Assembly (NCBI RefSeq): GCF_019740355.2
Contig: NZ_CP091819.1
Coordinates: 2,852,001 to 2,916,000, forward strand
Source of the DNA: Paracrocinitomix mangrovi
GTDB taxonomy: Bacteria; Bacteroidota; Bacteroidia; Flavobacteriales_D; Crocinitomicaceae
Direction of reading: 5' to 3'
Length of the DNA: 64,000 nt
The translations under genes and the position numbers were made by a program. Below, piece by piece: positions 1 through 64,000 of this stretch. Position 1 is the stretch's first letter. Each line of letters opens with the position of its first letter. Below the pieces are notes generated by a model. It was not told where the DNA came from. It saw only the letters and a program-made list of their open reading frames with translations, and did no database searches.

Positions 1-167
1 TTTGAAACCTCCATTTGCATATTAACTCCCGGAGATAAGAATGTTGAGTTCAATTGTTTGTTGCTCAAAAATCGGTTTGATCCATTCAAGCCAATGCTTA
101 AATCCGGTCTTTGGCTCCAACTTAAGGCTCCGGCAGTAAGGAATAATATGGCAACTAAAAACCTCAT
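1..167 (-). CDS. Secreted or outer-membrane protein, N-terminal part only (runs off the window)
   Basis: The reverse strand is open from an ATG at 167 to the window edge, giving 55 residues. The N-terminus is a clear Sec signal peptide (MRFLVAILFLTAGALSWSQ) with a cleavage site after the Ser-Gln typical of Bacteroidota exported proteins. The mature part begins with short polar/hydrophobic alternation (RPDLSIGLNGSNRF), which would suit the first strands of a beta-barrel, but too little is visible to name a family. The ATG directly follows the sulfatase stop codon (168-170), so the two are very likely co-transcribed. The function is unknown. Confidence 0.7.
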   Translation of the reverse strand, partial: MRFLVAILFLTAGALSWSQRPDLSIGLNGSNRFLSNKQLNSTFLSPGVNMQMEVS

Positions 168-1772
168 TTATGCAGGAAAATAGTAGCTGGCACTATCAAT
201 ATCGAATTTTCTGTCCATTAATCTAGGCCAAAGAGGTTTAATAGGTAATTCTTTGTTCCATTCTTCAAATAATGATTGCAGTTTTTCTAAACGTTGTGGT
301 TGTGTACTTTTTAAATCAAATCTTTCTGAAATATCGTTTTCCAAATCATACAAATGCATCCAATTATCGCGCGTACTTAAAATCAATTTCCATTTTTCAG
401 ATTGAATGGCTTGAATGTGGTCTGTTCTCCAATAAAGTACTTCGTGGGGCTTAGTTTTGTCAGTTCCCAATATAAATGGAATTAAATCTACACCATCTAA
501 AGGCCTATTTTCCGGCCAATTTACATGACAGTTTTTAATTGTTGTGGTGAAGATATCCATTCCGGAAACCGGATGTACAAACTTGGTTCCGGCCGGAATT
601 TTTCCTTTCCATTTCATCATAAAAGGCACATTAATTCCCCCTTCAAAATGAGTGATTTTCCCTCCTTTAAGGGGTCCGTTATCTGTTGCGCCGGTGTAAG
701 AAGCTCCTCCATTATCTGAGATAAAATAAATAATGGTGTTTTCTTCTAGCCCCAGATTTTTAATCTTGTTGTGGATGTCTCCAATGGCATCATCCAATGC
801 TTTAATCATGGCCAGATATACTCTTTTATTGGTGTCCTTAACATGTGAAAATTGATCAAAATAGGCCTGTGGTGCTTGAAAGGGAACATGTGGCGCATTG
901 AAAGGGACATAAAGAAAAAAGTTGGTGTCTTTATTTTCTTCTAAAAAATCAATAGCTTTATCTCTTATAGCAAAAGTCAAATAGTCTTCTTCTTTCACAA
1001 CTTTTCCATTTTCTCTAATGGCGGCAGTTTCATGCCTTTTCATGTTCCACTGATGTTCTGCACTCATGTCATCCTGAATGTAGCTTTGATATCCCGGCGT
1101 TTTTTGACTAGGAGTATATAAAGAGAAAGCACCGTAAAAACCATATTGGTAAGTGAAGCCTCTTTTGTTTGGTACTTGCTCTTTTCCTTGTCCCAAATGC
1201 CATTTACCAATGATGCCGGTGTGGTACCCAGAAGCACTCATTACTTCAGCCAGGTTGATTTCAGTTTGTGGGATTCCTTGTTTGGCAATTTCCCATTCAC
1301 GAGGGTATGATGGAGGAGTAACTAATTTCCAATCACCTAAAAATTTAGCCTTTTTACCACGGTTGTATTCAATAAAATTGGAAGGATAAAAATCCATTGG
1401 TTGGGTTTCAAAACCATATCTCTGTTGGTATTGACCGGTTAATATTGCAGCCCTTGAAGGAGCACAAATAGGAGCAGTTACGTAAGCATCATTAAATAGC
1501 ACACCTTCCTCTCCAATTTGGTCAATATTGGGTGTTGAAATATGCTCGGCTCCGTAAGCTGAAACTTCGTATTTTCCTAAATCATCCGCCATAATAAGGA
1601 TGACATTGGGCCGGTTATTTTCGTTTTTGACTTTGGAATTTTGATCCAGAAAAAGTTGTTTCTGGGCCAACTTTTGTTGATCCCATTCAATTTTCCAGAT
1701 TTTACTTGTACTAGAAACAGAACACCCAATCAGTGCTAAACAGCTCAATATATAGATCAGCTTCTGCCTCAT
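168..1772 (-). CDS. Type I sulfatase, lipoprotein
   Basis: This 534-residue protein belongs to the alkaline-phosphatase-fold sulfatases, which hydrolyse sulfate esters, usually of sulfated polysaccharides. The C-A-P-S-R motif at residues 103-107 is the formylglycine site, with Cys103 as the residue expected to be converted. The N-terminal metal-binding motif MADDLG is at about 61-66, with GKWHLG and SDNGG further on. A signal with lipobox (LALIG-C17) predicts a membrane-anchored lipoprotein facing the periplasm or surface. The neighbouring downstream gene encodes an exported protein. No SusC/SusD pair and no anaerobic maturase is in view, so the substrate cannot be assigned. Confidence 0.93.
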   Translation of the reverse strand: MRQKLIYILSCLALIGCSVSSTSKIWKIEWDQQKLAQKQLFLDQNSKVKNENNRPNVILIMADDLGKYEVSAYGAEHISTPNIDQIGEEGVLFNDAYVTAPICAPSRAAILTGQYQQRYGFETQPMDFYPSNFIEYNRGKKAKFLGDWKLVTPPSYPREWEIAKQGIPQTEINLAEVMSASGYHTGIIGKWHLGQGKEQVPNKRGFTYQYGFYGAFSLYTPSQKTPGYQSYIQDDMSAEHQWNMKRHETAAIRENGKVVKEEDYLTFAIRDKAIDFLEENKDTNFFLYVPFNAPHVPFQAPQAYFDQFSHVKDTNKRVYLAMIKALDDAIGDIHNKIKNLGLEENTIIYFISDNGGASYTGATDNGPLKGGKITHFEGGINVPFMMKWKGKIPAGTKFVHPVSGMDIFTTTIKNCHVNWPENRPLDGVDLIPFILGTDKTKPHEVLYWRTDHIQAIQSEKWKLILSTRDNWMHLYDLENDISERFDLKSTQPQRLEKLQSLFEEWNKELPIKPLWPRLMDRKFDIDSASYYFPA

Positions 1773-1796
1773 GCTCCCAATAAAATTTTGAAAAGT

Positions 1797-2609
1797 CTAT
1801 TCTTCTCCTGCTGACAATTCTGTAGGAGTAATATTAACTTCAGCTTTGATATCGGTAGTTTCTATTGTCTCTTCTCCAGTCTCATAATCTTCATCTCCGA
1901 ATTGAGTAAGGCCAGTCAGAGTGATTTTATCTGCAGTAATTTCACCTTCTATTTTAGTAACTCCCCAAACAGGTGGATCACCTCCGCCCGAGTATTCACC
2001 AACTAGAGCCGTGTTAATAGCAGTGTTTTTAGTAAATAAAGTGGCAAAAACACAAGTTCCGTAACCATAAGGACAAGCTTCATAAGTTGCATAATCAGTC
2101 GTCCACAATAGTAATTGTGATATATCGCTCAATTCAACTTTACCAATGACGTTAGCTACCGAATATCTAGTCATTCCAAGATCTAATGTGGATTGATATT
2201 CGTCCCAATCTCCCTCTTTTTTGATTGAGTCAATTTTGATGAAGTTATCAATGTCATAAGAAGCCATTTCAGTAGAGTTATTTGCTAACATATCAAAAGA
2301 CAAAAACTGAGCTTCTTTTCTCGTTAAGTTATATTTATCCGGCACTTCTTCTTCGGTAAATTGAGACACAAAAGCAGAATCAATAACCAAGGGTAATTCG
2401 TACGTTTTTTTAGCCTTAGCTAACAACTTTTCTACATCAATAACTGGTCTATTTGGATCAACTTCAATTGTCAAAGTATCTTCAAAAGATAATGTATCTG
2501 TGGAAGTAGTGTCAGTAATGGTATCGGTGTTATCTGAATCATGTTCATTTGATTCTCCACCACATGCAATTATAATTGCCGGAATAAAAAGAAAGGCCAG
2601 TTTTTTCAT
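1797..2609 (-). CDS. Acidic lipoprotein of unknown function
   Basis: The 270-residue product starts with a lipoprotein signal (MKKLAFLFIPAIIIAC, Cys16). It continues with an acidic Asp/Thr/Ser-rich linker (about residues 17-55), as is common for surface-exposed Bacteroidota lipoproteins. The rest is a folded, mostly beta-like domain containing a Cys pair (CPYGYGTC) and a glycine-rich GEYSGGGDPP segment. I do not recognise the family. It lies 24 bases upstream of the sulfatase on the same strand and could be co-transcribed with it. The ATG at 2609 is the only start that keeps the signal peptide. Confidence 0.8.
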   Translation of the reverse strand: MKKLAFLFIPAIIIACGGESNEHDSDNTDTITDTTSTDTLSFEDTLTIEVDPNRPVIDVEKLLAKAKKTYELPLVIDSAFVSQFTEEEVPDKYNLTRKEAQFLSFDMLANNSTEMASYDIDNFIKIDSIKKEGDWDEYQSTLDLGMTRYSVANVIGKVELSDISQLLLWTTDYATYEACPYGYGTCVFATLFTKNTAINTALVGEYSGGGDPPVWGVTKIEGEITADKITLTGLTQFGDEDYETGEETIETTDIKAEVNITPTELSAGEE

Positions 2610-2646
2610 TGTTTCGAATTTTGGATAAAAATATACTTTTTAAGTA

Positions 2647-3015
2647 TCAATCATCTAAAAACTTACGAATGTTGCGTCTGTCTTTTTTGGTGGGTTTGCC
2701 ATATCCCAATTGGCGGTAGTCTCTTTGAGCTTCTTGATACTGTTTGTATTTCTCAATTTCTTCTTCAGGCGTGATATCTCTTAAATATTGTTCCACCAAT
2801 TTTGCACCAACCCTTTTCTCCAATAAATCGACAACTTCATACTCAAAAATGGCTGTATTTTTTTTAATAGACAGATGATCCCCTATCTTCAATTCTTTGG
2901 CAGCTTTCACTTCTTCACCATTCACCATTACTTTGCCATTTTTGACATCAGTTGCAGCCAAACTCCTTGTCTTATAAAGCCTTACGGCCCACAGATATTT
3001 ATCAATTCTTGCCAT
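2647..3015 (-). CDS. hslR: S4-domain RNA-binding protein, HslR/Hsp15 family
   Basis: This is a 122-residue S4-type RNA-binding protein. The S4 fold starts at the N-terminus (RIDKYLWAVRLYKTRS, then the GKVMVNG turn). A basic C-terminal tail follows (KPTKKDRRNIRKF), as in the Hsp15/HslR family, which binds ribosomal 50S-tRNA complexes and rescues stalled subunits. Its start codon overlaps the stop of the DUF3592 gene upstream by one base, so both are translated from one mRNA together with the MmcQ-like gene. The length fits the family. Confidence 0.88.
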   Translation of the reverse strand: MARIDKYLWAVRLYKTRSLAATDVKNGKVMVNGEEVKAAKELKIGDHLSIKKNTAIFEYEVVDLLEKRVGAKLVEQYLRDITPEEEIEKYKQYQEAQRDYRQLGYGKPTKKDRRNIRKFLDD

Positions 3016-3476
3016 TACATTTTATAAATATAACGACTGATAAAAAAGGTAGCCAATAAGAACAGAGAAAATATAATTGCCGGCATAACAATTGATTGAC
3101 CCAAATTTTTGTAAATCACGTTTTCAGGATTTTTTGGATCAACAAGAATTTCAATTTTATCACCTACTGCTATTTGTGCACTATTTTTTACTGCAGGTTC
3201 GTTCATTTTAACTACATATTTTGCATCATCTAGATTAAACTGCAAAGTGGGATATGATTGCTCACTTTCTCTATGAACATTTAAAGCTGGATCACTTGAT
3301 TCATCAGTAGGAAACATATCATCTTCCAGTTTGTATTCAACGGCAATACATTCAGATTGAATTGTTATTCCTTTGGTATATAATTGAGCCGAATTAATTA
3401 ATGGCCAGGCAAAAAAGTAAAAACCAATTGCGAAAACTGATAGAGGTATGAGGTAGTAAGCAATCTTGTTCATCAA
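3015..3476 (-). CDS. DUF3592-like membrane protein
   Basis: This 153-residue protein has one transmembrane helix at each end (about residues 7-28 and 128-149) and a periplasmic-type beta domain between them. The middle contains the VGDKIEILVDPKNPE stretch characteristic of DUF3592 proteins, a family of unknown role. The gene overlaps the MmcQ-like gene upstream by 4 bases and the hslR gene downstream by 1 base, indicating a translationally coupled trio. The function is not known. Confidence 0.75.
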   Translation of the reverse strand: MMNKIAYYLIPLSVFAIGFYFFAWPLINSAQLYTKGITIQSECIAVEYKLEDDMFPTDESSDPALNVHRESEQSYPTLQFNLDDAKYVVKMNEPAVKNSAQIAVGDKIEILVDPKNPENVIYKNLGQSIVMPAIIFSLFLLATFFISRYIYKM

Positions 3477-3829
3477 TTCATTCCCTCCAACTCTTTCTGT
3501 AATTTTTTGGTAAGCGAAGCCACAATCAAATCATATGAATGATCCGTAAGTTCATAAACCATTTGATCAGCTACATCATCATTTACGTAGACAGAATTCC
3601 ACAATTGTTTATTCATGTGATAACCCGGCTTAATGGCATTGTATTGCTCTCTTAATTCAATGGCCCTATCCGGATCGCATTTTAAGTTGATATAGGTGAA
3701 ATCCTCAATACCGCACAAGGCAAACATCTTACCCATTACTTTAAACACAAGCACATCCGGTCCAAAAGGAGTTTCTTCAGTGATGCCCTTCTTTTGTAAA
3801 CAATATTCTCTGAATTCTTCTATGTTCAT
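3473..3829 (-). CDS. MmcQ/YjbR-family protein
   Basis: The 118-residue product is a full-length MmcQ/YjbR-family protein with a CyaY-like fold. It shows the family's N-terminal FREYCLQKKGITEETPFG and a central KVMGKMFAL. Near the C-terminus it has the PGYHMNKQLWNSVYV strand-helix pattern. Members are annotated as DNA-binding proteins, but their cellular role is not established. It is the first gene of the overlapping trio with the DUF3592 and HslR genes. It is divergent from the lipoprotein gene starting at 3888, with only 58 bases between them for both promoters. Confidence 0.88.
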   Translation of the reverse strand: MNIEEFREYCLQKKGITEETPFGPDVLVFKVMGKMFALCGIEDFTYINLKCDPDRAIELREQYNAIKPGYHMNKQLWNSVYVNDDVADQMVYELTDHSYDLIVASLTKKLQKELEGMN

Positions 3830-3887
3830 CTATCGTAAAATTAGGAATCAAATTGTTACTTTCATACAAATAACCCATTTATAGCTT

Positions 3888-4838
3888 GTGAATAGAGTGT
3901 TTTTTATAGTCTCCATTTTTCTTTTTTCGTGCTCAAGTCATAGTAATGAAGAATTGCTCCAGCGGGCATATGAAAATGAAGCTGTGAATAGGATAAATTC
4001 CATTTTTATTGAGGAGAATAATCTTATTTACAGTCAAATGGACCGACTAAAAATTGCAGCTTTATCTTCAGGTAGAAAGCCTCCCAAGCTTGAAATTGAA
4101 TCAGAATTGTATGAGTTATCCAAAGACACTAGAAATTGGTTTAGAATAAAACTCAATGATGCTTTAATTACTAATAAAATAGAACCTCAGTTAGAGATTA
4201 ACACTTTAAAAGTATCAGCTATTGAAAATTTAGAACAAAGTGTTGAATATGAAGGTGAGTTTGTTATTAATAAAACTTTCAATTTTATTGACAAAGCTGA
4301 GCAAATTTTTCAAAAAAGACAAAAAGAACAAATGGTATTCACGCGTTCTTTTACCCAAGAATTTGAATCTGTTTATGATTCTATTTTTAGTGCAATTGAC
4401 ACTATAGAAAGTCACTTCAAATCAATGGCAAATAAATTCCCGGATAAACCAACTTTAATTGAGGCGTTTGAACTAAATGCTGATGCAATTGCCACACAAG
4501 TATTGGTGGAAAGAAAAATTCTCAAACAATTGAAGAATGAAATTGATAGGCCAAAGTTGAATTTTGAGCATGAAATGTCTTATAAAACTAATATATCAGT
4601 CTGCAGATATCCAATGGGAGAATCCATTTATATTGAAATATCGCCAATGGTTATTTTCAAGGAATCACGTCCAAAAATACTTGTAGAAGTGGACGGGAAA
4701 AGTTTGTTGGAAAGAACATATGGAGATCAGATTAAAATACCAACAAGTGAAATTGGATCACATCAAGTAATCGTTTGGCACATTCAAGATGATATGATTA
4801 AAGATAGTCTGGTATATAATTACGAGGTAATTGAATGA
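3888..4838 (+). CDS. Lipoprotein with helical N-domain and GldM-like C-terminal module (uncertain)
   Basis: This 316-residue protein starts at a GTG and has a short lipoprotein signal (FLFSC-SS). Residues 20-225 are strongly helical, and residues 225-316 are beta-rich. The layout is a long helical segment with an N-A-x-A-I-A-T-Q-V-L helix, then a strand block with the order 'Y-x-x-G-E-x-I-Y-x-E-I ... P-x-I-x-V-x-V-x-G-K ... I-P-T'. This recalls the periplasmic arrangement of the gliding/T9SS motor protein GldM. The lipobox replaces the GldM transmembrane helix. The family assignment is an inference; what is certain is an exported lipoprotein. It overlaps the next lipoprotein gene by 4 bases (ATGA). 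Confidence 0.7.
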   Translation: MNRVFFIVSIFLFSCSSHSNEELLQRAYENEAVNRINSIFIEENNLIYSQMDRLKIAALSSGRKPPKLEIESELYELSKDTRNWFRIKLNDALITNKIEPQLEINTLKVSAIENLEQSVEYEGEFVINKTFNFIDKAEQIFQKRQKEQMVFTRSFTQEFESVYDSIFSAIDTIESHFKSMANKFPDKPTLIEAFELNADAIATQVLVERKILKQLKNEIDRPKLNFEHEMSYKTNISVCRYPMGESIYIEISPMVIFKESRPKILVEVDGKSLLERTYGDQIKIPTSEIGSHQVIVWHIQDDMIKDSLVYNYEVIE

Positions 4839-5626
4839 AGTATTTATCGCTCTTCATATTGCTAACTATAATATTGACTTCATGTAATAATGAACCGTTC
4901 AACAATAGGGAATATGAAGCTTTTCTACTTCAAGAGTATTCAAAAGAATCAATGGAATTAGATGATGAGTTGAATGAGCAGATTTATACAAAATTGAACT
5001 TACTTCAAATGACTGAAAGATCAGCCCCACTGGAAAAAATTCTAATTAAAATGGAATTAGGTGAGGTGTATTTTGAAAAAGCAAAACAGGTTTCTTTCCA
5101 AGAGAAAAAAGAGCTAGCTGATAGTTTAATCTTGATTCTTGGAAACTATGTTCAAGGCAAAAGCACTTACACTGTTAAAACCAGCCCATTAAACCTCAAT
5201 TCTGCAAATCCAAAAGACACTTCTTTTATCAGTAATTTTAATGTAGAGTTTGACTATTATTTCAAACACAATATTTCAAATACTGCCTCGAATATATTAT
5301 TGGACAAATTGAAAAGAGACTTTAAGTCATTTTTAAATGACCGTGTTTATGTAGTTTGGCCTACTTCAGGTCCTTTACATGCTATTATTGCTGAACATAC
5401 TCAAATCTATAAACAACATTCAGAAGCCTATATCACTAGTGCATACGGAGTTTATGATTTAAGCCAAAAAACACCAATTAAATTCCATGGAAAAGAAATC
5501 AATACAGGATTTTATATCAAACTACCTGACAAATCTGGCAGACATGTAATAAACGGTGAGTATGGATATGTCCAAGCTGGAGAAATGACCTGGAAACCAT
5601 TTGAAATTGAATTTTTATTGGATTAG
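4835..5626 (+). CDS. Second lipoprotein of the pair, GldM-like C-terminal end (uncertain)
   Basis: The 263-residue lipoprotein (lipobox ILTS-C17) is translationally coupled to the gene before it through an ATGA overlap. Residues 20-100 are helical. Residues 190-263 are beta-rich and end in a 'GEYGYV ... GEMTWKPFEIEF' pattern, like the strand ends of GldM periplasmic domains (G-x-Y-x-V ... P-F-x-x-E-Y). No family was recognised with certainty. The two genes probably act together, perhaps as partners in one envelope complex. The gene ends convergently with the GNAT gene, the stop regions overlapping by 4 bases. Confidence 0.7.
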   Translation: MKYLSLFILLTIILTSCNNEPFNNREYEAFLLQEYSKESMELDDELNEQIYTKLNLLQMTERSAPLEKILIKMELGEVYFEKAKQVSFQEKKELADSLILILGNYVQGKSTYTVKTSPLNLNSANPKDTSFISNFNVEFDYYFKHNISNTASNILLDKLKRDFKSFLNDRVYVVWPTSGPLHAIIAEHTQIYKQHSEAYITSAYGVYDLSQKTPIKFHGKEINTGFYIKLPDKSGRHVINGEYGYVQAGEMTWKPFEIEFLLD

Positions 5627-6171
5627 TTTATTTTCTCCCATTCCTCAGCCCCAATCTCAAACCAATTGTGAAGTAAATCGTCAATGTAAAATTGATTGAT
5701 AAAAGTTAATCCAATTTTCTCTAGAATTTTGTTGGAAGCAATATTTCCCACTTCTGCACCTCCACAAATCCGCTCAAGTTTCAACTCTTCAAATCCGTAT
5801 TTCAATGCAGCAATGGATACTTCTGTAGCTATACCATTTCCCCAATATTTTTGCTTTAAACGATATCCAATGTCGTGATAACCGTTCATCTTGTTAAATG
5901 GTAAAGTCTCGTATTTTATTCCTCCCCATCCAATAAAATCATTTGTCTCACGGTCAATAATAGCTGATCTGCCTATTCCAAATTTCTCGTATTGAGCTAA
6001 CACATCATTGATCATTTTGGCAGATTGATGTAAACTACTAACAGGTTCGTTTCCTAGGTATTTATGAACTTCCGGGTCTGAATCAAGTTCAAAAAAATCC
6101 TGAACGTCATCTTCCGTTATTCGGCGCATTATAAATCGCTCGCTTTCAAAATCAATCTGCATCTGACACAT
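5623..6171 (-). CDS. GNAT acetyltransferase, RimJ/RimL type
   Basis: This 182-residue N-acetyltransferase follows the RimJ/RimL pattern. It starts with ESERFIMRRITEDD, has a central IGYRLKQKYWGNGIATEV acetyl-CoA loop (the Q/R-x-x-G-x-G/A equivalent is KYWGNGIA), and ends with N-x-x-S-N-K-I-L-E-K-I-G-L. The acceptor could be a protein N-terminus or a small molecule and cannot be read from sequence. Two in-frame ATGs are possible (6171 and 6162), and the second starts right at the conserved domain. The gene is divergent from the PfkB-family kinase. Confidence 0.88.
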   Translation of the reverse strand: MCQMQIDFESERFIMRRITEDDVQDFFELDSDPEVHKYLGNEPVSSLHQSAKMINDVLAQYEKFGIGRSAIIDRETNDFIGWGGIKYETLPFNKMNGYHDIGYRLKQKYWGNGIATEVSIAALKYGFEELKLERICGGAEVGNIASNKILEKIGLTFINQFYIDDLLHNWFEIGAEEWEKIN

Positions 6172-6218
6172 ATTTTTCCTAAAGCTATAAAAAAGGCCGT
6201 AAGCTTACTTCAAAACCC

Positions 6219-6226
6219 TATATTTG
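6219..6226 (+). promoter_or_regulatory. Candidate -7 promoter element for the PfkB-family kinase operon
   Basis: TATATTTG matches the Bacteroidota -7 consensus TAnnTTTG and ends 22 bases before the ATG at 6249. No clear -33 TTTG is visible at the expected distance. Confidence 0.6.
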
Positions 6227-6248
6227 CAAAGAATATTAAAGTAGAAAA

Positions 6249-7175
6249 ATGAGTTTAATTACAGTAGGAAGTGTGGCGTTTGATGCCATTGAAACACCTT
6301 TTGGTAAAACAGACAAGATTATTGGGGGAGCCGGAACGTATATCGCGCTTTCATCATCATATTTTACAAATGATCAAAAAATCATTTCTGTTGTTGGAGA
6401 CGATTTTCCAAATGAAACTTTGGCAGATCTTAAAAGCAGAGGAGTAGATATTGAAGGAATTCAAATCAAACAAGGAGAAAAAACTTTCTTCTGGTCGGGT
6501 AAATATCACAATGATATGAATTCAAGAGATACGCTTGTAACTGAATTAAACGTATTGGAAAACTTTGACCCAATTGTTCCGGATAGCTATCAGGGATCTG
6601 ACTTCTTGATGTTAGGCAACCTGGCTCCTGCAGTTCAAAAATCTGTTATTGAAAGATTACAAAACAGACCTAAGTTGATTGCAATGGATACCATGAATTT
6701 CTGGATGGATATTGCTTGGGATGACTTAATGGAAACTTTGAAGTTAGTTGATGTATTGATCATCAATGATGAAGAAGCCAGACAAATGAGTAAAGAATAC
6801 TCGTTGGTTAGAGCAGCTAAAGTGATTATGGCAATGGGTCCTAAATACCTGATCATTAAAAAAGGTGAGCATGGAGCGTTGTTGTTTGAAGGTGAAAAAA
6901 TCTTTTACGCACCAGCATTACCGCTTGAAGAAGTATTTGATCCAACAGGAGCAGGTGACACATTTGCAGGCGGATTTATTGGATATTTAGCAAGAACTGG
7001 CGATATTTCATTTGACAATATGAAAAGTGCAGTAATTGCAGGATCGGCTATGGCTTCTTTTTGTGTTGAAAAATTTGGAACAGAGAGATTGATGAATCTT
7101 TCTCAAGACGAGATTTATAATAGAATTATGGAATTTGTCAACCTTGTGAACTTTGATATGGAGCAGGTGATGTAA
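6249..7175 (+). CDS. PfkB/ribokinase-family carbohydrate kinase
   Basis: This 308-residue kinase of the ribokinase fold transfers phosphate from ATP to a sugar or nucleoside hydroxyl. The N-terminal substrate-side glycine motif GGAGTY is at about 26-31. The C-terminal PfkB signature 2 (DPTGAGDTFAGGF) contains the anion hole and the catalytic base Asp237. It is the first gene of a co-directional set with the DUF349 protein 11 bases downstream, preceded by a good -7 promoter. The substrate cannot be named; Bacteroidota genomes carry several such kinases. Confidence 0.9.
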   Translation: MSLITVGSVAFDAIETPFGKTDKIIGGAGTYIALSSSYFTNDQKIISVVGDDFPNETLADLKSRGVDIEGIQIKQGEKTFFWSGKYHNDMNSRDTLVTELNVLENFDPIVPDSYQGSDFLMLGNLAPAVQKSVIERLQNRPKLIAMDTMNFWMDIAWDDLMETLKLVDVLIINDEEARQMSKEYSLVRAAKVIMAMGPKYLIIKKGEHGALLFEGEKIFYAPALPLEEVFDPTGAGDTFAGGFIGYLARTGDISFDNMKSAVIAGSAMASFCVEKFGTERLMNLSQDEIYNRIMEFVNLVNFDMEQVM

Positions 7176-7186
7176 TTGCTCAAATA

Positions 7187-8977
7187 ATGGCAGAGACTAA
7201 AGCAGAAATAATAGAACAATTAGATGCACTGGCACACAAAGAAAAAGTGCTAGACGATTTAGAAGAATTTAACCAGTTGGTAAGCGAGTTTGATAGGCTT
7301 CAACGAGAAGAAGAGCACGCTTGGGAAGTTCAAAAATTGGAACGAATTGAAGCAGGTGAGAAACCTGAGAATATCGAAAAACCAATCTTTGAGCAGCTGG
7401 AAGAATTCAAAAGATTGACTTCTCTTTACAAAGACAAAAAGAAAGTTGAAGTAAACGAAATTCGTGAAAGCGAAAAGTCTAATTACGAGAAGAAAAAGGC
7501 GCTAATTGCTGCTTTAACAGATTTGATTCAAAACGAAGAAAATATCGGTCGTGCCATTTCACGTTTCCGCGATATTCAAGATAGTTGGAAAGAAGCTGGA
7601 ACTGTTGCCAGAGAGAAAAGACAGGAATTGCAAAGAGAATTTTCTAACCTGGTTGAGAGCTTCAAATACAATATCAATATCTATAAAGACATCAAGGATC
7701 ACGATCTGAATCGCAACTTATCGTTGAAGAAAGATTTACTTGATAAGTTGAAGGCTTTATTAGATATTAAGATCATCAAGGAGGTGGAAGAAAAACTTCA
7801 CACACTTCAAGATGAATGGAACAATATAGGTGGTACGCATCAAGAGGACTGGGAAAAAATAAAGAATGAGTATTGGGATACAGTAAATGCTGTTTACCAA
7901 AAGATTCATCAGTTTTATAAAGAAAGAAGAGAAGAGCGTGCTGAAAATATTGAGAAGAAAAAAGAGATTATCCAAAAAGCGCAACAGGTTTTAGAAAGAG
8001 AAATCTCATCTCATAAAGGCTGGAAAAAACAAACAGATATTGTAATTGGCCTACAAGAAGAATGGAAATCTGTAGGATACGGACCTAAAGAGGAAAACAA
8101 TGCTGTTTGGAAAGAATTCAGAAAGATTTGCAATGAATTCTTTGCGCGTAAAAAAGAGTTTTACGGAGGAAGAAACGATCAATTTGAAGATGTAAAAGAC
8201 ATCAAGGAAAAACTGATCAAAGAAGTTGAATCAATTAAAACTTCAACAGATTGGGGTTCCACAACCAAGCAAATTGTTCAGATTCAGAAAAAGTGGAAAG
8301 ACGCCGGTTCTGCCGGTCCTAAATATGAGAACAAACTTTGGAAAGAGTTTAGAGCTCAAATAGATGAATTCTTTGATGCTAAAGACAAGCATTTTGCTGA
8401 TACAGATAAAGCTTTTAAAGACAATTTGGACGCCAAAGAAAAAGTGATCAAAGAAATTGAAGCGTACAAAGTAGTGAAGGATGATGAGAAAAACAAAACT
8501 GCATTACAGGATTTCGCTCAAAGATTTGGTCAAATAGGAAGTGTTTCTAAAAAAGATAGAAATCGCGTTCAAAAAGCTTATCGAGACGCCATCAATGCTA
8601 AGTTTGAAAAAACAGACATTGACCAGGAAGATCAACAAAGAATGTTGTTTGAATCTAAAATCGAAGCAATCAAAAATTCAGATGATCCTGAATCAATGAT
8701 TGACAGAGAAAGAGCATTTATCCGCAAGAAAATTGGAAGATTAAACGAAGATCTTACCAAGTTAGAAACCAATATGTCATTCTTTGCTAATGCTGATGAA
8801 AGTAATCCTTTGCTTAAATCTGCTTTGGGAAGTATTGAAAATACCAAACAAGAAATTGAAGGTCTTAAATCTCAATTGTCAATACTTAGACAAGTAGAGA
8901 ACGAAATATTTGAAGACGAAGATGAGGAAACGGTAGCTGAAGAAGTGAATAATGATCCTTCAAACGAAGAAGAATAG
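7187..8977 (+). CDS. DUF349 repeat protein
   Basis: The 596-residue, highly charged protein is almost entirely helical. It consists of several tandem DUF349 repeats of roughly 70-75 residues, each with a conserved Trp-Lys core: LQDEWNNIG, LQEEWKSVGYGPKEENNAVWKEFRKICNEF, IQKKWKDAGSAGPKYENKLWKEFR, then FGQIGSVSKKDRNRV. A further coiled coil and an acidic tail (EDEDEETVAEE) follow. No signal peptide is present, so it is cytosolic. DUF349 proteins have no firmly established function. The gene lies between the kinase (11 bases away) and a small membrane protein (3 bases away), consistent with one operon. Confidence 0.9.
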   Translation: MAETKAEIIEQLDALAHKEKVLDDLEEFNQLVSEFDRLQREEEHAWEVQKLERIEAGEKPENIEKPIFEQLEEFKRLTSLYKDKKKVEVNEIRESEKSNYEKKKALIAALTDLIQNEENIGRAISRFRDIQDSWKEAGTVAREKRQELQREFSNLVESFKYNINIYKDIKDHDLNRNLSLKKDLLDKLKALLDIKIIKEVEEKLHTLQDEWNNIGGTHQEDWEKIKNEYWDTVNAVYQKIHQFYKERREERAENIEKKKEIIQKAQQVLEREISSHKGWKKQTDIVIGLQEEWKSVGYGPKEENNAVWKEFRKICNEFFARKKEFYGGRNDQFEDVKDIKEKLIKEVESIKTSTDWGSTTKQIVQIQKKWKDAGSAGPKYENKLWKEFRAQIDEFFDAKDKHFADTDKAFKDNLDAKEKVIKEIEAYKVVKDDEKNKTALQDFAQRFGQIGSVSKKDRNRVQKAYRDAINAKFEKTDIDQEDQQRMLFESKIEAIKNSDDPESMIDRERAFIRKKIGRLNEDLTKLETNMSFFANADESNPLLKSALGSIENTKQEIEGLKSQLSILRQVENEIFEDEDEETVAEEVNNDPSNEEE

Positions 8978-8980
8978 AAA

Positions 8981-9670
8981 ATGAATAAAGCAATTAACGT
9001 TTTCTCTGTCATCATTTTAGCGGTTTTTACTTTAATGAGTATGGTCATCATCTTTGACCTGGCTATTTCAAATTTTCATTTAAAAGCAATGCCTTATAAA
9101 AGAGAAACGCTTGCAGCACTGGCTCTTTTGTTGTTTTTTGTTGGATTGATTCGTGTTAAAAGAAGATGGCAGGGAATCTCTGACATGAAGAAATTTTCTC
9201 AGTTTGATTTTGTGTCCGAAATTTCTGAAAGCAGAATGAAACGCGGTATCATGTTTACATCATTGGAAATTTTATTCATGATAGGTTTTACCTTATTGTT
9301 TTTACGATTGTATTTTATTGAGCCTGATTTAATGCTGGTTATACTTATCGTAATTCCATTATTGTTGTTAGAATCCGTTGTTTATTTATTCAAAATGATG
9401 AAAGGTGGAGATGCTTTCAGAGTAGGAATAAATAGCAAAGTTATTGCCTTTTTTGATCGTGAAATGAACATGTATTTTTATGAGGGATTAAGAAGGGTAG
9501 AGCTACATCAAAAAGACTTGTTTAGCTTAACTTATAAAGATGATATGGTATTGTTTTTTCCGGCTACCGTATTAAAACAAGCAGATCGTATTGCATTTAG
9601 AGATGCACTTATAAACCAATTAGAAGCAAAAAATATCTATTTTGATGACGCATTAAGAAACTGGAAATGA
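8981..9670 (+). CDS. Small polytopic membrane protein, unknown function
   Basis: This 229-residue protein has about four transmembrane helices (near residues 8-28, 38-56, 90-110 and 115-137). A cytosolic-type C-terminal domain follows (about 145-229) with a PH-like strand pattern (FRVGINSKVIAFFDRE ... ADRIAFRDALINQLEAKNIYF). The second half resembles YcxB-type C-domains only loosely. It is translationally coupled to the next gene by a 4-base ATGA overlap and sits 3 bases after the DUF349 gene. No function is assigned. Confidence 0.75.
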   Translation: MNKAINVFSVIILAVFTLMSMVIIFDLAISNFHLKAMPYKRETLAALALLLFFVGLIRVKRRWQGISDMKKFSQFDFVSEISESRMKRGIMFTSLEILFMIGFTLLFLRLYFIEPDLMLVILIVIPLLLLESVVYLFKMMKGGDAFRVGINSKVIAFFDREMNMYFYEGLRRVELHQKDLFSLTYKDDMVLFFPATVLKQADRIAFRDALINQLEAKNIYFDDALRNWK

Positions 9671-11379
9671 TAGCGTTTATCAAAAATCATTGGATACTCA
9701 TTTCTTTTGTTGCCGCTTTATTCACTTTTCATTGGTTTTCAAAAGATATCAGAAGCAATTATGAACGTCCAATTGTAGGTGATGCACAAGCTTACTATGC
9801 TTATCTACCGGCGATTTTTATTTACCAGGATTTTGACTATAATTTTGTTCAGGAACATGCATCTCAATATTATGCTCCGGGTCAATTAAAAGACTTTGTA
9901 AAAGATGTTGATGGAGAAAAGGTAAACAAGACATTTCCAGGGGTTGCGGTGCTTTACACACCATTTTTTCTATTAGCGCATCTCTCAGCTATTACTTTTG
10001 GATTAGAGGCGGATGGCTACTCTACTATTTATCAATTTTGGTTTGATATTGGGCATTGGTTTTATTTTCTATTTGGACTCATTTTTCTTAAAAAATTCCT
10101 CGAAAAACTCAATTTTGAGCCAAAAATTGCACTTTTTACTACAATTTTGATTGGAATTAGCACAAATTTGTTCTTTTACACAGTTTTCGATCAATCGGTA
10201 ACACACATTCACAATTTTTTCATGATTAATGGAATGCTCTTATCCATTGCTATTTGGAAGGAGCAGAAACAAATGAAGTGGTTAATTATCGCTTTAGTGT
10301 TGCTAGCCTTAATTGGAATTACCAGACCAACCAATATTTTGGTTTTCGGCTTAATATTGATCTTTTTTAATCAAAAAAGCTTCTATTTAGACGTTTTTCG
10401 GTCGGTTTTTAGCAAAAAATGGTGGAAAATCACACTTTTTGTTTTGCCCATTTTGTTAATTCCTTTTGTTCTCTGGAAAATTCAAACAGGACATTGGATT
10501 GTTTACTCTTATGGAGAAGAAGGATTTGATTTCAGCAATCCATTTTATTTGGATTTCATTTTCTCTTATACTAAAGGTTGGTTTACCTATACGCCTTTTG
10601 CCCTAATTGTCATTTTAATTGGATTGGGATTAATCTTCAAAACAGATCCAAAAAAAGCAGGGTTAATGGTAGGATTTTATTTGGTGAGCATCTATATTTT
10701 CAGTTCCTGGTGGTGTTGGTATTATGGAGCCGGAATGTCGCAAAGAGTGATGATAGATCATTATGTGCTACTTGCTTTTTTGTTGGCCACAATCCTTACT
10801 AAAATTGCAGATGTCAAATGGATGAAGTATGCTTTTTTAAGCCTTTCGGCATTGTTGATCTTTCTAAATGTAGCGCAAGCCTGGCAAATCAAACAAGGAA
10901 TTATCCAGTTTGGTTCTGCCACCAAAGAACAGTATTGGGACAATTTTTTAGTATTTGAAAAGCGAGCCAGGGTATATCCAAAAGAGCATTGGATTAAAAG
11001 CGAGGATGAGTTAAGTTTCAATGAGGAATTAAAGGTAAATGCAGAGATGCCTTTTTCGGAAAGTTTAAAAGGAAACATTGGTGAAATTAAAGTTGGGCAT
11101 AAATTGATTTTTTCATTTGAGATGTTAACGGCAGATGAAATAATGGAGACAAGAGGAATCATCACTTTTAAAAATTTAAATAATGAAGAGATACCTGTTC
11201 CATTTTACTTCTCAGAATTTGTTCAGCAAGATAAGTGGGTGTACATGGAACTGTTATTTGAGCCTTTAGAGGAGTACAAATCTGAGGTGATTATCTATTA
11301 TTGGAATGCTTATACTACTGAATCCGCCACATTCAAAAACATTTCAATCAAAAAGTATTTTTCTGACGAGTATTATTAG
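9667..11379 (+). CDS. Polytopic membrane protein, GT-C glycosyltransferase-like
   Basis: The 570-residue protein has about ten to eleven transmembrane segments up to residue ~410 and a soluble C-terminal beta domain (about 430-570). Between the first and second helices is a periplasmic loop with an acidic motif (IVGDAQAYYAYLPAIFIY). This is the position of the catalytic Asp in GT-C lipid-sugar-dependent transferases, so a role in adding sugars at the periplasmic face is plausible. The C-terminal part could be a carbohydrate-binding-like module. It overlaps the previous gene by 4 bases and is followed by GT2 and GT9 genes, which supports an envelope-glycan role. The substrate is unknown. Confidence 0.75.
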   Translation: MIAFIKNHWILISFVAALFTFHWFSKDIRSNYERPIVGDAQAYYAYLPAIFIYQDFDYNFVQEHASQYYAPGQLKDFVKDVDGEKVNKTFPGVAVLYTPFFLLAHLSAITFGLEADGYSTIYQFWFDIGHWFYFLFGLIFLKKFLEKLNFEPKIALFTTILIGISTNLFFYTVFDQSVTHIHNFFMINGMLLSIAIWKEQKQMKWLIIALVLLALIGITRPTNILVFGLILIFFNQKSFYLDVFRSVFSKKWWKITLFVLPILLIPFVLWKIQTGHWIVYSYGEEGFDFSNPFYLDFIFSYTKGWFTYTPFALIVILIGLGLIFKTDPKKAGLMVGFYLVSIYIFSSWWCWYYGAGMSQRVMIDHYVLLAFLLATILTKIADVKWMKYAFLSLSALLIFLNVAQAWQIKQGIIQFGSATKEQYWDNFLVFEKRARVYPKEHWIKSEDELSFNEELKVNAEMPFSESLKGNIGEIKVGHKLIFSFEMLTADEIMETRGIITFKNLNNEEIPVPFYFSEFVQQDKWVYMELLFEPLEEYKSEVIIYYWNAYTTESATFKNISIKKYFSDEYY

Positions 11380-11438
11380 CCAACAGTTTTTTGCTTATAA
11401 CTTAATAAGTTGATGCATCTTCCGTTAAAATGATTCTA

Positions 11439-11446
11439 TAATTTTG
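11439..11446 (+). promoter_or_regulatory. Candidate -7 promoter element directly before the GT2 gene
   Basis: TAATTTTG matches TAnnTTTG and ends only 4 bases before the GTG start at 11451. If used, the transcript would begin at or beside the start codon (leaderless or nearly so). The element could also be a chance match in AT-rich DNA. Confidence 0.4.
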
Positions 11447-11450
11447 TTTT

Positions 11451-12212
11451 GTGGATCAGTTATCTGTTGTAATTATCACCTTAAACGAGGAACGCAATAT
11501 TGGACGTGCCATAGATTCTGTTATGAAAGTGGCAGATGAAATTATTGTGTTAGACAGTTTCTCCACTGATAAAACAGCCGAAATATGTAAGGATAAAGGA
11601 GTGAGATTTGTTCAGGAGCAATGGCATGGTTACGCTAAAACAAAAAACCTGGCAAATAGCTTATCAACTCACGAATGGATTCTTTCTCTGGATGCTGATG
11701 AAGCCTTAGATGAAACTTTGCAACAAGCCGTTTTAGAGGCTAAAGAAAGAGGTTTCAAAGGGGTATATATAATGAACAGATTAACCAATTATTGCGGTAG
11801 TTGGATTAAACACTCAAGTTGGTATCCGGATTTTAAGATTCGAATTTTTCCAAAAAGTAAAACCAGTTGGGAAGGCGAGTTTGTGCATGAAGAATTGAAT
11901 TTTACAGAAAACTTAGTTGAGAACAAATTGAAGGGACATCTGTTACATTATTCGTATTACACTTATACTGAACATAGAAGCAGAGCAGATAAGTACTCAA
12001 TTTTAACAGCGCAAAAATTGCATGCTTCCGGAAAAAAAGTAGGTCTGATGAAACCTTATATTTCTGCCTTCGGTAGATTTGTAACCATGTACATTTTGAA
12101 GCTGGGAATTTTGGATGGTTGGAAAGGGTTTAAAATTGCCCAAATTTCGGCCGCTTCTAACATTTTGAAATATAAAGAACTCATTAGATTGAATAAGGAA
12201 AATGGCAACTAA
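11451..12212 (+). CDS. Family 2 glycosyltransferase (KdtX/WaaE-like)
   Basis: This 253-residue GT2 enzyme has the nucleotide-sugar binding start LSVVIITLNEERNIGRAIDSV and an acidic DAD motif in LSLDADEALDE (about residues 81-83). The rest matches the short WaaE/KdtX-like branch that transfers glucose to LPS core (e.g. SWYPDFKIRIFPKS, HEEL, then LLHYSY). No membrane helices are needed for function. The start is GTG, because the conserved first strand begins at residue 4. It overlaps the GT9 gene by 11 bases, so the two act in the same pathway, probably LPS-core or surface-glycan assembly. Confidence 0.9.
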   Translation: MDQLSVVIITLNEERNIGRAIDSVMKVADEIIVLDSFSTDKTAEICKDKGVRFVQEQWHGYAKTKNLANSLSTHEWILSLDADEALDETLQQAVLEAKERGFKGVYIMNRLTNYCGSWIKHSSWYPDFKIRIFPKSKTSWEGEFVHEELNFTENLVENKLKGHLLHYSYYTYTEHRSRADKYSILTAQKLHASGKKVGLMKPYISAFGRFVTMYILKLGILDGWKGFKIAQISAASNILKYKELIRLNKENGN

Positions 12213-13200
12213 GCAACTGCAAAAAATTGTGATCAGCAGAACCGATAGTATTGGTGATGTCGTTTTAACCCTTCCTTTAGCCGGAATTCTTAAAAAAAAG
12301 TACCCAGAAGCAACGATTGTAATGTTGATCAAATCATATACGAGATCAATTGTGGCTTGCAGTGAATATGTAGATGAAATCTGGGAATGGGATGTGATTG
12401 AAAGATGGTCTTATAATGATCAGATTAAATGGTTGGTAGCTCATAATGTTGATTGTTTCATCCATGTTTTTCCAAGAAAAGAATTGGCCAGATTAGCAAA
12501 AAAAGCAGAAGTTCCTATTAGAATTGGAACATCACACAGGTCATATCATATTTTAACATGTAATAAGAGGGTCAATTTCACCAGAAAGAGATCTGATTTA
12601 CATGAGGCACAATTAAACACTAAGTTGCTAGAACCATTAGGGATTAAAAAAGAGTACAGTTTAAAAGAGTTAGCTTCTTTTTTAGGATTTACAAAGATTC
12701 CTGATTTACCAAAGCATTTTAAGGATTTATTGAACCTAGACAAGCAGAAGGTTATTTTTCACCCAAAATCACAGGGAAGTGCAAGAGAATGGCCATTAGA
12801 ACAATATATGTCATTAGCTACTCAGCTGGATGCAGATAAATTTCAAATATTTTTTACAGGCACAAAAAATGAATCGGAGGAGTTCAGCCATTTAATTCCG
12901 AAACAAGATAATATTGTAGATCTATCAGGTCAAATGTCTCTAGAAGAGTTAGTTGCATTTATTTCTCATGTGGATCATTTGGTGGCTGCAAGTACCGGGC
13001 CTCTTCATATTTCTGCGGCTTGTGGTGTTCATGCTATAGGATTATATACAGACATGAGACCTATTCATCCGGGACGTTGGCAACCTATTGGAAATGAGGT
13101 TACTATAATTGTTTCTGAAAAAAATAATAAACCAACCCAACCTTTAGAAATAGATATCCGTGTAGTAGAGAAAGCTCTTAATGCGGGTTTTAAAAAATAG
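12202..13200 (+). CDS. Family 9 glycosyltransferase (heptosyltransferase-like)
   Basis: The 332-residue protein matches the ADP-heptose:LPS heptosyltransferase family. It begins with KIVISRTDSIGDVVLTLPLAGILKK (Rossmann start with the family's R-x-D-x-x-G-D motif). In the C-domain it has the FHPKSQGSAREWP donor-site motif and the AASTGPLHISAACG signature. It would add a heptose or related sugar to lipid A core on the cytosolic face. The gene start lies inside the GT2 gene (11-base overlap), which indicates coupled expression. A 9-bp hairpin follows the stop codon. Confidence 0.92.
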   Translation: MATKQLQKIVISRTDSIGDVVLTLPLAGILKKKYPEATIVMLIKSYTRSIVACSEYVDEIWEWDVIERWSYNDQIKWLVAHNVDCFIHVFPRKELARLAKKAEVPIRIGTSHRSYHILTCNKRVNFTRKRSDLHEAQLNTKLLEPLGIKKEYSLKELASFLGFTKIPDLPKHFKDLLNLDKQKVIFHPKSQGSAREWPLEQYMSLATQLDADKFQIFFTGTKNESEEFSHLIPKQDNIVDLSGQMSLEELVAFISHVDHLVAASTGPLHISAACGVHAIGLYTDMRPIHPGRWQPIGNEVTIIVSEKNNKPTQPLEIDIRVVEKALNAGFKK

Positions 13201-13203
13201 ATA

Positions 13204-13227
13204 AGTCCCGATTGGAATATCGGGACT
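13204..13227 (+). terminator. Hairpin after the glycosyltransferase genes
   Basis: A perfect 9-bp stem (AGTCCCGAT / ATCGGGACT) with a 6-base loop starts 3 bases after the GT9 stop codon. It is not followed by a strong U-run, so it may be a weak terminator or an mRNA 3'-end stabiliser. Confidence 0.55.
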
Positions 13228-13423
13228 CATCAACTTTTGAAATGAAAAAAACTACTTACTCTGTGCTTAAATGTACGGAGTTTTCTTTGTTAAAGCAAAT
13301 TTTTCTTCCACATTATTCCTCACTGTCTATAACGGTTGATTAAACTGTATTTAACAACGCCTCAGCTGCATTTTGGCACTGATTTTGATCCTAGTAAAAT
13401 GTAAACCATAAAAAATTATTCAA

Positions 13424-14245
13424 ATGAAAAAATATGCATTCGCTTTCGCAGCACTGAGCCTGACTCTAGGAGCGAAAGCTCACAAATTTGATGAATGTCA
13501 ATTTACAGAACAAACACAGGAAGACAACAAACTAATCAACATTAAACATTCAGCATTTAAACCAGGTGAAAAATTAACCTACAGATTAACTTATGGTGTA
13601 TTTGATGCCGGTGAAGCAACTTTACAGGTAGTTGAAACTAAAAGAACCATCAACGGCAGAAAGTTGTGGAGGATGATTGGAAGAGGTCGTACCATTTCAG
13701 CTTTTGAATGGTTTTATAAAGTAGATGACTTATATGAATCATACATGGATGCTCAGGCAATGGTTCCCTGGGTGTTTAAAAGACGTGTAGATGAAGGTGG
13801 GTTTAAAATCAATCAAGATTATACCTTCTTTCAACACAAGAACATAGTAGAAACCGAAAAAGGGAAAAAACATAAAGTTCCGGATCGTGTTCAGGACATG
13901 ATTTCAGCTTTTTATTATGCCAGAACAATCGATTTTTCAAATGCAAAAAAAGGTCAGGAATATGAAGTTGATATCTTTTTAGATGAAGAATTGTTTCCTA
14001 CTAAAATCAAGTATCTAGGAAAAGAAGTGATCAGAACAAGAAAAGGAAAATACAGATGTCACAAATTTGAACCTGTTGTTGAGCAAGGAAGAGTTTTTAG
14101 CTCAGAAGATGCTGTTGAGGTTTGGATTACAGACGACGGAAATAAAATTCCTATCATGGCCAAAGCAAAAATACAAGTGGGTTCAATTAAAATGCACCTT
14201 GTAGGCTGGGAAGGCTTAGCCAACCCAATGGCCATTGTAAAATAA
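13424..14245 (+). CDS. DUF3108 domain secreted protein
   Basis: This 273-residue protein has a Sec signal (MKKYAFAFAALSLTLGAKA) and one DUF3108 domain (residues ~45-270). The domain is a beta-rich fold with the opening KPGEKLTYRLTYGVFDAGEATL and the later VQDMISAFYYAR stretch. DUF3108 proteins are periplasmic or outer-membrane-associated, of unknown role. The gene stands alone, with a 223-base gap before it and a strong terminator after it. The signal peptide fixes the ATG at 13424. Confidence 0.88.
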   Translation: MKKYAFAFAALSLTLGAKAHKFDECQFTEQTQEDNKLINIKHSAFKPGEKLTYRLTYGVFDAGEATLQVVETKRTINGRKLWRMIGRGRTISAFEWFYKVDDLYESYMDAQAMVPWVFKRRVDEGGFKINQDYTFFQHKNIVETEKGKKHKVPDRVQDMISAFYYARTIDFSNAKKGQEYEVDIFLDEELFPTKIKYLGKEVIRTRKGKYRCHKFEPVVEQGRVFSSEDAVEVWITDDGNKIPIMAKAKIQVGSIKMHLVGWEGLANPMAIVK

Positions 14246-14290
14246 AATTAAACGCTTTATGGTTTAGTAGTTTCCACAAATGTGGAATGC

Positions 14291-14328
14291 AGTCCTTTCA
14301 ACTTTGTTGAGAGGACTTTTTATTTTTG
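14291..14328 (+). terminator. Rho-independent terminator of the DUF3108 gene
   Basis: A 12-bp stem (AGTCCTTTCAAC / GTTGAGAGGACT, one G-U wobble) with a 3-base loop is followed by TTTTATTTTT. The U-tract overlaps the stop region of the convergent peptidase gene. A second small 7-bp hairpin (14272-14287) lies just before it. Confidence 0.85.
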
Positions 14329-16167
14329 GAACATCTTCAACACTTCTCGTTCCCCATTATTATTCAATACCTCTATCAAATAAATACCACTTTCACTTTG
14401 GCTGAGATCTGTTAAATCTGATGTAGTTTGAACAGCTTTAACCAATCTACCATTTAAATCATAGATATTGATTCTTGAATTTAAATTTGGACAGTAAAGC
14501 ATGGTTTCATCATTTCCGTAAATAATTTTAGCAGTATTTGTGGCTGATTCATCCAATCCTACAGCCGTATTCATATACTGCATGGCACTCAAAGCATTTA
14601 CTCTTCCATAACCCATTTGAGTTGACCAATATCCATAGGTGCTCCAGCTGTCATAACTGTACCCTCCAACTTTATCGGCAGTTATTGAAATTACATTTCT
14701 TGCTTCTTCTACAGTTAAAGTTGAATCATAAGACAAGATCAAGGCCATCACTCCGGCTGCGTTTGGACAAGCTGCAGAAGTACCATTAAACCAGGCGTAA
14801 TCATTATCTGTAAATCCGTTAAATCCCATTGAACCACTCATGTCAGTTGCTAACACTTTAACTCCGGGTGCTGTTACGTCTAGATTTAATCCATAATTAC
14901 TTCCCCACCAGTTTTCAGGAGAACAATCGTTTGTGGTTTTCAATTCATCACACATGGTTGAAGCACCAACTGAAATTGTTTTTGGATGACTTGCCGGCCA
15001 AATTGAATAATTGTCTGCGTCATTTCCTGATGAAAACAACATTGGCACACCTTTTCCATATCTTCCGCTTGCAATTTTTTGACTCACTACCATATTACTC
15101 ATTGCTGTATCAACTCCTAATGTGCTGATATCTGAATTTCTCAATCCCCATGAATTGCTTAAAACATCAGCATTTGCAGTATCCACAGCCCAAATTATTC
15201 CGTCCATACCTGCTGATGCTGAAGCAAAAGGAATTGGACCTGATCCGATATTGATGTAGTAAAAGATTTTAACCGGCCTAATTTTGCAATTGGGCGCAAC
15301 TCCCGAAACGCCAATACTGTTATTTGCTTCTGCAGCGATTATTCCGGCGCAACATGTACCATGTCCATCATTTGAATAGGTTGTATTTGGGTATCCATTG
15401 CTTCCGCCTCCAGTAGCATCAAATCCCGGCAAGAGATTATTTACCAAATCAACATGATTGGTATCTACACCTGAATCTAAAACCGCAATTTCAATGTAAT
15501 CCTGTCCCATAGTATAACTCCAGGCAGTATCTACATTCATATCTGCTCCGGCATCCCCGTTAAACTGATTGGCCGAACCGTCATTTGAAATGGCCCATTG
15601 ATAATTGTAATAAGGATCGTTTGTAGTAGCACGAACCGAGTGCAAAGTGTTCTGACTTACAATTTCATATTTACCGCTTGCGTTTAAAGCTCTCACTAAG
15701 GCTCTTTCTTTATGTGTGCAGTTTTTGTCATATTGAATGCGATAAACTTTATCCAGGCCTTTATAAGGAATCACCCTAACAGCTGAAGAAAAACTCTTCA
15801 ATTCTTCAATTTCTGAAGTACTTAAATCATGTTCCGTTTTTACAAAAACTTCAGGTAAATCTGCCGCATAAGCATCTTCTTCAGATCTGTACAAAAAAGA
15901 AACAAAATCTACAGAAGGAATTGCTTTTACTTCTTCGTAAATAGCATCAATGTTGTTGCCATCTTCAAATAGTGATAATTGTACTTCAAAACCCTTTAAG
16001 TATAAATTGCTGTCATGAGGTTGAAGGCCTTTTATATGATCCAAATCAGCCGCGCGATCTTGCGGTAGTATAGATTCGTTAAAAACAATAGAAAGTCCAA
16101 TTGCTTGCTTTTGTGCCATTCCAAAATATGACAGGTTAAGCATTAGTAGTAGAGAAATTAATTTCAT
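14320..16167 (-). CDS. Secreted subtilisin-family (S8) serine protease with T9SS sorting domain
   Basis: From the ATG at 16167 the protein has 615 residues and begins with a Sec signal (MKLISLLLMLNLSYFGMAQ). An upstream in-frame start at 16248 would bury this signal, so it was not used. A propeptide-like region (about 20-190) precedes the S8 catalytic domain. The triad is Asp231 (AVLDSGVD), His269 (GHGTCCAG) and Ser464 (NGTSAACPNAAG), with oxyanion-hole Asn382 (SSGND). The last ~75 residues are a type A T9SS sorting domain (NSRINIYDLNGRLVK ... GIYLIEV). It is an extracellular or cell-surface protease that needs the type IX system for export. Confidence 0.93.
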   Translation of the reverse strand: MKLISLLLMLNLSYFGMAQKQAIGLSIVFNESILPQDRAADLDHIKGLQPHDSNLYLKGFEVQLSLFEDGNNIDAIYEEVKAIPSVDFVSFLYRSEEDAYAADLPEVFVKTEHDLSTSEIEELKSFSSAVRVIPYKGLDKVYRIQYDKNCTHKERALVRALNASGKYEIVSQNTLHSVRATTNDPYYNYQWAISNDGSANQFNGDAGADMNVDTAWSYTMGQDYIEIAVLDSGVDTNHVDLVNNLLPGFDATGGGSNGYPNTTYSNDGHGTCCAGIIAAEANNSIGVSGVAPNCKIRPVKIFYYINIGSGPIPFASASAGMDGIIWAVDTANADVLSNSWGLRNSDISTLGVDTAMSNMVVSQKIASGRYGKGVPMLFSSGNDADNYSIWPASHPKTISVGASTMCDELKTTNDCSPENWWGSNYGLNLDVTAPGVKVLATDMSGSMGFNGFTDNDYAWFNGTSAACPNAAGVMALILSYDSTLTVEEARNVISITADKVGGYSYDSWSTYGYWSTQMGYGRVNALSAMQYMNTAVGLDESATNTAKIIYGNDETMLYCPNLNSRINIYDLNGRLVKAVQTTSDLTDLSQSESGIYLIEVLNNNGEREVLKMFQK

Positions 16168-16307
16168 AGAAACCATAATAGATTTAAGTAAATGTAAGTA
16201 AAACCATTGTTTATTCCATATCGGATTTATCTGTAAACCAACGCTCATTGACTTTTGTCATAATTCAAAACACAGTTTTACTTAACTTAGGTCCAAATTT
16301 TTGGAGT

Positions 16308-17333
16308 ATGGAACTTTCTGAATCTACACTAGAACGTCTAAAATTGCTAAAAGAGAAATATGCTGCCATTGGTCAGGATCTTGATTCTTATTTAGATGGA
16401 TTAATTTTTGCAAATCCTTTAGCTTATTGGGATTATATTGAAGTGGATGCACTTTTAAGTTTACAGAAACCAAAAACAGATTTTCCGGATGAGAAGATTT
16501 TTATCGTTTATCACCAAATAACTGAGTTGTATTTTTATTTGATACAACATGAGTTAGATCAAATATGCCGAAACGGTAAAATCATATCAGATATAGGTCA
16601 AGATTTAGGCTGGAACAAAGAGTTAAAAGCCGATTTTTTCATTGAAAGATTAAAGCGTTGCAATATGTATTTTAATGCTTTAACCAGATCATTTGATATT
16701 ATGCGTCTGGGAATGGAAAAAGAACAATTTACCAAGTTCAGAATGTCCTTATTATCTGCAAGTGGATTCCAAACAGCATCATATCGTAAAATTGAAATCA
16801 GCTGTACAGATTTGAAATATTTGGTTCATGAAAACAAGCGCAAGCAGTTGTGGGATGCAGATATCCATGAACAATTAGACAACATCTATTGGAGAGAAGG
16901 AGCAATTGTGGAAGAAACAGGTGAAAAAACATTGACTTTGAGAGATTTTGAAGAGAAGTATCTGGATGAATTTCATGACTTCGCGGATGTTTATCAACCT
17001 ATGAACTTGTGGAAAAAATACAAATCACTTTCTGATGTTGATCAGGCAAATACTGAATTGATTAAGGAGTTGAGAGAACTGGATGTAAATGTTAATATCA
17101 ACTGGCCATTGGTTCATTACCGTACTGCAGTTCATTACTTGGCAACAAAGGGTGAAAGCAAAGGTACAGGAGGAACAAATTGGCAAAAGTATCTTCCTCC
17201 TAGATTCCAAAGACGTATTTTCTATCCTGAATTGTGGTCAGAGAAAGAAATGGAAGAATGGGGAAAACGTTGGGTAGAAGAAGTATTTGCTGAAACAATC
17301 AATACTGAAGAAAAGTTGAAAGACAAACTTTAG
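16308..17333 (+). CDS. kynA: Tryptophan 2,3-dioxygenase
   Basis: This heme enzyme opens the indole ring of tryptophan to N-formylkynurenine, the first step of the kynurenine route. All the family's key residues are visible (numbering from the ATG at 16308, 341 residues): His69 in VYHQITELY, Arg145 in FRMSLLSASGFQ, the proximal heme ligand His270 in HYRTAVHYL, and the substrate loop GTGG at 286-289. A TTG at 16248 could add 20 residues that look non-coding, so I chose the ATG. No other kynurenine-pathway gene is nearby. Its stop region overlaps the convergent T9SS gene by 4 bases. Confidence 0.93.
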   Translation: MELSESTLERLKLLKEKYAAIGQDLDSYLDGLIFANPLAYWDYIEVDALLSLQKPKTDFPDEKIFIVYHQITELYFYLIQHELDQICRNGKIISDIGQDLGWNKELKADFFIERLKRCNMYFNALTRSFDIMRLGMEKEQFTKFRMSLLSASGFQTASYRKIEISCTDLKYLVHENKRKQLWDADIHEQLDNIYWREGAIVEETGEKTLTLRDFEEKYLDEFHDFADVYQPMNLWKKYKSLSDVDQANTELIKELRELDVNVNINWPLVHYRTAVHYLATKGESKGTGGTNWQKYLPPRFQRRIFYPELWSEKEMEEWGKRWVEEVFAETINTEEKLKDKL

Positions 17334-18775
17334 TACTTCACAATTTTTTCACGAATAATCTCATTATTGGCAGATTCAATCTGTAAAAAGTACATCCCTG
17401 CCGGTAAAATAGAAATATCAATTTCAGAGGTTTTAACTCCTTCCAGCACATTCATTCCGTTTGCATTAAAAAGTACAAAATGGGTCCACTCACCATTTGA
17501 CTCAATGGTGATGTAATCTTTAGACGGATTTGGAAATACTTTGAATGCAATTGGTTTTAATGTTTCAGTTGAAACAAAGAATTGGGTGCCACATGCTACT
17601 CCTGAATTGTATTTAAAATTCAATGATGTTGAAGTATTGCAACCTCCTGATTGAACGTCATAACAAGAACCATAATAATCTAATGCACCTGAAATTGCTG
17701 TTGAAGTGACAGTTGGAATATGCCAGGAGTGAAAACAAAAACCTGAGCTATCAGAAGCCACAGCCTCTGATTTACTGGTAATTTTATAACCACAATTCCC
17801 TGAATAATAAACCAGCAATGTACTTTCAGGATCATTAAAAGTTAAAGTACTTACTGTTTGTCCGGGTAACTGATTGGTGTAATAAACGTTGCTGATGTCA
17901 TACGATTCTGTAACGGTATCGCTTGACCAACTATAAGTGGAAGGCATATCTATGTAACCTGAGAAATAATTGGCCTGTTTATACTCTATTGTATAAGTTG
18001 CAGTTGTTCCATTAACTGTTTTATCCAGAATCTTTTTTTCATGGTAAATTTCTGTATAAGGTATACTGCCGGAATGCGTGGTATAATTAATTATATCACC
18101 AATTTCAATGTCAAACAATTCCTGATTAGTAGGTTTAGTTATTCCAATTGTCGGAAAATCTTGCCCTACCAGTTCATACTGATCTTCAACTGAGACAGAA
18201 TTGTATGCTACAGGGAAAGAGAACATGGCCATCATAGCATATACACCGTGATTTTTACTCAGTTTTATTTCGGCTGGAGAGAGATTGAAAGCTGTATTGT
18301 CGGATGTAATGGAAAAGGTTTTAACCGTGTCTGTATAACCTAAAAAATTGACTTCAGAAATATCAGTTACTGTGGTTAGATATTGAAACCCAAGTTGATC
18401 TTCCATCATCAATGAAACTTGTCCAAGTGTATCTAGAGTATGGATAAAAATACTATCCAGATCTTGATTAAAAAATACATTAACACCGTTTGGTTGGACA
18501 ATTATTTTTTCTCCTATCCAACTACCCTGCAATTTTAAATAGCAATTTCCAGTGGTATCTGAATAATTATTCTGCAACGCTTTAAATGGATATAAAATAC
18601 TGTCTCCGCTAACAAAATCAACTGAATCACAAGCTATTGCCAAAATAGGGTCATAGTCATTATCGTTGTCATAAGCCATAAAATAATGGACATCAGTTGA
18701 TCGCACGGATTGGTAATTCTGAGAAAAACCAGCCATGCAAATAGCAGTTAAAAAGAGGGTTAAATGAAACTTCAT
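17330..18775 (-). CDS. Secreted T9SS-sorted protein of unknown function
   Basis: The 481-residue protein has a signal peptide (MKFHLTLFLTAICMAGFSQ) and ends in a type A sorting domain (FKVFPNPSKDYITIESNG ... GMYFLQIES ... REKIVKY). The ~390-residue middle is beta-rich with several Cys and no recognised catalytic motif; it contains a YSGNCGYKI stretch and a CYDVQSGGC pair. The protein is exported to the cell surface or medium through T9SS. The start is fixed by the signal peptide. Confidence 0.85.
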   Translation of the reverse strand: MKFHLTLFLTAICMAGFSQNYQSVRSTDVHYFMAYDNDNDYDPILAIACDSVDFVSGDSILYPFKALQNNYSDTTGNCYLKLQGSWIGEKIIVQPNGVNVFFNQDLDSIFIHTLDTLGQVSLMMEDQLGFQYLTTVTDISEVNFLGYTDTVKTFSITSDNTAFNLSPAEIKLSKNHGVYAMMAMFSFPVAYNSVSVEDQYELVGQDFPTIGITKPTNQELFDIEIGDIINYTTHSGSIPYTEIYHEKKILDKTVNGTTATYTIEYKQANYFSGYIDMPSTYSWSSDTVTESYDISNVYYTNQLPGQTVSTLTFNDPESTLLVYYSGNCGYKITSKSEAVASDSSGFCFHSWHIPTVTSTAISGALDYYGSCYDVQSGGCNTSTSLNFKYNSGVACGTQFFVSTETLKPIAFKVFPNPSKDYITIESNGEWTHFVLFNANGMNVLEGVKTSEIDISILPAGMYFLQIESANNEIIREKIVKY

Positions 18776-18917
18776 GGGGACAATTTAATCTAAAATAAAG
18801 TCAATTGCAACAGCTTAATAAACTGATACATGCTATTTTATATCTATCAATCAATAGCTAACAGTACACTCTTAATAAAGCTTTGGACTTTTAACATTTT
18901 TAAAGGGTTTAACACAT

Positions 18918-18925
18918 TAATTTTG
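18918..18925 (+). promoter_or_regulatory. Candidate -7 promoter element for the M23 peptidase gene
   Basis: TAATTTTG matches TAnnTTTG and ends 17 bases before the ATG at 18943. TTT-rich sequence lies about 20 bases upstream but no clean -33 TTTG. Confidence 0.55.
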
Positions 18926-18942
18926 TGTCAATACCCTGAATA

Positions 18943-20238
18943 ATGAGAAACCTTTTCAATTTTAGTATAGTTGTGCTGGCCATTTTTATGGCGGCTTGCG
19001 GAAGTAAGAAAAACACAGAAAGTGAAGAAGCTGTTGAGGAAATAGTGATTCCTGAGCCGGTAATTGAATACGGATTCAATCTGGATTCTTTCGTGGTAGA
19101 AAGAGATACTGTTCAACCGGGCTGGACTATGAGTCATATGTTTCAAGGGTATGGCCTCACTCAATATCAAATTAACATTGCAGCAGAAATGGCGGCTGAT
19201 TCTTCAGTTGGATTGCGATACATTAAGGAAGGAAAAGATTACCTGATGTTGTGTGATAGAGAGGACACTGCCAAAAAATTATTGTACTGTATTTATCCTA
19301 AAAGTATAGTAGAGTATGTGGTTTTTGATTTTACAACAGATTCAATTATTGTAGAAAAGAGAGAAAAAGAATGGTCAATTGAAGAAAAGATGATTTCAGG
19401 TGAGATTATCAAGAATTCAAACCTGACATTTGCCTTGGATCAGCAATTAAAAGACATCAATATGACTGGTGAAATGGCTGAGCATATAGCCGGCGTTTTT
19501 GCCTGGACAATTGACTTTTTCCGCTTACATCCAGGTGATGAATTCAAAGCCATTTATACTGAAAAATCTGTGGAGGGTAAACCGTTTTCAGTAGGTGAAA
19601 TTAAATATGCCTGGTTCAGACATCAAGGATTAGAGTACTATGGGTTCAAATATGTAGTAAATGCGGATAGCAATAAAGTGGGATTCTTTGATGAAAAAGG
19701 TAAGGAGATGAAAAGACCTTTCTTGATGGCTCCGGTAAAATATTCAAGAATAAGCTCAGGTTTTACAATGAAACGCTTTCATCCGGTTCAAAAAAGATGG
19801 AAATCACATTTGGGAACTGATTACGCAGCTCCACACGGAACACCAATTATGGCTACTGCAGATGGAACGGTAATAGCAGCTTCTTATACCGGTGGAAATG
19901 GAAATTATGTAAAAATTTATCATGATGAGGTGTATTCCACTCAGTACCTACACATGTCAGGATTTGCTCCCGGAATTAAAAAAGGAGTACGCGTAAGACA
20001 AGGTCAAGTTATTGGATATGTTGGTTCAACAGGCTTGGCTACCGGACCGCATGTATGTTATAGATTCTGGAAAAACGGGAAACAAGTAAATCATAGGGCA
20101 GAGAAATTCCCTCCTTCTGTTCCAATGCCTGATTCTATTTTGCCTAAGTATTTGGAGTTTATTGAACCAATTAAGGCAAGATTAGACTCATTGCCAATTA
20201 CTCCTTATGTTGTGGAAAGTGATTCTATAAATGTGTAA
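18943..20238 (+). CDS. M23-family (LytM-type) peptidase lipoprotein with altered HxH motif
   Basis: This 431-residue lipoprotein (lipobox FMAA-C19, then an acidic linker) carries a C-terminal M23/LytM domain at about residues 270-390, the fold of peptidoglycan DD-endopeptidases. Visible active-site residues are His289 and Asp293 (HLGTD), His337 (YLHMS) and His370 (GPHVC). The usual HxH zinc motif reads His370-Val-Cys372, so Cys stands where the second zinc His is expected. The N-terminal ~230 residues have the layout of OapA/LysM-like partner domains. It probably trims or regulates cell wall at the outer membrane. No partner is adjacent, as the regulator on the other side is convergent. Confidence 0.9.
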   Translation: MRNLFNFSIVVLAIFMAACGSKKNTESEEAVEEIVIPEPVIEYGFNLDSFVVERDTVQPGWTMSHMFQGYGLTQYQINIAAEMAADSSVGLRYIKEGKDYLMLCDREDTAKKLLYCIYPKSIVEYVVFDFTTDSIIVEKREKEWSIEEKMISGEIIKNSNLTFALDQQLKDINMTGEMAEHIAGVFAWTIDFFRLHPGDEFKAIYTEKSVEGKPFSVGEIKYAWFRHQGLEYYGFKYVVNADSNKVGFFDEKGKEMKRPFLMAPVKYSRISSGFTMKRFHPVQKRWKSHLGTDYAAPHGTPIMATADGTVIAASYTGGNGNYVKIYHDEVYSTQYLHMSGFAPGIKKGVRVRQGQVIGYVGSTGLATGPHVCYRFWKNGKQVNHRAEKFPPSVPMPDSILPKYLEFIEPIKARLDSLPITPYVVESDSINV

Positions 20239-20245
20239 ATAGGAA

Positions 20246-23200
20246 TTAAATTCTGATTCCAACTACGCAGATGTCATCTACTTGTTCTAGATTTCCTCTC
20301 CATTCTTCAATTCTTTTTTCTAGTATTTCGGATTGCTCTGCCATTGGCTGATTACGCATCTGTAACAACAACATTTTAAGTGATTTGGCTTTGAATTTTT
20401 TGCCTTTGTCACCGCCAAACTGATCTGCATATCCATCTGAAAAGAAATAGATAAGATCACCTGGAGAAACTTCTAATGCATGTGTATCAAACTCTTTCAT
20501 GTCATGAAATTGTCCAATTGGTTGTTTGTTGGCTTTGATTTCTTCTATTTCGTTGCTTTCCTTTTTCAGGATCCAAAGTGGATTATTGGCACCTGCATAC
20601 TTGATTCTCACTTTACCATCATTAGCCTTAACTAAGGAGATCATAGCAATATCCATCCCGTCCTTTACATCTTCATGAGATTTTTCAAATTCAGCAATAA
20701 CAAGTTCTCTTGTTTTATTTAATATCTCTCCCGGAATGCTTAACTCAAACTCTCTAACTGCTCTGTTAAGCGCATTGTTGCAGATTACTGAAACCATTGC
20801 TCCGGGAACTCCATGTCCTGTACAATCTGCTACCGCCATTAAAACGGTATCTTGAGTTTCTTCTAACCAGTAAAAATCACCGGATACAATATCCTTTGGT
20901 CTGTACAGTACAAAGTGTTCAAGATTAATAGAACTGTTAATCAAATCTTGTGTAGGTAAGATGGCTGTTTGGATTCTTTTGGCATAAACGATAGAATCTT
21001 TTATTTCTTCGTTTTTCAGTTTAAGTTCATCTGCTTGTGTACTGATTTCTTTGGTTCTTTCTTTTACAACTGATTCTAATGCCTGCTTTTGTTTTATTAG
21101 TTTTCTGGTTCTGAATCGTACAATTACAAATAAGCTGAACAAAATTCCAATTGCGGCAATTATTCTAAACCACCATCTCATCCAAAATGGTTTATCAATT
21201 TGAAAACTAAAGCTTAATTCATCTTCTGTTATTGCTCCAAATTCATCAGAAGACCTCAACCTAAAAGTATATTCTCCCGGATGAAGGTTAGTGTAGGATG
21301 CAAATTTCATGGTGGATGGTTCACTCCAATTTTCATCAAAGTTTTCAAGCTTCCATGTGTAAAGTATTTTCTCCGGAAGGATATAATTGATGGCTCCAAA
21401 TTCAAACCCTATTGAGTTTTCACTATAAGGAAGCTTTAAATTGGCAGGTAAATGGTGGTTTCCTGTAACTCCTGTACACCAATCTGATGTGTGCCAGTTA
21501 ACTCGTTCTCCCATCACTTTAATAGAGCGGAGATACTTTATTGAAGGAGTTCCGGAAGAAAAGTCACTTATTTCTTTTGATTCTAATAAAAATAGGCCAC
21601 TTACGGTTCCAAACCATAATCTACCAGCTTTGTCTCGCAAACTGGCATTTGGATTATTTTGCATTCCAAGAAACCCTCGATCTTCTCCGTAATAATGTGT
21701 ATTGAATGTTGTATCTGATGTTGCTTTGATAACATACAATCCATTTTCAAATCCTGCCCACACTTCAGATTCCACTGCAAGTAGGGAATAAACAGCCGTA
21801 GAATTTTCTAGTTCTTCATTGATTAGATTTTCAATGTTCAGTTTTTGATTTGCTTCGTCATAATCACCATAATATAGTCCAAAACCGTTAGTGCCTAACC
21901 ATAACTTCCCATTATTGTCAAATGCAATACAAGATATTTCTATAAGGTTTTCAGGGAGTTGTGGAGAAGTGATTTTATTTCCCTCAAATATGTCAATAAA
22001 ACCTCCTGAATATCCCACCCATACTCTTCCTTTTTGATCAACTTCAATGCATTTTACATCACGACCTGAAATTCCTTTATGGGCCTCAAAGAATTCTACC
22101 GAATATCCGTTTGGAGTTATTTTGATTTTGCCTAATCCTTCTTGAGTCCCCACCCAGCAGACATTATCAACCAACTTAATTACATTGACACGTTCATTTA
22201 ATAAACCTTGTTCCGTGCCAATGTAGCTGATCTTCTTGTTTTTTAGAACGCAAACACCTTTATTAGTTCCCATTAAATATCCATCCTCTGAAAATTGTTG
22301 TATTGATGAGACCGTCTTGTTCCAATAATCCGTTTGAAGATCAATATTAGTCAAGTGCGGTTCATTGTTTTCTACTTTATCAATGATGGTTAATCCGCTA
22401 AATGTCCCTACCAGAATTTCCCCGTTCATTCCTTGTTCTACTGAAAATACCTGTTCAGACCCAAGTCCTTCTGATTTGGTGAATTGCACAAAATCTTCAG
22501 GGTTAAACTTCATTATCCCACCAAAAGATGTCCCTATCCAAATATTGCCAAAAGTGTCTTCACTTAAGCAACGAATGCGTTCACTTGAAAGGCCATTTTC
22601 AGCTCGGATTACTTTAAATTGATCCCCATTAAACACGCAAATTCCTGCTGGTGTTCCTACCCAAATGTTATTGTCAGGACCCTCTATCAAATCCATCACT
22701 CTGCCATGAGGCATTCCTTCATCAACATTCCATTTTGTTATGTGTTCACCGTCAATTTTATTTAAACCGGATGCTGTTCCTGCCCAAATGATGCCATTGT
22801 GATCTACTATAGTTCTCAAAATACGGTCGTCTGAAAGACCTTCGTGGGTAGTGTAAACTGTAATTGATTCTCCTTTATAAATAACCAAACCCTCATCAGT
22901 TGACAAGTAGGTTTTGCCATCCTGGTGCAATACATGTCTGATGGATGTGTGAGGTAAATTAAATTTTTCTTTTCGCTCTTGTGATACCCATTTAGTTTTT
23001 GGGTCAATTATTGTGACTCCTTTATCTGTTGCTACCCAGATATTTCCTTTTTCATCCTGAGAAATTGAACGAACATGATTGTCATCAAGGCCATTGGTTG
23101 TATCTAGGGTGATAAATTCATTGCTGTCGTAATAACACAACCCTTCTGGTGTACCAAACCAAAAAGTTCCTAATCTATCTTGAAAAATTGCACGAATGTC

Positions 23201-23431
23201 ATGTGAGGGCAATCCGTTTTTTCTGGTGTATGTTTTAAAATCATATCCATCAAACTTTGAAACTCCTCCTCCTTCTGTTCCTATCCACAAAAAGCCATGA
23301 TTGTCTTCAATAATATCATACACACTTGAACGCGCAAGGCCATCCTCTAAAGAATAATGTTTGAAGGCATATTTTTGACTAAGACCTAAGGTGCTTGTAA
23401 AGATTAACAGTATAAATAAAAGCCTTCTCAT
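20246..23431 (-). CDS. Two-component-regulator propeller / SpoIIE phosphatase sensor protein
   Basis: The 1061-residue membrane sensor starts with a signal peptide. It continues with a large periplasmic double propeller built from reg_prop repeats (SSVYDIIEDNHGFLWIGTEGG type, residues ~25-640) and a Y_Y_Y domain (~670-740, ending YTFRLRSSDEFG). One transmembrane helix follows (~750-772), then a coiled-coil linker (~775-820) and a cytosolic SpoIIE/PP2C phosphatase (~830-1061). The phosphatase carries the metal-binding motifs GDFYW and DCTGHGVPGA and the C-terminal SDGYADQFGG. There is no histidine kinase or receiver domain, so output would be Ser/Thr dephosphorylation, classically of an anti-sigma antagonist. 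No such partner is in the window. Confidence 0.93.
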   Translation of the reverse strand: MRRLLFILLIFTSTLGLSQKYAFKHYSLEDGLARSSVYDIIEDNHGFLWIGTEGGGVSKFDGYDFKTYTRKNGLPSHDIRAIFQDRLGTFWFGTPEGLCYYDSNEFITLDTTNGLDDNHVRSISQDEKGNIWVATDKGVTIIDPKTKWVSQERKEKFNLPHTSIRHVLHQDGKTYLSTDEGLVIYKGESITVYTTHEGLSDDRILRTIVDHNGIIWAGTASGLNKIDGEHITKWNVDEGMPHGRVMDLIEGPDNNIWVGTPAGICVFNGDQFKVIRAENGLSSERIRCLSEDTFGNIWIGTSFGGIMKFNPEDFVQFTKSEGLGSEQVFSVEQGMNGEILVGTFSGLTIIDKVENNEPHLTNIDLQTDYWNKTVSSIQQFSEDGYLMGTNKGVCVLKNKKISYIGTEQGLLNERVNVIKLVDNVCWVGTQEGLGKIKITPNGYSVEFFEAHKGISGRDVKCIEVDQKGRVWVGYSGGFIDIFEGNKITSPQLPENLIEISCIAFDNNGKLWLGTNGFGLYYGDYDEANQKLNIENLINEELENSTAVYSLLAVESEVWAGFENGLYVIKATSDTTFNTHYYGEDRGFLGMQNNPNASLRDKAGRLWFGTVSGLFLLESKEISDFSSGTPSIKYLRSIKVMGERVNWHTSDWCTGVTGNHHLPANLKLPYSENSIGFEFGAINYILPEKILYTWKLENFDENWSEPSTMKFASYTNLHPGEYTFRLRSSDEFGAITEDELSFSFQIDKPFWMRWWFRIIAAIGILFSLFVIVRFRTRKLIKQKQALESVVKERTKEISTQADELKLKNEEIKDSIVYAKRIQTAILPTQDLINSSINLEHFVLYRPKDIVSGDFYWLEETQDTVLMAVADCTGHGVPGAMVSVICNNALNRAVREFELSIPGEILNKTRELVIAEFEKSHEDVKDGMDIAMISLVKANDGKVRIKYAGANNPLWILKKESNEIEEIKANKQPIGQFHDMKEFDTHALEVSPGDLIYFFSDGYADQFGGDKGKKFKAKSLKMLLLQMRNQPMAEQSEILEKRIEEWRGNLEQVDDICVVGIRI

Positions 23432-23533
23432 GATATAGTAAAACTAATATACTGCAATTTGACTGCCAACACTTCAGCGGTAGCTAAAAAGTTGGATAAG
23501 ATGATAAAAATCAGTAAATTCTAACAAGTAGAT

Positions 23534-24142
23534 TTAGGCTTTTTCTATTGGAAATTCGAAACGCTTTCTATCCCATTCAAAGATAAATAGATTGCCTTCC
23601 ATTCTAAACGTCATGTTTTCAACTGAATCGTCAAGATCAAGAGGGCTTACCTCAAAGCGGATCACATCCTTATTTTCTTTGTAATTGAAAGCACCCCAAA
23701 CACCGTGCTCTTCCTGGCTCCATTCTTCGTTAAAGATAACTGTCCAATTTCCGGTTTGTCTTGGAATAATAAAAAGGCCGTAAGTGTCAGCATTTACTTT
23801 TTTACCATCAATTTTTACGGTTTGATCAAAAGTTACTGCCGTAACTTCATCTGCACCTGCTCTCCAAACTTCATTAAAAGGGACTAAATCTCCCCAAATT
23901 ACTCTGTTTTTAACTCTGGGTGAACCGTAATTTACTTTAACTGTAATACCGTTAAAAGCGTAAGAGTTGTCTTGTCTTGGACTTTTGCGTTCAACTTGTT
24001 CCTGATTTTCTTCTATTTCTTCTGATTGAGTATTTACCTCAATTGTTGAATCAGTATCTGTTGTTTGCTCTTCACCATTCTCTTCTCCACCTTTGCATGA
24101 AAGGAAGAAAACTGCTGCTAAAAAGGGTAATGCATATTTCAT
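23534..24142 (-). CDS. DUF2911 lipoprotein
   Basis: From the ATG at 24142 (an upstream TTG at 24151 is less likely) this is a 202-residue lipoprotein (MKYALPFLAAVFFLSC). A Glu/Thr-rich linker is followed by a DUF2911 domain (about residues 60-202) with its usual order: VKVNYGSPRVKNRVIWGDLVPFNEVWRAGA split over two conserved blocks, then DTYGLFIIP and a C-terminal FEWD. DUF2911 is common in Bacteroidota and has no known function. The gene follows a terminator of the sigma-factor gene, so it probably has its own promoter between 24143 and 24183. Confidence 0.9.
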   Translation of the reverse strand: MKYALPFLAAVFFLSCKGGEENGEEQTTDTDSTIEVNTQSEEIEENQEQVERKSPRQDNSYAFNGITVKVNYGSPRVKNRVIWGDLVPFNEVWRAGADEVTAVTFDQTVKIDGKKVNADTYGLFIIPRQTGNWTVIFNEEWSQEEHGVWGAFNYKENKDVIRFEVSPLDLDDSVENMTFRMEGNLFIFEWDRKRFEFPIEKA

Positions 24143-24175
24143 ATGGTCCAAGTTTTAGGCGAAATTACAAAATCA

Positions 24176-24215
24176 TTACAAAAAAGAGGTCGAGAAAATG
24201 AATCCCCGACCTCTT
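24176..24215 (-). terminator. Rho-independent terminator of the sigma-factor gene
   Basis: On the minus strand a perfect 9-bp stem (AAGAGGTCG / CGACCTCTT, arms at 24207-24215 and 24184-24192) with a 14-base loop is followed by a run of T (TTTTTTG). It lies about 100 bases after the sigma gene stop. Confidence 0.75.
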
Positions 24216-24312
24216 AGTTAAACCTACTAACCTTAAATTGCCACTTGTTGTGGATATGGAAAGGTGTTTTAGATTAAATCATTGGCTATTGTTCCCTTTC
24301 CAAACTCTTGCT

Positions 24313-24873
24313 TTATTTATCCAGTATTTCCTGGTATAAATGGTCTAATTTTTTTCTCAAAAAGATGGTGGCGTATCGTTTTCGAGATAACAATGTATTT
24401 ACCTGTACACCTGTTTTCTCACTAATTTCTTTAAAAGACATTCCTTGAAATTCATGTAATTCAAAAACTTCTCTTTGTTCTTGCGGCAATTCTTCTAAAG
24501 CTTCTTCTAGTTCTTGCCATACATTATCTCTGGTCAATAAATCGTCTTGTAAATCCCCTTCATCTGTAATGAAGTCTTGAAAAAACATGGTACCTTCTTC
24601 TGCGTCTCCGGCTCTATCCAGATCAGAAAAACTTAAACTCTTCTTTTTTCTATAATTATCAGTAATCTTATTTCTGGCAATTTGAAATAACCATGCACTC
24701 ATTCGCTCAATTGAGTTAATGTCATGTGATATTTTTGCCAATTGGAAATAGACATCCTGTAGTATATCTTCAGCATCTAGTTTTGAATTCACTCTTTTAC
24801 GGATAAAGTTGAATAACTTATTTCCCTCTTTCAGAATGATATCAGACACTGTTATTTGTTGTGATAGTTGCAT
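24313..24873 (-). CDS. ECF-type RNA polymerase sigma factor
   Basis: The 186-residue sigma-70 family protein has region 2 at about residues 17-90 (KLFNFIRKRV, DAEDILQDVYFQLAK, SAWLFQIARNKITDNYRKKK). Region 4 is at about 120-175 (LPQEQREVFELHEFQGMSFKEISEKTG with the helix-turn-helix). There is no region 1 or 3, so it is an ECF/extracytoplasmic-function type, close in layout to SigZ. No anti-sigma gene is directly adjacent. A 14-bp AT palindrome (ATATTTTAAAATAT, 24917-24930) lies in its upstream region and could be an operator or chance. Confidence 0.92.
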   Translation of the reverse strand: MQLSQQITVSDIILKEGNKLFNFIRKRVNSKLDAEDILQDVYFQLAKISHDINSIERMSAWLFQIARNKITDNYRKKKSLSFSDLDRAGDAEEGTMFFQDFITDEGDLQDDLLTRDNVWQELEEALEELPQEQREVFELHEFQGMSFKEISEKTGVQVNTLLSRKRYATIFLRKKLDHLYQEILDK

Positions 24874-25069
24874 TTTTATTTGCTTTGGTATCTACTAAGA
24901 CGTGCATACTTCCCTTATATTTTAAAATATCTGCAAAAGGGCTGCTTAACTCAACGAAAAGGGCATTTGTATCTATCAATTAGTGTACGAATAATTACTA
25001 AATGACAACGATTATTTCTTTGTGGTTAATTTATTCGGATTTTATGAGGGTCAAATCACCTTAATATCC

Positions 25070-25077
25070 TAATTTTG
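25070..25077 (+). promoter_or_regulatory. Candidate -7 promoter element of purH
   Basis: TAATTTTG matches TAnnTTTG and ends 30 bases before the ATG at 25108. Its last three bases would be the TTG of a longer purH reading, so this promoter argues for the downstream ATG start. Confidence 0.6.
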
Positions 25078-25107
25078 CAGTGCGCATTACAATTTCAAAT
25101 AAATCAG

Positions 25108-26637
25108 ATGTCCGATTACAAAACGATTAAAAACGCTTTAATATCTGTTTTCGATAAACAGGGATTAGATGCGATTGCCAAGAAACTTAATGAATTGGGG
25201 GTAACTATCTACTCTACAGGTGGTACACAAACTTATATTGAAGACCTGGGAATTCATGTTGAAAGAGTAGAGGATTTAACTTCATATCCCTCAATTTTAG
25301 GGGGACGAGTTAAAACTTTACATCCCAAAGTTTTTGGAGGAATTTTGAACAGGAGATCTAATGAAGGAGATCAGTTGCAAATTGCAGAGTACGAAATTCC
25401 AGAAATTGATCTTGTAATTGTGGATTTATATCCTTTTGAAGATACTGTAGCTTCAGGGGCTTCGCATCAAGAAATCATTGAAAAAATTGATATTGGGGGA
25501 ATATCTTTGATTAGAGCAGCAGCTAAGAATTATGCAGATGTTGTTATTGTTCCTTCCAAAGAACAGTACCAACCTTTATTGGATTGTTTAACTAGAAATG
25601 GTGCTGAAACATCTGAAGCAGATAGAAAAGATTTTGCAATGGCTGCATTTGACGTTTCTTCTCATTACGATACTGAAATTTACAAGTATTTCAATCAAGG
25701 AAAAAAAGAAGTTTTTAAACAAAGTATATCACAATCTCAAGTTTTGAGATACGGAGAGAACCCTCATCAAAAAGGAGTTTTTTATGGTGATTTAGATGCT
25801 ATGTTTGAAAAGCTTCACGGCAAAGAGTTATCATACAACAACTTATTGGACGTTGATGCAGCAGTGAATTTGATGGAGGATTTCAAAAATGATAAACCTT
25901 CATTTGCTATTTTGAAACATAACAACGCTTGTGGTTTTGCTACAAGAGATTCAATTGAACAAGCATACATTGACGCATTGGCAGGAGATCCTGTTTCAGC
26001 ATTTGGTGGGATTTTAATTTCAAACACTAAAATTGATGCGGCAACTGCAAAATTGATAGATGATTTGTTTTGTGAAGTTGTAATTGCTCCGGCTTATGAT
26101 GAAGCTGCTTTGGAAACGTTAAAAAGCAAAAAAAATAGAGTGATTTTGGTACAAAAACCAATTGCACTTCCTAAAAAACAATTCCGTACAATTTTGAACG
26201 GAGTTTTAGAACAAGACAAAGATTTGATTTCTGATAAAGCAGAAAATTTTGAATTAAAAACAACTGCTAAACCAACAGAACAAGAAATTAAAGATCTGGA
26301 GTTTGCTAATAGATTAGTGAAACACACTAAATCAAACACAATTGTGTTAGCCAAAAATGGTCAATTATTGGCAAGCGGAACTGGTCAAACGTCTAGAGTT
26401 GATGCATTAAGACAAGCTATTCACAAAGCACAATCATTCAATTTTGACTTGAATGGAGCGGTGATGGCTTCAGATGCATTTTTCCCTTTTCCTGATTGTG
26501 TGGAAATTGCAGATAATGCAGGAATTAAAGCTGTGATTCAACCGGGAGGTTCAATAAAAGATGAGTTGTCAATCAACTATTGCAATGAGCACGGAATGAG
26601 CATGGTGTTTACCGGAAATAGACATTTTAAACATTAA
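25108..26637 (+). CDS. purH: Bifunctional AICAR transformylase / IMP cyclohydrolase
   Basis: The 509-residue protein performs the last two steps of purine synthesis: formylation of AICAR with 10-formyl-THF, then ring closure to IMP. The N-terminal MGS-like IMP cyclohydrolase domain (about 1-195) shows ALISVFDKQGL, YSTGGT and GGRVKTLHPKVFGGIL. The AICAR transformylase domain (about 200-509) shows RYGENPHQKG and the catalytic-region ILKHNNACG. The length agrees with purH proteins once the ATG at 25108 is used. The earlier TTG lies in the promoter. No other purine gene is nearby. A 141-base gap separates it from mreB. Confidence 0.97.
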   Translation: MSDYKTIKNALISVFDKQGLDAIAKKLNELGVTIYSTGGTQTYIEDLGIHVERVEDLTSYPSILGGRVKTLHPKVFGGILNRRSNEGDQLQIAEYEIPEIDLVIVDLYPFEDTVASGASHQEIIEKIDIGGISLIRAAAKNYADVVIVPSKEQYQPLLDCLTRNGAETSEADRKDFAMAAFDVSSHYDTEIYKYFNQGKKEVFKQSISQSQVLRYGENPHQKGVFYGDLDAMFEKLHGKELSYNNLLDVDAAVNLMEDFKNDKPSFAILKHNNACGFATRDSIEQAYIDALAGDPVSAFGGILISNTKIDAATAKLIDDLFCEVVIAPAYDEAALETLKSKKNRVILVQKPIALPKKQFRTILNGVLEQDKDLISDKAENFELKTTAKPTEQEIKDLEFANRLVKHTKSNTIVLAKNGQLLASGTGQTSRVDALRQAIHKAQSFNFDLNGAVMASDAFFPFPDCVEIADNAGIKAVIQPGGSIKDELSINYCNEHGMSMVFTGNRHFKH

Positions 26638-26778
26638 TAATGAGACAGTTGAGTATAAAATTTAGGCTCAACAGTAACTAAATTGAAAGAATAGAGTAAA
26701 ATAGAAGGAATGGGCCGAAATCAGCATTTGTAATTATAGACAAAGCGGTCCGCATTATTTACCCGAAAGAAAACCGAG

Positions 26779-27807
26779 ATGGGATTATTTGATTTTTTAT
26801 CACAGGAGATTGCAATTGATTTGGGAACAGCCAATACTTTGATCATCATGAATGACAAAGTGGTTGTTGATGAACCTTCTATTGTAGCCAAAGACATTCA
26901 GAGTGGAAAAGTGGTAGCCATTGGCAAAACTGCTCAACAAATGCACGGAAAGACGCATAAGTTGATTGAGACAATTAGGCCTTTGAAAGATGGTGTGATT
27001 GCAGACTTTGAGTCGGCAGAGCAAATGATTAGAGGTTTGATTAAGATGATCAACAAAGGACCAAAAATCATTAATCCATCATTAAAAATGGTGATTTGTA
27101 TTCCTTCAGGTATTACAGAGGTTGAGAAACGTGCGGTACGTGACTCTGCTGAACATGCAGGAGCCAAAGAAGTATATTTGATTCACGAGCCAATGGCAGC
27201 AGCTATCGGTATCGGTATTGATGTTGAAGAGCCAATGGGTAACATGATCATTGATATAGGAGGAGGAACTTCTGAGATTGCCGTAATTGCGCTAGGAGGT
27301 ATTGTGTGTGATAAATCTATCCGTGTTGCGGGAGATGACTTCACAAGTGATATTGAAGAATACATGAGACGTCAGCACAACATCCTGGTAGGAGAAAGAA
27401 CAGCTGAACAAATTAAAATTAAAGTAGGTTCTGCCTTAACAGAACTTGATGATGATATTAAACCAGAACCATATGCGGTTCGTGGTCGTGATTTGATGAC
27501 CGGAATTCCGAAAGAGATTCAAATTACTTATTCTGAAATTGCGCATGCACTTGACAAATCGGTTTCAAAAATTGAAGAGGCGATTTTAAGTGCACTGGAG
27601 ATGACTCCACCGGAATTATCTGCAGATATTTATAAAACCGGAATTTATTTAGCCGGAGGTGGTTCAATGTTGAGAGGGTTGGATAAACGTATCTCAATGA
27701 AAACAAAACTTCCTGTGCACATTGCAGAAGATCCACTAAGAGCTGTTGCTCGTGGAACGAGTATCGCATTAAAGAATATCGATAGATTCCAGTTCTTAAT
27801 GCGTTAA
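26779..27807 (+). CDS. mreB: Rod shape-determining actin homologue MreB
   Basis: This 342-residue actin-fold ATPase forms membrane-bound filaments that guide lateral cell-wall synthesis. It shows the phosphate-1 motif IAIDLGTANTLI at residues ~11-22, phosphate-2 DIGGGTSEIAVI at ~156-167 and the adenosine motif YLAGGGSMLRGL near 290. The N-terminus begins with a short amphipathic MGLFDFLSQ segment for membrane binding. It is the first gene of the elongasome operon, followed 25 bases later by mreC. The ATG is supported by exact family length. Confidence 0.98.
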   Translation: MGLFDFLSQEIAIDLGTANTLIIMNDKVVVDEPSIVAKDIQSGKVVAIGKTAQQMHGKTHKLIETIRPLKDGVIADFESAEQMIRGLIKMINKGPKIINPSLKMVICIPSGITEVEKRAVRDSAEHAGAKEVYLIHEPMAAAIGIGIDVEEPMGNMIIDIGGGTSEIAVIALGGIVCDKSIRVAGDDFTSDIEEYMRRQHNILVGERTAEQIKIKVGSALTELDDDIKPEPYAVRGRDLMTGIPKEIQITYSEIAHALDKSVSKIEEAILSALEMTPPELSADIYKTGIYLAGGGSMLRGLDKRISMKTKLPVHIAEDPLRAVARGTSIALKNIDRFQFLMR

Positions 27808-27832
27808 TGTTAATTTAGAAAGATGAATTTAA

Positions 27833-28675
27833 ATGCGAAGACTGCTACAATTTTTAAAGAAATTTAGAGATTTTATCATCTTTTTATTGTTGCAGGTATT
27901 CGTATTGACTTTTTTCTTCAATTCCAAAAATTTTCACAAAGCTCAAATGATCAACACCTCTAATGGAGTAGTGGGTTGGTTCGTTGAAAAAAAGCACAAT
28001 ATCACTAAGCATTTTAGCCTCAGTGATGCCAATGATAGTTTGGCTGCTGAAAATGCTCAACTAAGGGCTTTATTGCCTGAAAGTTTCTACAAGCTTCAAG
28101 ACAAACTTTATTACGTTAATGATACCCTTTACGAGCAACAGTATCAATACATTGAAGCGCAAGTAATCAATGCATCTGACAATAAAAGAGACAATTACTT
28201 TACCCTCAATAAAGGAACCAAAAATGGGGTAGAAGAAGGAATGGGTGTAGTTTCAAAAAATGGAACAATCGGTTTCGTTACAGATGCCTCTGCTCACTAT
28301 TCAATTGTAAAAACGTTGTTGTCTGAAAACATCAATGTTGCTGTTAAATTGAGAAGGAATAATGAACATTGGCTATTAAAATGGGACGGAAAAGACAATG
28401 AAATTGTGCAATTAAACGGTGTTACACACGACATAGACATTAGCGAAGGAGATACTGTAGTTACCTGGGGTAATAAAGGAATCTTCCCTGAAAATCAAGT
28501 AGTGGGTTATGTAAATGAAATATTTGCGGTGGATGGTAAACCTACCATTAACGTCAATGTAAAATTGGCGGTAAAATTCAGTGCCATTTATCACGTATAC
28601 GTAGTTAAAAATCTATTTAAAAAAGAACAAGACGAACTAGAAGGCGACTTGTTTAATGAGCAAAATGAACAATAG
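27833..28675 (+). CDS. mreC: Rod shape-determining protein MreC
   Basis: The 280-residue protein has one N-terminal transmembrane helix (about 13-32), a coiled-coil dimerisation segment (SLAAENAQLRALLPE, ~62-78) and the periplasmic double beta-barrel domain (~100-265, with GTKNGVEEGMGVVSKNGTIGFV). MreC links MreB and PBP2 and activates the RodA-PBP2 synthase. The gene overlaps mreD by 20 bases. The C-terminal acidic tail after residue 262 lies outside the folded domain. Confidence 0.96.
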   Translation: MRRLLQFLKKFRDFIIFLLLQVFVLTFFFNSKNFHKAQMINTSNGVVGWFVEKKHNITKHFSLSDANDSLAAENAQLRALLPESFYKLQDKLYYVNDTLYEQQYQYIEAQVINASDNKRDNYFTLNKGTKNGVEEGMGVVSKNGTIGFVTDASAHYSIVKTLLSENINVAVKLRRNNEHWLLKWDGKDNEIVQLNGVTHDIDISEGDTVVTWGNKGIFPENQVVGYVNEIFAVDGKPTINVNVKLAVKFSAIYHVYVVKNLFKKEQDELEGDLFNEQNEQ

Positions 28676-29180
28676 TTTATTAAAGTACATATTGATTTTT
28701 GTGCTCATAGTCCTTATCCAGGGATTAGTGGTCAACAATATTCAACTTAATGAATACTTTGTTCCAATGATCTATCCTTTAATGATTTTGATGTTGCCAT
28801 TTAACATGAATGCAATTTTATCAATGTTGGTGGGATTGCTTTTAGGATTAAGTGTTGACGCTTTTAGTAATACTTTTGGTTTACATGCATCTGCTGGAAT
28901 TTTATTAGGATATGTAAGACCAACCTTATTAAATTATATCCAACCAAAAGAAGGATACGAAAATTCACTTTTACCAACTATTCCAGATATGGGATTACCT
29001 TGGTATTTGTTGTATACATCTGTAATGCTACTTATCCATCACTTATGGATTTTCTCAGTAGAAATATTCAGATTGGATTTGTTCTTCCTCATTTTAGGTA
29101 AAACATTCTTTTCATTGCTATTCTCACTTGGACTCATTATTTTATTCCAGTATATTTTCTATAAGCCAACCAAGTCATGA
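28656..29180 (+). CDS. mreD: Rod shape-determining protein MreD
   Basis: This 174-residue polytopic membrane protein has about five to six hydrophobic segments and fits the length and position of MreD in Bacteroidota. Its family-like pattern (LVVNNIQLNEYFVPMIYPLMILMLPF, VGLLLGLSVDAFSNTFGLHAS) supports the call. The start could be the ATG at 28656, overlapping mreC by 20 bases, or 28665. It overlaps mrdA by 4 bases (ATGA). It works with MreC in the elongasome membrane core. Confidence 0.93.
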   Translation: MSKMNNSLLKYILIFVLIVLIQGLVVNNIQLNEYFVPMIYPLMILMLPFNMNAILSMLVGLLLGLSVDAFSNTFGLHASAGILLGYVRPTLLNYIQPKEGYENSLLPTIPDMGLPWYLLYTSVMLLIHHLWIFSVEIFRLDLFFLILGKTFFSLLFSLGLIILFQYIFYKPTKS

Positions 29181-31057
29181 ACAACATTGACAATAGAAAA
29201 TATGTAATTGCATTGATTTTTACTTTGATTCCGATCATTTTTATCGTTCGCTTGTTTTTCATGCAGGTTGTGGATGATAAATGGAAAGAAAGAGCGGCAC
29301 AAATTTCTGAAAACAAGGTTGTCACTTATCCTGCAAGGGGAATTGTTTATGACCGAAACAACAAAAAACTAATTTCAAACGAAGTCTATTATGACATTCG
29401 TGTAATTCCTGGTCAAACTGATAATCCGGACAGTGTTTCATTTGCCAAGTTGTTAGATATTTCTTTAGAAGAGTATACTGAGCAAATGAATAAGGCAAGA
29501 GATTATTCAATGCGAAAGCCGTCAGATTTGGTAAAACAAATTCCACCTGATGAGTTTGCAGATATAGCTCCGGAGTTATACAAGTATCCAGGCTTTTATG
29601 AGGTGGAAAGAACTTTGCGTATTTATCCACGTCCTGTTGCCGCTCATGTTTTGGGTTACATGGCAGAAGTTGATTCCAATGACATTAAAAGAGATCCATA
29701 TTACGCATCAGGAGATATCATTGGTAAAAGTGGAATAGAAAAGAGTTATGAGGAACTACTAAGAGGTAAAAAAGGAGTTAAATACTATTTGCAAGATGCC
29801 ATTGGATTAGAAACCGGTAGATATGAAGATGGAAACTATGATACACTGGCAGAACAAGGAAAAAACATCACTTTAACCATTGACGGCGATTTGCAAGAGT
29901 ACGGAGAAAAATTAATGCAAAATAAGAGAGGTGCTATAGTGGCAATTGAGCCGGCTACCGGTGAAATTTTAACCATGATTTCTTCGCCTTCTTATGACCC
30001 AAATTTGCTGGTAGGTAGAAGATTAGGAAAAAACTGGGGAGAACTTACAGAGGATACTTTAAAACCACTTTATAACAGAGCCACTCAAGCAAGATATAAC
30101 CCTGGATCTACATTCAAATTGTTGATGGCACTTATTGCCATGCAAGAAGGAGTGATTGATTCAACGGCTTCATTCCCATGTACAAAAGATCTGGTAGGTT
30201 GTCATAATCACCCAACAGCAAGAGGAGTTTCAGACGGAGTTAAAATGTCTTGCAACCCCTATTTCTATTATTTAACCAGAAAGATTATCCAACAAGGAAA
30301 ATACAAGAGTCATTTTAAAGATGCGGCCTATGGTTTAGATATTTGGGCAGATTATTTATACAGTTTTGGATTGGACAAAGGTTTAAATGTTGACTTCCCG
30401 GCAGTAACCTCAGGTCGTATCCCAAATACAGACTTTTACAATAATGAATTCCCTTCTAAATCCAGACCTTATGGTGAATACGCCTGGGCATTTAGTACAA
30501 TTTATTCAAATTCAATTGGACAGGGAGAAGTTGAGTTGACTCCTTTGGAATTGGCAAATGTAGCCTGTGTAATGGCAAATAGAGGGCATTTTTATTATCC
30601 GCATTTTATCAAAGAAATTGAAGATGGTGATATTCCTGAAATTTACAGACAAAGACAAGATTCTAAGGTTGAGCCAAAGTATTTTGGACCGGTAATAGAC
30701 GGAATGTGGCGTGTTGTTCATGAAGCCGGAGGTACTGCAAGTAGAGCAAGGGTAGATAGTTTAGACATCTGCGGTAAGACAGGAACGGCAGAGAACTTTA
30801 AAGTGTATGGTGGTAAAAGAAGACAGTTAAAAGATCACTCAATATTTATTGCTTTTGCACCTAGAAATAATCCCAAAATTGCCATCTCAGTTTACATTGA
30901 AAACTCAGGTTTTGGAGGAACATGGGCGGCACCAATTGCCAGTTTGTTGATAGAAAAATATATTACAGGAGAGATTAAAGACAAAGCGAAAGAACAGAGA
31001 ATTCTTGAGGCAGATTTGATGCCAATAGAAATCATGAATTACAAGAAGAATAGATAG
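29177..31057 (+). CDS. mrdA: Penicillin-binding protein 2 (peptidoglycan transpeptidase)
   Basis: The 626-residue class B PBP cross-links peptidoglycan during cell elongation. It has one N-terminal membrane helix (~10-30), the PBP dimer/pedestal domain (~45-220) and the transpeptidase domain. Active-site motifs are S311-T-F-K (in NPGSTFKL), SCN, and KTG in CGKTGTAEN. It is expressed in the same operon as rodA, with the rodA GTG start overlapping its stop codon by one base. Confidence 0.97.
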   Translation: MNNIDNRKYVIALIFTLIPIIFIVRLFFMQVVDDKWKERAAQISENKVVTYPARGIVYDRNNKKLISNEVYYDIRVIPGQTDNPDSVSFAKLLDISLEEYTEQMNKARDYSMRKPSDLVKQIPPDEFADIAPELYKYPGFYEVERTLRIYPRPVAAHVLGYMAEVDSNDIKRDPYYASGDIIGKSGIEKSYEELLRGKKGVKYYLQDAIGLETGRYEDGNYDTLAEQGKNITLTIDGDLQEYGEKLMQNKRGAIVAIEPATGEILTMISSPSYDPNLLVGRRLGKNWGELTEDTLKPLYNRATQARYNPGSTFKLLMALIAMQEGVIDSTASFPCTKDLVGCHNHPTARGVSDGVKMSCNPYFYYLTRKIIQQGKYKSHFKDAAYGLDIWADYLYSFGLDKGLNVDFPAVTSGRIPNTDFYNNEFPSKSRPYGEYAWAFSTIYSNSIGQGEVELTPLELANVACVMANRGHFYYPHFIKEIEDGDIPEIYRQRQDSKVEPKYFGPVIDGMWRVVHEAGGTASRARVDSLDICGKTGTAENFKVYGGKRRQLKDHSIFIAFAPRNNPKIAISVYIENSGFGGTWAAPIASLLIEKYITGEIKDKAKEQRILEADLMPIEIMNYKKNR

Positions 31058-32427
31058 TGAGAGGAAAAAGTGAGAAAATATGGGCAGATGTAGATTGGAC
31101 AATTGTGTTGATCTATTTTGTGATTATTGGATTGAGCGTTTCCAATATCTATTCTGCTGTATATGATCCTGAAAAACCCGGTTTGTTTAATTTGGGAACA
31201 GAGCACGGAAAGCAGATAATGTGGGCCGGAGTTTCTTTGTTTTTGGGGGTAATTATCATGTTTTTGGATGGGTCGTTCATCAGAAAATCTGCCTATTGGG
31301 TGTATGGTGTTATTGTGTTTATGCTAGTGGCTGTATTGTTCACTGAACCTATAAATGGAGCCAAGTCCTGGTTTGGTTTTGGTTCATTTGGTATACAACC
31401 CTCTGAGCTTGGTAAGTTAGGGGCAGCTTTGGCTCTTTCAGCACATTTGGCTAGTATGCCGGCATTAAAAGCAAGACAAAAACCGAGTATAAGCGTAAGC
31501 TATTTTGCAGATCTTTTTAATACACATTGGAAAACATTAGTGATACTGGGTATTCCGGCAATATTAGTTTTGTTGCAGCCGGATATGGGAACCTTTATCA
31601 TATTCACCTCTTTTATATTGGTGTTATATAGAGAAGGATATGCCGGGAATATTCTTTTATTCATGGTAATTGCGGTGATCATTGCAGTAATTACTTTAAT
31701 TGTGGCAGATTCAACTTATATGCTGCCGGGATTAAAGATTAAAATGTCCGGTAAAACAGGAATAGTGGTGTCTCTCTTATTGATGGGATTGACCTTTTTC
31801 TTCATTATTAAATACTTTGTTTTAAAGAGAAACAGACCACCATTGTACAGAGCTTTAGTCGGAAGTTTGGTGGTGGCTATTTTATTTGTCAATTTTATTG
31901 AATGGGGATATTCTACCTTTTTACAGGATCATCAAAAGACAAGAATTGATTTGGTGCTGGGTAAAATTGAGGATCCCAATGGTGAAGGGTATAACATCAA
32001 TAGAGCTAAAGCGGCAATTGGTTCAGGTGGATTTGCGGGGAAAGGATATAAGCAAGCCACTTTAGCAAATGCACAGCAAGGGCACGTTCCTATGCAGTCT
32101 ACAGACTTTATTTTTTGTACCTGGTCTGAAGAAAGAGGATTTATTGGTTCCTTTTTTCTTGTCTTGTTGTACACTATTTTATTAATTAAACTAGTGTCTA
32201 TTGCTGAACGACAACGATCCAAATTTACCCGGATATTTGCATACAGTGTTGCGGGAATCTTCTTTTACCATTTTATGATTAATGTTGGAATGGCTATTGG
32301 TTTAGCACCCGTAATTGGAATTCCTTTGCCATTATTTAGTTATGGAGGATCGCAAGTACTTACCTTTTCTTTACTCCTGTTTATATTGGTTAAATTAGAT
32401 TCTGAAAGAAAAATTGTATTGCAGTAA
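31057..32427 (+). CDS. rodA: Peptidoglycan glycosyltransferase RodA (SEDS family)
   Basis: This 456-residue SEDS protein polymerises lipid II into glycan strands together with PBP2. About ten membrane helices are visible. The SEDS signature loop is present (NRAKAAIGSGGFAGKGYKQAT, then PMQSTDFIFCTWSEERGFIG), as is the C-terminal GIPLPLFSYGGSQ. The start is a GTG at 31057 overlapping the PBP2 stop by one base. It is longer than the typical ~370-420 residues, because of extra sequence after residue ~200. The next gene overlaps it by one base (TAATG). Confidence 0.96.
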   Translation: MRGKSEKIWADVDWTIVLIYFVIIGLSVSNIYSAVYDPEKPGLFNLGTEHGKQIMWAGVSLFLGVIIMFLDGSFIRKSAYWVYGVIVFMLVAVLFTEPINGAKSWFGFGSFGIQPSELGKLGAALALSAHLASMPALKARQKPSISVSYFADLFNTHWKTLVILGIPAILVLLQPDMGTFIIFTSFILVLYREGYAGNILLFMVIAVIIAVITLIVADSTYMLPGLKIKMSGKTGIVVSLLLMGLTFFFIIKYFVLKRNRPPLYRALVGSLVVAILFVNFIEWGYSTFLQDHQKTRIDLVLGKIEDPNGEGYNINRAKAAIGSGGFAGKGYKQATLANAQQGHVPMQSTDFIFCTWSEERGFIGSFFLVLLYTILLIKLVSIAERQRSKFTRIFAYSVAGIFFYHFMINVGMAIGLAPVIGIPLPLFSYGGSQVLTFSLLLFILVKLDSERKIVLQ

Positions 32428-33176
32428 TGAAGCCTCAAATTCCCGTAAGCTCTCAAATCTTTATTCTATTATTACTAGTATTAGTTTCAAGTTATTTTGC
32501 ACAAATATTGGCCTCTATTGGTATTACTGCCATAGCTGGGAGTGATGTAGCAACAGCTGATCTGAATCAACCAAAATACATGTATATAATTGTTTTTTGT
32601 ACTCAACTTGCCATGTTTTTATTAGGCGTATTAGCCTTTCTTAAGATTATTGGAAAAACCTTTAAACAAGAGTTTGATTGGACAAAATTCAATAGTAAGA
32701 ATCTATTAAAGGTGCTCGGTGTCTTTATTTTGGCCTTTGTAGTTGTAGAGCCTTTATCAAGGGCCAATTTGTGGTTGATGGATCAATATCCAACTTCTAT
32801 GTTTTATGAAATGGCTATAGAACAAAAGGAGAAGTATGCAGTATGGTTCAATGTTGAAAAACCTGAGCTTTTTCCATTTGCGCTTATAATTTATGGATTG
32901 GTACCTGCAATAGTAGAAGAGTTATTATTTAGAGGTCTTTTATTGAAAAAGTTATGGTTAGTGAGTAATAAAATGCACTTTGGTGTTATTGTGTCTTCAT
33001 TAATATTTGCGGCTATTCACGTACAGCCATGGAATTTGTTACCTATGATTTTTATGGGACTGGTTTTAGGATACATTTATGTTTATACCAAAGACATCAG
33101 GTATAACATATTGGCGCATTTTTTATTCAATGCCTTAAATCTGGTTGTGGCATTTTACTTTCCTGAATGGATATAA
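32427..33176 (+). CDS. CPBP-family intramembrane metalloprotease
   Basis: The 249-residue polytopic protein belongs to the CAAX-protease/bacteriocin-processing (CPBP, Abi) family. The catalytic motif set is complete: Glu164-Glu165 and Arg169 in EELLFRG, His198 in FAAIHVQPW, and His231 with Asn235 in ILAHFLFNALN. Such enzymes cut or bind prenylated or transmembrane substrates. It overlaps the rodA stop by one base (TAATG), so it is translated with the elongasome operon. Its substrate is unknown. The operon ends here at a bidirectional hairpin. Confidence 0.93.
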   Translation: MKPQIPVSSQIFILLLLVLVSSYFAQILASIGITAIAGSDVATADLNQPKYMYIIVFCTQLAMFLLGVLAFLKIIGKTFKQEFDWTKFNSKNLLKVLGVFILAFVVVEPLSRANLWLMDQYPTSMFYEMAIEQKEKYAVWFNVEKPELFPFALIIYGLVPAIVEELLFRGLLLKKLWLVSNKMHFGVIVSSLIFAAIHVQPWNLLPMIFMGLVLGYIYVYTKDIRYNILAHFLFNALNLVVAFYFPEWI

Positions 33177-33206
33177 AAAAATCCCCTCTCAAAAATGAGA
33201 AGGGAT
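33177..33206 (-). terminator. Terminator between the rod operon and the ExbBD operon
   Basis: Stem arms ATCCCCTCTC (33181-33190) and GAGAAGGGAT (33197-33206) pair with one mismatch around a 6-base loop. On the minus strand a run of seven T follows, so it is a good terminator for the exbD operon. It may also stop transcripts of the rod operon. Confidence 0.8.
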
Positions 33207-33243
33207 CGAACTTTAAAATTAAAATGCCGATTGGCTTTCAATA

Positions 33244-33702
33244 TTATTTTTTAGCTTCTTTATCAGCTGAGTAATTGATCTTAATAGCATTGATACTAGT
33301 CAACTCCTCTTTCACATCTGATACGATTCTCATACCAACATCTTTGTGAACTTTAAGCGAAGTAACAATGTCAAAAGGACGTTTACCTTCACGTGTTTTT
33401 CCTTGTTTCCAGTCACTAACAACGTTTACGTCAGAAATCAATTGATCATCTAATTGGATACGTGGTTCAGAACCCATTTCCTTATCTAGTGGAAATCCAA
33501 TGTAAATGAAATCAACATTATCCTTGTCCTCTAATTCTTCAGCTTGAGTAGCTTTAGGTTTTTTAATTTCAACCTGATATTCTACCTCTTTCATTGTAGT
33601 AGCTACCATGAAAAAGAACAATAGCATGAAGATGATATCAGGTAGTGCTGAAGTATTTACTCCAGGTACATCCTTTTTTCCTCCTTTATTAAACTTTCCC
33701 AT
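33244..33702 (-). CDS. ExbD/TolR-family energy-transduction protein, shorter copy
   Basis: This 152-residue ExbD/TolR-like protein has one membrane helix at about 19-40 with the essential Asp22 (ALPDIIFMLLFFFMVATTM), then a periplasmic domain. Together with the MotA/TolQ/ExbB-like protein of the same operon it forms a proton-driven motor that energises TonB-dependent outer-membrane transport. It lies 6 bases after the longer ExbD gene, as the last gene of the operon. The C-terminus ends at ADKEAKK. Confidence 0.95.
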   Translation of the reverse strand: MGKFNKGGKKDVPGVNTSALPDIIFMLLFFFMVATTMKEVEYQVEIKKPKATQAEELEDKDNVDFIYIGFPLDKEMGSEPRIQLDDQLISDVNVVSDWKQGKTREGKRPFDIVTSLKVHKDVGMRIVSDVKEELTSINAIKINYSADKEAKK

Positions 33703-33708
33703 AATAGA

Positions 33709-34425
33709 TTACTTTTCAATTTTAGCTTCTACAATTCTCTCCGGAACCAAAACTCTTAACTTCATAATCAAGTCTTGATCTTTTGGATCATCCTCTCTCA
33801 ATGCATAGTAGTCTCTATTCCAAATCTCTTCGCATTTTTTAGCTCTCAATTCATTGACAACTTTTTTCAATACGTTTTGAATTTGAATGTACAAACCATA
33901 AGAGGTACGTGCCTGATTTTCCAATTTAATTACAGCAAGTTTAAATAACTCACGGTATGAATTTCCAGGCAATTCTTGACACAACTTCAATTTAGTTTTC
34001 CAACTTTCCAACTCATTATTTAAATAAGTATCTTTTGGATTTTCTTCCACTGCTTTTTGAAATTCAGCTATTTTTTGCTGGCAAGTAGGAATATCAACGG
34101 TTGAATATTTTGGCATAGTTTTATCCGTTTCGGTTCTCTCATTTGCCGTATAAAAATCCATTACAATTTCCTCTAAATCCTCAATTTCAGTCAATTTGTC
34201 CTCAACCAACAATTGATCATTTGAATTTGCCTTGATATACAAAATATCTCTGTCATTAATTTCTACAGGTGGATATTTAATTGTTTCATCTCTCTTCAAT
34301 GGCAACGTACGTGCAATACCGGCATCCACTTCCATGGTTGTAGTTACCAGGAAGAAAATCAAAAGCAAGAAGGCAATGTCCGCCATTGATCCCGCATTGA
34401 TTTCTTGTAACTCTCTTTTTGCCAT
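33709..34425 (-). CDS. ExbD/TolR-family energy-transduction protein, longer copy
   Basis: The 238-residue ExbD/TolR homologue has the usual N-terminal helix (about 13-34) with Asp16 in SMADIAFLLLIFFLVTTTM. Its periplasmic part is about 100 residues longer than that of the other copy. It includes an inserted helical, charged segment (about 85-160, with 'NPKDTYLNNELESWKTKL') before the C-terminal ExbD-like fold. It could form the heterodimer partner of the shorter ExbD. It is encoded 21 bases after the small membrane protein gene and 6 bases before the other exbD. Confidence 0.93.
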   Translation of the reverse strand: MAKRELQEINAGSMADIAFLLLIFFLVTTTMEVDAGIARTLPLKRDETIKYPPVEINDRDILYIKANSNDQLLVEDKLTEIEDLEEIVMDFYTANERTETDKTMPKYSTVDIPTCQQKIAEFQKAVEENPKDTYLNNELESWKTKLKLCQELPGNSYRELFKLAVIKLENQARTSYGLYIQIQNVLKKVVNELRAKKCEEIWNRDYYALREDDPKDQDLIMKLRVLVPERIVEAKIEK

Positions 34426-34446
34426 AATTATTCTTTATTAATTCAA

Positions 34447-34926
34447 TTAATTAGAGAAGTATTTCTTCATATTCATTACCGTACCAATCAAGATCAATAC
34501 GATAGCAATACCCACTAAAATGAAAGTACCTTTAATTCCGGCACCACCCCATTTTAATGCTTCTGGTGTTGCATTTGCAGCTGATTCTTCAGTTTTCAAT
34601 AAAGCAGGAATCATCTCGTCTGATGCGATTCCGTATGAAATCAAAGCTAAAACTCCAAAAATTGCAATCCCAATTGCAGGGCGAATAAATCTCTTAGGGT
34701 TTTGAATAATGCTCCAGATAGAAAAGATTGCAATAGCTCCCAATCCCATATAGACCAAAATCACAGAATAGTTGGCAGAATTTGATACTGCCACAGGGTC
34801 ATTCACCGGTAAATTTGTTTCAGGGTCAATTTCTGTTTGCATTGCTCCTACGATCAATACAACCCCGATAACAAATAGGATGATAACTCCTATAGTTCTT
34901 ATTAATCCGACTACTTTCTCGCTCAT
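34447..34926 (-). CDS. Four-helix membrane protein of the ExbBD operon
   Basis: This 159-residue protein has four predicted membrane helices (about residues 5-27, 52-73, 81-102 and 131-152) and a short polar loop between helix 1 and 2 with a DPETNLPVNDP stretch. No known motif or family was recognised. It is encoded between the ExbB-like gene (36 bases away) and the exbD genes, all on the same strand. An accessory role in the motor is likely from position only. Confidence 0.75.
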   Translation of the reverse strand: MSEKVVGLIRTIGVIILFVIGVVLIVGAMQTEIDPETNLPVNDPVAVSNSANYSVILVYMGLGAIAIFSIWSIIQNPKRFIRPAIGIAIFGVLALISYGIASDEMIPALLKTEESAANATPEALKWGGAGIKGTFILVGIAIVLILIGTVMNMKKYFSN

Positions 34927-34962
34927 AGTTTTTCGTTTATGCGTTTATTAGTAGGGATACAA

Positions 34963-35811
34963 TTATTGCGGTCTTGAAGCTGCGTCATGCTTGATCAATA
35001 CATCAATCAATGAGATTGAAGCATCTTCCATGTCATTAACAAGGCTATCAATTTTCGCCAACAAGTAATTGTAAAATATTTGTAGGATAATCGCAACGAT
35101 CAATCCGAATACTGTTGTTAATAAGGCTACTTTAATACCTACCGCAACAACCTCAGCAGAAATTGTTCCTGCGTTTGCGATATCATCAAATGCCTGAATC
35201 ATCCCGATTACAGTTCCCATAAACCCTAGCATTGGTGCCAAAGCAATGAATAACCCAATCCAAGACATTCCTTTTTCCATTAATCCCATTTGTACACCAC
35301 CGTAAGCAACAACTGCTTTTTCTACGTGGTCAATTCCTTCGTCAGATCTATCTAAACCTTGATAGAAAATTGAAGCAACAGGTCCTCTTGTGTTTCTACA
35401 TACTTCTTTAGCAGCTTCAATTCCTCCTGAAGCTAAAGCATCTTCAACATCCTGAACCAATTTCTTAGTGTTAGTAGTTGCTAAGTTCAAGTAAACGATT
35501 CTTTCAATGATCAATGCCAATCCTAGAATCAAACAAAGCAATACAATACCCATAAATAAAGGTCCACCCTCAATAAATCTAGTTTTTAATTGAGTAGTGA
35601 TTGAGAATCCTCCCTGATCGTCATCACCTTCTGCAGCTTTTCCGTCATCTGTTAGATCAGCTGGTGGAGGGGTAACGTCTTGTGTAGCTGTAGTATCCTC
35701 AACTACCTGAGTTGTATCCTCTGTTTCATCTGGAGTTTGAGCTACAGCATTTGTAGACACTCCAAAGGTTATAAAACCTGCAATAGCGATTAATGCCAAT
35801 ACTTTTTTCAT
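34963..35811 (-). CDS. MotA/TolQ/ExbB-family proton channel protein with signal peptide
   Basis: The 282-residue ExbB-like protein carries three membrane helices (about 82-104, 180-203 and 222-246) and the conserved cytosolic loops (NTRGPVASIFYQGLDR; APMLGFMGTVIGMIQAFD). Unlike classical ExbB it begins with a cleavable-looking signal peptide (MKKVLALIAIAGFITFGVSTNAVAQ). A Thr/Asp/Pro-rich linker of ~45 residues follows, so the N-terminus is periplasmic. It is the first gene of the ExbB/accessory/ExbD/ExbD operon that energises the outer membrane. Confidence 0.95.
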   Translation of the reverse strand: MKKVLALIAIAGFITFGVSTNAVAQTPDETEDTTQVVEDTTATQDVTPPPADLTDDGKAAEGDDDQGGFSITTQLKTRFIEGGPLFMGIVLLCLILGLALIIERIVYLNLATTNTKKLVQDVEDALASGGIEAAKEVCRNTRGPVASIFYQGLDRSDEGIDHVEKAVVAYGGVQMGLMEKGMSWIGLFIALAPMLGFMGTVIGMIQAFDDIANAGTISAEVVAVGIKVALLTTVFGLIVAIILQIFYNYLLAKIDSLVNDMEDASISLIDVLIKHDAASRPQ

Positions 35812-35839
35812 TTTTCTATAATTTATTTTAAAGTTCCTT

Positions 35840-35886
35840 GCGTTTTCGGGGTTTTAATGATTTTTGGTTTAGTAGCCCGAAAATGC
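35840..35886 (-). promoter_or_regulatory. Inverted repeat in the exbB leader, with a promoter-like element
   Basis: An 11-bp stem (GCGTTTTCGGG at 35840-35850 and CCCGAAAATGC at 35876-35886, one G-T wobble) with a 25-base loop sits 29 bases upstream of the exbB ATG (minus strand). Just beyond it, on the minus strand, TACTTTAG (about 35892-35899) resembles the -7 element TAnnTTTG. The hairpin would therefore be in the 5' untranslated region. Its role is unknown. Confidence 0.45.
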
Positions 35887-35956
35887 GATTGCTAAAGTAC
35901 AAAATTTTCTAACTTATGCTAATTACAGGGGTATTTTTCAACCCTTTGCTATCTTA

Positions 35957-36985
35957 TTAAATTGTTACTTCTCCGCAGATGTTTTTATTCAGCATTTGAA
36001 TGCGTTCTTCCTGATCCTTGTATTTTCCTAATACATACATCATTTTAGTCACCGCAGCTTCAGTGGTAATGTCTCTTCCACTGATAACAGAAAGCCTTCT
36101 AAAATGAGCAGAAGATTGGTATAATCCTAGCACCACATTTCCCTGTGCACATTGGGTAATGTTTAAAACAATACCTCCTGCTGTCATGTAATCTGCAATC
36201 ATTTTTTCAAATGTTGGATTGGTAAAACTGTTCCCATTTCCAAATGTCTCTAAAATGATTCCTTCTACCTCGTTTATGTCAAAAATGGATTTGTAATGTT
36301 CTACTTCCATTCCCGGAAACAACTTAATAAGGGCAACGTTAGGGTTAAAATCTGTGAAAAGCTCAAGCTCATTAAACTCTGACCTGTAAAGCGCATTTTG
36401 ATTGATGCGAATATTGGTTCCTGCTTCCGCTAACAATGGATAGTTGTAGCTTTTAAACGCCTCAAAATTAAAGGTGCTTATTTTACTAACTCTATTTCCA
36501 CTGTATAACTGAAATTCAAAGTACAATGCTACTTGTTGAATCACTGAACGACCACTCATATTTACCATACCGGCAATTTCAATGGCTGTGATTAAATTTT
36601 CCTTCCCGTCTGTTCGAATTTGTCCAATTGGCAATTGTGATCCTGTAAAAACTACCGGCTTTTTTAATCCCTGCAACATAAAACTTAATGCAGAGGTTGT
36701 AAAAGCCATGGTGTCTGTTCCATGAAGCACAACAAATCCGTTGTAATCAGCATAATTGTCAAAGATCGTTTTTGCTACGTCTCCCCACTTTTGAGGATTC
36801 ATATCTGAAGAGTCTATGGGCTCTTCAACCGAAAAAGTATCTAATTCGTAGTCAAACTGTTTTAATTCAGGAATGTTGCCATACAACGATTCAAAATCAA
36901 ACGGTTTAAGCGCACCGGTTTCAGGATCATTGATCATACCAATGGTTCCGCCAGTGTAAATAATTAGGACCTTTGGGTTTTTCAT
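35957..36985 (-). CDS. ansA: L-asparaginase, type I (cytosolic)
   Basis: This 342-residue enzyme hydrolyses asparagine to aspartate and ammonia. The N-terminal catalytic threonine motif YTGGTIGM (Thr14 region) and the second active-site block GFVVLHGTDTMAFT (~85-98) are both present, as is the C-terminal ITQCAQGNV. No signal peptide is visible, as expected for the type I cytosolic enzyme. The gene stands alone, with a TACATTTG promoter element 105 bases upstream. Confidence 0.95.
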   Translation of the reverse strand: MKNPKVLIIYTGGTIGMINDPETGALKPFDFESLYGNIPELKQFDYELDTFSVEEPIDSSDMNPQKWGDVAKTIFDNYADYNGFVVLHGTDTMAFTTSALSFMLQGLKKPVVFTGSQLPIGQIRTDGKENLITAIEIAGMVNMSGRSVIQQVALYFEFQLYSGNRVSKISTFNFEAFKSYNYPLLAEAGTNIRINQNALYRSEFNELELFTDFNPNVALIKLFPGMEVEHYKSIFDINEVEGIILETFGNGNSFTNPTFEKMIADYMTAGGIVLNITQCAQGNVVLGLYQSSAHFRRLSVISGRDITTEAAVTKMMYVLGKYKDQEERIQMLNKNICGEVTI

Positions 36986-37089
36986 TTAATCGTTCGTTTT
37001 GACTTACTTCTTTGTTGAAGCATTCACGAAAATAATCATTTCAATTGTCCTTGCAGACTTTGTCCATGAATTTCCCGAACGACTAATTG

Positions 37090-37097
37090 CAAATGTA
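37090..37097 (-). promoter_or_regulatory. Candidate -7 promoter element of the asparaginase gene
   Basis: On the minus strand TACATTTG matches TAnnTTTG. It lies 105 bases upstream of the ansA ATG, which would leave a long leader, so the site is only a candidate. Confidence 0.45.
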
Positions 37098-37164
37098 TAA
37101 CAGAAGTAAGTATTTACTCTGCCCTAATTGACTGTGTGGTATTGGTGATTGATTAAGATGATGT

Positions 37165-37935
37165 TTAAAGCCCAAAAAGCGATTGTGCGTTTTGAGTAGT
37201 GATCTCGGCCACTTTTTCAATTCCCACATTTTTAACTTCTGCTAGTTTGGATGCCACATAGGTGATGTATGAAGATTCATTGCGTTTACCTCTAAAAGGA
37301 GTGGGAGCCAGGTAAGGAGAATCTGTCTCTAAAACCAAATGTTCTAAATCGATTTGTTCTATCACTTGATCTAATCCACTGTTTTTAAATGTGAGTACTC
37401 CTCCAATTCCCAATTTAAATCCACCATAGTTTAGAATATGATGAGCTTGCTCAATTGTTCCTGTAAAACAATGAAAAACACCACTTAAATTATCATCATT
37501 TAAAGCATCAACTATTTCAAATGTTTCATCAAATGCATCTCTAACATGAATCACAATAGGAAGCTTTAACTCTTTGGCCCATTCAATTTGTTGTGCAAAT
37601 GCTTTTTGCTGAAATTCCTTTGTCGATTGATCCCAATAAAGATCCACTCCAATTTCTCCAACAGCACAATATTTATTTTGGAATAAATGATCCTTGATCA
37701 CTGCCATTTGTTGTTCCCAATCTTGAGTAACAGAGCAAGGGTGTAATCCCATCATAGGAATGCACTTACCGGGAAAGGATTCGGCTAAATTGTGCATGGC
37801 ATCTATTGATTCTAGATCAATATTAGGTAGCAACATCTGATTCACACCTTCTGAAAGTGCTTTTTCTACAACTTGATTTCTGTCTTCCTCAAACTGCTCA
37901 ACAAATAAATGGGTGTGTGTGTCTATAAATTGCAT
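37165..37935 (-). CDS. TatD-family metal-dependent hydrolase
   Basis: The 256-residue TIM-barrel protein is a TatD-family DNase/hydrolase. The metal-binding N-terminal THTHLF is followed by GLHPC, GEIGVDLYWD, IVIHVRDA (HVRDA), FHCFTG and the C-terminal ETDSPYLAP. All the usual metal-ligand and catalytic positions are present. TatD proteins act as 3'-5' exonucleases or deoxyribonucleases and in DNA repair. The protein lacks a signal peptide and is cytosolic. Confidence 0.95.
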   Translation of the reverse strand: MQFIDTHTHLFVEQFEEDRNQVVEKALSEGVNQMLLPNIDLESIDAMHNLAESFPGKCIPMMGLHPCSVTQDWEQQMAVIKDHLFQNKYCAVGEIGVDLYWDQSTKEFQQKAFAQQIEWAKELKLPIVIHVRDAFDETFEIVDALNDDNLSGVFHCFTGTIEQAHHILNYGGFKLGIGGVLTFKNSGLDQVIEQIDLEHLVLETDSPYLAPTPFRGKRNESSYITYVASKLAEVKNVGIEKVAEITTQNAQSLFGL

Positions 37936-38014
37936 GATGCAAAATTACTAAGAAGATTTTGATGAAGGATATTGAGAAAATGTAGGTTTTCTAGATTCCT
38001 GACTCTTGAATCTA

Positions 38015-38893
38015 TTAATGCCAATCTGGACAAGTATCACAACCGTTTTTAGTACGCACGTACCAAAGTACACCAACTGCAATTTCCCAGGAAGCATACA
38101 TAAACTTATGTCTTGCATAATGCTCCTGACGTTGAATAGTAGCATTTTTAGGTAGATGTATAAAGCCGGTTGAGAAGTTATTCAAGACAAAAAATCTATT
38201 CCAAAAATCAAATCTTACACCACCATTTAGTGAAATACCGTATCCTGCAAATTTCAGTGTTGAATGATAAATTTCTCCGTCCCAATTAAAATCTGTTTGT
38301 GTAATAACCGGCCCAAACCCACCACCAAATCTTCTGTGAATCACAAATTTTTTATTGTTGGTCTTATAAAGTGGTGCAGTATTATTAAGTTGGAGTGAAA
38401 TGTAATTTAAACCGTTCGAATTTTCATAATGAAGGTCATCCGGTTTAATCAATATTTTTCCATCACTATCTGTATAAACACCATTCAACGAGCTATTGGT
38501 TGTACCTTCAATAACACCATTAACATAAAGGTGTTGCCAATCTCTCATTACGTATTTGAAGTGATCGTATCCTAAAGAAAAATCCCAACGGTGTTTGTAG
38601 TACCAACCTATACGTACACTAAATTGAGGAACAGTAAACTTTGAAGGATTAAAATAGGTTCCGGCATCATTGCAAGGATTGTCCTTTGCAGCTGCGTTCA
38701 TCAGAGTAAAATTGTAGGTAGGGCTGTAAAAATTGATGTTACTTTTTGTATAGATTGATCTATTATATCCCCAGTACAAGTACATGGCATTTTGTTGATT
38801 ACCAAACTTTTTCTTGTACGAATAACGTTGGCTATATCCTATAAAAGACAAGCCAATAAAAAGCATCATTAAATATACCTTACGTCCTAACAT
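38015..38893 (-). CDS. Outer-membrane beta-barrel-like protein
   Basis: This 292-residue protein has a signal peptide (MLGRKVYLMMLFIGLSFIGYSQ) and long alternating polar/aromatic strands (FSVRIGWYYKHRWDFSLGYDHFKYV is one such stretch, read in parts). Several N/D-rich turns and a C-terminus ending CPDWH are present. The pattern fits a small outer-membrane beta-barrel, but no specific family is recognised. It has a single upstream ATG at 38893. YraN is divergent from it, with 68 bases between them. Confidence 0.75.
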   Translation of the reverse strand: MLGRKVYLMMLFIGLSFIGYSQRYSYKKKFGNQQNAMYLYWGYNRSIYTKSNINFYSPTYNFTLMNAAAKDNPCNDAGTYFNPSKFTVPQFSVRIGWYYKHRWDFSLGYDHFKYVMRDWQHLYVNGVIEGTTNSSLNGVYTDSDGKILIKPDDLHYENSNGLNYISLQLNNTAPLYKTNNKKFVIHRRFGGGFGPVITQTDFNWDGEIYHSTLKFAGYGISLNGGVRFDFWNRFFVLNNFSTGFIHLPKNATIQRQEHYARHKFMYASWEIAVGVLWYVRTKNGCDTCPDWH

Positions 38894-38961
38894 CTATTGT
38901 TTATAAGGATTCCTCCCAAAATTGTTACGTTTTGACAAAAATAAAACTAAATTAGTTACCA

Positions 38962-39324
38962 ATGGCAGATCACAATGATTTAGGAGTAGCTGGTGAAGAA
39001 TTAGCAGTGGATTTTTTAGTCAATAAAGGACACACAATTCTCAGTAGAAATTATCGTTTTCAAAAAATGGAAATAGATATAATATCTGAGTGGGGAAATA
39101 TGCTTGTTGTAACAGAAGTAAAGACCAGGCAGAGCAGTTATCTTACCGATCCAAATGAAATTCTCTCCTTGTCAAAGCAGAGATTTCTCATTAAAGCTGC
39201 TGATCAATATATCAAGGAAAATGAAATTGATAAGGATTGTAGGTTTGATCTGGTCATTATTGTTTTAAATGAAAAACAAAAAGAAATAGAGCATATTGAA
39301 GATGCTTTTTATCCAATGCTTTAA
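38962..39324 (+). CDS. YraN-family (UPF0102) protein
   Basis: The 120-residue protein is a complete UPF0102/YraN member with the restriction-endonuclease-like fold. The order is GVAGEELAVDFLVNKGHTILSRNYR, then EMEIDIISE (the E-D acidic site), EVKTRQSSY, and a C-terminal IEHIEDAFYPM. The role is uncertain; the fold suggests nuclease-like or Holliday-junction-related activity. The neighbours are an outer-membrane protein and an NADH dehydrogenase, with no functional link. Confidence 0.92.
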   Translation: MADHNDLGVAGEELAVDFLVNKGHTILSRNYRFQKMEIDIISEWGNMLVVTEVKTRQSSYLTDPNEILSLSKQRFLIKAADQYIKENEIDKDCRFDLVIIVLNEKQKEIEHIEDAFYPML

Positions 39325-39339
39325 TAATTAGGTTCATTT

Positions 39340-39372
39340 TTTGGAATGGCTTCAACATAAATGATAACTTTG
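39340..39372 (+). promoter_or_regulatory. Promoter of the NDH-2 gene (-33 and -7 elements)
   Basis: TTTG at 39340-39343 and TAACTTTG at 39365-39372 match the Bacteroidota -33 and -7 elements with a 21-base spacer. They precede the ATG at 39389 by 16 bases. This is the best-formed promoter in the window. Confidence 0.7.
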
Positions 39373-39388
39373 TTACAAAGCATTTTAG

Positions 39389-40675
39389 ATGAACATTCCC
39401 GATATAGATTTACCACGGGTTGTGGTGATTGGAGCGGGGTTTGCCGGACTAAAATTAGCCAGACAAATCGATACTCGATTCTATCAACTCGTCTTAATTG
39501 ACAAAAACAATTATCACACTTTTCAGCCATTACTTTATCAAGTTGCCACGGCAGGATTAGAACCAGATTCTATTGCCTATCCCGTTAGAAAAACACTTCG
39601 AAAAAAGAAGAACATGTACTTCCGATTAACTGAAGTGAATCAAGTGAAAACACAAGAGAAAATCGTTTCCACTTCCATGGGTGAGCTGAAATATGATTAT
39701 TTGATAGTTGCAACCGGAGCCACCAACAATTACTTTGGAATTGACTCTGTAGAAGAAAACGCAATGCCAATGAAAACCCTTACTGAAGCTTTGAATTTGC
39801 GAAGTAAGATGTTGCAGAATTTTGAGAACGCATTAAACATCAATGATCTTGATAAAAGACTGGAATTGATGAATGTGGTAATTGTAGGTGCCGGACCAAC
39901 TGGTGTGGAATTAGCCGGAGCCATTGCAGAATTGCGCAATAGAATTTTACCAAAGGATTTTCCTGATCTGGATTTTAGACAAATGGAGATTCACCTGATA
40001 GAAGCGGCACCAAGGGTTTTAGCTGCTATGAGTAAGCAATCTTCTGAAAGAGCATACAATTATTTGAAAAAATTGGGTGTCAACATTTACACAGATATGA
40101 TTGTAGAAAGCTATGATAACAATCTGGTAAAAACTAAGAGTGGCAAGGAATTTAAAACGGATACCCTTATTTGGGCTGCAGGAGTTGCGGCTGATCACCC
40201 TGATGGATTTGGAGATGACTTGAGGGCCAGAGGAAATAGATTAAAGGTGAATGAATATTTGCAGTTAACCAACAATGAAGATGTTTATGTTTTGGGTGAT
40301 GCTGCATATTTGGAAACCAAAGATTTTCAGAATGGCTTACCTATGTTAGGGGCAGTTGCAATGCAGGCTGGAGCATATTTGGCCAAACAGTTTAATAGAA
40401 AGGCACGCAAGAAAAAAATTCATCCTTTCAAATATAAAGACAAGGGGAGCATGGCAACAGTGGGTAGAAACCTTGCTGTTGTTGATTTAAAAAACAGCAA
40501 ACTGGGCGGAACATTTGCTTGGTTAACCTGGATGTTTGTGCACCTTATGTTGCTTGTAGGATTTAGAAACAGGGTAATTGTTTTCATTAATTGGGTATGG
40601 AACTATATCCGCTTTAATAATGGTTTAAGACTTATTGTTAGACCTTATAAAAAGAAAGAAGACGCTTCTAATTAG
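39389..40675 (+). CDS. Type II NADH dehydrogenase (NAD(P)/FAD-dependent oxidoreductase)
   Basis: This 428-residue flavoprotein oxidises NADH and reduces quinone without pumping protons. The N-terminal FAD-binding VVVIGAGFAGLKLAR (residues ~10-24) and the second Rossmann NADH-binding VVIVGAGPTGVELAGA (~160-175) are clear. ATGATNNYFG lies between them and YVLGDAAYLE binds FAD near ~300. The C-terminal hydrophobic LMLLVGFRNRVIVFINWVWNYI anchors it to the inner membrane. Length and motif order agree with NDH-2. Confidence 0.93.
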   Translation: MNIPDIDLPRVVVIGAGFAGLKLARQIDTRFYQLVLIDKNNYHTFQPLLYQVATAGLEPDSIAYPVRKTLRKKKNMYFRLTEVNQVKTQEKIVSTSMGELKYDYLIVATGATNNYFGIDSVEENAMPMKTLTEALNLRSKMLQNFENALNINDLDKRLELMNVVIVGAGPTGVELAGAIAELRNRILPKDFPDLDFRQMEIHLIEAAPRVLAAMSKQSSERAYNYLKKLGVNIYTDMIVESYDNNLVKTKSGKEFKTDTLIWAAGVAADHPDGFGDDLRARGNRLKVNEYLQLTNNEDVYVLGDAAYLETKDFQNGLPMLGAVAMQAGAYLAKQFNRKARKKKIHPFKYKDKGSMATVGRNLAVVDLKNSKLGGTFAWLTWMFVHLMLLVGFRNRVIVFINWVWNYIRFNNGLRLIVRPYKKKEDASN

Positions 40676-40697
40676 TGAATCAATTATTTTGAAATAA

Positions 40698-40705
40698 TAT
40701 CTTTG
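40698..40705 (+). promoter_or_regulatory. Candidate -7 promoter element of the GT2 gene at 40730
   Basis: TATCTTTG matches TAnnTTTG and ends 24 bases before the ATG at 40730. The TTG inside it should not be taken as a start codon. Confidence 0.6.
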
Positions 40706-40729
40706 TCCCCAAAATCTGGAGGACTTCAA

Positions 40730-41473
40730 ATGATCAACGGAAAAAAAGTAGCAGTCATCATGCCAGCATATAATGCAGGTAAAACATTGGAAAAAACATA
40801 TAATGAAATTCCAATGGATGTTGTGGATGACGTTATTTTAACGGATGACAGAAGCTCGGACGACACCGTTGAGGTAGCCAAAAGACTAGGAATTCAACAC
40901 ATTGTTCAACACGAGCAAAACCGTGGATACGGCGGAAATCAAAAGTCTTGTTATAACAAAGCATTAGAGATCGGAGCGGATATCATCATCATGGTGCATC
41001 CTGATTATCAATATACTCCGCAGTTGATAACTCCCATGGTTTCTTTGATAGCCAATGATGTTTACCCGGTAGTAATTGCTTCAAGAATTCTTGGAAAAGG
41101 AGCTTTAAAAGGAGGAATGCCAAGATATAAATGGATTGCCAACAGATTTTTAACCCTCTTTCAAAATGTAATGATGGGTCAAAAATTGTCAGAATATCAT
41201 ACAGGTTATCGTGCATACTCAAGAAAGGTGTTGGAAGAAATACCTTACAATGAAAACTCAGAAGACTTTGTATTTGACAATCAATTTTTAGCGCAAATCC
41301 TGTACAAGGGAAATGAGGTAGCTGAAATCACATGCCCAACCAAGTATTTTGAAGAAGCTTCATCCATCAATTTTAAACGAAGTTCTGTTTATGGATTGGG
41401 AGTTATGAAGGTTTCCATGCAATATTTTTTCTCTAAATTAGGCATGAAAGCAAAGATCTTTAAGAAGCTTTAA
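40730..41473 (+). CDS. GT2 polyprenyl-phosphate glycosyltransferase (DPM1-like)
   Basis: This 247-residue GT2 enzyme (start ATG 40730, GGAGG just before) resembles dolichyl-phosphate mannose synthases, which load a sugar onto a polyprenyl phosphate. The nucleotide-binding start VAVIMPAYNAGKTLEKT and the acidic DDRSSDDT fit the family. So do HEQNRGYGGNQKSCYN and the later HTGYRAYSRKV. It overlaps the GT39-like gene by one base (TAATG). The pair could transfer a lipid-linked sugar to lipid A or to proteins on the periplasmic side. Confidence 0.9.
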   Translation: MINGKKVAVIMPAYNAGKTLEKTYNEIPMDVVDDVILTDDRSSDDTVEVAKRLGIQHIVQHEQNRGYGGNQKSCYNKALEIGADIIIMVHPDYQYTPQLITPMVSLIANDVYPVVIASRILGKGALKGGMPRYKWIANRFLTLFQNVMMGQKLSEYHTGYRAYSRKVLEEIPYNENSEDFVFDNQFLAQILYKGNEVAEITCPTKYFEEASSINFKRSSVYGLGVMKVSMQYFFSKLGMKAKIFKKL

Positions 41474-43161
41474 TGCGCACCTTTTTCAAAGAAATAAGCG
41501 AGTCAAAAGACTTTAGAATCCTTATCATTTTAGCTGTTGTAGCGTTTGTTCCTACACTGGGAATTGTACATCTTTTTGATTGGGACGAAATCAATTTTGC
41601 AGAGTCTGCCAGAGAAATGATGGTAACTGGTGACTACTTTAAAGTACAGGTCAATTTCACACCTTTTTGGGAAAAACCGCCTTTGTTTTTTTGGCTACAG
41701 GCGGGATCAATGCACTTATTTGGAATCAATGAATTTGCAGCCAGATTTCCCAATGCTATTGCTGGAATTATAACGATTGCTGTACTTTATTTCATAGGTA
41801 AAAAAGAAAAGAATCAACGCTTTGGTTTGATCTGGGGGTATCTGTATATGTGCAGTTTTTTACCTCAAATGTATTTTCGTTCGGGCATTATTGACCCTGT
41901 ATTTAATCTCTTTATTTTCCTATCATCCTATTATCTGTTTAAAGGTTTAATGGTGGCAGATAAAAAACAAAAACATGCACTTTTAGCTGGATTGTTTTGT
42001 GGATTGGCGGTTTTAACTAAAGGTCCTGTTGGATTTTTATTGGTGCTGTTGACCTTTATCATATTTATAGCGCTTAAAAAATTCAAGGTTTTTCCGAGTT
42101 TTAAGCAAATAGGAATCTTTGCTTTAATGGTTGTAATGGTTTCTTTTTTGTGGTTTGGATTTGAAATGGTAAAGAATGGACCATGGTTCTTAATTGAATT
42201 CATTGAGTATCAAATTGACTTATTTAGCAGACCGGTTGCAGGGCACTCACAACCTTTTTATTATCATTTTGTGGTGGTTTTAATTGGAACTTTTCCGCTT
42301 TCTATTTTTGCCATCCCTTCACTGATTAAAAGAAAAAGAGAAACTGATTTGGAACGTTGGTGGACGATTTTGTTTTGGGTGGTTCTTATCCTGTTTTCTA
42401 TTGTTGAAACAAAGATCATTCACTACTCGTCAATGACCTATTTGCCACTTTCATTTTTGGCGGCAACAGTAATTGAAAAATTCAACTGGAAAGAGCTCAA
42501 GAAGTACGTTAGAATTATCTATCTGTTTTTTGCTGTGATTTTTACTGCAATTTTTGTTGGATTGCCATTATTTGCTGTTTTCAGACATCACTTTTTAGAT
42601 AAAATGAAAGATCCTTTTGCGGTAGAAGGATTCAAAAATCCGGATGTTGTTTGGTCAGGTTTCGAACCCATCATTGTGGTCTTTTATATTGTGGGAGTTG
42701 TGTTATTGATCCTTTACTGGAGAAAGGACCAATTGCTAAAGGGATTGCAATGGAATGCGCTTTTATTTACTGTTACTTTGAGTTTGACCACAGTTTTTGT
42801 AGTGCGAAAAATTGAAGCCCATTCTCAGGGTCCAATGATTGATTTCATGGAAGAGATTAAAGGCCAAGAAGTATATGTAGCCTGTGTTGGATTTAAAAGT
42901 TATGCCCAATATTTTTATTTCCAGCAACCTCAACATCCTAACGCCTTTACAAAAATAAGAGATGAAGTATTTGATGGTAAGCCTACATTATATACTCCTT
43001 TAGAAGCTGAGGTAAGACCGTTTTTGAAGTATGGTGATATTGATTATGATACCTATTTCATCACTAAAGTGCAGCATGTAGAATTGGATACAATCCCCCA
43101 CATCAAAAAAATAGACCAAAAAGGAGGGTTTAAATTCTATAAGAGAGAGGCTGTCAAATAA
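41473..43161 (+). CDS. GT39-like membrane glycosyltransferase (ArnT/PMT type)
   Basis: The 562-residue polytopic protein has about eleven membrane helices. The first periplasmic loop shows the GT-C catalytic acidic pair (FDWDEINFAESAREMM), with the family's next conserved motif FTPFWEKPPLFFWLQ. This places it with the ArnT/protein-mannosyltransferase group, which uses a polyprenyl-phosphate sugar. The preceding GT2 would make that donor. The C-terminal ~110 residues are soluble. The acceptor (lipid A, glycoprotein or polysaccharide) is unknown. Confidence 0.92.
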   Translation: MRTFFKEISESKDFRILIILAVVAFVPTLGIVHLFDWDEINFAESAREMMVTGDYFKVQVNFTPFWEKPPLFFWLQAGSMHLFGINEFAARFPNAIAGIITIAVLYFIGKKEKNQRFGLIWGYLYMCSFLPQMYFRSGIIDPVFNLFIFLSSYYLFKGLMVADKKQKHALLAGLFCGLAVLTKGPVGFLLVLLTFIIFIALKKFKVFPSFKQIGIFALMVVMVSFLWFGFEMVKNGPWFLIEFIEYQIDLFSRPVAGHSQPFYYHFVVVLIGTFPLSIFAIPSLIKRKRETDLERWWTILFWVVLILFSIVETKIIHYSSMTYLPLSFLAATVIEKFNWKELKKYVRIIYLFFAVIFTAIFVGLPLFAVFRHHFLDKMKDPFAVEGFKNPDVVWSGFEPIIVVFYIVGVVLLILYWRKDQLLKGLQWNALLFTVTLSLTTVFVVRKIEAHSQGPMIDFMEEIKGQEVYVACVGFKSYAQYFYFQQPQHPNAFTKIRDEVFDGKPTLYTPLEAEVRPFLKYGDIDYDTYFITKVQHVELDTIPHIKKIDQKGGFKFYKREAVK

Positions 43162-43163
43162 GT

Positions 43164-44039
43164 TTACTTTCTCCTTTTAACTGTAATTGTTGGAAGATAA
43201 TCACTTACATTATCCATTGCATAAGGCGCATTGAAATCTGCATCACCCGGAATGGAGGTGTACAGAACTGTTAAAAAGGGTTGATCCCTGACATTATCAA
43301 TATATTCTACGGATACAAATAATTCCTTGAATTTTAAATTGATCGGAAAAGTAAGTCCCGCAGGGGCATTTTGAAGTAAATCTTCTCCCGGATAATTAAA
43401 AGAAGGATTCAGTGTGTCACCATATAATGACAACATATCTGGCCCACTGGCCTGAGAAAATCTTCCGGTAGAAACGTAAGTATCATTAATTTTTATCCAG
43501 GCTTCATAAATAAAACCATTAGGCAAAGTAGGGATGGTCAATCCTGGGGCAGTTCCATTAATGTCAGTAACCCACCAAATACCACTGTATTCATGAGTTG
43601 TACCTACAGCATTTGTTACGGTAGCAGTTATATAAATACCCTCAGCTGAAGAAAAATTATTGTTCAGTGCTGAATTATCGGCAACAGTCAAAACAGCTTC
43701 TGCACCATCAAAAGTTCCTGCTAACATAAAAGTTGACGAGGGGGAAGTAACACTTTGGTTTGCTTCAATAGAACATCCAACAGATGATGCACTTTTAATG
43801 ATGGTTGGGTCTAAATTAAATTTGTTTGAAGTCAGTGATCCGTTAGTATTTACTTGAAAGCTCCCTGCTTTGGTGTTATCATTACCAGACATTAACCAAA
43901 TGCTGTAATAAAATGAGTTTTGTAAGGGTCTAAGATTATCTATCTCAATAAGAATTTCATCACTTTTAGGCTTTTTACATCCACCTAAAAAAAGTGTAAT
44001 TGATAAAAATAAAAGTCCAAATATGTTGTGATACTTCAT
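43164..44039 (-). CDS. Lipoprotein with two beta modules, anti-sigma-K-like (uncertain)
   Basis: This 291-residue lipoprotein (FLGG-C21) consists of two similar beta domains, one at about residues 28-150 and one at about 180-290. Each has a 'Y-x-x-W-I/L ... G-x-F' opening (YYSIWLMSGNDNTKAGSF; YEAWIKINDTYVSTGRF). This pattern is reminiscent of the extracytoplasmic domain of anti-sigma-K-type proteins, but no transmembrane-sensor layout is present. The function is unknown. Confidence 0.75.
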   Translation of the reverse strand: MKYHNIFGLLFLSITLFLGGCKKPKSDEILIEIDNLRPLQNSFYYSIWLMSGNDNTKAGSFQVNTNGSLTSNKFNLDPTIIKSASSVGCSIEANQSVTSPSSTFMLAGTFDGAEAVLTVADNSALNNNFSSAEGIYITATVTNAVGTTHEYSGIWWVTDINGTAPGLTIPTLPNGFIYEAWIKINDTYVSTGRFSQASGPDMLSLYGDTLNPSFNYPGEDLLQNAPAGLTFPINLKFKELFVSVEYIDNVRDQPFLTVLYTSIPGDADFNAPYAMDNVSDYLPTITVKRRK

Positions 44040-44145
44040 ACCATTAAGTTACAAAATATAGAACGTTTAAAAAGGAGAAAGATTTGATTTGAGTAACCTA
44101 TTGATTTTTTGGCCGTAAGCTAGGGCAACAACAAACCAGGAAATC

Positions 44146-44439
44146 ATGAGATTAACAATTCTTTTTTTGCTATTGTTCCCAATATTAAGTTGGAGTAATG
44201 AGATTGACAAAGTGAATGTTTATACTGATCACGCCAAAGATGAAATTTCAATCCAAATAGAGGAGCAGGCACATGCAGTAATGGTGCAAATCATTTCAGA
44301 TGACGGAGAAGTTATTTGGACCGAGCATCACAAAGAGAAGGAATTCAAATTGGATATGAGATTCTTTCCGAATGATACTTATACGATCAAGTTGAGTATT
44401 TACGACAAAACAGAATCATATTTGTTTATCAAGAAATAA
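44146..44439 (+). CDS. Small secreted protein resembling a stand-alone sorting-domain-like fold
   Basis: The 97-residue protein has a signal peptide (MRLTILFLLLFPILSWS) and about 78 mature residues with an immunoglobulin-like strand pattern: VNVYTDHAKDEISIQIEE, then MVQIISDDGEVIW, NDTYTIKLSIYD. The order of strands recalls a T9SS C-terminal domain (I-Y-x-x-x-G-x-x ... G-x-Y-x-L) without any passenger domain. It may equally be a DUF3244-like protein. The role is unknown. Confidence 0.7.
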   Translation: MRLTILFLLLFPILSWSNEIDKVNVYTDHAKDEISIQIEEQAHAVMVQIISDDGEVIWTEHHKEKEFKLDMRFFPNDTYTIKLSIYDKTESYLFIKK

Positions 44440-44454
44440 TATTTGAGGCCCAAC

Positions 44455-44563
44455 CATAGAACTTGAATGCTCAAGTTCTATGTGGGAATTGAATTAGATT
44501 CTCCCGAAAGTAAGGGGGAAGGGAGAGTGATTCGCCTAGGGGATTTACTTATGTAAAAACCCT
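44455..44563. other. Cluster of three hairpins in the intergenic region
   Basis: Between convergent genes, 44455-44482 is a perfect 12-bp stem with a 4-base loop (CATAGAACTTGA / TCAAGTTCTATG). It is followed by a 6-bp stem TCTCCC/GGGAGA (44500-44505, 44521-44526). A third hairpin is at 44538-44563 (AGGG ... TTTAC / GTAAA ... CCCT). The middle is unusually G-rich for this AT-rich window. The first hairpin could act as a bidirectional terminator; the rest is unexplained. Confidence 0.5.
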
Positions 44564-44646
44564 CTTATGTTTAACCGTAAAGATGATCGCATCTCAGTTC
44601 ATCTCAACTGACACAAAGATAACAAAAATTAGACCAAAAACTTTTA

Positions 44647-44955
44647 CTAAACGTTTGAGGCGAGTAAATCATCTACTACTTCTAACTCGTAAACCGTTTT
44701 AATTTCGCTGCAAGCAGCTTTCATTTGTTGCCGCCATTGATTAGCTTCTTCCGGCAAGTTGCCTCCTGAATTTGCCCATTGTTCTTTTGAGCGCCATTGA
44801 GCATAAGCAATGTATACTTCATCTTTTTCGTGATGTAATCTAGATCCTAAGCTGTTTTCGAATTGATAAATCAACTTGGTAAGTTCGACCCAGGCTTCTT
44901 TGAATTCAGCTTCTTTTCCCGGAACAACTGTAAATGAATAAATGGCTATGAACAT
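44647..44955 (-). CDS. Antibiotic-biosynthesis-monooxygenase-like (ABM) protein
   Basis: This ~102-residue protein has an ABM dimeric alpha-beta barrel layout: FIAIYSFTVVPGKEAEFKEAWVE, a central IYQFENSLGSRLHHEKDEVYIAYAQW, and a C-terminal YELEVVDDL. Such proteins are small heme or quinone-type monooxygenases, or just ligand-binding dimers. The ATG at 44955 starts exactly at the domain; an upstream ATG at 44976 would add seven residues. Neighbouring genes give no functional link. Confidence 0.85.
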   Translation of the reverse strand: MFIAIYSFTVVPGKEAEFKEAWVELTKLIYQFENSLGSRLHHEKDEVYIAYAQWRSKEQWANSGGNLPEEANQWRQQMKAACSEIKTVYELEVVDDLLASNV

Positions 44956-45109
44956 TTTTTGCTTTTTGAAAAACATAAAATTAGTAGATAAGTTAATAGC
45001 TGAATTTCAACTTCTCGTTATTCCCCCAATATTGGTGTAAACTCAATTCTGTGGTTTTTGGTTTACAAATTTTTATTGTCAGTTCACAAATGATTTTTGA
45101 ACCCCCGTG

Positions 45110-45154
45110 AATTCTCTGTTCAATTGAATAGAGAATTGTCGAAATTCAATTGAA
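45110..45154 (+). promoter_or_regulatory. Dyad-symmetric sites upstream of the gene at 45165
   Basis: Two copies of the 10-bp palindrome TTCAATTGAA occur at 45119-45128 and 45145-45154, 26 bases apart start to start. The first is the loop of a larger inverted repeat (AATTCTCT at 45110-45117, AGAGAATT at 45130-45137). They lie immediately before the ATG at 45165, in a position suited to an operator. The regulator is unknown. Confidence 0.45.
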
Positions 45155-45164
45155 AATCAACAAA

Positions 45165-45638
45165 ATGGATTTCAAGAATTTAATAAAAGTGTTTTGTTTG
45201 CTTGTCCTTTTCAATGCATTCGTTGGATACCCTCAAGAGGTAACTGAAAATATTCGAAAACAAAGAAAAATTGGTATAGAAGCAAGCTTTTTAGGACCAA
45301 CACAAATTACCAGTATCAATTTTAATTATTCAATCACACATAATATTAATATTGAAGTTGGAGGAGGTATGATTGGGGTATATGGAGGAGGAAAATTCTT
45401 TTTCGGAAAGAAAGATAAATCTTGGTATTGGGCGCCATATCTCGGGGCAATGTATGCATACAATCACAATCTGGTCATTTCTGGTGAAAAAAATACATTC
45501 AGTATGCTTTATGCACCTGTTGGGATTCAATATTTGGGAAAGAAAGGATTCACTTTTGCTGGAGAAGTTGCGTATGTAAGTAGTTTGGAGATAAATACAA
45601 ATATCTGGGGAGCAATAAGGTTTGGATATCATTTTTAG
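45165..45638 (+). CDS. Small exported beta-barrel-like protein
   Basis: The 157-residue protein starts at the ATG 45165 (an upstream TTG at 45150 is unlikely). It has a signal peptide (LIKVFCLLVLFNAFVGYPQ) followed by repeated short amphipathic strands (IGIEASFLGPTQITSINFNY, IEVGGGMIGVYGGGKFFFG, WAAIRFGYHF-type ending). The C-terminal Phe suggests an outer-membrane barrel of about eight strands. No family was identified. A terminator hairpin follows immediately. Confidence 0.75.
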   Translation: MDFKNLIKVFCLLVLFNAFVGYPQEVTENIRKQRKIGIEASFLGPTQITSINFNYSITHNINIEVGGGMIGVYGGGKFFFGKKDKSWYWAPYLGAMYAYNHNLVISGEKNTFSMLYAPVGIQYLGKKGFTFAGEVAYVSSLEINTNIWGAIRFGYHF

Positions 45639-45668
45639 ATTAGCAGACGAATTCAACTGCTAATTTTT
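45639..45668 (+). terminator. Terminator after the small barrel-like protein gene
   Basis: A perfect 8-bp stem (ATTAGCAG / CTGCTAAT) with a 10-base loop starts directly after the stop codon and is followed by TTTT. Confidence 0.7.
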
Positions 45669-45759
45669 AGTTTATTGATGCAAACTAATTGGTAGTGTTT
45701 TAATCATTGAATTTCAACTTCTTGCAATTTTTTATGATATTTACTGAAAACCCAACATC

Positions 45760-46620
45760 ATGAAAAAGCTTATTCTACTTTTTATTCTATTAATTTCCAT
45801 TAATTCATTTAGTCAAGTTTTTGATACTCTTTTGCCAAATGCAGGAGGTTATTGGGGAATGAAATTTTGGGTATATGACGGCTGGTCTTTAAGTGGCAAG
45901 ATATATTCTAATGGAAGCTATGAAATTTATAATACTGAATTAGACGTAGACGGAAATACATGGAATTATGCAAATATCAATGGAACTTCAGGTTTGATTA
46001 GAAGTGATTCAGGGAAGGTGATTTTTAGAAATCATTATGGTCCAAATTGGTTGTTAGATTCGGATTATCAAGATACCCTAGAACATGTTTTGTATGATTT
46101 CAATATGCTAGTGGATGATACTGCCTATTTTGATCAGGGATGGCCAATAACAGTTGAAAGCATTGGCACTGCTAACGTACTGGGAGTAACTAAAAATGCT
46201 TGGTTTTTAAGTAACAATGATACTATTGTTCAAGGTTTGGGTAGTATGCAAGGTTTAATGAGGCCTTTCAAATCAACTTTTGAATCCGGTCAAATTATGT
46301 GCTCTTTTATAGGAACTTTTATTGACACTGTAAACCAGGACACAGTTACGCTAACTTATGACAATCCATCTACTTGTGAAACACTTGATTTACCAAACTT
46401 GGAAGAATCAATATCTATTAAATACTTGCCTGCTTTAGCTACTCTCAGTGTGCAAAATGCTGCCAATTTAACGGCTAAATTATATGGTATAGATGGCAAA
46501 TTAATAGGGAGTTTTTTAATCCAAAATGCTAACTATAATTATTCCATGGATAATTTTAATTCAGGCATCTACATCCTCCAAATTGGTGATAGCTACAGCC
46601 AACAGTTTGTGAAATATTAA
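45760..46620 (+). CDS. T9SS-sorted secreted protein, first of a paralogous pair
   Basis: This 286-residue protein has a signal peptide (MKKLILLFILLISINSFSQ). Its beta-rich domain of ~180 residues carries family-like motifs shared with its neighbour (LPNAGGYWGMK, LYDFNMLVDDTAYF, NVLGVTKNA, VQGLGSMQG). The C-terminal sorting domain of ~85 residues has LYGIDGKLIGSF and SGIYILQIGDSYSQQFVKY. It is exported by T9SS. The passenger function is unknown. The sorting-domain DNA is nearly identical to that of the next gene (see the repeat entries). Confidence 0.85.
   Translation: MKKLILLFILLISINSFSQVFDTLLPNAGGYWGMKFWVYDGWSLSGKIYSNGSYEIYNTELDVDGNTWNYANINGTSGLIRSDSGKVIFRNHYGPNWLLDSDYQDTLEHVLYDFNMLVDDTAYFDQGWPITVESIGTANVLGVTKNAWFLSNNDTIVQGLGSMQGLMRPFKSTFESGQIMCSFIGTFIDTVNQDTVTLTYDNPSTCETLDLPNLEESISIKYLPALATLSVQNAANLTAKLYGIDGKLIGSFLIQNANYNYSMDNFNSGIYILQIGDSYSQQFVKY
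46347..46614 (+). repeat. Sorting-domain repeat copy A (96-97% identical to 47273-47540)
   Basis: This 268-base block encodes the C-terminal module of the first paralogue. By eye it differs from copy B at 9 positions, with no insertions or deletions. Sequence similarity falls sharply outside the block, although the two proteins are homologous throughout. Confidence 0.9.
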
Positions 46621-46685
46621 TTCGCTAAACGGAAGATATTCAACGTGTTAAAAAATTTCGGATATTAAACATAAAGCCAAATCAT

Positions 46686-47546
46686 ATGAAAAAGTTGCTC
46701 ATAATAATTTTTTCACTTTTCTCATTTCTGAGTTTAGCTCAAAACGACATTTGGTTTCCCAACAAAGGAGGTGTTTGGTCAATGAAAACCTCCTATGGAT
46801 ATCCAGATAGTTTTTGGGGCGAATACAGTGTTGAACTTTCTGATTCTGCCTTTATTTTCCATAACGACACCAGCTGGTATTACTGTGATTATGGAGGGAT
46901 ATATATAGATTCTGGTCGTGTGTTTTTCAAAGCAATTTGGGGAATTCAAGGAGGACTTAATGTTTTTGTTTCTCCTCCTGGACCATCTGATACTATTACT
47001 AAAAAATTGTATGATTTTAATTTAAATGTGGGTGACACAGCATATATTGGGACATATGGGACTCACATTGTTGGCTCAATAGACACCACCAATATACTTG
47101 GAGTTCCTAGAAAAACACTCCATCTGTTTAATGGATCAAATGAACACGACACATGGATTGAAGGTTTAGGAAGTTTACACGGATTCTTTTTCCCATGGGC
47201 GCATTTATTTGAGGCCAGTTGTGATTTATGTTTTTTTACTGGGAATTTCACAGATTCTCTTGGAAATGACTATACGCTAACTTATGACAATCCATCTACT
47301 TGTGAAACACTTGATTTACCAAAGTTGGAAGAATCAATATCTATTAAATACTTGCCTGCTTTAGCTGCTCTCAGTGTGCAAAATGCTGCCAATTTAAAGG
47401 CTAAATTATATGGTATTGACGGCAAATTAATAGGGAGTTTTTTAATCCAAAATGCTAACTATAATTATCCAATGGATAATTTTAATTCAGGTATCTACAT
47501 CCTCCAAATTGGTGATAGCTACAGCCAAAAGTTTGTGAAAATCTGA
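46686..47546 (+). CDS. T9SS-sorted secreted protein, second of the pair
   Basis: The 286-residue paralogue of the previous protein has a signal peptide (MKKLLIIIFSLFSFLSLAQ). The passenger (WFPNKGGVWSMKTSY, LYDFNLNVGDTAYI, NILGVPRKT, WIEGLGSLHG) is similar in order but clearly diverged. The C-terminal sorting domain is almost identical to that of copy A. The pair probably arose by tandem duplication, with the sorting-domain part later homogenised. It is exported by T9SS; the function is unknown. Confidence 0.85.
   Translation: MKKLLIIIFSLFSFLSLAQNDIWFPNKGGVWSMKTSYGYPDSFWGEYSVELSDSAFIFHNDTSWYYCDYGGIYIDSGRVFFKAIWGIQGGLNVFVSPPGPSDTITKKLYDFNLNVGDTAYIGTYGTHIVGSIDTTNILGVPRKTLHLFNGSNEHDTWIEGLGSLHGFFFPWAHLFEASCDLCFFTGNFTDSLGNDYTLTYDNPSTCETLDLPKLEESISIKYLPALAALSVQNAANLKAKLYGIDGKLIGSFLIQNANYNYPMDNFNSGIYILQIGDSYSQKFVKI
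47273..47540 (+). repeat. Sorting-domain repeat copy B
   Basis: The 268-base block matches 46347-46614 at all but 9 positions by eye. It encodes TLTYDNPSTCETLDLP through SYSQKFVK. It is the second member of the tandem repeat. Confidence 0.9.
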
Positions 47547-47557
47547 TAAAATACCTT

Positions 47558-50398
47558 TTACAAAACGAGTAATTTTAACCTTAAATTTTTGGAAGAATTG
47601 GTGACAACGTCAATGAAATATATTCCTGATGACAGTTGAAGTTCAAAATAATTGGTATTGTTAATGTTGTCCTCTCTTAATATTAAGGTTCCTAGAGTAT
47701 TCAAAACTTCTATTCGATTTATTTTTTGAAAATCTACCAGTTCTACAACAAAGTTTCCAAAAGTTGGATTTGGGAATACTTTAACCTGATATTGATTTAT
47801 TTCATTTTCTCCGAGTCCTTGAAAAGCTATACATTCAGAGGTATCAACACATCCTTCATAGTATAAAACTACAGCATAATTACCGTTTTGTATAGGTAAA
47901 TAAAATTGATCAGTTGCACCGGATAGAACTGTGCTATCCTTACATTCTATCCATTGATAGGAATTTGCAATAAAATTTGCCATTAAGGTATCTTCGATAA
48001 TATCTACAGCTGTATCGATACTATGCAAAACCAGATTGATATTTATAATACTGTCACATCCGGCGGTATTAGTTATTGTATCTTGATAAAATCCACTTGT
48101 AGAAACAGAATAATTACCAGATGGTAAATCGAAATTATCGGCGCAAATGGTCGTATCAATATAGCTTTCTGACTGCGTTAAGATATCCAATGTTATTTCT
48201 AATAAACTATCACAGCCATATATATTAGTAAGAGTATCTTCATAATTACCACTTGTAAAATAAGTTTCATCACCAGAAGGCACCGTAAAATGATTACACG
48301 CCGTTTCTGAAATTGTTGTGACTTGATGTGGACTTATTACAACGTCAACAGTAATGATACTATCACAGCCAGACGAATTTGGAATTGTATCCTGGTAGAC
48401 ACCACTAAAAAAGTAAGTTTCATCACCAGAAGGCACGGTATATGAATAGCAAGCTATAGAACTGATATTTGAGTATGAATTTGTAATGTTTAAATTAACA
48501 GTTATTAAACTATCACAACCGTTTGACCCAATTAACGTGTCAGTATAGGTTCCACTTGAAAAATATGTTTCGTCACCAGAAGGAACTGTATAAGAACTAC
48601 AATTGGTTATATTTAAAATTGATGTATTGACTGAGTTAACTGCAATATTTATTGGGCCTACTAGTAATTGTGGTTCTCCGCAAACCCCAGTTGAACTCAG
48701 ATAAAGTGTCATAGAATCTATGGGGGTTATCCAAATTGTATCAGATTCACTTTTTTGGATAACGACAGCATTAGTGTCTGAATCCAATAGTAACCATGAA
48801 TCTGAGTCATTTAAATTTCCATGAATAATTATACTCACACTATCACCTGAACAAGCTGAAAAATTTGGTACATCAATAGAGTCTATATTACTAGTTGAGA
48901 AAATACCCGTGCAGTTATAAATATTTATAAGGTGTATGCTGGCGTTATTATTAGAAAAATTACCCGGTAAAATTTCTGAAATCAAAGGAGACGGATTGGC
49001 ATCTAAAAATTTATTAAAATCACCAGCAATTAAAAGACCGCTAGAATCTATTGGCACAATTACTTCCCCAAAAGAGGAATGATCGCTGTAATAAGCATTT
49101 ACCCAATTGAAATGACCACTTGTATCCAAATTTAGAAGGTATGTGTCATGATGAAGTAGTTGATTTGCGTCTGCGTTTAAAATATGAGTGTTCATTGAAT
49201 CCGGATCAAAATCTAGATATCCAGAAAATGCTCCGGTAACTATAATATTGCTATTTACAATCTCAATATCCATTGCTATATCACCTAATTCATAAATGCT
49301 AAAGTTGCCAGAATCTGAGCCAAAACCATGTAGCCATTTTGATTGCCCATTTACATTCATTTTATGAATATAAAAATCCCAAGATCCATGAAAACTACTA
49401 GTTAAAGTATCAACACCATCAAATACTTCTACGTTTTGGTCGATATATTTTCCAATAGCGTAGATATTTTCAGAAGAATCAATGGCAACCTTCATTCCAT
49501 TATTCGCTCCTCCATATGCACAATTTCCCCAAATAGTATTTCCCGCTGAATCAATTTTTAAAGTTAAGGAGTTTTCACCTTCACTTAAAATCCATTGGGT
49601 CGTCAAATCGGGGTTAATATCAATAGAGTCATTAAACCAACCTGTCACAAAAATATTAGAGTTATGGTCTACCAAAACCCCTTCAAATCCATCATCTTCA
49701 CTAAACCCATCATAGCTTTTTGCCCAAACAAAGTTTCCAGAGTCATTTAATTTTAAGATGAACGGGTCTTCTTCAAATACTGAAGTCATATTACTTACAC
49801 CAATACCTGGATCAAAGTCTACTGTATTCCAATACTGTCCTACTAAATAAATATCATTCGTAAGACTAATTGATATATCTAGTGTCTTTTCAAATACACC
49901 TAGACTGCCAAAGTTTCTTGCCCAAATTAAATTTCCATCTGTGTCAAATTTTAAAATAAAGGTATTAGGCGGATCGTTTTGATTACTCCCAGCTGTCATT
50001 AAAACTTGGCCTATTCCAGGATCAAAATCAACCGTCCCGTAGAAGGCTCCGTATATAATTACTTCATCATTTTGATTAATTTCTAGACCATTACTTGATT
50101 CATTATAAATACTGCCAAAAGTCTTTACCCAAAGAAAATTACCAAGAGGATCCAATTTTAATAAAAAAGCATCATGAAATCCATTTGAAATAACGTTGAA
50201 AGTGTTTGGACCAGGATCAAAATCAGAGTTTCCAGAGAATCTTCCAGATATATATATGTTTCCTTGACTATCAACATCTACACCTCCAATTCTATCATCA
50301 CTTTGATTGCTTCCAATAGCTTTTGCCCAATTAGTGTTTTGAGAAAAAATCGTGAGCTGAGTAAGATTGAAGACAAATAAGAATAATAAACGCTTCAT
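47558..50398 (-). CDS. Large T9SS-sorted repeat protein with SBBP-like and VPSGDETYF repeats
   Basis: This 946-residue protein has a signal peptide (MKRLLFLFVFNLTQLTIFSQ). About six beta-propeller-like repeats (residues ~20-500) each contain 'G-N-I-Y-I-S-G-x-F' and an 'F-D-P-G' turn and resemble SBBP-type repeats. Four tandem modules of ~42-51 residues (about 590-790) follow, three with the core VPSGDETYF and CDS. The end (about 865-946) is a type A sorting domain (VFPNPTFGNF ... GIYFIDV). It is likely a long cell-surface or secreted adhesin or scaffold. Confidence 0.85.
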   Translation of the reverse strand: MKRLLFLFVFNLTQLTIFSQNTNWAKAIGSNQSDDRIGGVDVDSQGNIYISGRFSGNSDFDPGPNTFNVISNGFHDAFLLKLDPLGNFLWVKTFGSIYNESSNGLEINQNDEVIIYGAFYGTVDFDPGIGQVLMTAGSNQNDPPNTFILKFDTDGNLIWARNFGSLGVFEKTLDISISLTNDIYLVGQYWNTVDFDPGIGVSNMTSVFEEDPFILKLNDSGNFVWAKSYDGFSEDDGFEGVLVDHNSNIFVTGWFNDSIDINPDLTTQWILSEGENSLTLKIDSAGNTIWGNCAYGGANNGMKVAIDSSENIYAIGKYIDQNVEVFDGVDTLTSSFHGSWDFYIHKMNVNGQSKWLHGFGSDSGNFSIYELGDIAMDIEIVNSNIIVTGAFSGYLDFDPDSMNTHILNADANQLLHHDTYLLNLDTSGHFNWVNAYYSDHSSFGEVIVPIDSSGLLIAGDFNKFLDANPSPLISEILPGNFSNNNASIHLINIYNCTGIFSTSNIDSIDVPNFSACSGDSVSIIIHGNLNDSDSWLLLDSDTNAVVIQKSESDTIWITPIDSMTLYLSSTGVCGEPQLLVGPINIAVNSVNTSILNITNCSSYTVPSGDETYFSSGTYTDTLIGSNGCDSLITVNLNITNSYSNISSIACYSYTVPSGDETYFFSGVYQDTIPNSSGCDSIITVDVVISPHQVTTISETACNHFTVPSGDETYFTSGNYEDTLTNIYGCDSLLEITLDILTQSESYIDTTICADNFDLPSGNYSVSTSGFYQDTITNTAGCDSIININLVLHSIDTAVDIIEDTLMANFIANSYQWIECKDSTVLSGATDQFYLPIQNGNYAVVLYYEGCVDTSECIAFQGLGENEINQYQVKVFPNPTFGNFVVELVDFQKINRIEVLNTLGTLILREDNINNTNYFELQLSSGIYFIDVVTNSSKNLRLKLLVL
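48027..48622 (-). repeat. Four tandem protein modules (about 42-51 residues each)
   Basis: The protein modules read in order TVPSGDETYFSSG, TVPSGDETYFFSG, TVPSGDETYFTSG, then a diverged DLPSGNYSVSTSG, each followed by a D-T-x-x-N/S-x-x-G-C-D-S segment. At DNA level the core TTTCATCACCAGAAGG recurs 150-153 bases apart (near 48264, 48417 and 48567). They are in-frame coding repeats, not a CRISPR array. Confidence 0.85.
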
Positions 50399-50707
50399 TG
50401 TTTCAAATGACGAAATTTATTACAAAACAACTTTTTCAATAAATACTTCTCATAATTCCTTGAAAATATTGAAATTCTAATTTTTTTTGAATTAAATGAA
50501 CAATTATGTTTTCCAAGAAATTTTCCTTGATCTGAGACTATTTGCCATTTTACCAAAAATGAACTAAGCATGAAGAGAAAGTGAAGAAATTTCATAGTTT
50601 AAGTTTTGGATTACACAAACGTAAGTAATTTTCTTTTCAATTAGAATCAATTAATAGTGTTTCCCAACAAAATCCTTAATTTTGCTGCTTCATTTTAGCA
50701 AAAAGAA
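50399..50707. other. 309-base intergenic region before ileS
   Basis: This AT-rich gap separates the divergent 946-residue repeat-protein gene (minus) and ileS (plus). I see no hairpin terminator and no conserved reading frame. The only clear feature is the ileS -7 promoter element near its right end. It presumably holds both promoters. Confidence 0.6.
50677..50684 (+). promoter_or_regulatory. Candidate -7 promoter element of ileS
   Basis: TAATTTTG matches TAnnTTTG and ends 23 bases before the ATG at 50708. Confidence 0.6.
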
Positions 50708-53700
50708 ATGGCAAATAAATATCCAGAATACAAAGGGTTAAACTTACCAAACGTAGCAAAAAAGGTTTTAGACAAGTGGGAGGCTGAAAAGATCTTTGAA
50801 AAAAGTATCTCTCAAAAAGAGGGGAATCCTGCTTTTGTGTTTACAGAAGGACCTCCTTCAGCTAACGGATTACCTGGGATTCACCACGTAATGGCAAGAA
50901 CCATTAAGGATATTTTTTGTCGTTATAAAACCTTAGCAGGTTTTCAGGTAAAACGTAAAGCCGGTTGGGATACACATGGTTTGCCGGTTGAGCTAAAAGT
51001 GGAAAAAGAACTAGGCATCACAAAAGAGGATATCGGTAAAAAAATCTCTGTTGATGATTATAATAAAGCTTGTCGTGAGGCAGTAATGCGTTACACTGAT
51101 GAGTGGGAGAAATTAACGACTCAAATGGGTTATTGGGTGGATATGGATGATCCGTACATCACTTATGATCCTAAATACATGGAGTCTGTTTGGTGGTTGT
51201 TAGGACAAATCTATGATAAAGGTTTGATGTATAAAGGATACACTATCCAACCGTATTCACCAAAAGCCGGAACAGGTTTAAGTTCGCATGAAATTAACCA
51301 ACCGGGATGCTATCGTGATGTAAAAGACACCACTTGTGTGGCACAGTTTAAGGTGAAAGCAGGAGAATCGGTTCCTTTTTCGAATGCTAAAATTGATCAA
51401 CTATACATTTTAGCCTGGACCACTACTCCTTGGACATTGCCTTCAAATACTGCCTTGACAGTAGGGCCAAAAATCGAGTATGTTTTGGTTCAAACATGGA
51501 ACCAGTATACACATGAGCCTATTCAAGTTATTCTAGCCAAGAATTTAGTATCTAAACAATTTGGTAAAAAGTTTGAATTAGCTGAGGATGCTAATACAAT
51601 GTCTTACAATCAGGGAGATAAAAAAATCCCTTATGCTATTGTTGGTGAATGTTTGGGTTCAGATCTTGTTGGCATCCACTATGAGCAATTGTTGGATTAC
51701 GTTCAACCTTACGAAAATGCTGATCAAGCTTTTAGAGTAATTCCTGGTGATTTTGTTACTACTGAAGATGGTACCGGTATCGTGCATACAGCTCCAACTT
51801 TTGGTGCGGATGATGCACAGGTAGCCAAAGAAGCCGGAGTACCAGGGATGTTGATTTTAGATGAAAACGGAAACCCTGTTCCACTAGTTGATTTGCAAGG
51901 AAGATTCAGAAAAGAATTGGCAGATCCTGTTTTTGGTTTAGGAGGAGAATATGTAAAAGCTGAGTATCTAGAAGAAGGAGAAGAAGAAGTTGAATTGGCT
52001 AAACAAAGAGAGCTATTGAAAGACATCATTGCTGATTTGAAAAGCTATCTTTCTGTTGATGAACGTATCACTTTGAAATTAAAGATTGAAAACAAGGCCT
52101 TTAATATTGAAAAATACACTCACTCCTATCCACATTGTTGGAGAACAGATAAACCGGTATTGTATTATCCTTTAGATTCTTGGTTTATTAAAGTAACTGA
52201 GAACAGAGAGAAACTGGTTGAGTTGAATAAAAAGATCAACTGGAAACCAAAATCTACCGGAGAAGGAAGATTTGGAAACTGGTTAGAAACTGCAAACGAC
52301 TGGAACTTATCCAGATCAAGATATTGGGGAATTCCAATTCCTGTTTGGACCTCAGAAGATAAGACGGAGCAAATCTGTATTTCATCTGTTGAACAGTTAA
52401 AAGCTGAGGTAGATAAGGCAGTTGCAGCCGGTTTAATGGATAAAAATCCTTGGGCAGACTTTGTTCCGGGTGACTATTCAAAAGAGAATTATGCCAAGAT
52501 TGATTTGCATAAAAACTATGTAGATGAAATGATTTTGGTATCACCAACGGGTCAACCAATGAAGCGTGAAGCAGATTTGATTGACGTTTGGTTCGATTCA
52601 GGATCGGCGCCATTTGCACAGCAACATTATCCATTTGAAAACAAAGAATTGATTGACAATGGAGTGGAAGCCTGGAAAAACGGAACAGCTCCAAAAGGAC
52701 CATCTGCTTTTCCTACAGATTACATTGCTGAAGGTGTGGATCAAACAAGAGGATGGTTCTATACACAGCACGTTATTGCTGCCTTGGTATTTGATACCGT
52801 TTCGTACAAAAATGTAATCTCTAACGGATTGGTACTAGACAAAAACGGACAAAAAATGTCCAAGCGTTTAGGAAATGCCGTTGATCCATTTGAAACTTTG
52901 GGAACCTATGGAGCAGATCCTACCAGATGGTACATGATCACCAATGCTCAACCTTGGGATAACTTAAAGTTTGATGAAGAAGGAATTGTAGAAGTACAAA
53001 GAAAGTTCTTTGGAACATTATACAACACCTATTCATTCTTTTCATTGTATGCTAACATTGACGAATTCAGTTATGCTGAGGCGGATATAGATTATGCAAA
53101 ACGTCCTGAAATGGATCGTTGGATTTTGTCTAAGCTAAATACCATGATCAAAGAGGTTCATGCGGCTTATGAAGATTATGAACCAACTAAGGCAGGAAGA
53201 TTAATTCAAGCCTTTGTTTCAGACGAATTGTCTAATTGGTATGTACGTTTGTGTAGAAGACGTTTCTGGAAAGGAGATTACTCTGAAGATAAAATCTCTG
53301 CTTATCAAACTTTGTATCAATGTTTGGAAACGGTTGCGGTTTTAGGATCTCCAATTGCTCCTTTTTATATGGATCAGTTGTTTACAGATTTAAATTCAGT
53401 TTGCAACAGACACAATGCAGAATCTGTTCATTTAGTGGATTTTCCTAAATCAGATGCGGCACAAATAGACGAGGATTTAGAGGAGAAAATGGATATAGCT
53501 CAAAAAGTATCCTCAATGGTATTGAGTTTAAGAAAACGTGAGCAAATCAAGGTGCGTCAGCCATTGCAAAAGATCATGGTGCCTATTTTGGATAAAGATT
53601 TTGCAAGAAGATTAGAGGATGTTAAAGACATCATTTTATCTGAAGTAAATATCAAAGAAATTGAGTTGTTAGAAGATACGGAAGGGGTGATCAACAAAAA

Positions 53701-54217
53701 GATCAAACCTAACTTCAAATCTATTGGTCCTAAATACGGCAAGCAAATGAAACAAATTGCTGCTATGGTCAATGGCTGGGGATCAGATGACATTTCAAAT
53801 GTTGAAGCCAATAATGGATGGAAAGGTGATTTGGATGGAGAAGCCATTGAATTAGATATGGACGACTTCGAAATCACTACTGATGACATTCCTGGATGGT
53901 TAGTAGCATCTGAAGGTAGAATCACAGTTGCCTTGGATATCACTTTGTCAGATGAATTAAAATCTGAAGGTATTGCACGTGAATTGGTCAACAGAATCCA
54001 GAATTACAGAAAAGATTCAGGCTTGGAAGTGATGGATAGAATCAAATTGACTTTTGATGCTAATGATGTGGTAAAATCGGCTATTGAAAACAATGCGGAT
54101 TACATCAAATCTGAAGTGTTGGCATTAGATATTCAGTTTGGATCATTGAATGACAATGATGGTGTTTTAGCAGACTTAGAAGAAGGAGATACCAGAATTG
54201 GATTAGTGAAGGGTTAA
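50708..54217 (+). CDS. ileS: Isoleucyl-tRNA synthetase, long (type 2) form with GXHH signature
   Basis: The 1169-residue class I synthetase charges tRNA-Ile. The Rossmann catalytic domain contains the second signature KMSKR (GQKMSKRLGNAVDP). The CP1 editing domain is at about 180-430 (YILAWTTTPWTLPSNTAL), and a C-terminal anticodon-binding region follows. In place of the first signature H-x-G-H the sequence reads Gly57-Ile-His59-His60 (in LPGIHHVMART). This swapped G-x-H-H arrangement is known for a subset of type-2 IleRS enzymes resistant to the Ile-AMP analogue mupirocin. The protein lacks the zinc-ribbon end of type 1 enzymes. Confidence 0.97.
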   Translation: MANKYPEYKGLNLPNVAKKVLDKWEAEKIFEKSISQKEGNPAFVFTEGPPSANGLPGIHHVMARTIKDIFCRYKTLAGFQVKRKAGWDTHGLPVELKVEKELGITKEDIGKKISVDDYNKACREAVMRYTDEWEKLTTQMGYWVDMDDPYITYDPKYMESVWWLLGQIYDKGLMYKGYTIQPYSPKAGTGLSSHEINQPGCYRDVKDTTCVAQFKVKAGESVPFSNAKIDQLYILAWTTTPWTLPSNTALTVGPKIEYVLVQTWNQYTHEPIQVILAKNLVSKQFGKKFELAEDANTMSYNQGDKKIPYAIVGECLGSDLVGIHYEQLLDYVQPYENADQAFRVIPGDFVTTEDGTGIVHTAPTFGADDAQVAKEAGVPGMLILDENGNPVPLVDLQGRFRKELADPVFGLGGEYVKAEYLEEGEEEVELAKQRELLKDIIADLKSYLSVDERITLKLKIENKAFNIEKYTHSYPHCWRTDKPVLYYPLDSWFIKVTENREKLVELNKKINWKPKSTGEGRFGNWLETANDWNLSRSRYWGIPIPVWTSEDKTEQICISSVEQLKAEVDKAVAAGLMDKNPWADFVPGDYSKENYAKIDLHKNYVDEMILVSPTGQPMKREADLIDVWFDSGSAPFAQQHYPFENKELIDNGVEAWKNGTAPKGPSAFPTDYIAEGVDQTRGWFYTQHVIAALVFDTVSYKNVISNGLVLDKNGQKMSKRLGNAVDPFETLGTYGADPTRWYMITNAQPWDNLKFDEEGIVEVQRKFFGTLYNTYSFFSLYANIDEFSYAEADIDYAKRPEMDRWILSKLNTMIKEVHAAYEDYEPTKAGRLIQAFVSDELSNWYVRLCRRRFWKGDYSEDKISAYQTLYQCLETVAVLGSPIAPFYMDQLFTDLNSVCNRHNAESVHLVDFPKSDAAQIDEDLEEKMDIAQKVSSMVLSLRKREQIKVRQPLQKIMVPILDKDFARRLEDVKDIILSEVNIKEIELLEDTEGVINKKIKPNFKSIGPKYGKQMKQIAAMVNGWGSDDISNVEANNGWKGDLDGEAIELDMDDFEITTDDIPGWLVASEGRITVALDITLSDELKSEGIARELVNRIQNYRKDSGLEVMDRIKLTFDANDVVKSAIENNADYIKSEVLALDIQFGSLNDNDGVLADLEEGDTRIGLVKG

Positions 54218-54290
54218 GTTATTTTCAATTCAATCATATTAACATTAATCTTCTGATTTATTTCAAAAATCACGGTGCTACAAGAGGTTG

Positions 54291-54344
54291 GATAAAATTT
54301 ATCTAAAACTTTTAGATAAAGACTAAGTGTTTATACGTAGATAA
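54291..54344 (+). promoter_or_regulatory. GATAA-type palindrome array upstream of the FG-GAP-like protein gene
   Basis: Overlapping dyads occur here: GATAAA (54291) and TTTATC (54298-54303) around one base, then a perfect 11-bp dyad with one-base centre at 54298-54320 (TTTATCTAAAA, its complement TTTTAGATAAA). A further TAGATAA half-site is at 54338-54344. The region is 114-167 bases before the ATG at 54458 and resembles a multi-site operator. It could also be an AT-rich coincidence. Confidence 0.4.
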
Positions 54345-54457
54345 CCATTTACTAAAAAATATGACCTTTTTATAAATGATTTTACCGTTCTAAAAGTTAC
54401 TCAAAATAGAGGCTTATTTTCTATATAGTTTTAAGGCAAATCTAAAAACTAAAAAAG

Positions 54458-55951
54458 ATGAAAAAGTACTTTTTATCGGTAACTGCTTTACTACTCGCAG
54501 GTTTATCGACACAAGCACAGGTCTGCACAACAGATTTGACACAAACGACTTCAAAAATGGTATATGGGGCGTTTTGGGACAATACAGGAGGTATGGATAG
54601 TCCGGCCTATTTGAGACAAGAAGGAAGCACAGTTTATATTGATGTTATTGATCATACTACCGGAAGATTATATGAAGGTGTTGGTTCAATTTCAAATTAC
54701 TACTTGTCTAATGTAGAAGATAGAATTGTATCAGGTGATTTTGATGGAGATGGGGTAAGAGATGATATTGCGGTTTTATATCAAACAGGTTCTTCTTCTT
54801 GTAGAATAGATGTTTTTACAAGATGGGGAGGAACTTCTTCAGGAAGTGGATATGGATTTGATTATCATTTAAATGAATGGAGTTCTTCTGGCTATAATCC
54901 AGATAATGTGAATGGAAGGTTTGTTTCAGGATTATTTGACAATGACATTTATTATGATATCGCGGCTTTTTATGATTACGGAGGTGGTCAAACACGTATT
55001 CATGTATGGAAGTGTGGATATGGTATAAATCCGAGCTATCAGGGTTCTACCGGTTGGTGGAGTACGTATGGTTACACTGCAGGTCAAATTACAGATAGAG
55101 TTGTAACTGGTGATTTTGACAGAGATGGAAAATGGAACGATATCGCGGCTTTTTATGATTATGGATCTGGTCAAACGCGTATTCATGTTTGGGAGTCAAA
55201 TAACTCAAGTTTTGTTTATCAAGGAGGAACAGGATGGTACACTTTCCCATATGGATATGATGCTTATAAAATTTCTAAGCGTGTTGTAGCAGGAGACTTT
55301 GATAGAGATGGTAAAAATGACGATATCTGTGCTTTTTACGATTATGGAGGAGGAGCTACAAGAGCTCATGTGTGGGAATCAACTGGATCTAGTTTCGCAT
55401 ATCCTAATGGAAATACAGGTTATTGGATGGTAACTTCAGGTTATTCTGCTTCTAGTATTAATGGAAAAATTGCATTGGTGCCACAGGGAAGTAAATTATC
55501 AGATTTGGTAGTGCTTTATAACTATGGAAGTAATACAACTAGATATCATCATTTTGAAGCTCAGAATCCATTATCTGGAAATGAGTATTTCACATATTCT
55601 CATGTGTTCTTCTGCACTAAATCAGCTGAACAACAATCTAATGAATTGACTTCTGATGAAAATATTAATGAGACACTTTCAACAAATGAGTTCAATTCAA
55701 GACCTACTAAACTTTATCCAAACCCAACTGCTGGTGAATTAAATATTGTGTTTTCTGATAAGTTCACTACAGGAAAGGTAGATATGCAATTGATGGATAT
55801 GTCTGGTAAATTGATTTTATCACAACAATTTGCAGGAAATGAAACTGCTAACATTCAAATTGACATTTCAGCAATTCCTCAAGGAATGTATATGGTAAGA
55901 TTAATCAATGAAAATGGAGAGCAAGAAGTTTTGAAGATTACTAAAAAGTAA
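54458..55951 (+). CDS. Secreted T9SS-sorted protein with FG-GAP/VCBS-like repeats
   Basis: This 497-residue protein has a signal peptide (MKKYFLSVTALLLAGLSTQAQ) and tandem repeats of about 61 residues. Each repeat contains a calcium-binding-like D-F-D-x-D-G motif (GDFDGDGVRDDIAVLY, GDFDRDGKWNDIAAFYDYG, GDFDRDGKNDDICAFYDYG) and the phrase RIHVWE. The repeats resemble FG-GAP/VCBS beta-propeller blades. The DNA of three blades repeats with a 183-base period (near 54961, 55144 and 55327). A type A sorting domain ends it (KLYPNPTAGELNIVFSDK ... QEVLKITKK). It is probably a cell-surface or secreted binding protein. Confidence 0.88.
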   Translation: MKKYFLSVTALLLAGLSTQAQVCTTDLTQTTSKMVYGAFWDNTGGMDSPAYLRQEGSTVYIDVIDHTTGRLYEGVGSISNYYLSNVEDRIVSGDFDGDGVRDDIAVLYQTGSSSCRIDVFTRWGGTSSGSGYGFDYHLNEWSSSGYNPDNVNGRFVSGLFDNDIYYDIAAFYDYGGGQTRIHVWKCGYGINPSYQGSTGWWSTYGYTAGQITDRVVTGDFDRDGKWNDIAAFYDYGSGQTRIHVWESNNSSFVYQGGTGWYTFPYGYDAYKISKRVVAGDFDRDGKNDDICAFYDYGGGATRAHVWESTGSSFAYPNGNTGYWMVTSGYSASSINGKIALVPQGSKLSDLVVLYNYGSNTTRYHHFEAQNPLSGNEYFTYSHVFFCTKSAEQQSNELTSDENINETLSTNEFNSRPTKLYPNPTAGELNIVFSDKFTTGKVDMQLMDMSGKLILSQQFAGNETANIQIDISAIPQGMYMVRLINENGEQEVLKITKK

Positions 55952-55980
55952 TTTAAATAAACTAACGTTTAATTTTAAAG

Positions 55981-56019
55981 TCCCTATTCACCATAATGGT
56001 GGATGGGGATTTTTTATTT
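55981..56019 (+). terminator. Rho-independent terminator after the FG-GAP-like protein gene
   Basis: A 13-bp stem (TCCCTATTCACCA / TGGTGGATGGGGA, two G-U wobbles) with a 3-base loop is followed by TTTTTTATTTT. Confidence 0.85.
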
Positions 56020-56031
56020 TAGCATTTACGG

Positions 56032-56526
56032 ATGCATACTAAACCTATAAAATATTGTTTCTTTCTCCTCTTGTTTTTATTTAATGTTCATTTAAATGCG
56101 CAGGAAAATAGGGGTTTGTTAATCACTCATTCAACTAAAACAAGAAATTGTTTTGTAATGGAAACATCCTTTGTAAAGGTTTTTACTGCTAGCAACTCGT
56201 ATGATGGGATTCTTACCATTAAAGATTCTGCTACTATATCTGTAAAAGGCAATGACATTGCCATTTCTGACATTATAGAACTAAGAGGAAATACAGTTAG
56301 AAGAATGAAGGCTTCTAAGACACTAATTCAAACAGGAGCTGGCTTAGGATTAATGTCTGCAGGCTTTTTGATTTATGGATTAACCAAAGAAAATACTGAG
56401 GTGCTTAAAGTCGCTTTAGCAAGTGCATCTTTGGGGCTAATAGCCAGCAATGTAGGAGCTATTTTACACATTGAAAAGAAGAATTATGAAAAAGCCAAAG
56501 GCTGGAATTATCAGGTACAACAGTAA
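56032..56526 (+). CDS. Exported protein of unknown function with hydrophobic tail
   Basis: The 164-residue protein has a signal peptide (MHTKPIKYCFFLLLFLFNVHLNAQ), a short beta domain (about 25-100, with GILTIKDSATISVKGNDIAISDI) and two hydrophobic stretches near the C-terminus (about 103-122 and 129-150). It may be a membrane-associated periplasmic protein. No family was identified. The gene lies 12 bases after the upstream terminator, so its own promoter would have to overlap the terminator region. Confidence 0.65.
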   Translation: MHTKPIKYCFFLLLFLFNVHLNAQENRGLLITHSTKTRNCFVMETSFVKVFTASNSYDGILTIKDSATISVKGNDIAISDIIELRGNTVRRMKASKTLIQTGAGLGLMSAGFLIYGLTKENTEVLKVALASASLGLIASNVGAILHIEKKNYEKAKGWNYQVQQ

Positions 56527-56532
56527 CTTGAA

Positions 56533-57921
56533 TTACTCCTCAATCTCAATAATTTCGTTCAACTTAGGAATCTCAACATTCCATCCTAATTCTGTTTCAA
56601 TCATTACCCTAAACGCATTGGTTTGATGAGGTTCACCATGATTTAAAAAGATGGTTGTTGGTTCCTTTTTGAAGTTCTTTAACCAGTCAATCATTTCTTC
56701 TCTATCCCCGTGCGCCGACATGGATGAAATAGATCTAATCTCACAATTAATTGGCCTATATTGTCCAAAAAACTTTACCATTTTGGTTCCGTTTTGTAAA
56801 TCTCTACCTCTTGTTCCAACAGCTTGGTAACCTACAAAAAGCAAAGTATTTTTAGAATTTTCTCCATGATTGTTGAGGTAATGAAGTATTCTTCCTCCCT
56901 CTAACATTCCACTTCCTGCCAAAATGATTTTAGGTTTTCTATCTGCTACAACAGCTTTTGATTCCTCATATCCACTGATGTATTTTACTGCACCAAACAT
57001 ATGATCTGCCACAAACTTTGGCAAGTTTTGAATTTCAGGATATCTGTCAAAAACCAAGGAAGACTTAACGCCCATTGGAGAGTCTAAATAAACGGGGATG
57101 TTTGGCAATTCATTTTCTTCTTTCAACTGCCAAATCAAATAAATCAATTCTTGAGTTCGCTCCACTGCAAAAGACGGAATCATCAATATTCCTCCTCTGT
57201 TGTATGTTTCGTCTATAATTTCTTTTAAAGATCTTTTTACGTTTTCAGTTTCATGGGTACGGTCTCCATATGTGGATTCTAAGACCACATAATCTGCTTC
57301 TTTGATCTTACTTGGCGGATACAATAACATTGGCTTTTTTCTACCAATATCTCCGGTAAAAACAATCACTTTATCCTCCACTTTTAGTTCAATCATTGCA
57401 GATCCTAAAATATGACCGGCATTGTGAAAACTAAATTTAATGTGATGATCAATTAACACCCATTCATTATACTCATGTGTATTGAAAAGTCCAAAGCATT
57501 TTTTTGCTTCATCTACAGTATATAAAGGCTTACAATTAAGATGTCCGCTGTAATGATGACTTTTGGCTCTTTCGGCGTCTTCTTCCTGAATTTTTGCACT
57601 ATCCAGTAATATGATTTCAGTTAATTCTGCCGTTGCTGGCGTACAATAAATGGGACCATTAAATCCATTTTTTACTAAAACAGGGATATAGCCACAATGA
57701 TCTAAATGGGCATGAGTTAATATAATACTGTCAATTGATTTTGGATCTACCGGAAAATCTTCCCAGTTCAAATTTCGTAGTTCCTTAAGTCCTTGAAATA
57801 ACCCACAATCAATGAGTACATTTTTTTCTTTTGTGGACAGTAAAGTTTTAGAACCTGTTACAGTTCCTGCACCTCCAATGAACTGCAGTTTAAAAGCATT
57901 GGCCTTTTCCATTTCTTGCAT
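56533..57921 (-). CDS. Metallo-beta-lactamase / beta-CASP RNA-processing nuclease
   Basis: This 462-residue protein carries an MBL domain with the HAHLDHCG zinc motif (His70, His72, Asp74, His75) and further zinc ligands (HNAGHILGSA, FTGDIGR). The beta-CASP domain follows, and the C-terminal Zn-dependent motif HGDREEM and the NHGEPHQ end fit this class. It belongs to the CPSF/RNase J-like nucleases, typically RNA endo/exonucleases. An ATG at 57912 is an alternative start; the domain begins at KLQFIGGAG. Confidence 0.93.
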   Translation of the reverse strand: MQEMEKANAFKLQFIGGAGTVTGSKTLLSTKEKNVLIDCGLFQGLKELRNLNWEDFPVDPKSIDSIILTHAHLDHCGYIPVLVKNGFNGPIYCTPATAELTEIILLDSAKIQEEDAERAKSHHYSGHLNCKPLYTVDEAKKCFGLFNTHEYNEWVLIDHHIKFSFHNAGHILGSAMIELKVEDKVIVFTGDIGRKKPMLLYPPSKIKEADYVVLESTYGDRTHETENVKRSLKEIIDETYNRGGILMIPSFAVERTQELIYLIWQLKEENELPNIPVYLDSPMGVKSSLVFDRYPEIQNLPKFVADHMFGAVKYISGYEESKAVVADRKPKIILAGSGMLEGGRILHYLNNHGENSKNTLLFVGYQAVGTRGRDLQNGTKMVKFFGQYRPINCEIRSISSMSAHGDREEMIDWLKNFKKEPTTIFLNHGEPHQTNAFRVMIETELGWNVEIPKLNEIIEIEE

Positions 57922-57975
57922 ATGTATACATCTAATTTAGCAAGAAATGTGCTCTATTTGTCGTATAATCTAACT

Positions 57976-58317
57976 TTATTTTCCTGTTGGGTCAGGATTG
58001 TTTTCAACCGGAATACCAAAAATTATTGTAGTATCAGAACTGATGTTAAATGTCTCTTGAAATTTAATTATCTCACCATTGTAAAGCACTTTAAATTCGC
58101 ATGCACAAGCTCCTGTTCTTAGTGAAACTTTAAAGTCGCCTTGCGCATTTTTAGTCATTGGTCTTACTCCAGATCTATTACGTTCAATGCAATAAGCTTT
58201 AATCAAAGTTATTTTAGAACCGGCATGTGGACCCACAACTTTAGCGGTGAGCGTATTGGCCTGACTAAATCCAGTGAAGGCAATGAAAAGAGCAAAAAAG
58301 GCAATTAATTTTTTCAT
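57976..58317 (-). CDS. Small secreted protein of unknown function
   Basis: This 113-residue protein (ATG 58317; a TTG at 58323 is less likely) has a signal peptide (MKKLIAFFALFIAFTGFSQ). It has a short beta domain with a Cys-x-Cys pair (RTGACACEFKVLYNG) and an internal single Cys. The layout is common for small Bacteroidota periplasmic proteins. No family assigned. Confidence 0.65.
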   Translation of the reverse strand: MKKLIAFFALFIAFTGFSQANTLTAKVVGPHAGSKITLIKAYCIERNRSGVRPMTKNAQGDFKVSLRTGACACEFKVLYNGEIIKFQETFNISSDTTIIFGIPVENNPDPTGK

Positions 58318-58368
58318 TTTCAACAGTTTGTTTCCCTAAATATGATCAATTATTGTACCGAAGTCAAA

Positions 58369-59277
58369 TTAGTAGATTGTTACTTTAGTAGTTGAAACTA
58401 CTTCTCCTTCACCTTTTTTATCCCATATTCTGGCATAAAGAATCACGGTTTTTCCTGTTGCATCACCACTCAGCTTAAATTCAGCAGATAAATCCAACTG
58501 TTCAGAATCAGGAGTAATAACTCCTCCATTTTCATTAAAATAGTCATCTAATGTGATGATAGGTTCTTCATTCTCATCAAAGATTTTAAGCTCCATTCCT
58601 ACGAAATATTGGCGGCCAAACTTTTTAAATCCTTTGATGTTATCAAACCATAACTTAACTGCTCCTGCCGGAACCATGGCGTTATTTACTACTCTGTTTT
58701 CACTAGGAACTTCAAGGTAAACCTCACTCAATTCTACGTTTTTAGTGTCTATTGAATGATCCGGATTAGAATGCACATCAAAAGCAGCACTAGCAGATAG
58801 GTATTTATGATTTCCTACATTTTTTAAAGTAATCTCCCATTCATAGCTTCCATGATACATAGGGTATCCTACAAAAATGGGAAGTTCAAAAAATTGATTG
58901 GCATCTTTATCATCTTCAGGCAGTGTGGCTCCCTTTCCGTCGTTCACAACAACCCAACCTGTATTTAAAATTTCGTCTTTTGATTTAGTGTTACTAATTA
59001 CAACTTTACATGCATAAAACTGTGTCTCATCTATTGACTCTGTTCCCTCTAAACCATTGATACGCATTTGAATCCAGGTACCATAGCGAATTCCATTTTC
59101 GGGCATATCATATTGTGGTAAGTATTGAAATACAACTCCTGTGGTGGTAAGTCCTTTTTCTTTTAGTTTGATGTTTTTGGTAAGCCAGGGAATTTCAACA
59201 AAATCATTGGAATTTTGAGCGTTAGATATGTTTAACATCAATACGAGTAAACACGTAAGTAATAATAGTTTTTTCAT
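58369..59277 (-). CDS. Secreted beta-rich protein of unknown function
   Basis: From the ATG at 59277 this is a 302-residue protein with a signal peptide (MKKLLLLTCLLVLMLNISNAQ). The remaining ~280 residues are beta-rich, with no motif that I recognise and no T9SS sorting tail. A minus-strand TACTTTG (59312-59318) 34 bases upstream of the start could be its -7 promoter element. It could act as a surface or periplasmic protein. Confidence 0.7.
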   Translation of the reverse strand: MKKLLLLTCLLVLMLNISNAQNSNDFVEIPWLTKNIKLKEKGLTTTGVVFQYLPQYDMPENGIRYGTWIQMRINGLEGTESIDETQFYACKVVISNTKSKDEILNTGWVVVNDGKGATLPEDDKDANQFFELPIFVGYPMYHGSYEWEITLKNVGNHKYLSASAAFDVHSNPDHSIDTKNVELSEVYLEVPSENRVVNNAMVPAGAVKLWFDNIKGFKKFGRQYFVGMELKIFDENEEPIITLDDYFNENGGVITPDSEQLDLSAEFKLSGDATGKTVILYARIWDKKGEGEVVSTTKVTIY

Positions 59278-59311
59278 GGGCAATCCTTTTTAATTTGGAG
59301 TATTATAAATA

Positions 59312-59318
59312 CAAAGTA
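59312..59318 (-). promoter_or_regulatory. Candidate -7-like element upstream of the gene at 59277
   Basis: TACTTTG on the minus strand is a one-base-shorter variant of TAnnTTTG, about 34 bases before the start codon. Weak evidence. Confidence 0.35.
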
Positions 59319-59423
59319 GAATTTTCTCTAAAAGTAGACTAATATAAATATAAAGAGAAAACTGTCATGGATTGATGATTAAAATGCTCGTATTGAGTTA
59401 CTTTGCCTGATAAAATTACGTTT

Positions 59424-60356
59424 ATGAGAACCTCTACTACATTATTACCGGCATTTATGCTGGCCTTTACTTGCATTGGATACAGTCAAGTAACAATCTA
59501 CGAACAAAATTTTGATACCCTTACAGTAAATCAAACTGTTGGCAATCAAGTAAATGAAATTCAACCTATTTCTGGAAATTTAGGTGGAACAGATGACGCC
59601 TTAGTTTCAGATGACCATGCTTCCAGTCCTTCAAATTCTATGAAAATCACAAATAGTAAAGATATGTACTATGATTGTGGTGGTGTTACATCCGGACATT
59701 ACGCCATTGAATTCAACGCATTTATGCACGATCAAGGGTATTTTAATATCCAACATCAAAAAGAAGTGGGATGGGCATGTGATGTTTTTTTAACCAGCAG
59801 TAATACAATATTATATCAAGACAATCCGAGTACCGCTTCGGCTACAGTTGTTGGATCATATCAAAATGACGTATGGATCAATTTTAGATTTGAGATTGAC
59901 ATTGATAATGATGAGATTAAATTTTTTAAGGATGATACCCTATTACATACATCTGTATTTACGAACGCAACAGTTGGTGCAGGAACAAATAAGCTAGATG
60001 TTATTGATTTTTACGGATTATCAGGTGGATTTCAAGGAGTGAATTCTACCTATATGTACATTGATGATTTTCAATTTATCAATTTAGGAACTTCGGTAGG
60101 GACGAATGAAACTTTAAAAAATCAATTTGATGTTTTCCCTAATCCTGCAAATACACTTATTCAGTTAACAAATATTCCGCAAGATGCTAAGAACGTAGTT
60201 GTATATAACATAAGTGGAAAGCAAGTTTTTGAACAAACTATACTTTCCACTTCATTAAATATCAATTCCACTGATTTTGCCAAAGGTTTTTACACTGTAA
60301 CCATTGAATTATCTGATGGAACCCTGGAAACCAGGAAAATTTTAATTACTCACTAG
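59424..60356 (+). CDS. Secreted T9SS-sorted protein with lectin-like domain (unknown function)
   Basis: From the ATG at 59424 this is a 310-residue protein with a signal peptide (MRTSTTLLPAFMLAFTCIGYSQ). A concanavalin-like/jelly-roll-type domain is suggested by the aromatic and Asp-rich middle (about 30-225: WINFRFEIDIDNDEIKFFKD split into shorter strands). A type A sorting domain ends it (FDVFPNPANTLIQLTN ... GFYTVTIEL). It overlaps the convergent sterol-desaturase-family gene by 11 bases. The exact family is uncertain. Confidence 0.82.
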   Translation: MRTSTTLLPAFMLAFTCIGYSQVTIYEQNFDTLTVNQTVGNQVNEIQPISGNLGGTDDALVSDDHASSPSNSMKITNSKDMYYDCGGVTSGHYAIEFNAFMHDQGYFNIQHQKEVGWACDVFLTSSNTILYQDNPSTASATVVGSYQNDVWINFRFEIDIDNDEIKFFKDDTLLHTSVFTNATVGAGTNKLDVIDFYGLSGGFQGVNSTYMYIDDFQFINLGTSVGTNETLKNQFDVFPNPANTLIQLTNIPQDAKNVVVYNISGKQVFEQTILSTSLNINSTDFAKGFYTVTIELSDGTLETRKILITH

Positions 60357-61245
60357 TCTTTTCATCCGGCGTTTTACCGAAACCAGAAGTCATTAACTGT
60401 AAAAATTTCTTTGGATATTTTTCTATTCCTGGGAATCCTAGTTTGATATCACGTCCTGAAGAAGGAACGTAACTTGTTCTAAAAATATAATCCCAAATGC
60501 TTAAAGAGATACCAAAGTTCATTCCGTAAGGATGCTCTTTTGGTAGATCTTTAGCGTGGTGCCAAATGTGCATTTTAGGGTTGTTAATGATGTACTTCAA
60601 TGGACCATAATCCAATCCAATATTTGCATGATTTATGTGACCGATTGCAATGGCAATATAATGGATAATGAAGGCGTCACTTGGCTCCCCACCAACTAAT
60701 AATAATACAACTAACGTTTTTAAAGGCTTATAGAGAATGTTCTCCATCCAGTGATATCTCAAATGAGCAGCAAATCCCATTTGTTCAACCGAGTGGTGAA
60801 CTTTGTGAAAACGCCACATCCACTGATATCTGTGTAGCAGAACATGTGTAAACCATTGCACAAAATCATTCAGTATGAAAAAGATAAGCAAGCCTAACCA
60901 TTTTGGCATTTCCTTTACATTGATGATAGCAATGGCATCAGTTGAATACCCCATGTTGCTCGCAAAATGCTCAACCAGTGCATAGAATCCCGTAATAAAC
61001 AAGGCGAAAATGTAGAAGTTAAAGAACATAAAAAATGCATCTAACCAAAAGTCTTTTCTAATTTTCGGTTGATCTTTTCTCCAAGGAAAAGCCAGTTCAA
61101 GTGCGTATACCACTACTGATAATAGGATTAAAAACCAAAAGAAATTGGCGTACCAAGGATTGGTTTGAAAAGTTATTTCGCTCCACACATAATTTGCGTA
61201 TCCCGAAAATGCTGAGGCAATTGTTTCTCCGTATGATCCTCCCAT
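60346..61245 (-). CDS. Sterol desaturase / fatty-acid hydroxylase-family membrane protein
   Basis: The 299-residue protein has four to five membrane helices and the three histidine clusters of the di-iron fatty-acid hydroxylase superfamily: HVLLHRYQW, HKVHHSVE and HIWHHAKDLPKEH. These bind a di-iron centre that hydroxylates or desaturates a lipid or sterol. The substrate in this organism is unknown; members in bacteria act on sphingolipids, carotenoids or hopanoid-type lipids. A divergent -7 promoter pair (61271-61278 minus, 61294-61301 plus) lies between this gene and kbl. Confidence 0.93.
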   Translation of the reverse strand: MGGSYGETIASAFSGYANYVWSEITFQTNPWYANFFWFLILLSVVVYALELAFPWRKDQPKIRKDFWLDAFFMFFNFYIFALFITGFYALVEHFASNMGYSTDAIAIINVKEMPKWLGLLIFFILNDFVQWFTHVLLHRYQWMWRFHKVHHSVEQMGFAAHLRYHWMENILYKPLKTLVVLLLVGGEPSDAFIIHYIAIAIGHINHANIGLDYGPLKYIINNPKMHIWHHAKDLPKEHPYGMNFGISLSIWDYIFRTSYVPSSGRDIKLGFPGIEKYPKKFLQLMTSGFGKTPDEKTSE

Positions 61246-61270
61246 AGTTTTAAGCTTTAATGTAACTTAC

Positions 61271-61278
61271 CAAAGATA
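61271..61278 (-). promoter_or_regulatory. Candidate -7 promoter element of the sterol-desaturase-family gene
   Basis: TATCTTTG on the minus strand matches TAnnTTTG and ends 26 bases before the ATG at 61245. Confidence 0.6.
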
Positions 61279-61293
61279 AAATCAATGAACATT

Positions 61294-61301
61294 TATATTT
61301 G
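61294..61301 (+). promoter_or_regulatory. Candidate -7 promoter element of kbl
   Basis: TATATTTG matches TAnnTTTG and ends 27 bases before the ATG at 61329. It faces away from the minus-strand element 16 bases to the left. Confidence 0.6.
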
Positions 61302-61328
61302 TAACTTTGGTCACATAAACGAAAAATA

Positions 61329-62519
61329 ATGATCGGGAAATTAAAAGAGCAATTACAAGGTGAGCTGGCTGAAATTAAAGATGCCGGGCTTTACAAAGAA
61401 GAAAGAATTATTATTACTCCACAGGGTGCACAAGTAAAAGTTGACTCAGGTGAGGAAGTAATTATTATGTGTGCTAATAACTATTTAGGGCTTTCTTCAC
61501 ATCCTAAAGTAATTGAAGGAGCAAAAAAGGCTTTGGATTCTCATGGTTATGGAATGTCATCTGTAAGATTTATTTGCGGAACGCAGGATATTCACAAAAC
61601 CCTGGAAAAGAAAATTGCTGATTTCCTGGGTATGGAGGACGCTATACTTTATGCTGCTGCATTTGATGCCAACGGAGGTGTATTTGAACCACTTTTTGGA
61701 GCTGAGGATGCCATTATTTCTGATGAATTAAATCACGCTTCTATTATTGATGGTGTAAGGTTGTGTAAGGCTGCCAGATACAGATATAAAAACTCTGATA
61801 TGGCAGATTTGGAAGAGCAATTAAAAGCAGCTCAACAACACAGAAACAGAATCATTGTTACTGATGGAGTATTCTCAATGGATGGTTATGTAGCTAAACT
61901 CAATGAAATTTGTGATTTAGCTGAAAAATATGATGCTCTTGTAATGGTAGATGATTCACATGCTACCGGATTTATTGGTAAAACCGGAAGAGGCACGCAC
62001 GAACATCACAATGTTATGGGACGTGTTGATATCATTACTTCTACTTTGGGTAAAGCATTAGGAGGTGCCATGGGAGGTTTCACTGCAGCTTCAAAAGAGG
62101 TAGTAGATATGTTGCGTCAAAGATCCAGACCATATTTATTCTCAAATTCTTTATCACCTGCAATAGTTGGTGCTGCAATTGAAGTATTTGATTTATTAAG
62201 CTCAACTACTGAATTAAGAGATACCTTAGAAGATAACACCAACTACTTTAAAGCTGGTATGAAAAGAATTGGCCTGGAAATTAGAGAAGGTGATTCTCCA
62301 ATTGTGCCGGTGATGTTATATGATGCTCCTTTGGCTCAAAAATTTGCCAATAGATTGTTAGAAGAAGGTGTTTATGCTATTGGATTCTTTTATCCGGTTG
62401 TTCCTAAAGGATTGGCTAGAATTAGAGTTCAATTATCTGCAGCTCACACAAAAGAGCAATTGGATAAAGCAATTAATGCTTTTGAAAAAGTAGGTAAAGA
62501 GTTGGGCGCCATAAAGTAA
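61329..62519 (+). CDS. kbl: 2-amino-3-ketobutyrate CoA ligase (glycine C-acetyltransferase)
   Basis: This 396-residue PLP enzyme of the alpha-oxoamine synthase family cleaves 2-amino-3-ketobutyrate with CoA to glycine and acetyl-CoA, the second step of threonine catabolism. The PLP lysine is Lys242 in STLGKALGG. Further family motifs are [32 protein letters not shown] and DDSHATGF. The enzyme is cytosolic. No tdh gene is adjacent. The length is that of full kbl proteins, so the start is secure. Confidence 0.96.
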
Positions 62520-62573
62520 TCCGATATTTTTTATATCTTGTTCATTGAGTGATTGTTAAACCACTTTTGCCCA

Positions 62574-63692
62574 ATGAACCACAAACTAATCTTAACCGCA
62601 GATGACTTTGGCGTTTATGATGAGATTGATAATGCTATCATCTCTGCTATACAACAAAAACGCCTAACAGCTGTATCTGTTATTGTTACCTTTCAAGGCT
62701 GGGAACAGCGAGTTGAAAAATTACTTGAGTTACGTCAATCATATGATTTCGGTATTGGATTGCACTTTTGCATTACCGCAGGTAAGCCTTTGGTAGCACC
62801 TCCAAATTCTCCTTTAAGACATGAAATTCAAGCTGATTATTTTCAGCTGGTGCAGAACTATAATTTCAAAGGAATTAACAAACAAGATATTGCAGAAGAA
62901 TTAGAGGCCCAGATTTTAGCATTGAAAAATGTGCTCAAAGATGAACCAATCGACCATCTGAACAATCATCACAATATTGTTTATGCAATACCTGAATTTT
63001 TTGACGGATTTTTGGAAATGGCGCATAAATATATGACACCCATTCGCAGCCCTATGTCCTGGTACAGAAAGTTCAAAGGAATTCAGCAATTACCGGACTA
63101 TGAAGGTGGAGAATTGTTGAGTCCTACAATGAAGAGAGGAATAAAAATTGGGATGTGGAGAAAATTGGCGCAGCAATCCTATGGAAACTTATTAATCAGA
63201 ATGCATAAAGCCAACAAATTATCCGTAAGATACAGTGACGTTTTATGCGAGTACGTTTATGGTCAAACCCATCCTACTAACAACAAAGGGAAAAGTGTAA
63301 TCACACATGCATTGTACCAGTTCATTGATCAGGGAATGCGCAAATCCTTAGTAGATAGCAAAGAAAACAAAGACCCTATTCCTGTTGATTATACGGGGAT
63401 TCATTATGCCAATGAAAATACAATTGAAAAAGCTAAAAAAGGTCGCCGACAAAAATTCCCTGATGTAATTAGAGATTACGGTGAAAAGAGGTACACCAAA
63501 GAGTTTTCAATGGAGCTTATTTTTCATTTGGCCGAACCTTCGGCAGATTATACTAAAATGCCAGAAATGCACGGAATGAGATTGGATTTTGTGCCTTATC
63601 GGCAAGGTGAATTTAAAGCCCTTACAGATTTGAATCTGGAGTATTATATTGATCTGATGCAATTACAATTAATACCTTATCAACGCCTATGA
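62574..63692 (+). CDS. YdjC/ChbG-family carbohydrate deacetylase
   Basis: From the ATG at 62574 (an upstream TTG at 62553 is unlikely) the protein has 372 residues. It begins with the family's N-terminal motif LTADDFGVYDEID (Asp-Asp metal site). GIGLHFCITAG and the internal HLNNHHNI histidines follow. The ChbG/YdjC family deacetylates chitooligosaccharide-type sugars. It is longer than E. coli ChbG (about 250 residues) because of an extra C-terminal ~110 residues. It overlaps the next gene by 4 bases. Confidence 0.88.
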   Translation: MNHKLILTADDFGVYDEIDNAIISAIQQKRLTAVSVIVTFQGWEQRVEKLLELRQSYDFGIGLHFCITAGKPLVAPPNSPLRHEIQADYFQLVQNYNFKGINKQDIAEELEAQILALKNVLKDEPIDHLNNHHNIVYAIPEFFDGFLEMAHKYMTPIRSPMSWYRKFKGIQQLPDYEGGELLSPTMKRGIKIGMWRKLAQQSYGNLLIRMHKANKLSVRYSDVLCEYVYGQTHPTNNKGKSVITHALYQFIDQGMRKSLVDSKENKDPIPVDYTGIHYANENTIEKAKKGRRQKFPDVIRDYGEKRYTKEFSMELIFHLAEPSADYTKMPEMHGMRLDFVPYRQGEFKALTDLNLEYYIDLMQLQLIPYQRL

Positions 63693-64000
63693 ACATTGAC
63701 ATCAACATATTTTTACAAGTCACTTTTGTATTGCTCATTTTAAGTATGATCAATGAGAAGATTGTGAACTTTATTAAACTTAGTTTTCCTGATAATGTGT
63801 TCAAGAGAATCTTTAATCGCAAAAGGCACTTATCAAGTTCAGCTTCAGCAGAAGAGTTTATGTCTGTTGAGGAAAATAAAAAATTGCGAGAAGTTCAGGT
63901 ATTATCTTTACTGATAGGGTTTGGGCTTGCATTTATCTGCAGAGCAAACTTGTTTTTAATTTATGATGAAACTTTTGATTTGGGATGGTCTCAAATTGAT
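63689..64000 (+). CDS. Membrane protein, N-terminal part only (runs off the window)
   Basis: An ATG at 63689 overlaps the previous stop by 4 bases (ATGA) and opens a 104-codon frame to the window end. The residues show a membrane helix at about 8-22 (FLQVTFVLLILSMI), a charged cytosolic loop, and a second hydrophobic segment at about 78-95 (VLSLLIGFGLAFICRANLFL). No family can be named from the fragment. It is probably in the same transcript as the YdjC-family gene. Confidence 0.65.
   Translation, partial: MNIDINIFLQVTFVLLILSMINEKIVNFIKLSFPDNVFKRIFNRKRHLSSSASAEEFMSVEENKKLREVQVLSLLIGFGLAFICRANLFLIYDETFDLGWSQID

Follow-up and report, generated by a model that had tools for sequence, protein, structure and literature searches.

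Genes A and B and their common 3' block

The window is the whole 64,000-nucleotide stretch of Paracrocinitomix mangrovi DNA that was analysed. Two genes lie in tandem on its + strand, here called A and B, each encoding a protein with a hydrophobic N-terminus (translation inspected), an upstream part referred to as the passenger and a C-terminal tail that resembles a T9SS sorting domain. The features are as follows:

45760..46620, + strand: gene A, secreted-type protein with a sorting-domain-like C-terminal tail (286 aa)
46347..46614, + strand: block copy 1, end of gene A (repeat search and genome DNA search)
46357..46386, + strand: codons of YDNPSTCETL in A, the linker motif at the block 5' edge (invariant in A, B and locus L048)
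46444..46614, + strand: TIGR04183 match, residues 229-285 of gene A (23.1 bits)
46686..47546, + strand: gene B, tandem paralogue of gene A (286 aa; passengers 36% identical)
47273..47540, + strand: block copy 2, end of gene B (repeat search and genome DNA search)
47283..47312, + strand: codons of YDNPSTCETL in B (invariant in A, B and L048)
47376..47540, + strand: TIGR04183 match, residues 231-285 of gene B (25.2 bits)

The assignment of both tails to the T9SS type A sorting domains is marginal. Their TIGR04183 scores lie marginally over the curated cut-off of 23 bits, and with 21.1 bits for A and 20.7 bits for B they stay under the PF18962 gathering score of 27. T9SS type A sorting domains typically begin with a YPNP-like motif. 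In the alignment this motif is present in many homologues and is absent from A and B themselves, where the columns read KYLPA, and from their closest homologue. The tails are the putative export signals. The passenger gave no Pfam match of note, and its AlphaFold2 model, calculated from a three-row alignment, was poor (mean pLDDT 38.3). A long T9SS gene on the - strand at 47558-50398 contains a 99-nt unit repeated four times within 48044-48601; the copies are spaced by 150-156 bp and are 64-71% identical to the reference copy.

The earlier note had described two blocks with sharp edges, differing at 9 of 268 bases, at the ends of A and B, and both the repeat search (97% identity, spacing 926) and the list of mismatches confirmed this. 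Several mismatches change the protein, as had been stated: five codons are replaced (Asn/Lys, Thr/Ala, Thr/Lys, Ser/Pro by two base changes, and Gln/Lys) and three carry silent mismatches. The 5' edge of the block lies three codons upstream of the motif YDNPSTCETL, and the 3' edge 3 bases short of the stop codon of gene A. Measured along the codon alignment in windows of 60 bases, the identity between A and B is 0.29-0.65 before the 5' edge, 0.84 in the window straddling it and 0.92-0.98 past it, with 0.78 in the final 18-base window; there is no gradual fall of identity along the genes. The repeat search and the comparison of the 3' flanks found no near-identity left upstream of the block or past the stop codon. 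In the genome (one contig, 4,365,762 bases) a DNA search with the block at E <= 0.001 returned only these two copies, which rules out chance as their origin; at that threshold the genome has no further copy of this tail. Likewise, A and B were the only matches in a protein search of the own genome with gene A.

The silent sites follow the same boundary. According to the NG86 method, dN is 0.71 and dS 2.20 between the passengers (186 codons), and dN is 0.033 and dS 0.095 between the tails (90 codons). The claim that the upstream parts are strongly diverged thus holds for both protein (36% identity) and silent sites (dS ~2.2, saturated), and the silent divergence of the passengers is not equally low. 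At fourfold sites, A and B are identical in 19 of 20 cases in the last 75 codons and in 15 of 33 upstream (Fisher p 0.0003), the upstream set still containing ~15 codons of the block. Since the silent sites are reset too, it is highly improbable that selection alone, exerted by an export machine that keeps tails alike while passengers diverge, made the A and B tails so similar, even though fold and function are common to such tails. The dN/dS ratio is ~0.32 for the passenger, where dS is saturated, and ~0.35 for the tail, so that passengers and tails both look constrained. On these dS values and ratios the passengers are old rather than fast-evolving and the tails were reset, probably recently. 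The proposal that passengers evolve fast under the tail is not borne out. Hypervariable passengers were considered as a candidate and rejected, because a ratio of ~0.32 (with saturated dS) gives no sign of them.

Tails and passengers compared with homologues

The closest homologue found belongs to G025, a genome from a different genus within the same family. Locus L048 of a Crocinitomicaceae metagenome assembly, the single relative that the contig scan yielded, carries this gene as well. The passengers of A and B are 36% identical to each other and 38% (A) and 42% (B) identical to the G025 passenger. The tails of A and B are 93% identical to each other, whereas they share only 26% (A) and 27% (B) with the G025 tail, which makes constraint a poor explanation for their likeness and speaks further against selection alone. 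It also fails to support the description of the tail as a fixed export tag, given that the tail is less conserved towards the closest homologue than the passenger. In this homologue the tail already stands at the same place. Among 29 homologues, which were selected by a passenger profile and are therefore biased to conserved passengers, some of them being cut short or near copies, the tail is less A-like than the passenger in 25 and less B-like in all 29.

Trees of 27 rows were compared for tail and passenger. A and B are joined at 99/96 in the tail tree, which carries a long-branch warning at A/B, and in 0 of 200 bootstrap trees for the passenger. A further test of the passenger joined them in 2 of 1000 bootstrap trees, while the AU test does not reject them as sisters (p 0.26). 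The low bootstrap counts would also be expected if A and B arose by a recent duplication of the whole gene and recombination with a diverged homologue of a different strain or species then replaced the passenger of one of them, leaving the tail untouched. Such a replacement predicts the same sharp 5' edge. We consider it unlikely, because it requires two events, because the near-identity that a recent duplication of whole genes should have left upstream of the block and past the stop codon is absent, and because it fits poorly to a second pair of genes in the same genome, named L059 here, in which the passengers are unrelated and the proteins are 420 and 230 aa long.

Similar tails elsewhere in the genome and in relatives

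At least 150 TIGR04183 tails are encoded in the own genome (the best 150 of 255 candidates were scored, and pair tests within this genome may therefore miss weak tails). A profile built in this analysis recognised 155 tails in the stretches around TIGR04183 loci. The all-versus-all comparison of these 155 tails (minimum 78% identity and 90 bp) gave two tail-to-tail DNA matches, a number that is again difficult to reconcile with selection alone, as the other tails of the genome are too different. Both, A/B being the first, join neighbouring genes on the same strand, whose ends are separated by 926 and 745 bp. Of the 11,935 possible pairs of tails, 46 are on the same strand and no more than 12 kb apart, and in 4 the distance is no more than 1 kb; with so few close pairs, two neighbours among two matches are not due to chance. 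Other repeats were also noticed in the genome. A family of 118-677 bp, 81-97% alike, occupies 3527876-3531464 and 3550224-3550554 near T9SS genes and outside the tail-bearing ORFs recognised in this analysis, and a 150-bp repeat (94% identical) lies at 2596179-2596328 and 4301560-4301709, just 3' of two distant T9SS genes.

The second match is the L059 pair, two tandem T9SS genes on the same strand (1727-2989 and 3042-3734 of the locus; own genome 399557 and 400302). Their tails (399372-399553 and 400117-400298) are 93% identical over 182 bp, and between their passengers no similarity was detectable (local score 33). Such a combination is what one would expect if the duplicated tail of a neighbour had been joined to a passenger rather than having overwritten an existing tail. 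For A and B this is very unlikely, as their passengers are related along their length, have the linker in common and belong to a family whose closest homologue was already tailed at the same place. Also in the L059 pair a partial similarity of the tails persists directly upstream of the block, which fits two older tails.

Looking at 98 usable adjacent pairs, we distinguished 53 with related passengers (score >= 150) and 41 with unrelated passengers (score < 80). Of all 75-codon windows the tail was the best-matching one in 19 of the 53 related pairs, where 7.5 are expected by position (sd 2.5), and fourfold identity was greater in the tail than in the passenger in 35 of the 53 (p 0.027); both statistics include non-independent pairs from the same array, and the window count, which also speaks for selection alone, could be inflated by constraint on the tail. 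The bias towards the tail over the adjacent pairs with related passengers is modest. Among the 41 unrelated pairs, only the L059 pair exceeded a tail identity of 0.6 (0.84 over 75 codons).

We surveyed tandem pairs in fetched stretches of eight genomes (same-strand tails within 12 kb, n=172). G007 (129 tail matches) and G066 (best 150 of 208 candidates scored) were covered by their tandem tail clusters only, and G003, G012, G022, G054 and G087 by one cluster each; the choice of G066 was not blind, since three adjacent tails in it resembled that of B. Tail DNA identity reached at least 0.75 in 34 of the 172 pairs, namely 2 in the own genome (G000), 2 in G007 and 30 in G066, and in no pair from the single clusters of the other five genomes. 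All listed tail pairs with at least 82.3% identity are on the same strand and within 10 kb, for G007 and G066 with respect to the clusters only. In 13 of the 34 pairs the best single change point fell at most 100 aa from the stop codon and identity was higher on its tail side; in the other 21 it fell elsewhere. Across this point identity rises from 0.55 to 0.95 in G007 39191/40849, from 0.57 to 0.93 in G066 102087/104457 and from 0.50 to 0.92 in G000 399557/400302, the L059 pair. As between A and B, silent divergence is much lower in the tail than in the passenger of G007 39191/40849 (dS 0.14 and 2.10) and of G007 31049/34403 (0.02 and 1.08), in the latter with the best single change point far upstream.

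For 12 chosen pairs the tracts of at least 88% identity and at least 50 bp were listed. A tract reaches the gene end in 7 of the 12 pairs, and none was found in 3. Six of the 7 gene-end tracts end at most 7 bases from the final base of the stop codon, and the one of G066 102087/104457 extends 57 bases beyond the stop codon. Additional N-terminal tracts are present in G007 39191/40849 (77 bp), G007 31049/34403 (66 bp) and G066 62417/63893 (565 bp). In the last pair (G066:C3, L215) the N-terminal part is 88% alike over these 565 bp and the tail 93% alike over 223 bp, with a diverged middle. G066 154466/156418 has a 476-bp tract ending 97 bases before the gene end, and G066 507115/510913 a tract of 1623 bp (96%) within the passenger, next to a diverged tail (0.74). 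Tracts inside passengers and at N-termini point to conversion at several places that is not aimed at tails, of which, from these alignments, the tail appears to be one frequent target. The earlier suggestion of gene conversion or reuse limited to the tail can accordingly be kept for the sharp, tail-limited reset between A and B, which recurs once more in this genome and is also seen in two relatives, and has to be given up as a general rule in view of the G066 507115/510913 passenger tract.

Proposed gene conversion between tandem paralogues

We propose that the likeness of the A and B tails is the result of gene conversion between old tandem T9SS paralogues where DNA homology remained, and assign to this reading a probability of roughly 0.8. 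A and B would be old tandem paralogues in a family of secreted proteins, and a non-reciprocal homologous recombination, in which RecA may have taken part, would fairly recently have copied the 3' end from one gene to the other, in either direction. The tract would start beside the linker motif YDNPSTCETL and stop where the coding sequence ends, and the 9 differences would have accumulated between the copies afterwards. The linker may have served as the anchor for the conversion. The limitation of the tract to the 3' end is probably due to the fact that only there was enough DNA homology left for pairing. Since each neighbouring T9SS gene bears the same kind of tail, such neighbours would be exposed to conversion in general.

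The closest known pattern, so far as the available portions of the sources extend, is that of babA/babB and homA/homB of Helicobacter pylori, whose 3' segment is described as being under concerted evolution (PMC3960876). As in A and B, these are paralogous genes for surface proteins with 3' segments alike within a strain and the rest diverged, and for bab the conversion was ascribed to a probably RecA-dependent intragenomic recombination (PMC3960876). In contrast to A and B, the bab and hom products are outer-membrane adhesins encoded at defined loci and not T9SS substrates, and the available part of this account does not address export tails or unrelated partners (PMC3960876). The gingipains of Porphyromonas gingivalis are T9SS cargo with modular common domains, for which recombination and gene conversion were proposed as a source of diversity; unlike for A and B, the portion of this source at hand concerns adhesin domains and alleles between strains rather than tandem copying of tails only (PMC5266723). 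The accessible text of PMC5808330 deals with recombination between strains. In Rhs genes homologous recombination likewise decouples the evolution of two parts of one gene, yet their layout, according to the section consulted, is opposite to that of A and B, with a conserved core and variable, laterally gained C-terminal tips (PMC2935791). In the literature searched, which leaves most subscription journals outside its coverage, no study describing conversion of T9SS tails was found.

A wider and rather doubtful extension is that T9SS tails form a local recombination network in which tails are copied between neighbours even with unrelated passengers. The tag would then follow the chromosomal neighbourhood and not the cargo, and new cargo could gain a working tag from a neighbour. 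The mechanism as such is ordinary. Genomes like this one encode 150 or more T9SS tails, many of them in tandem, and the copying of tails would explain in a simple and testable way how export tags remain usable or come to be carried by unrelated cargo. If neighbours overwrite the tails of each other, trees and families based on tails would mislead, and tag and cargo would be remixed by ordinary recombination.
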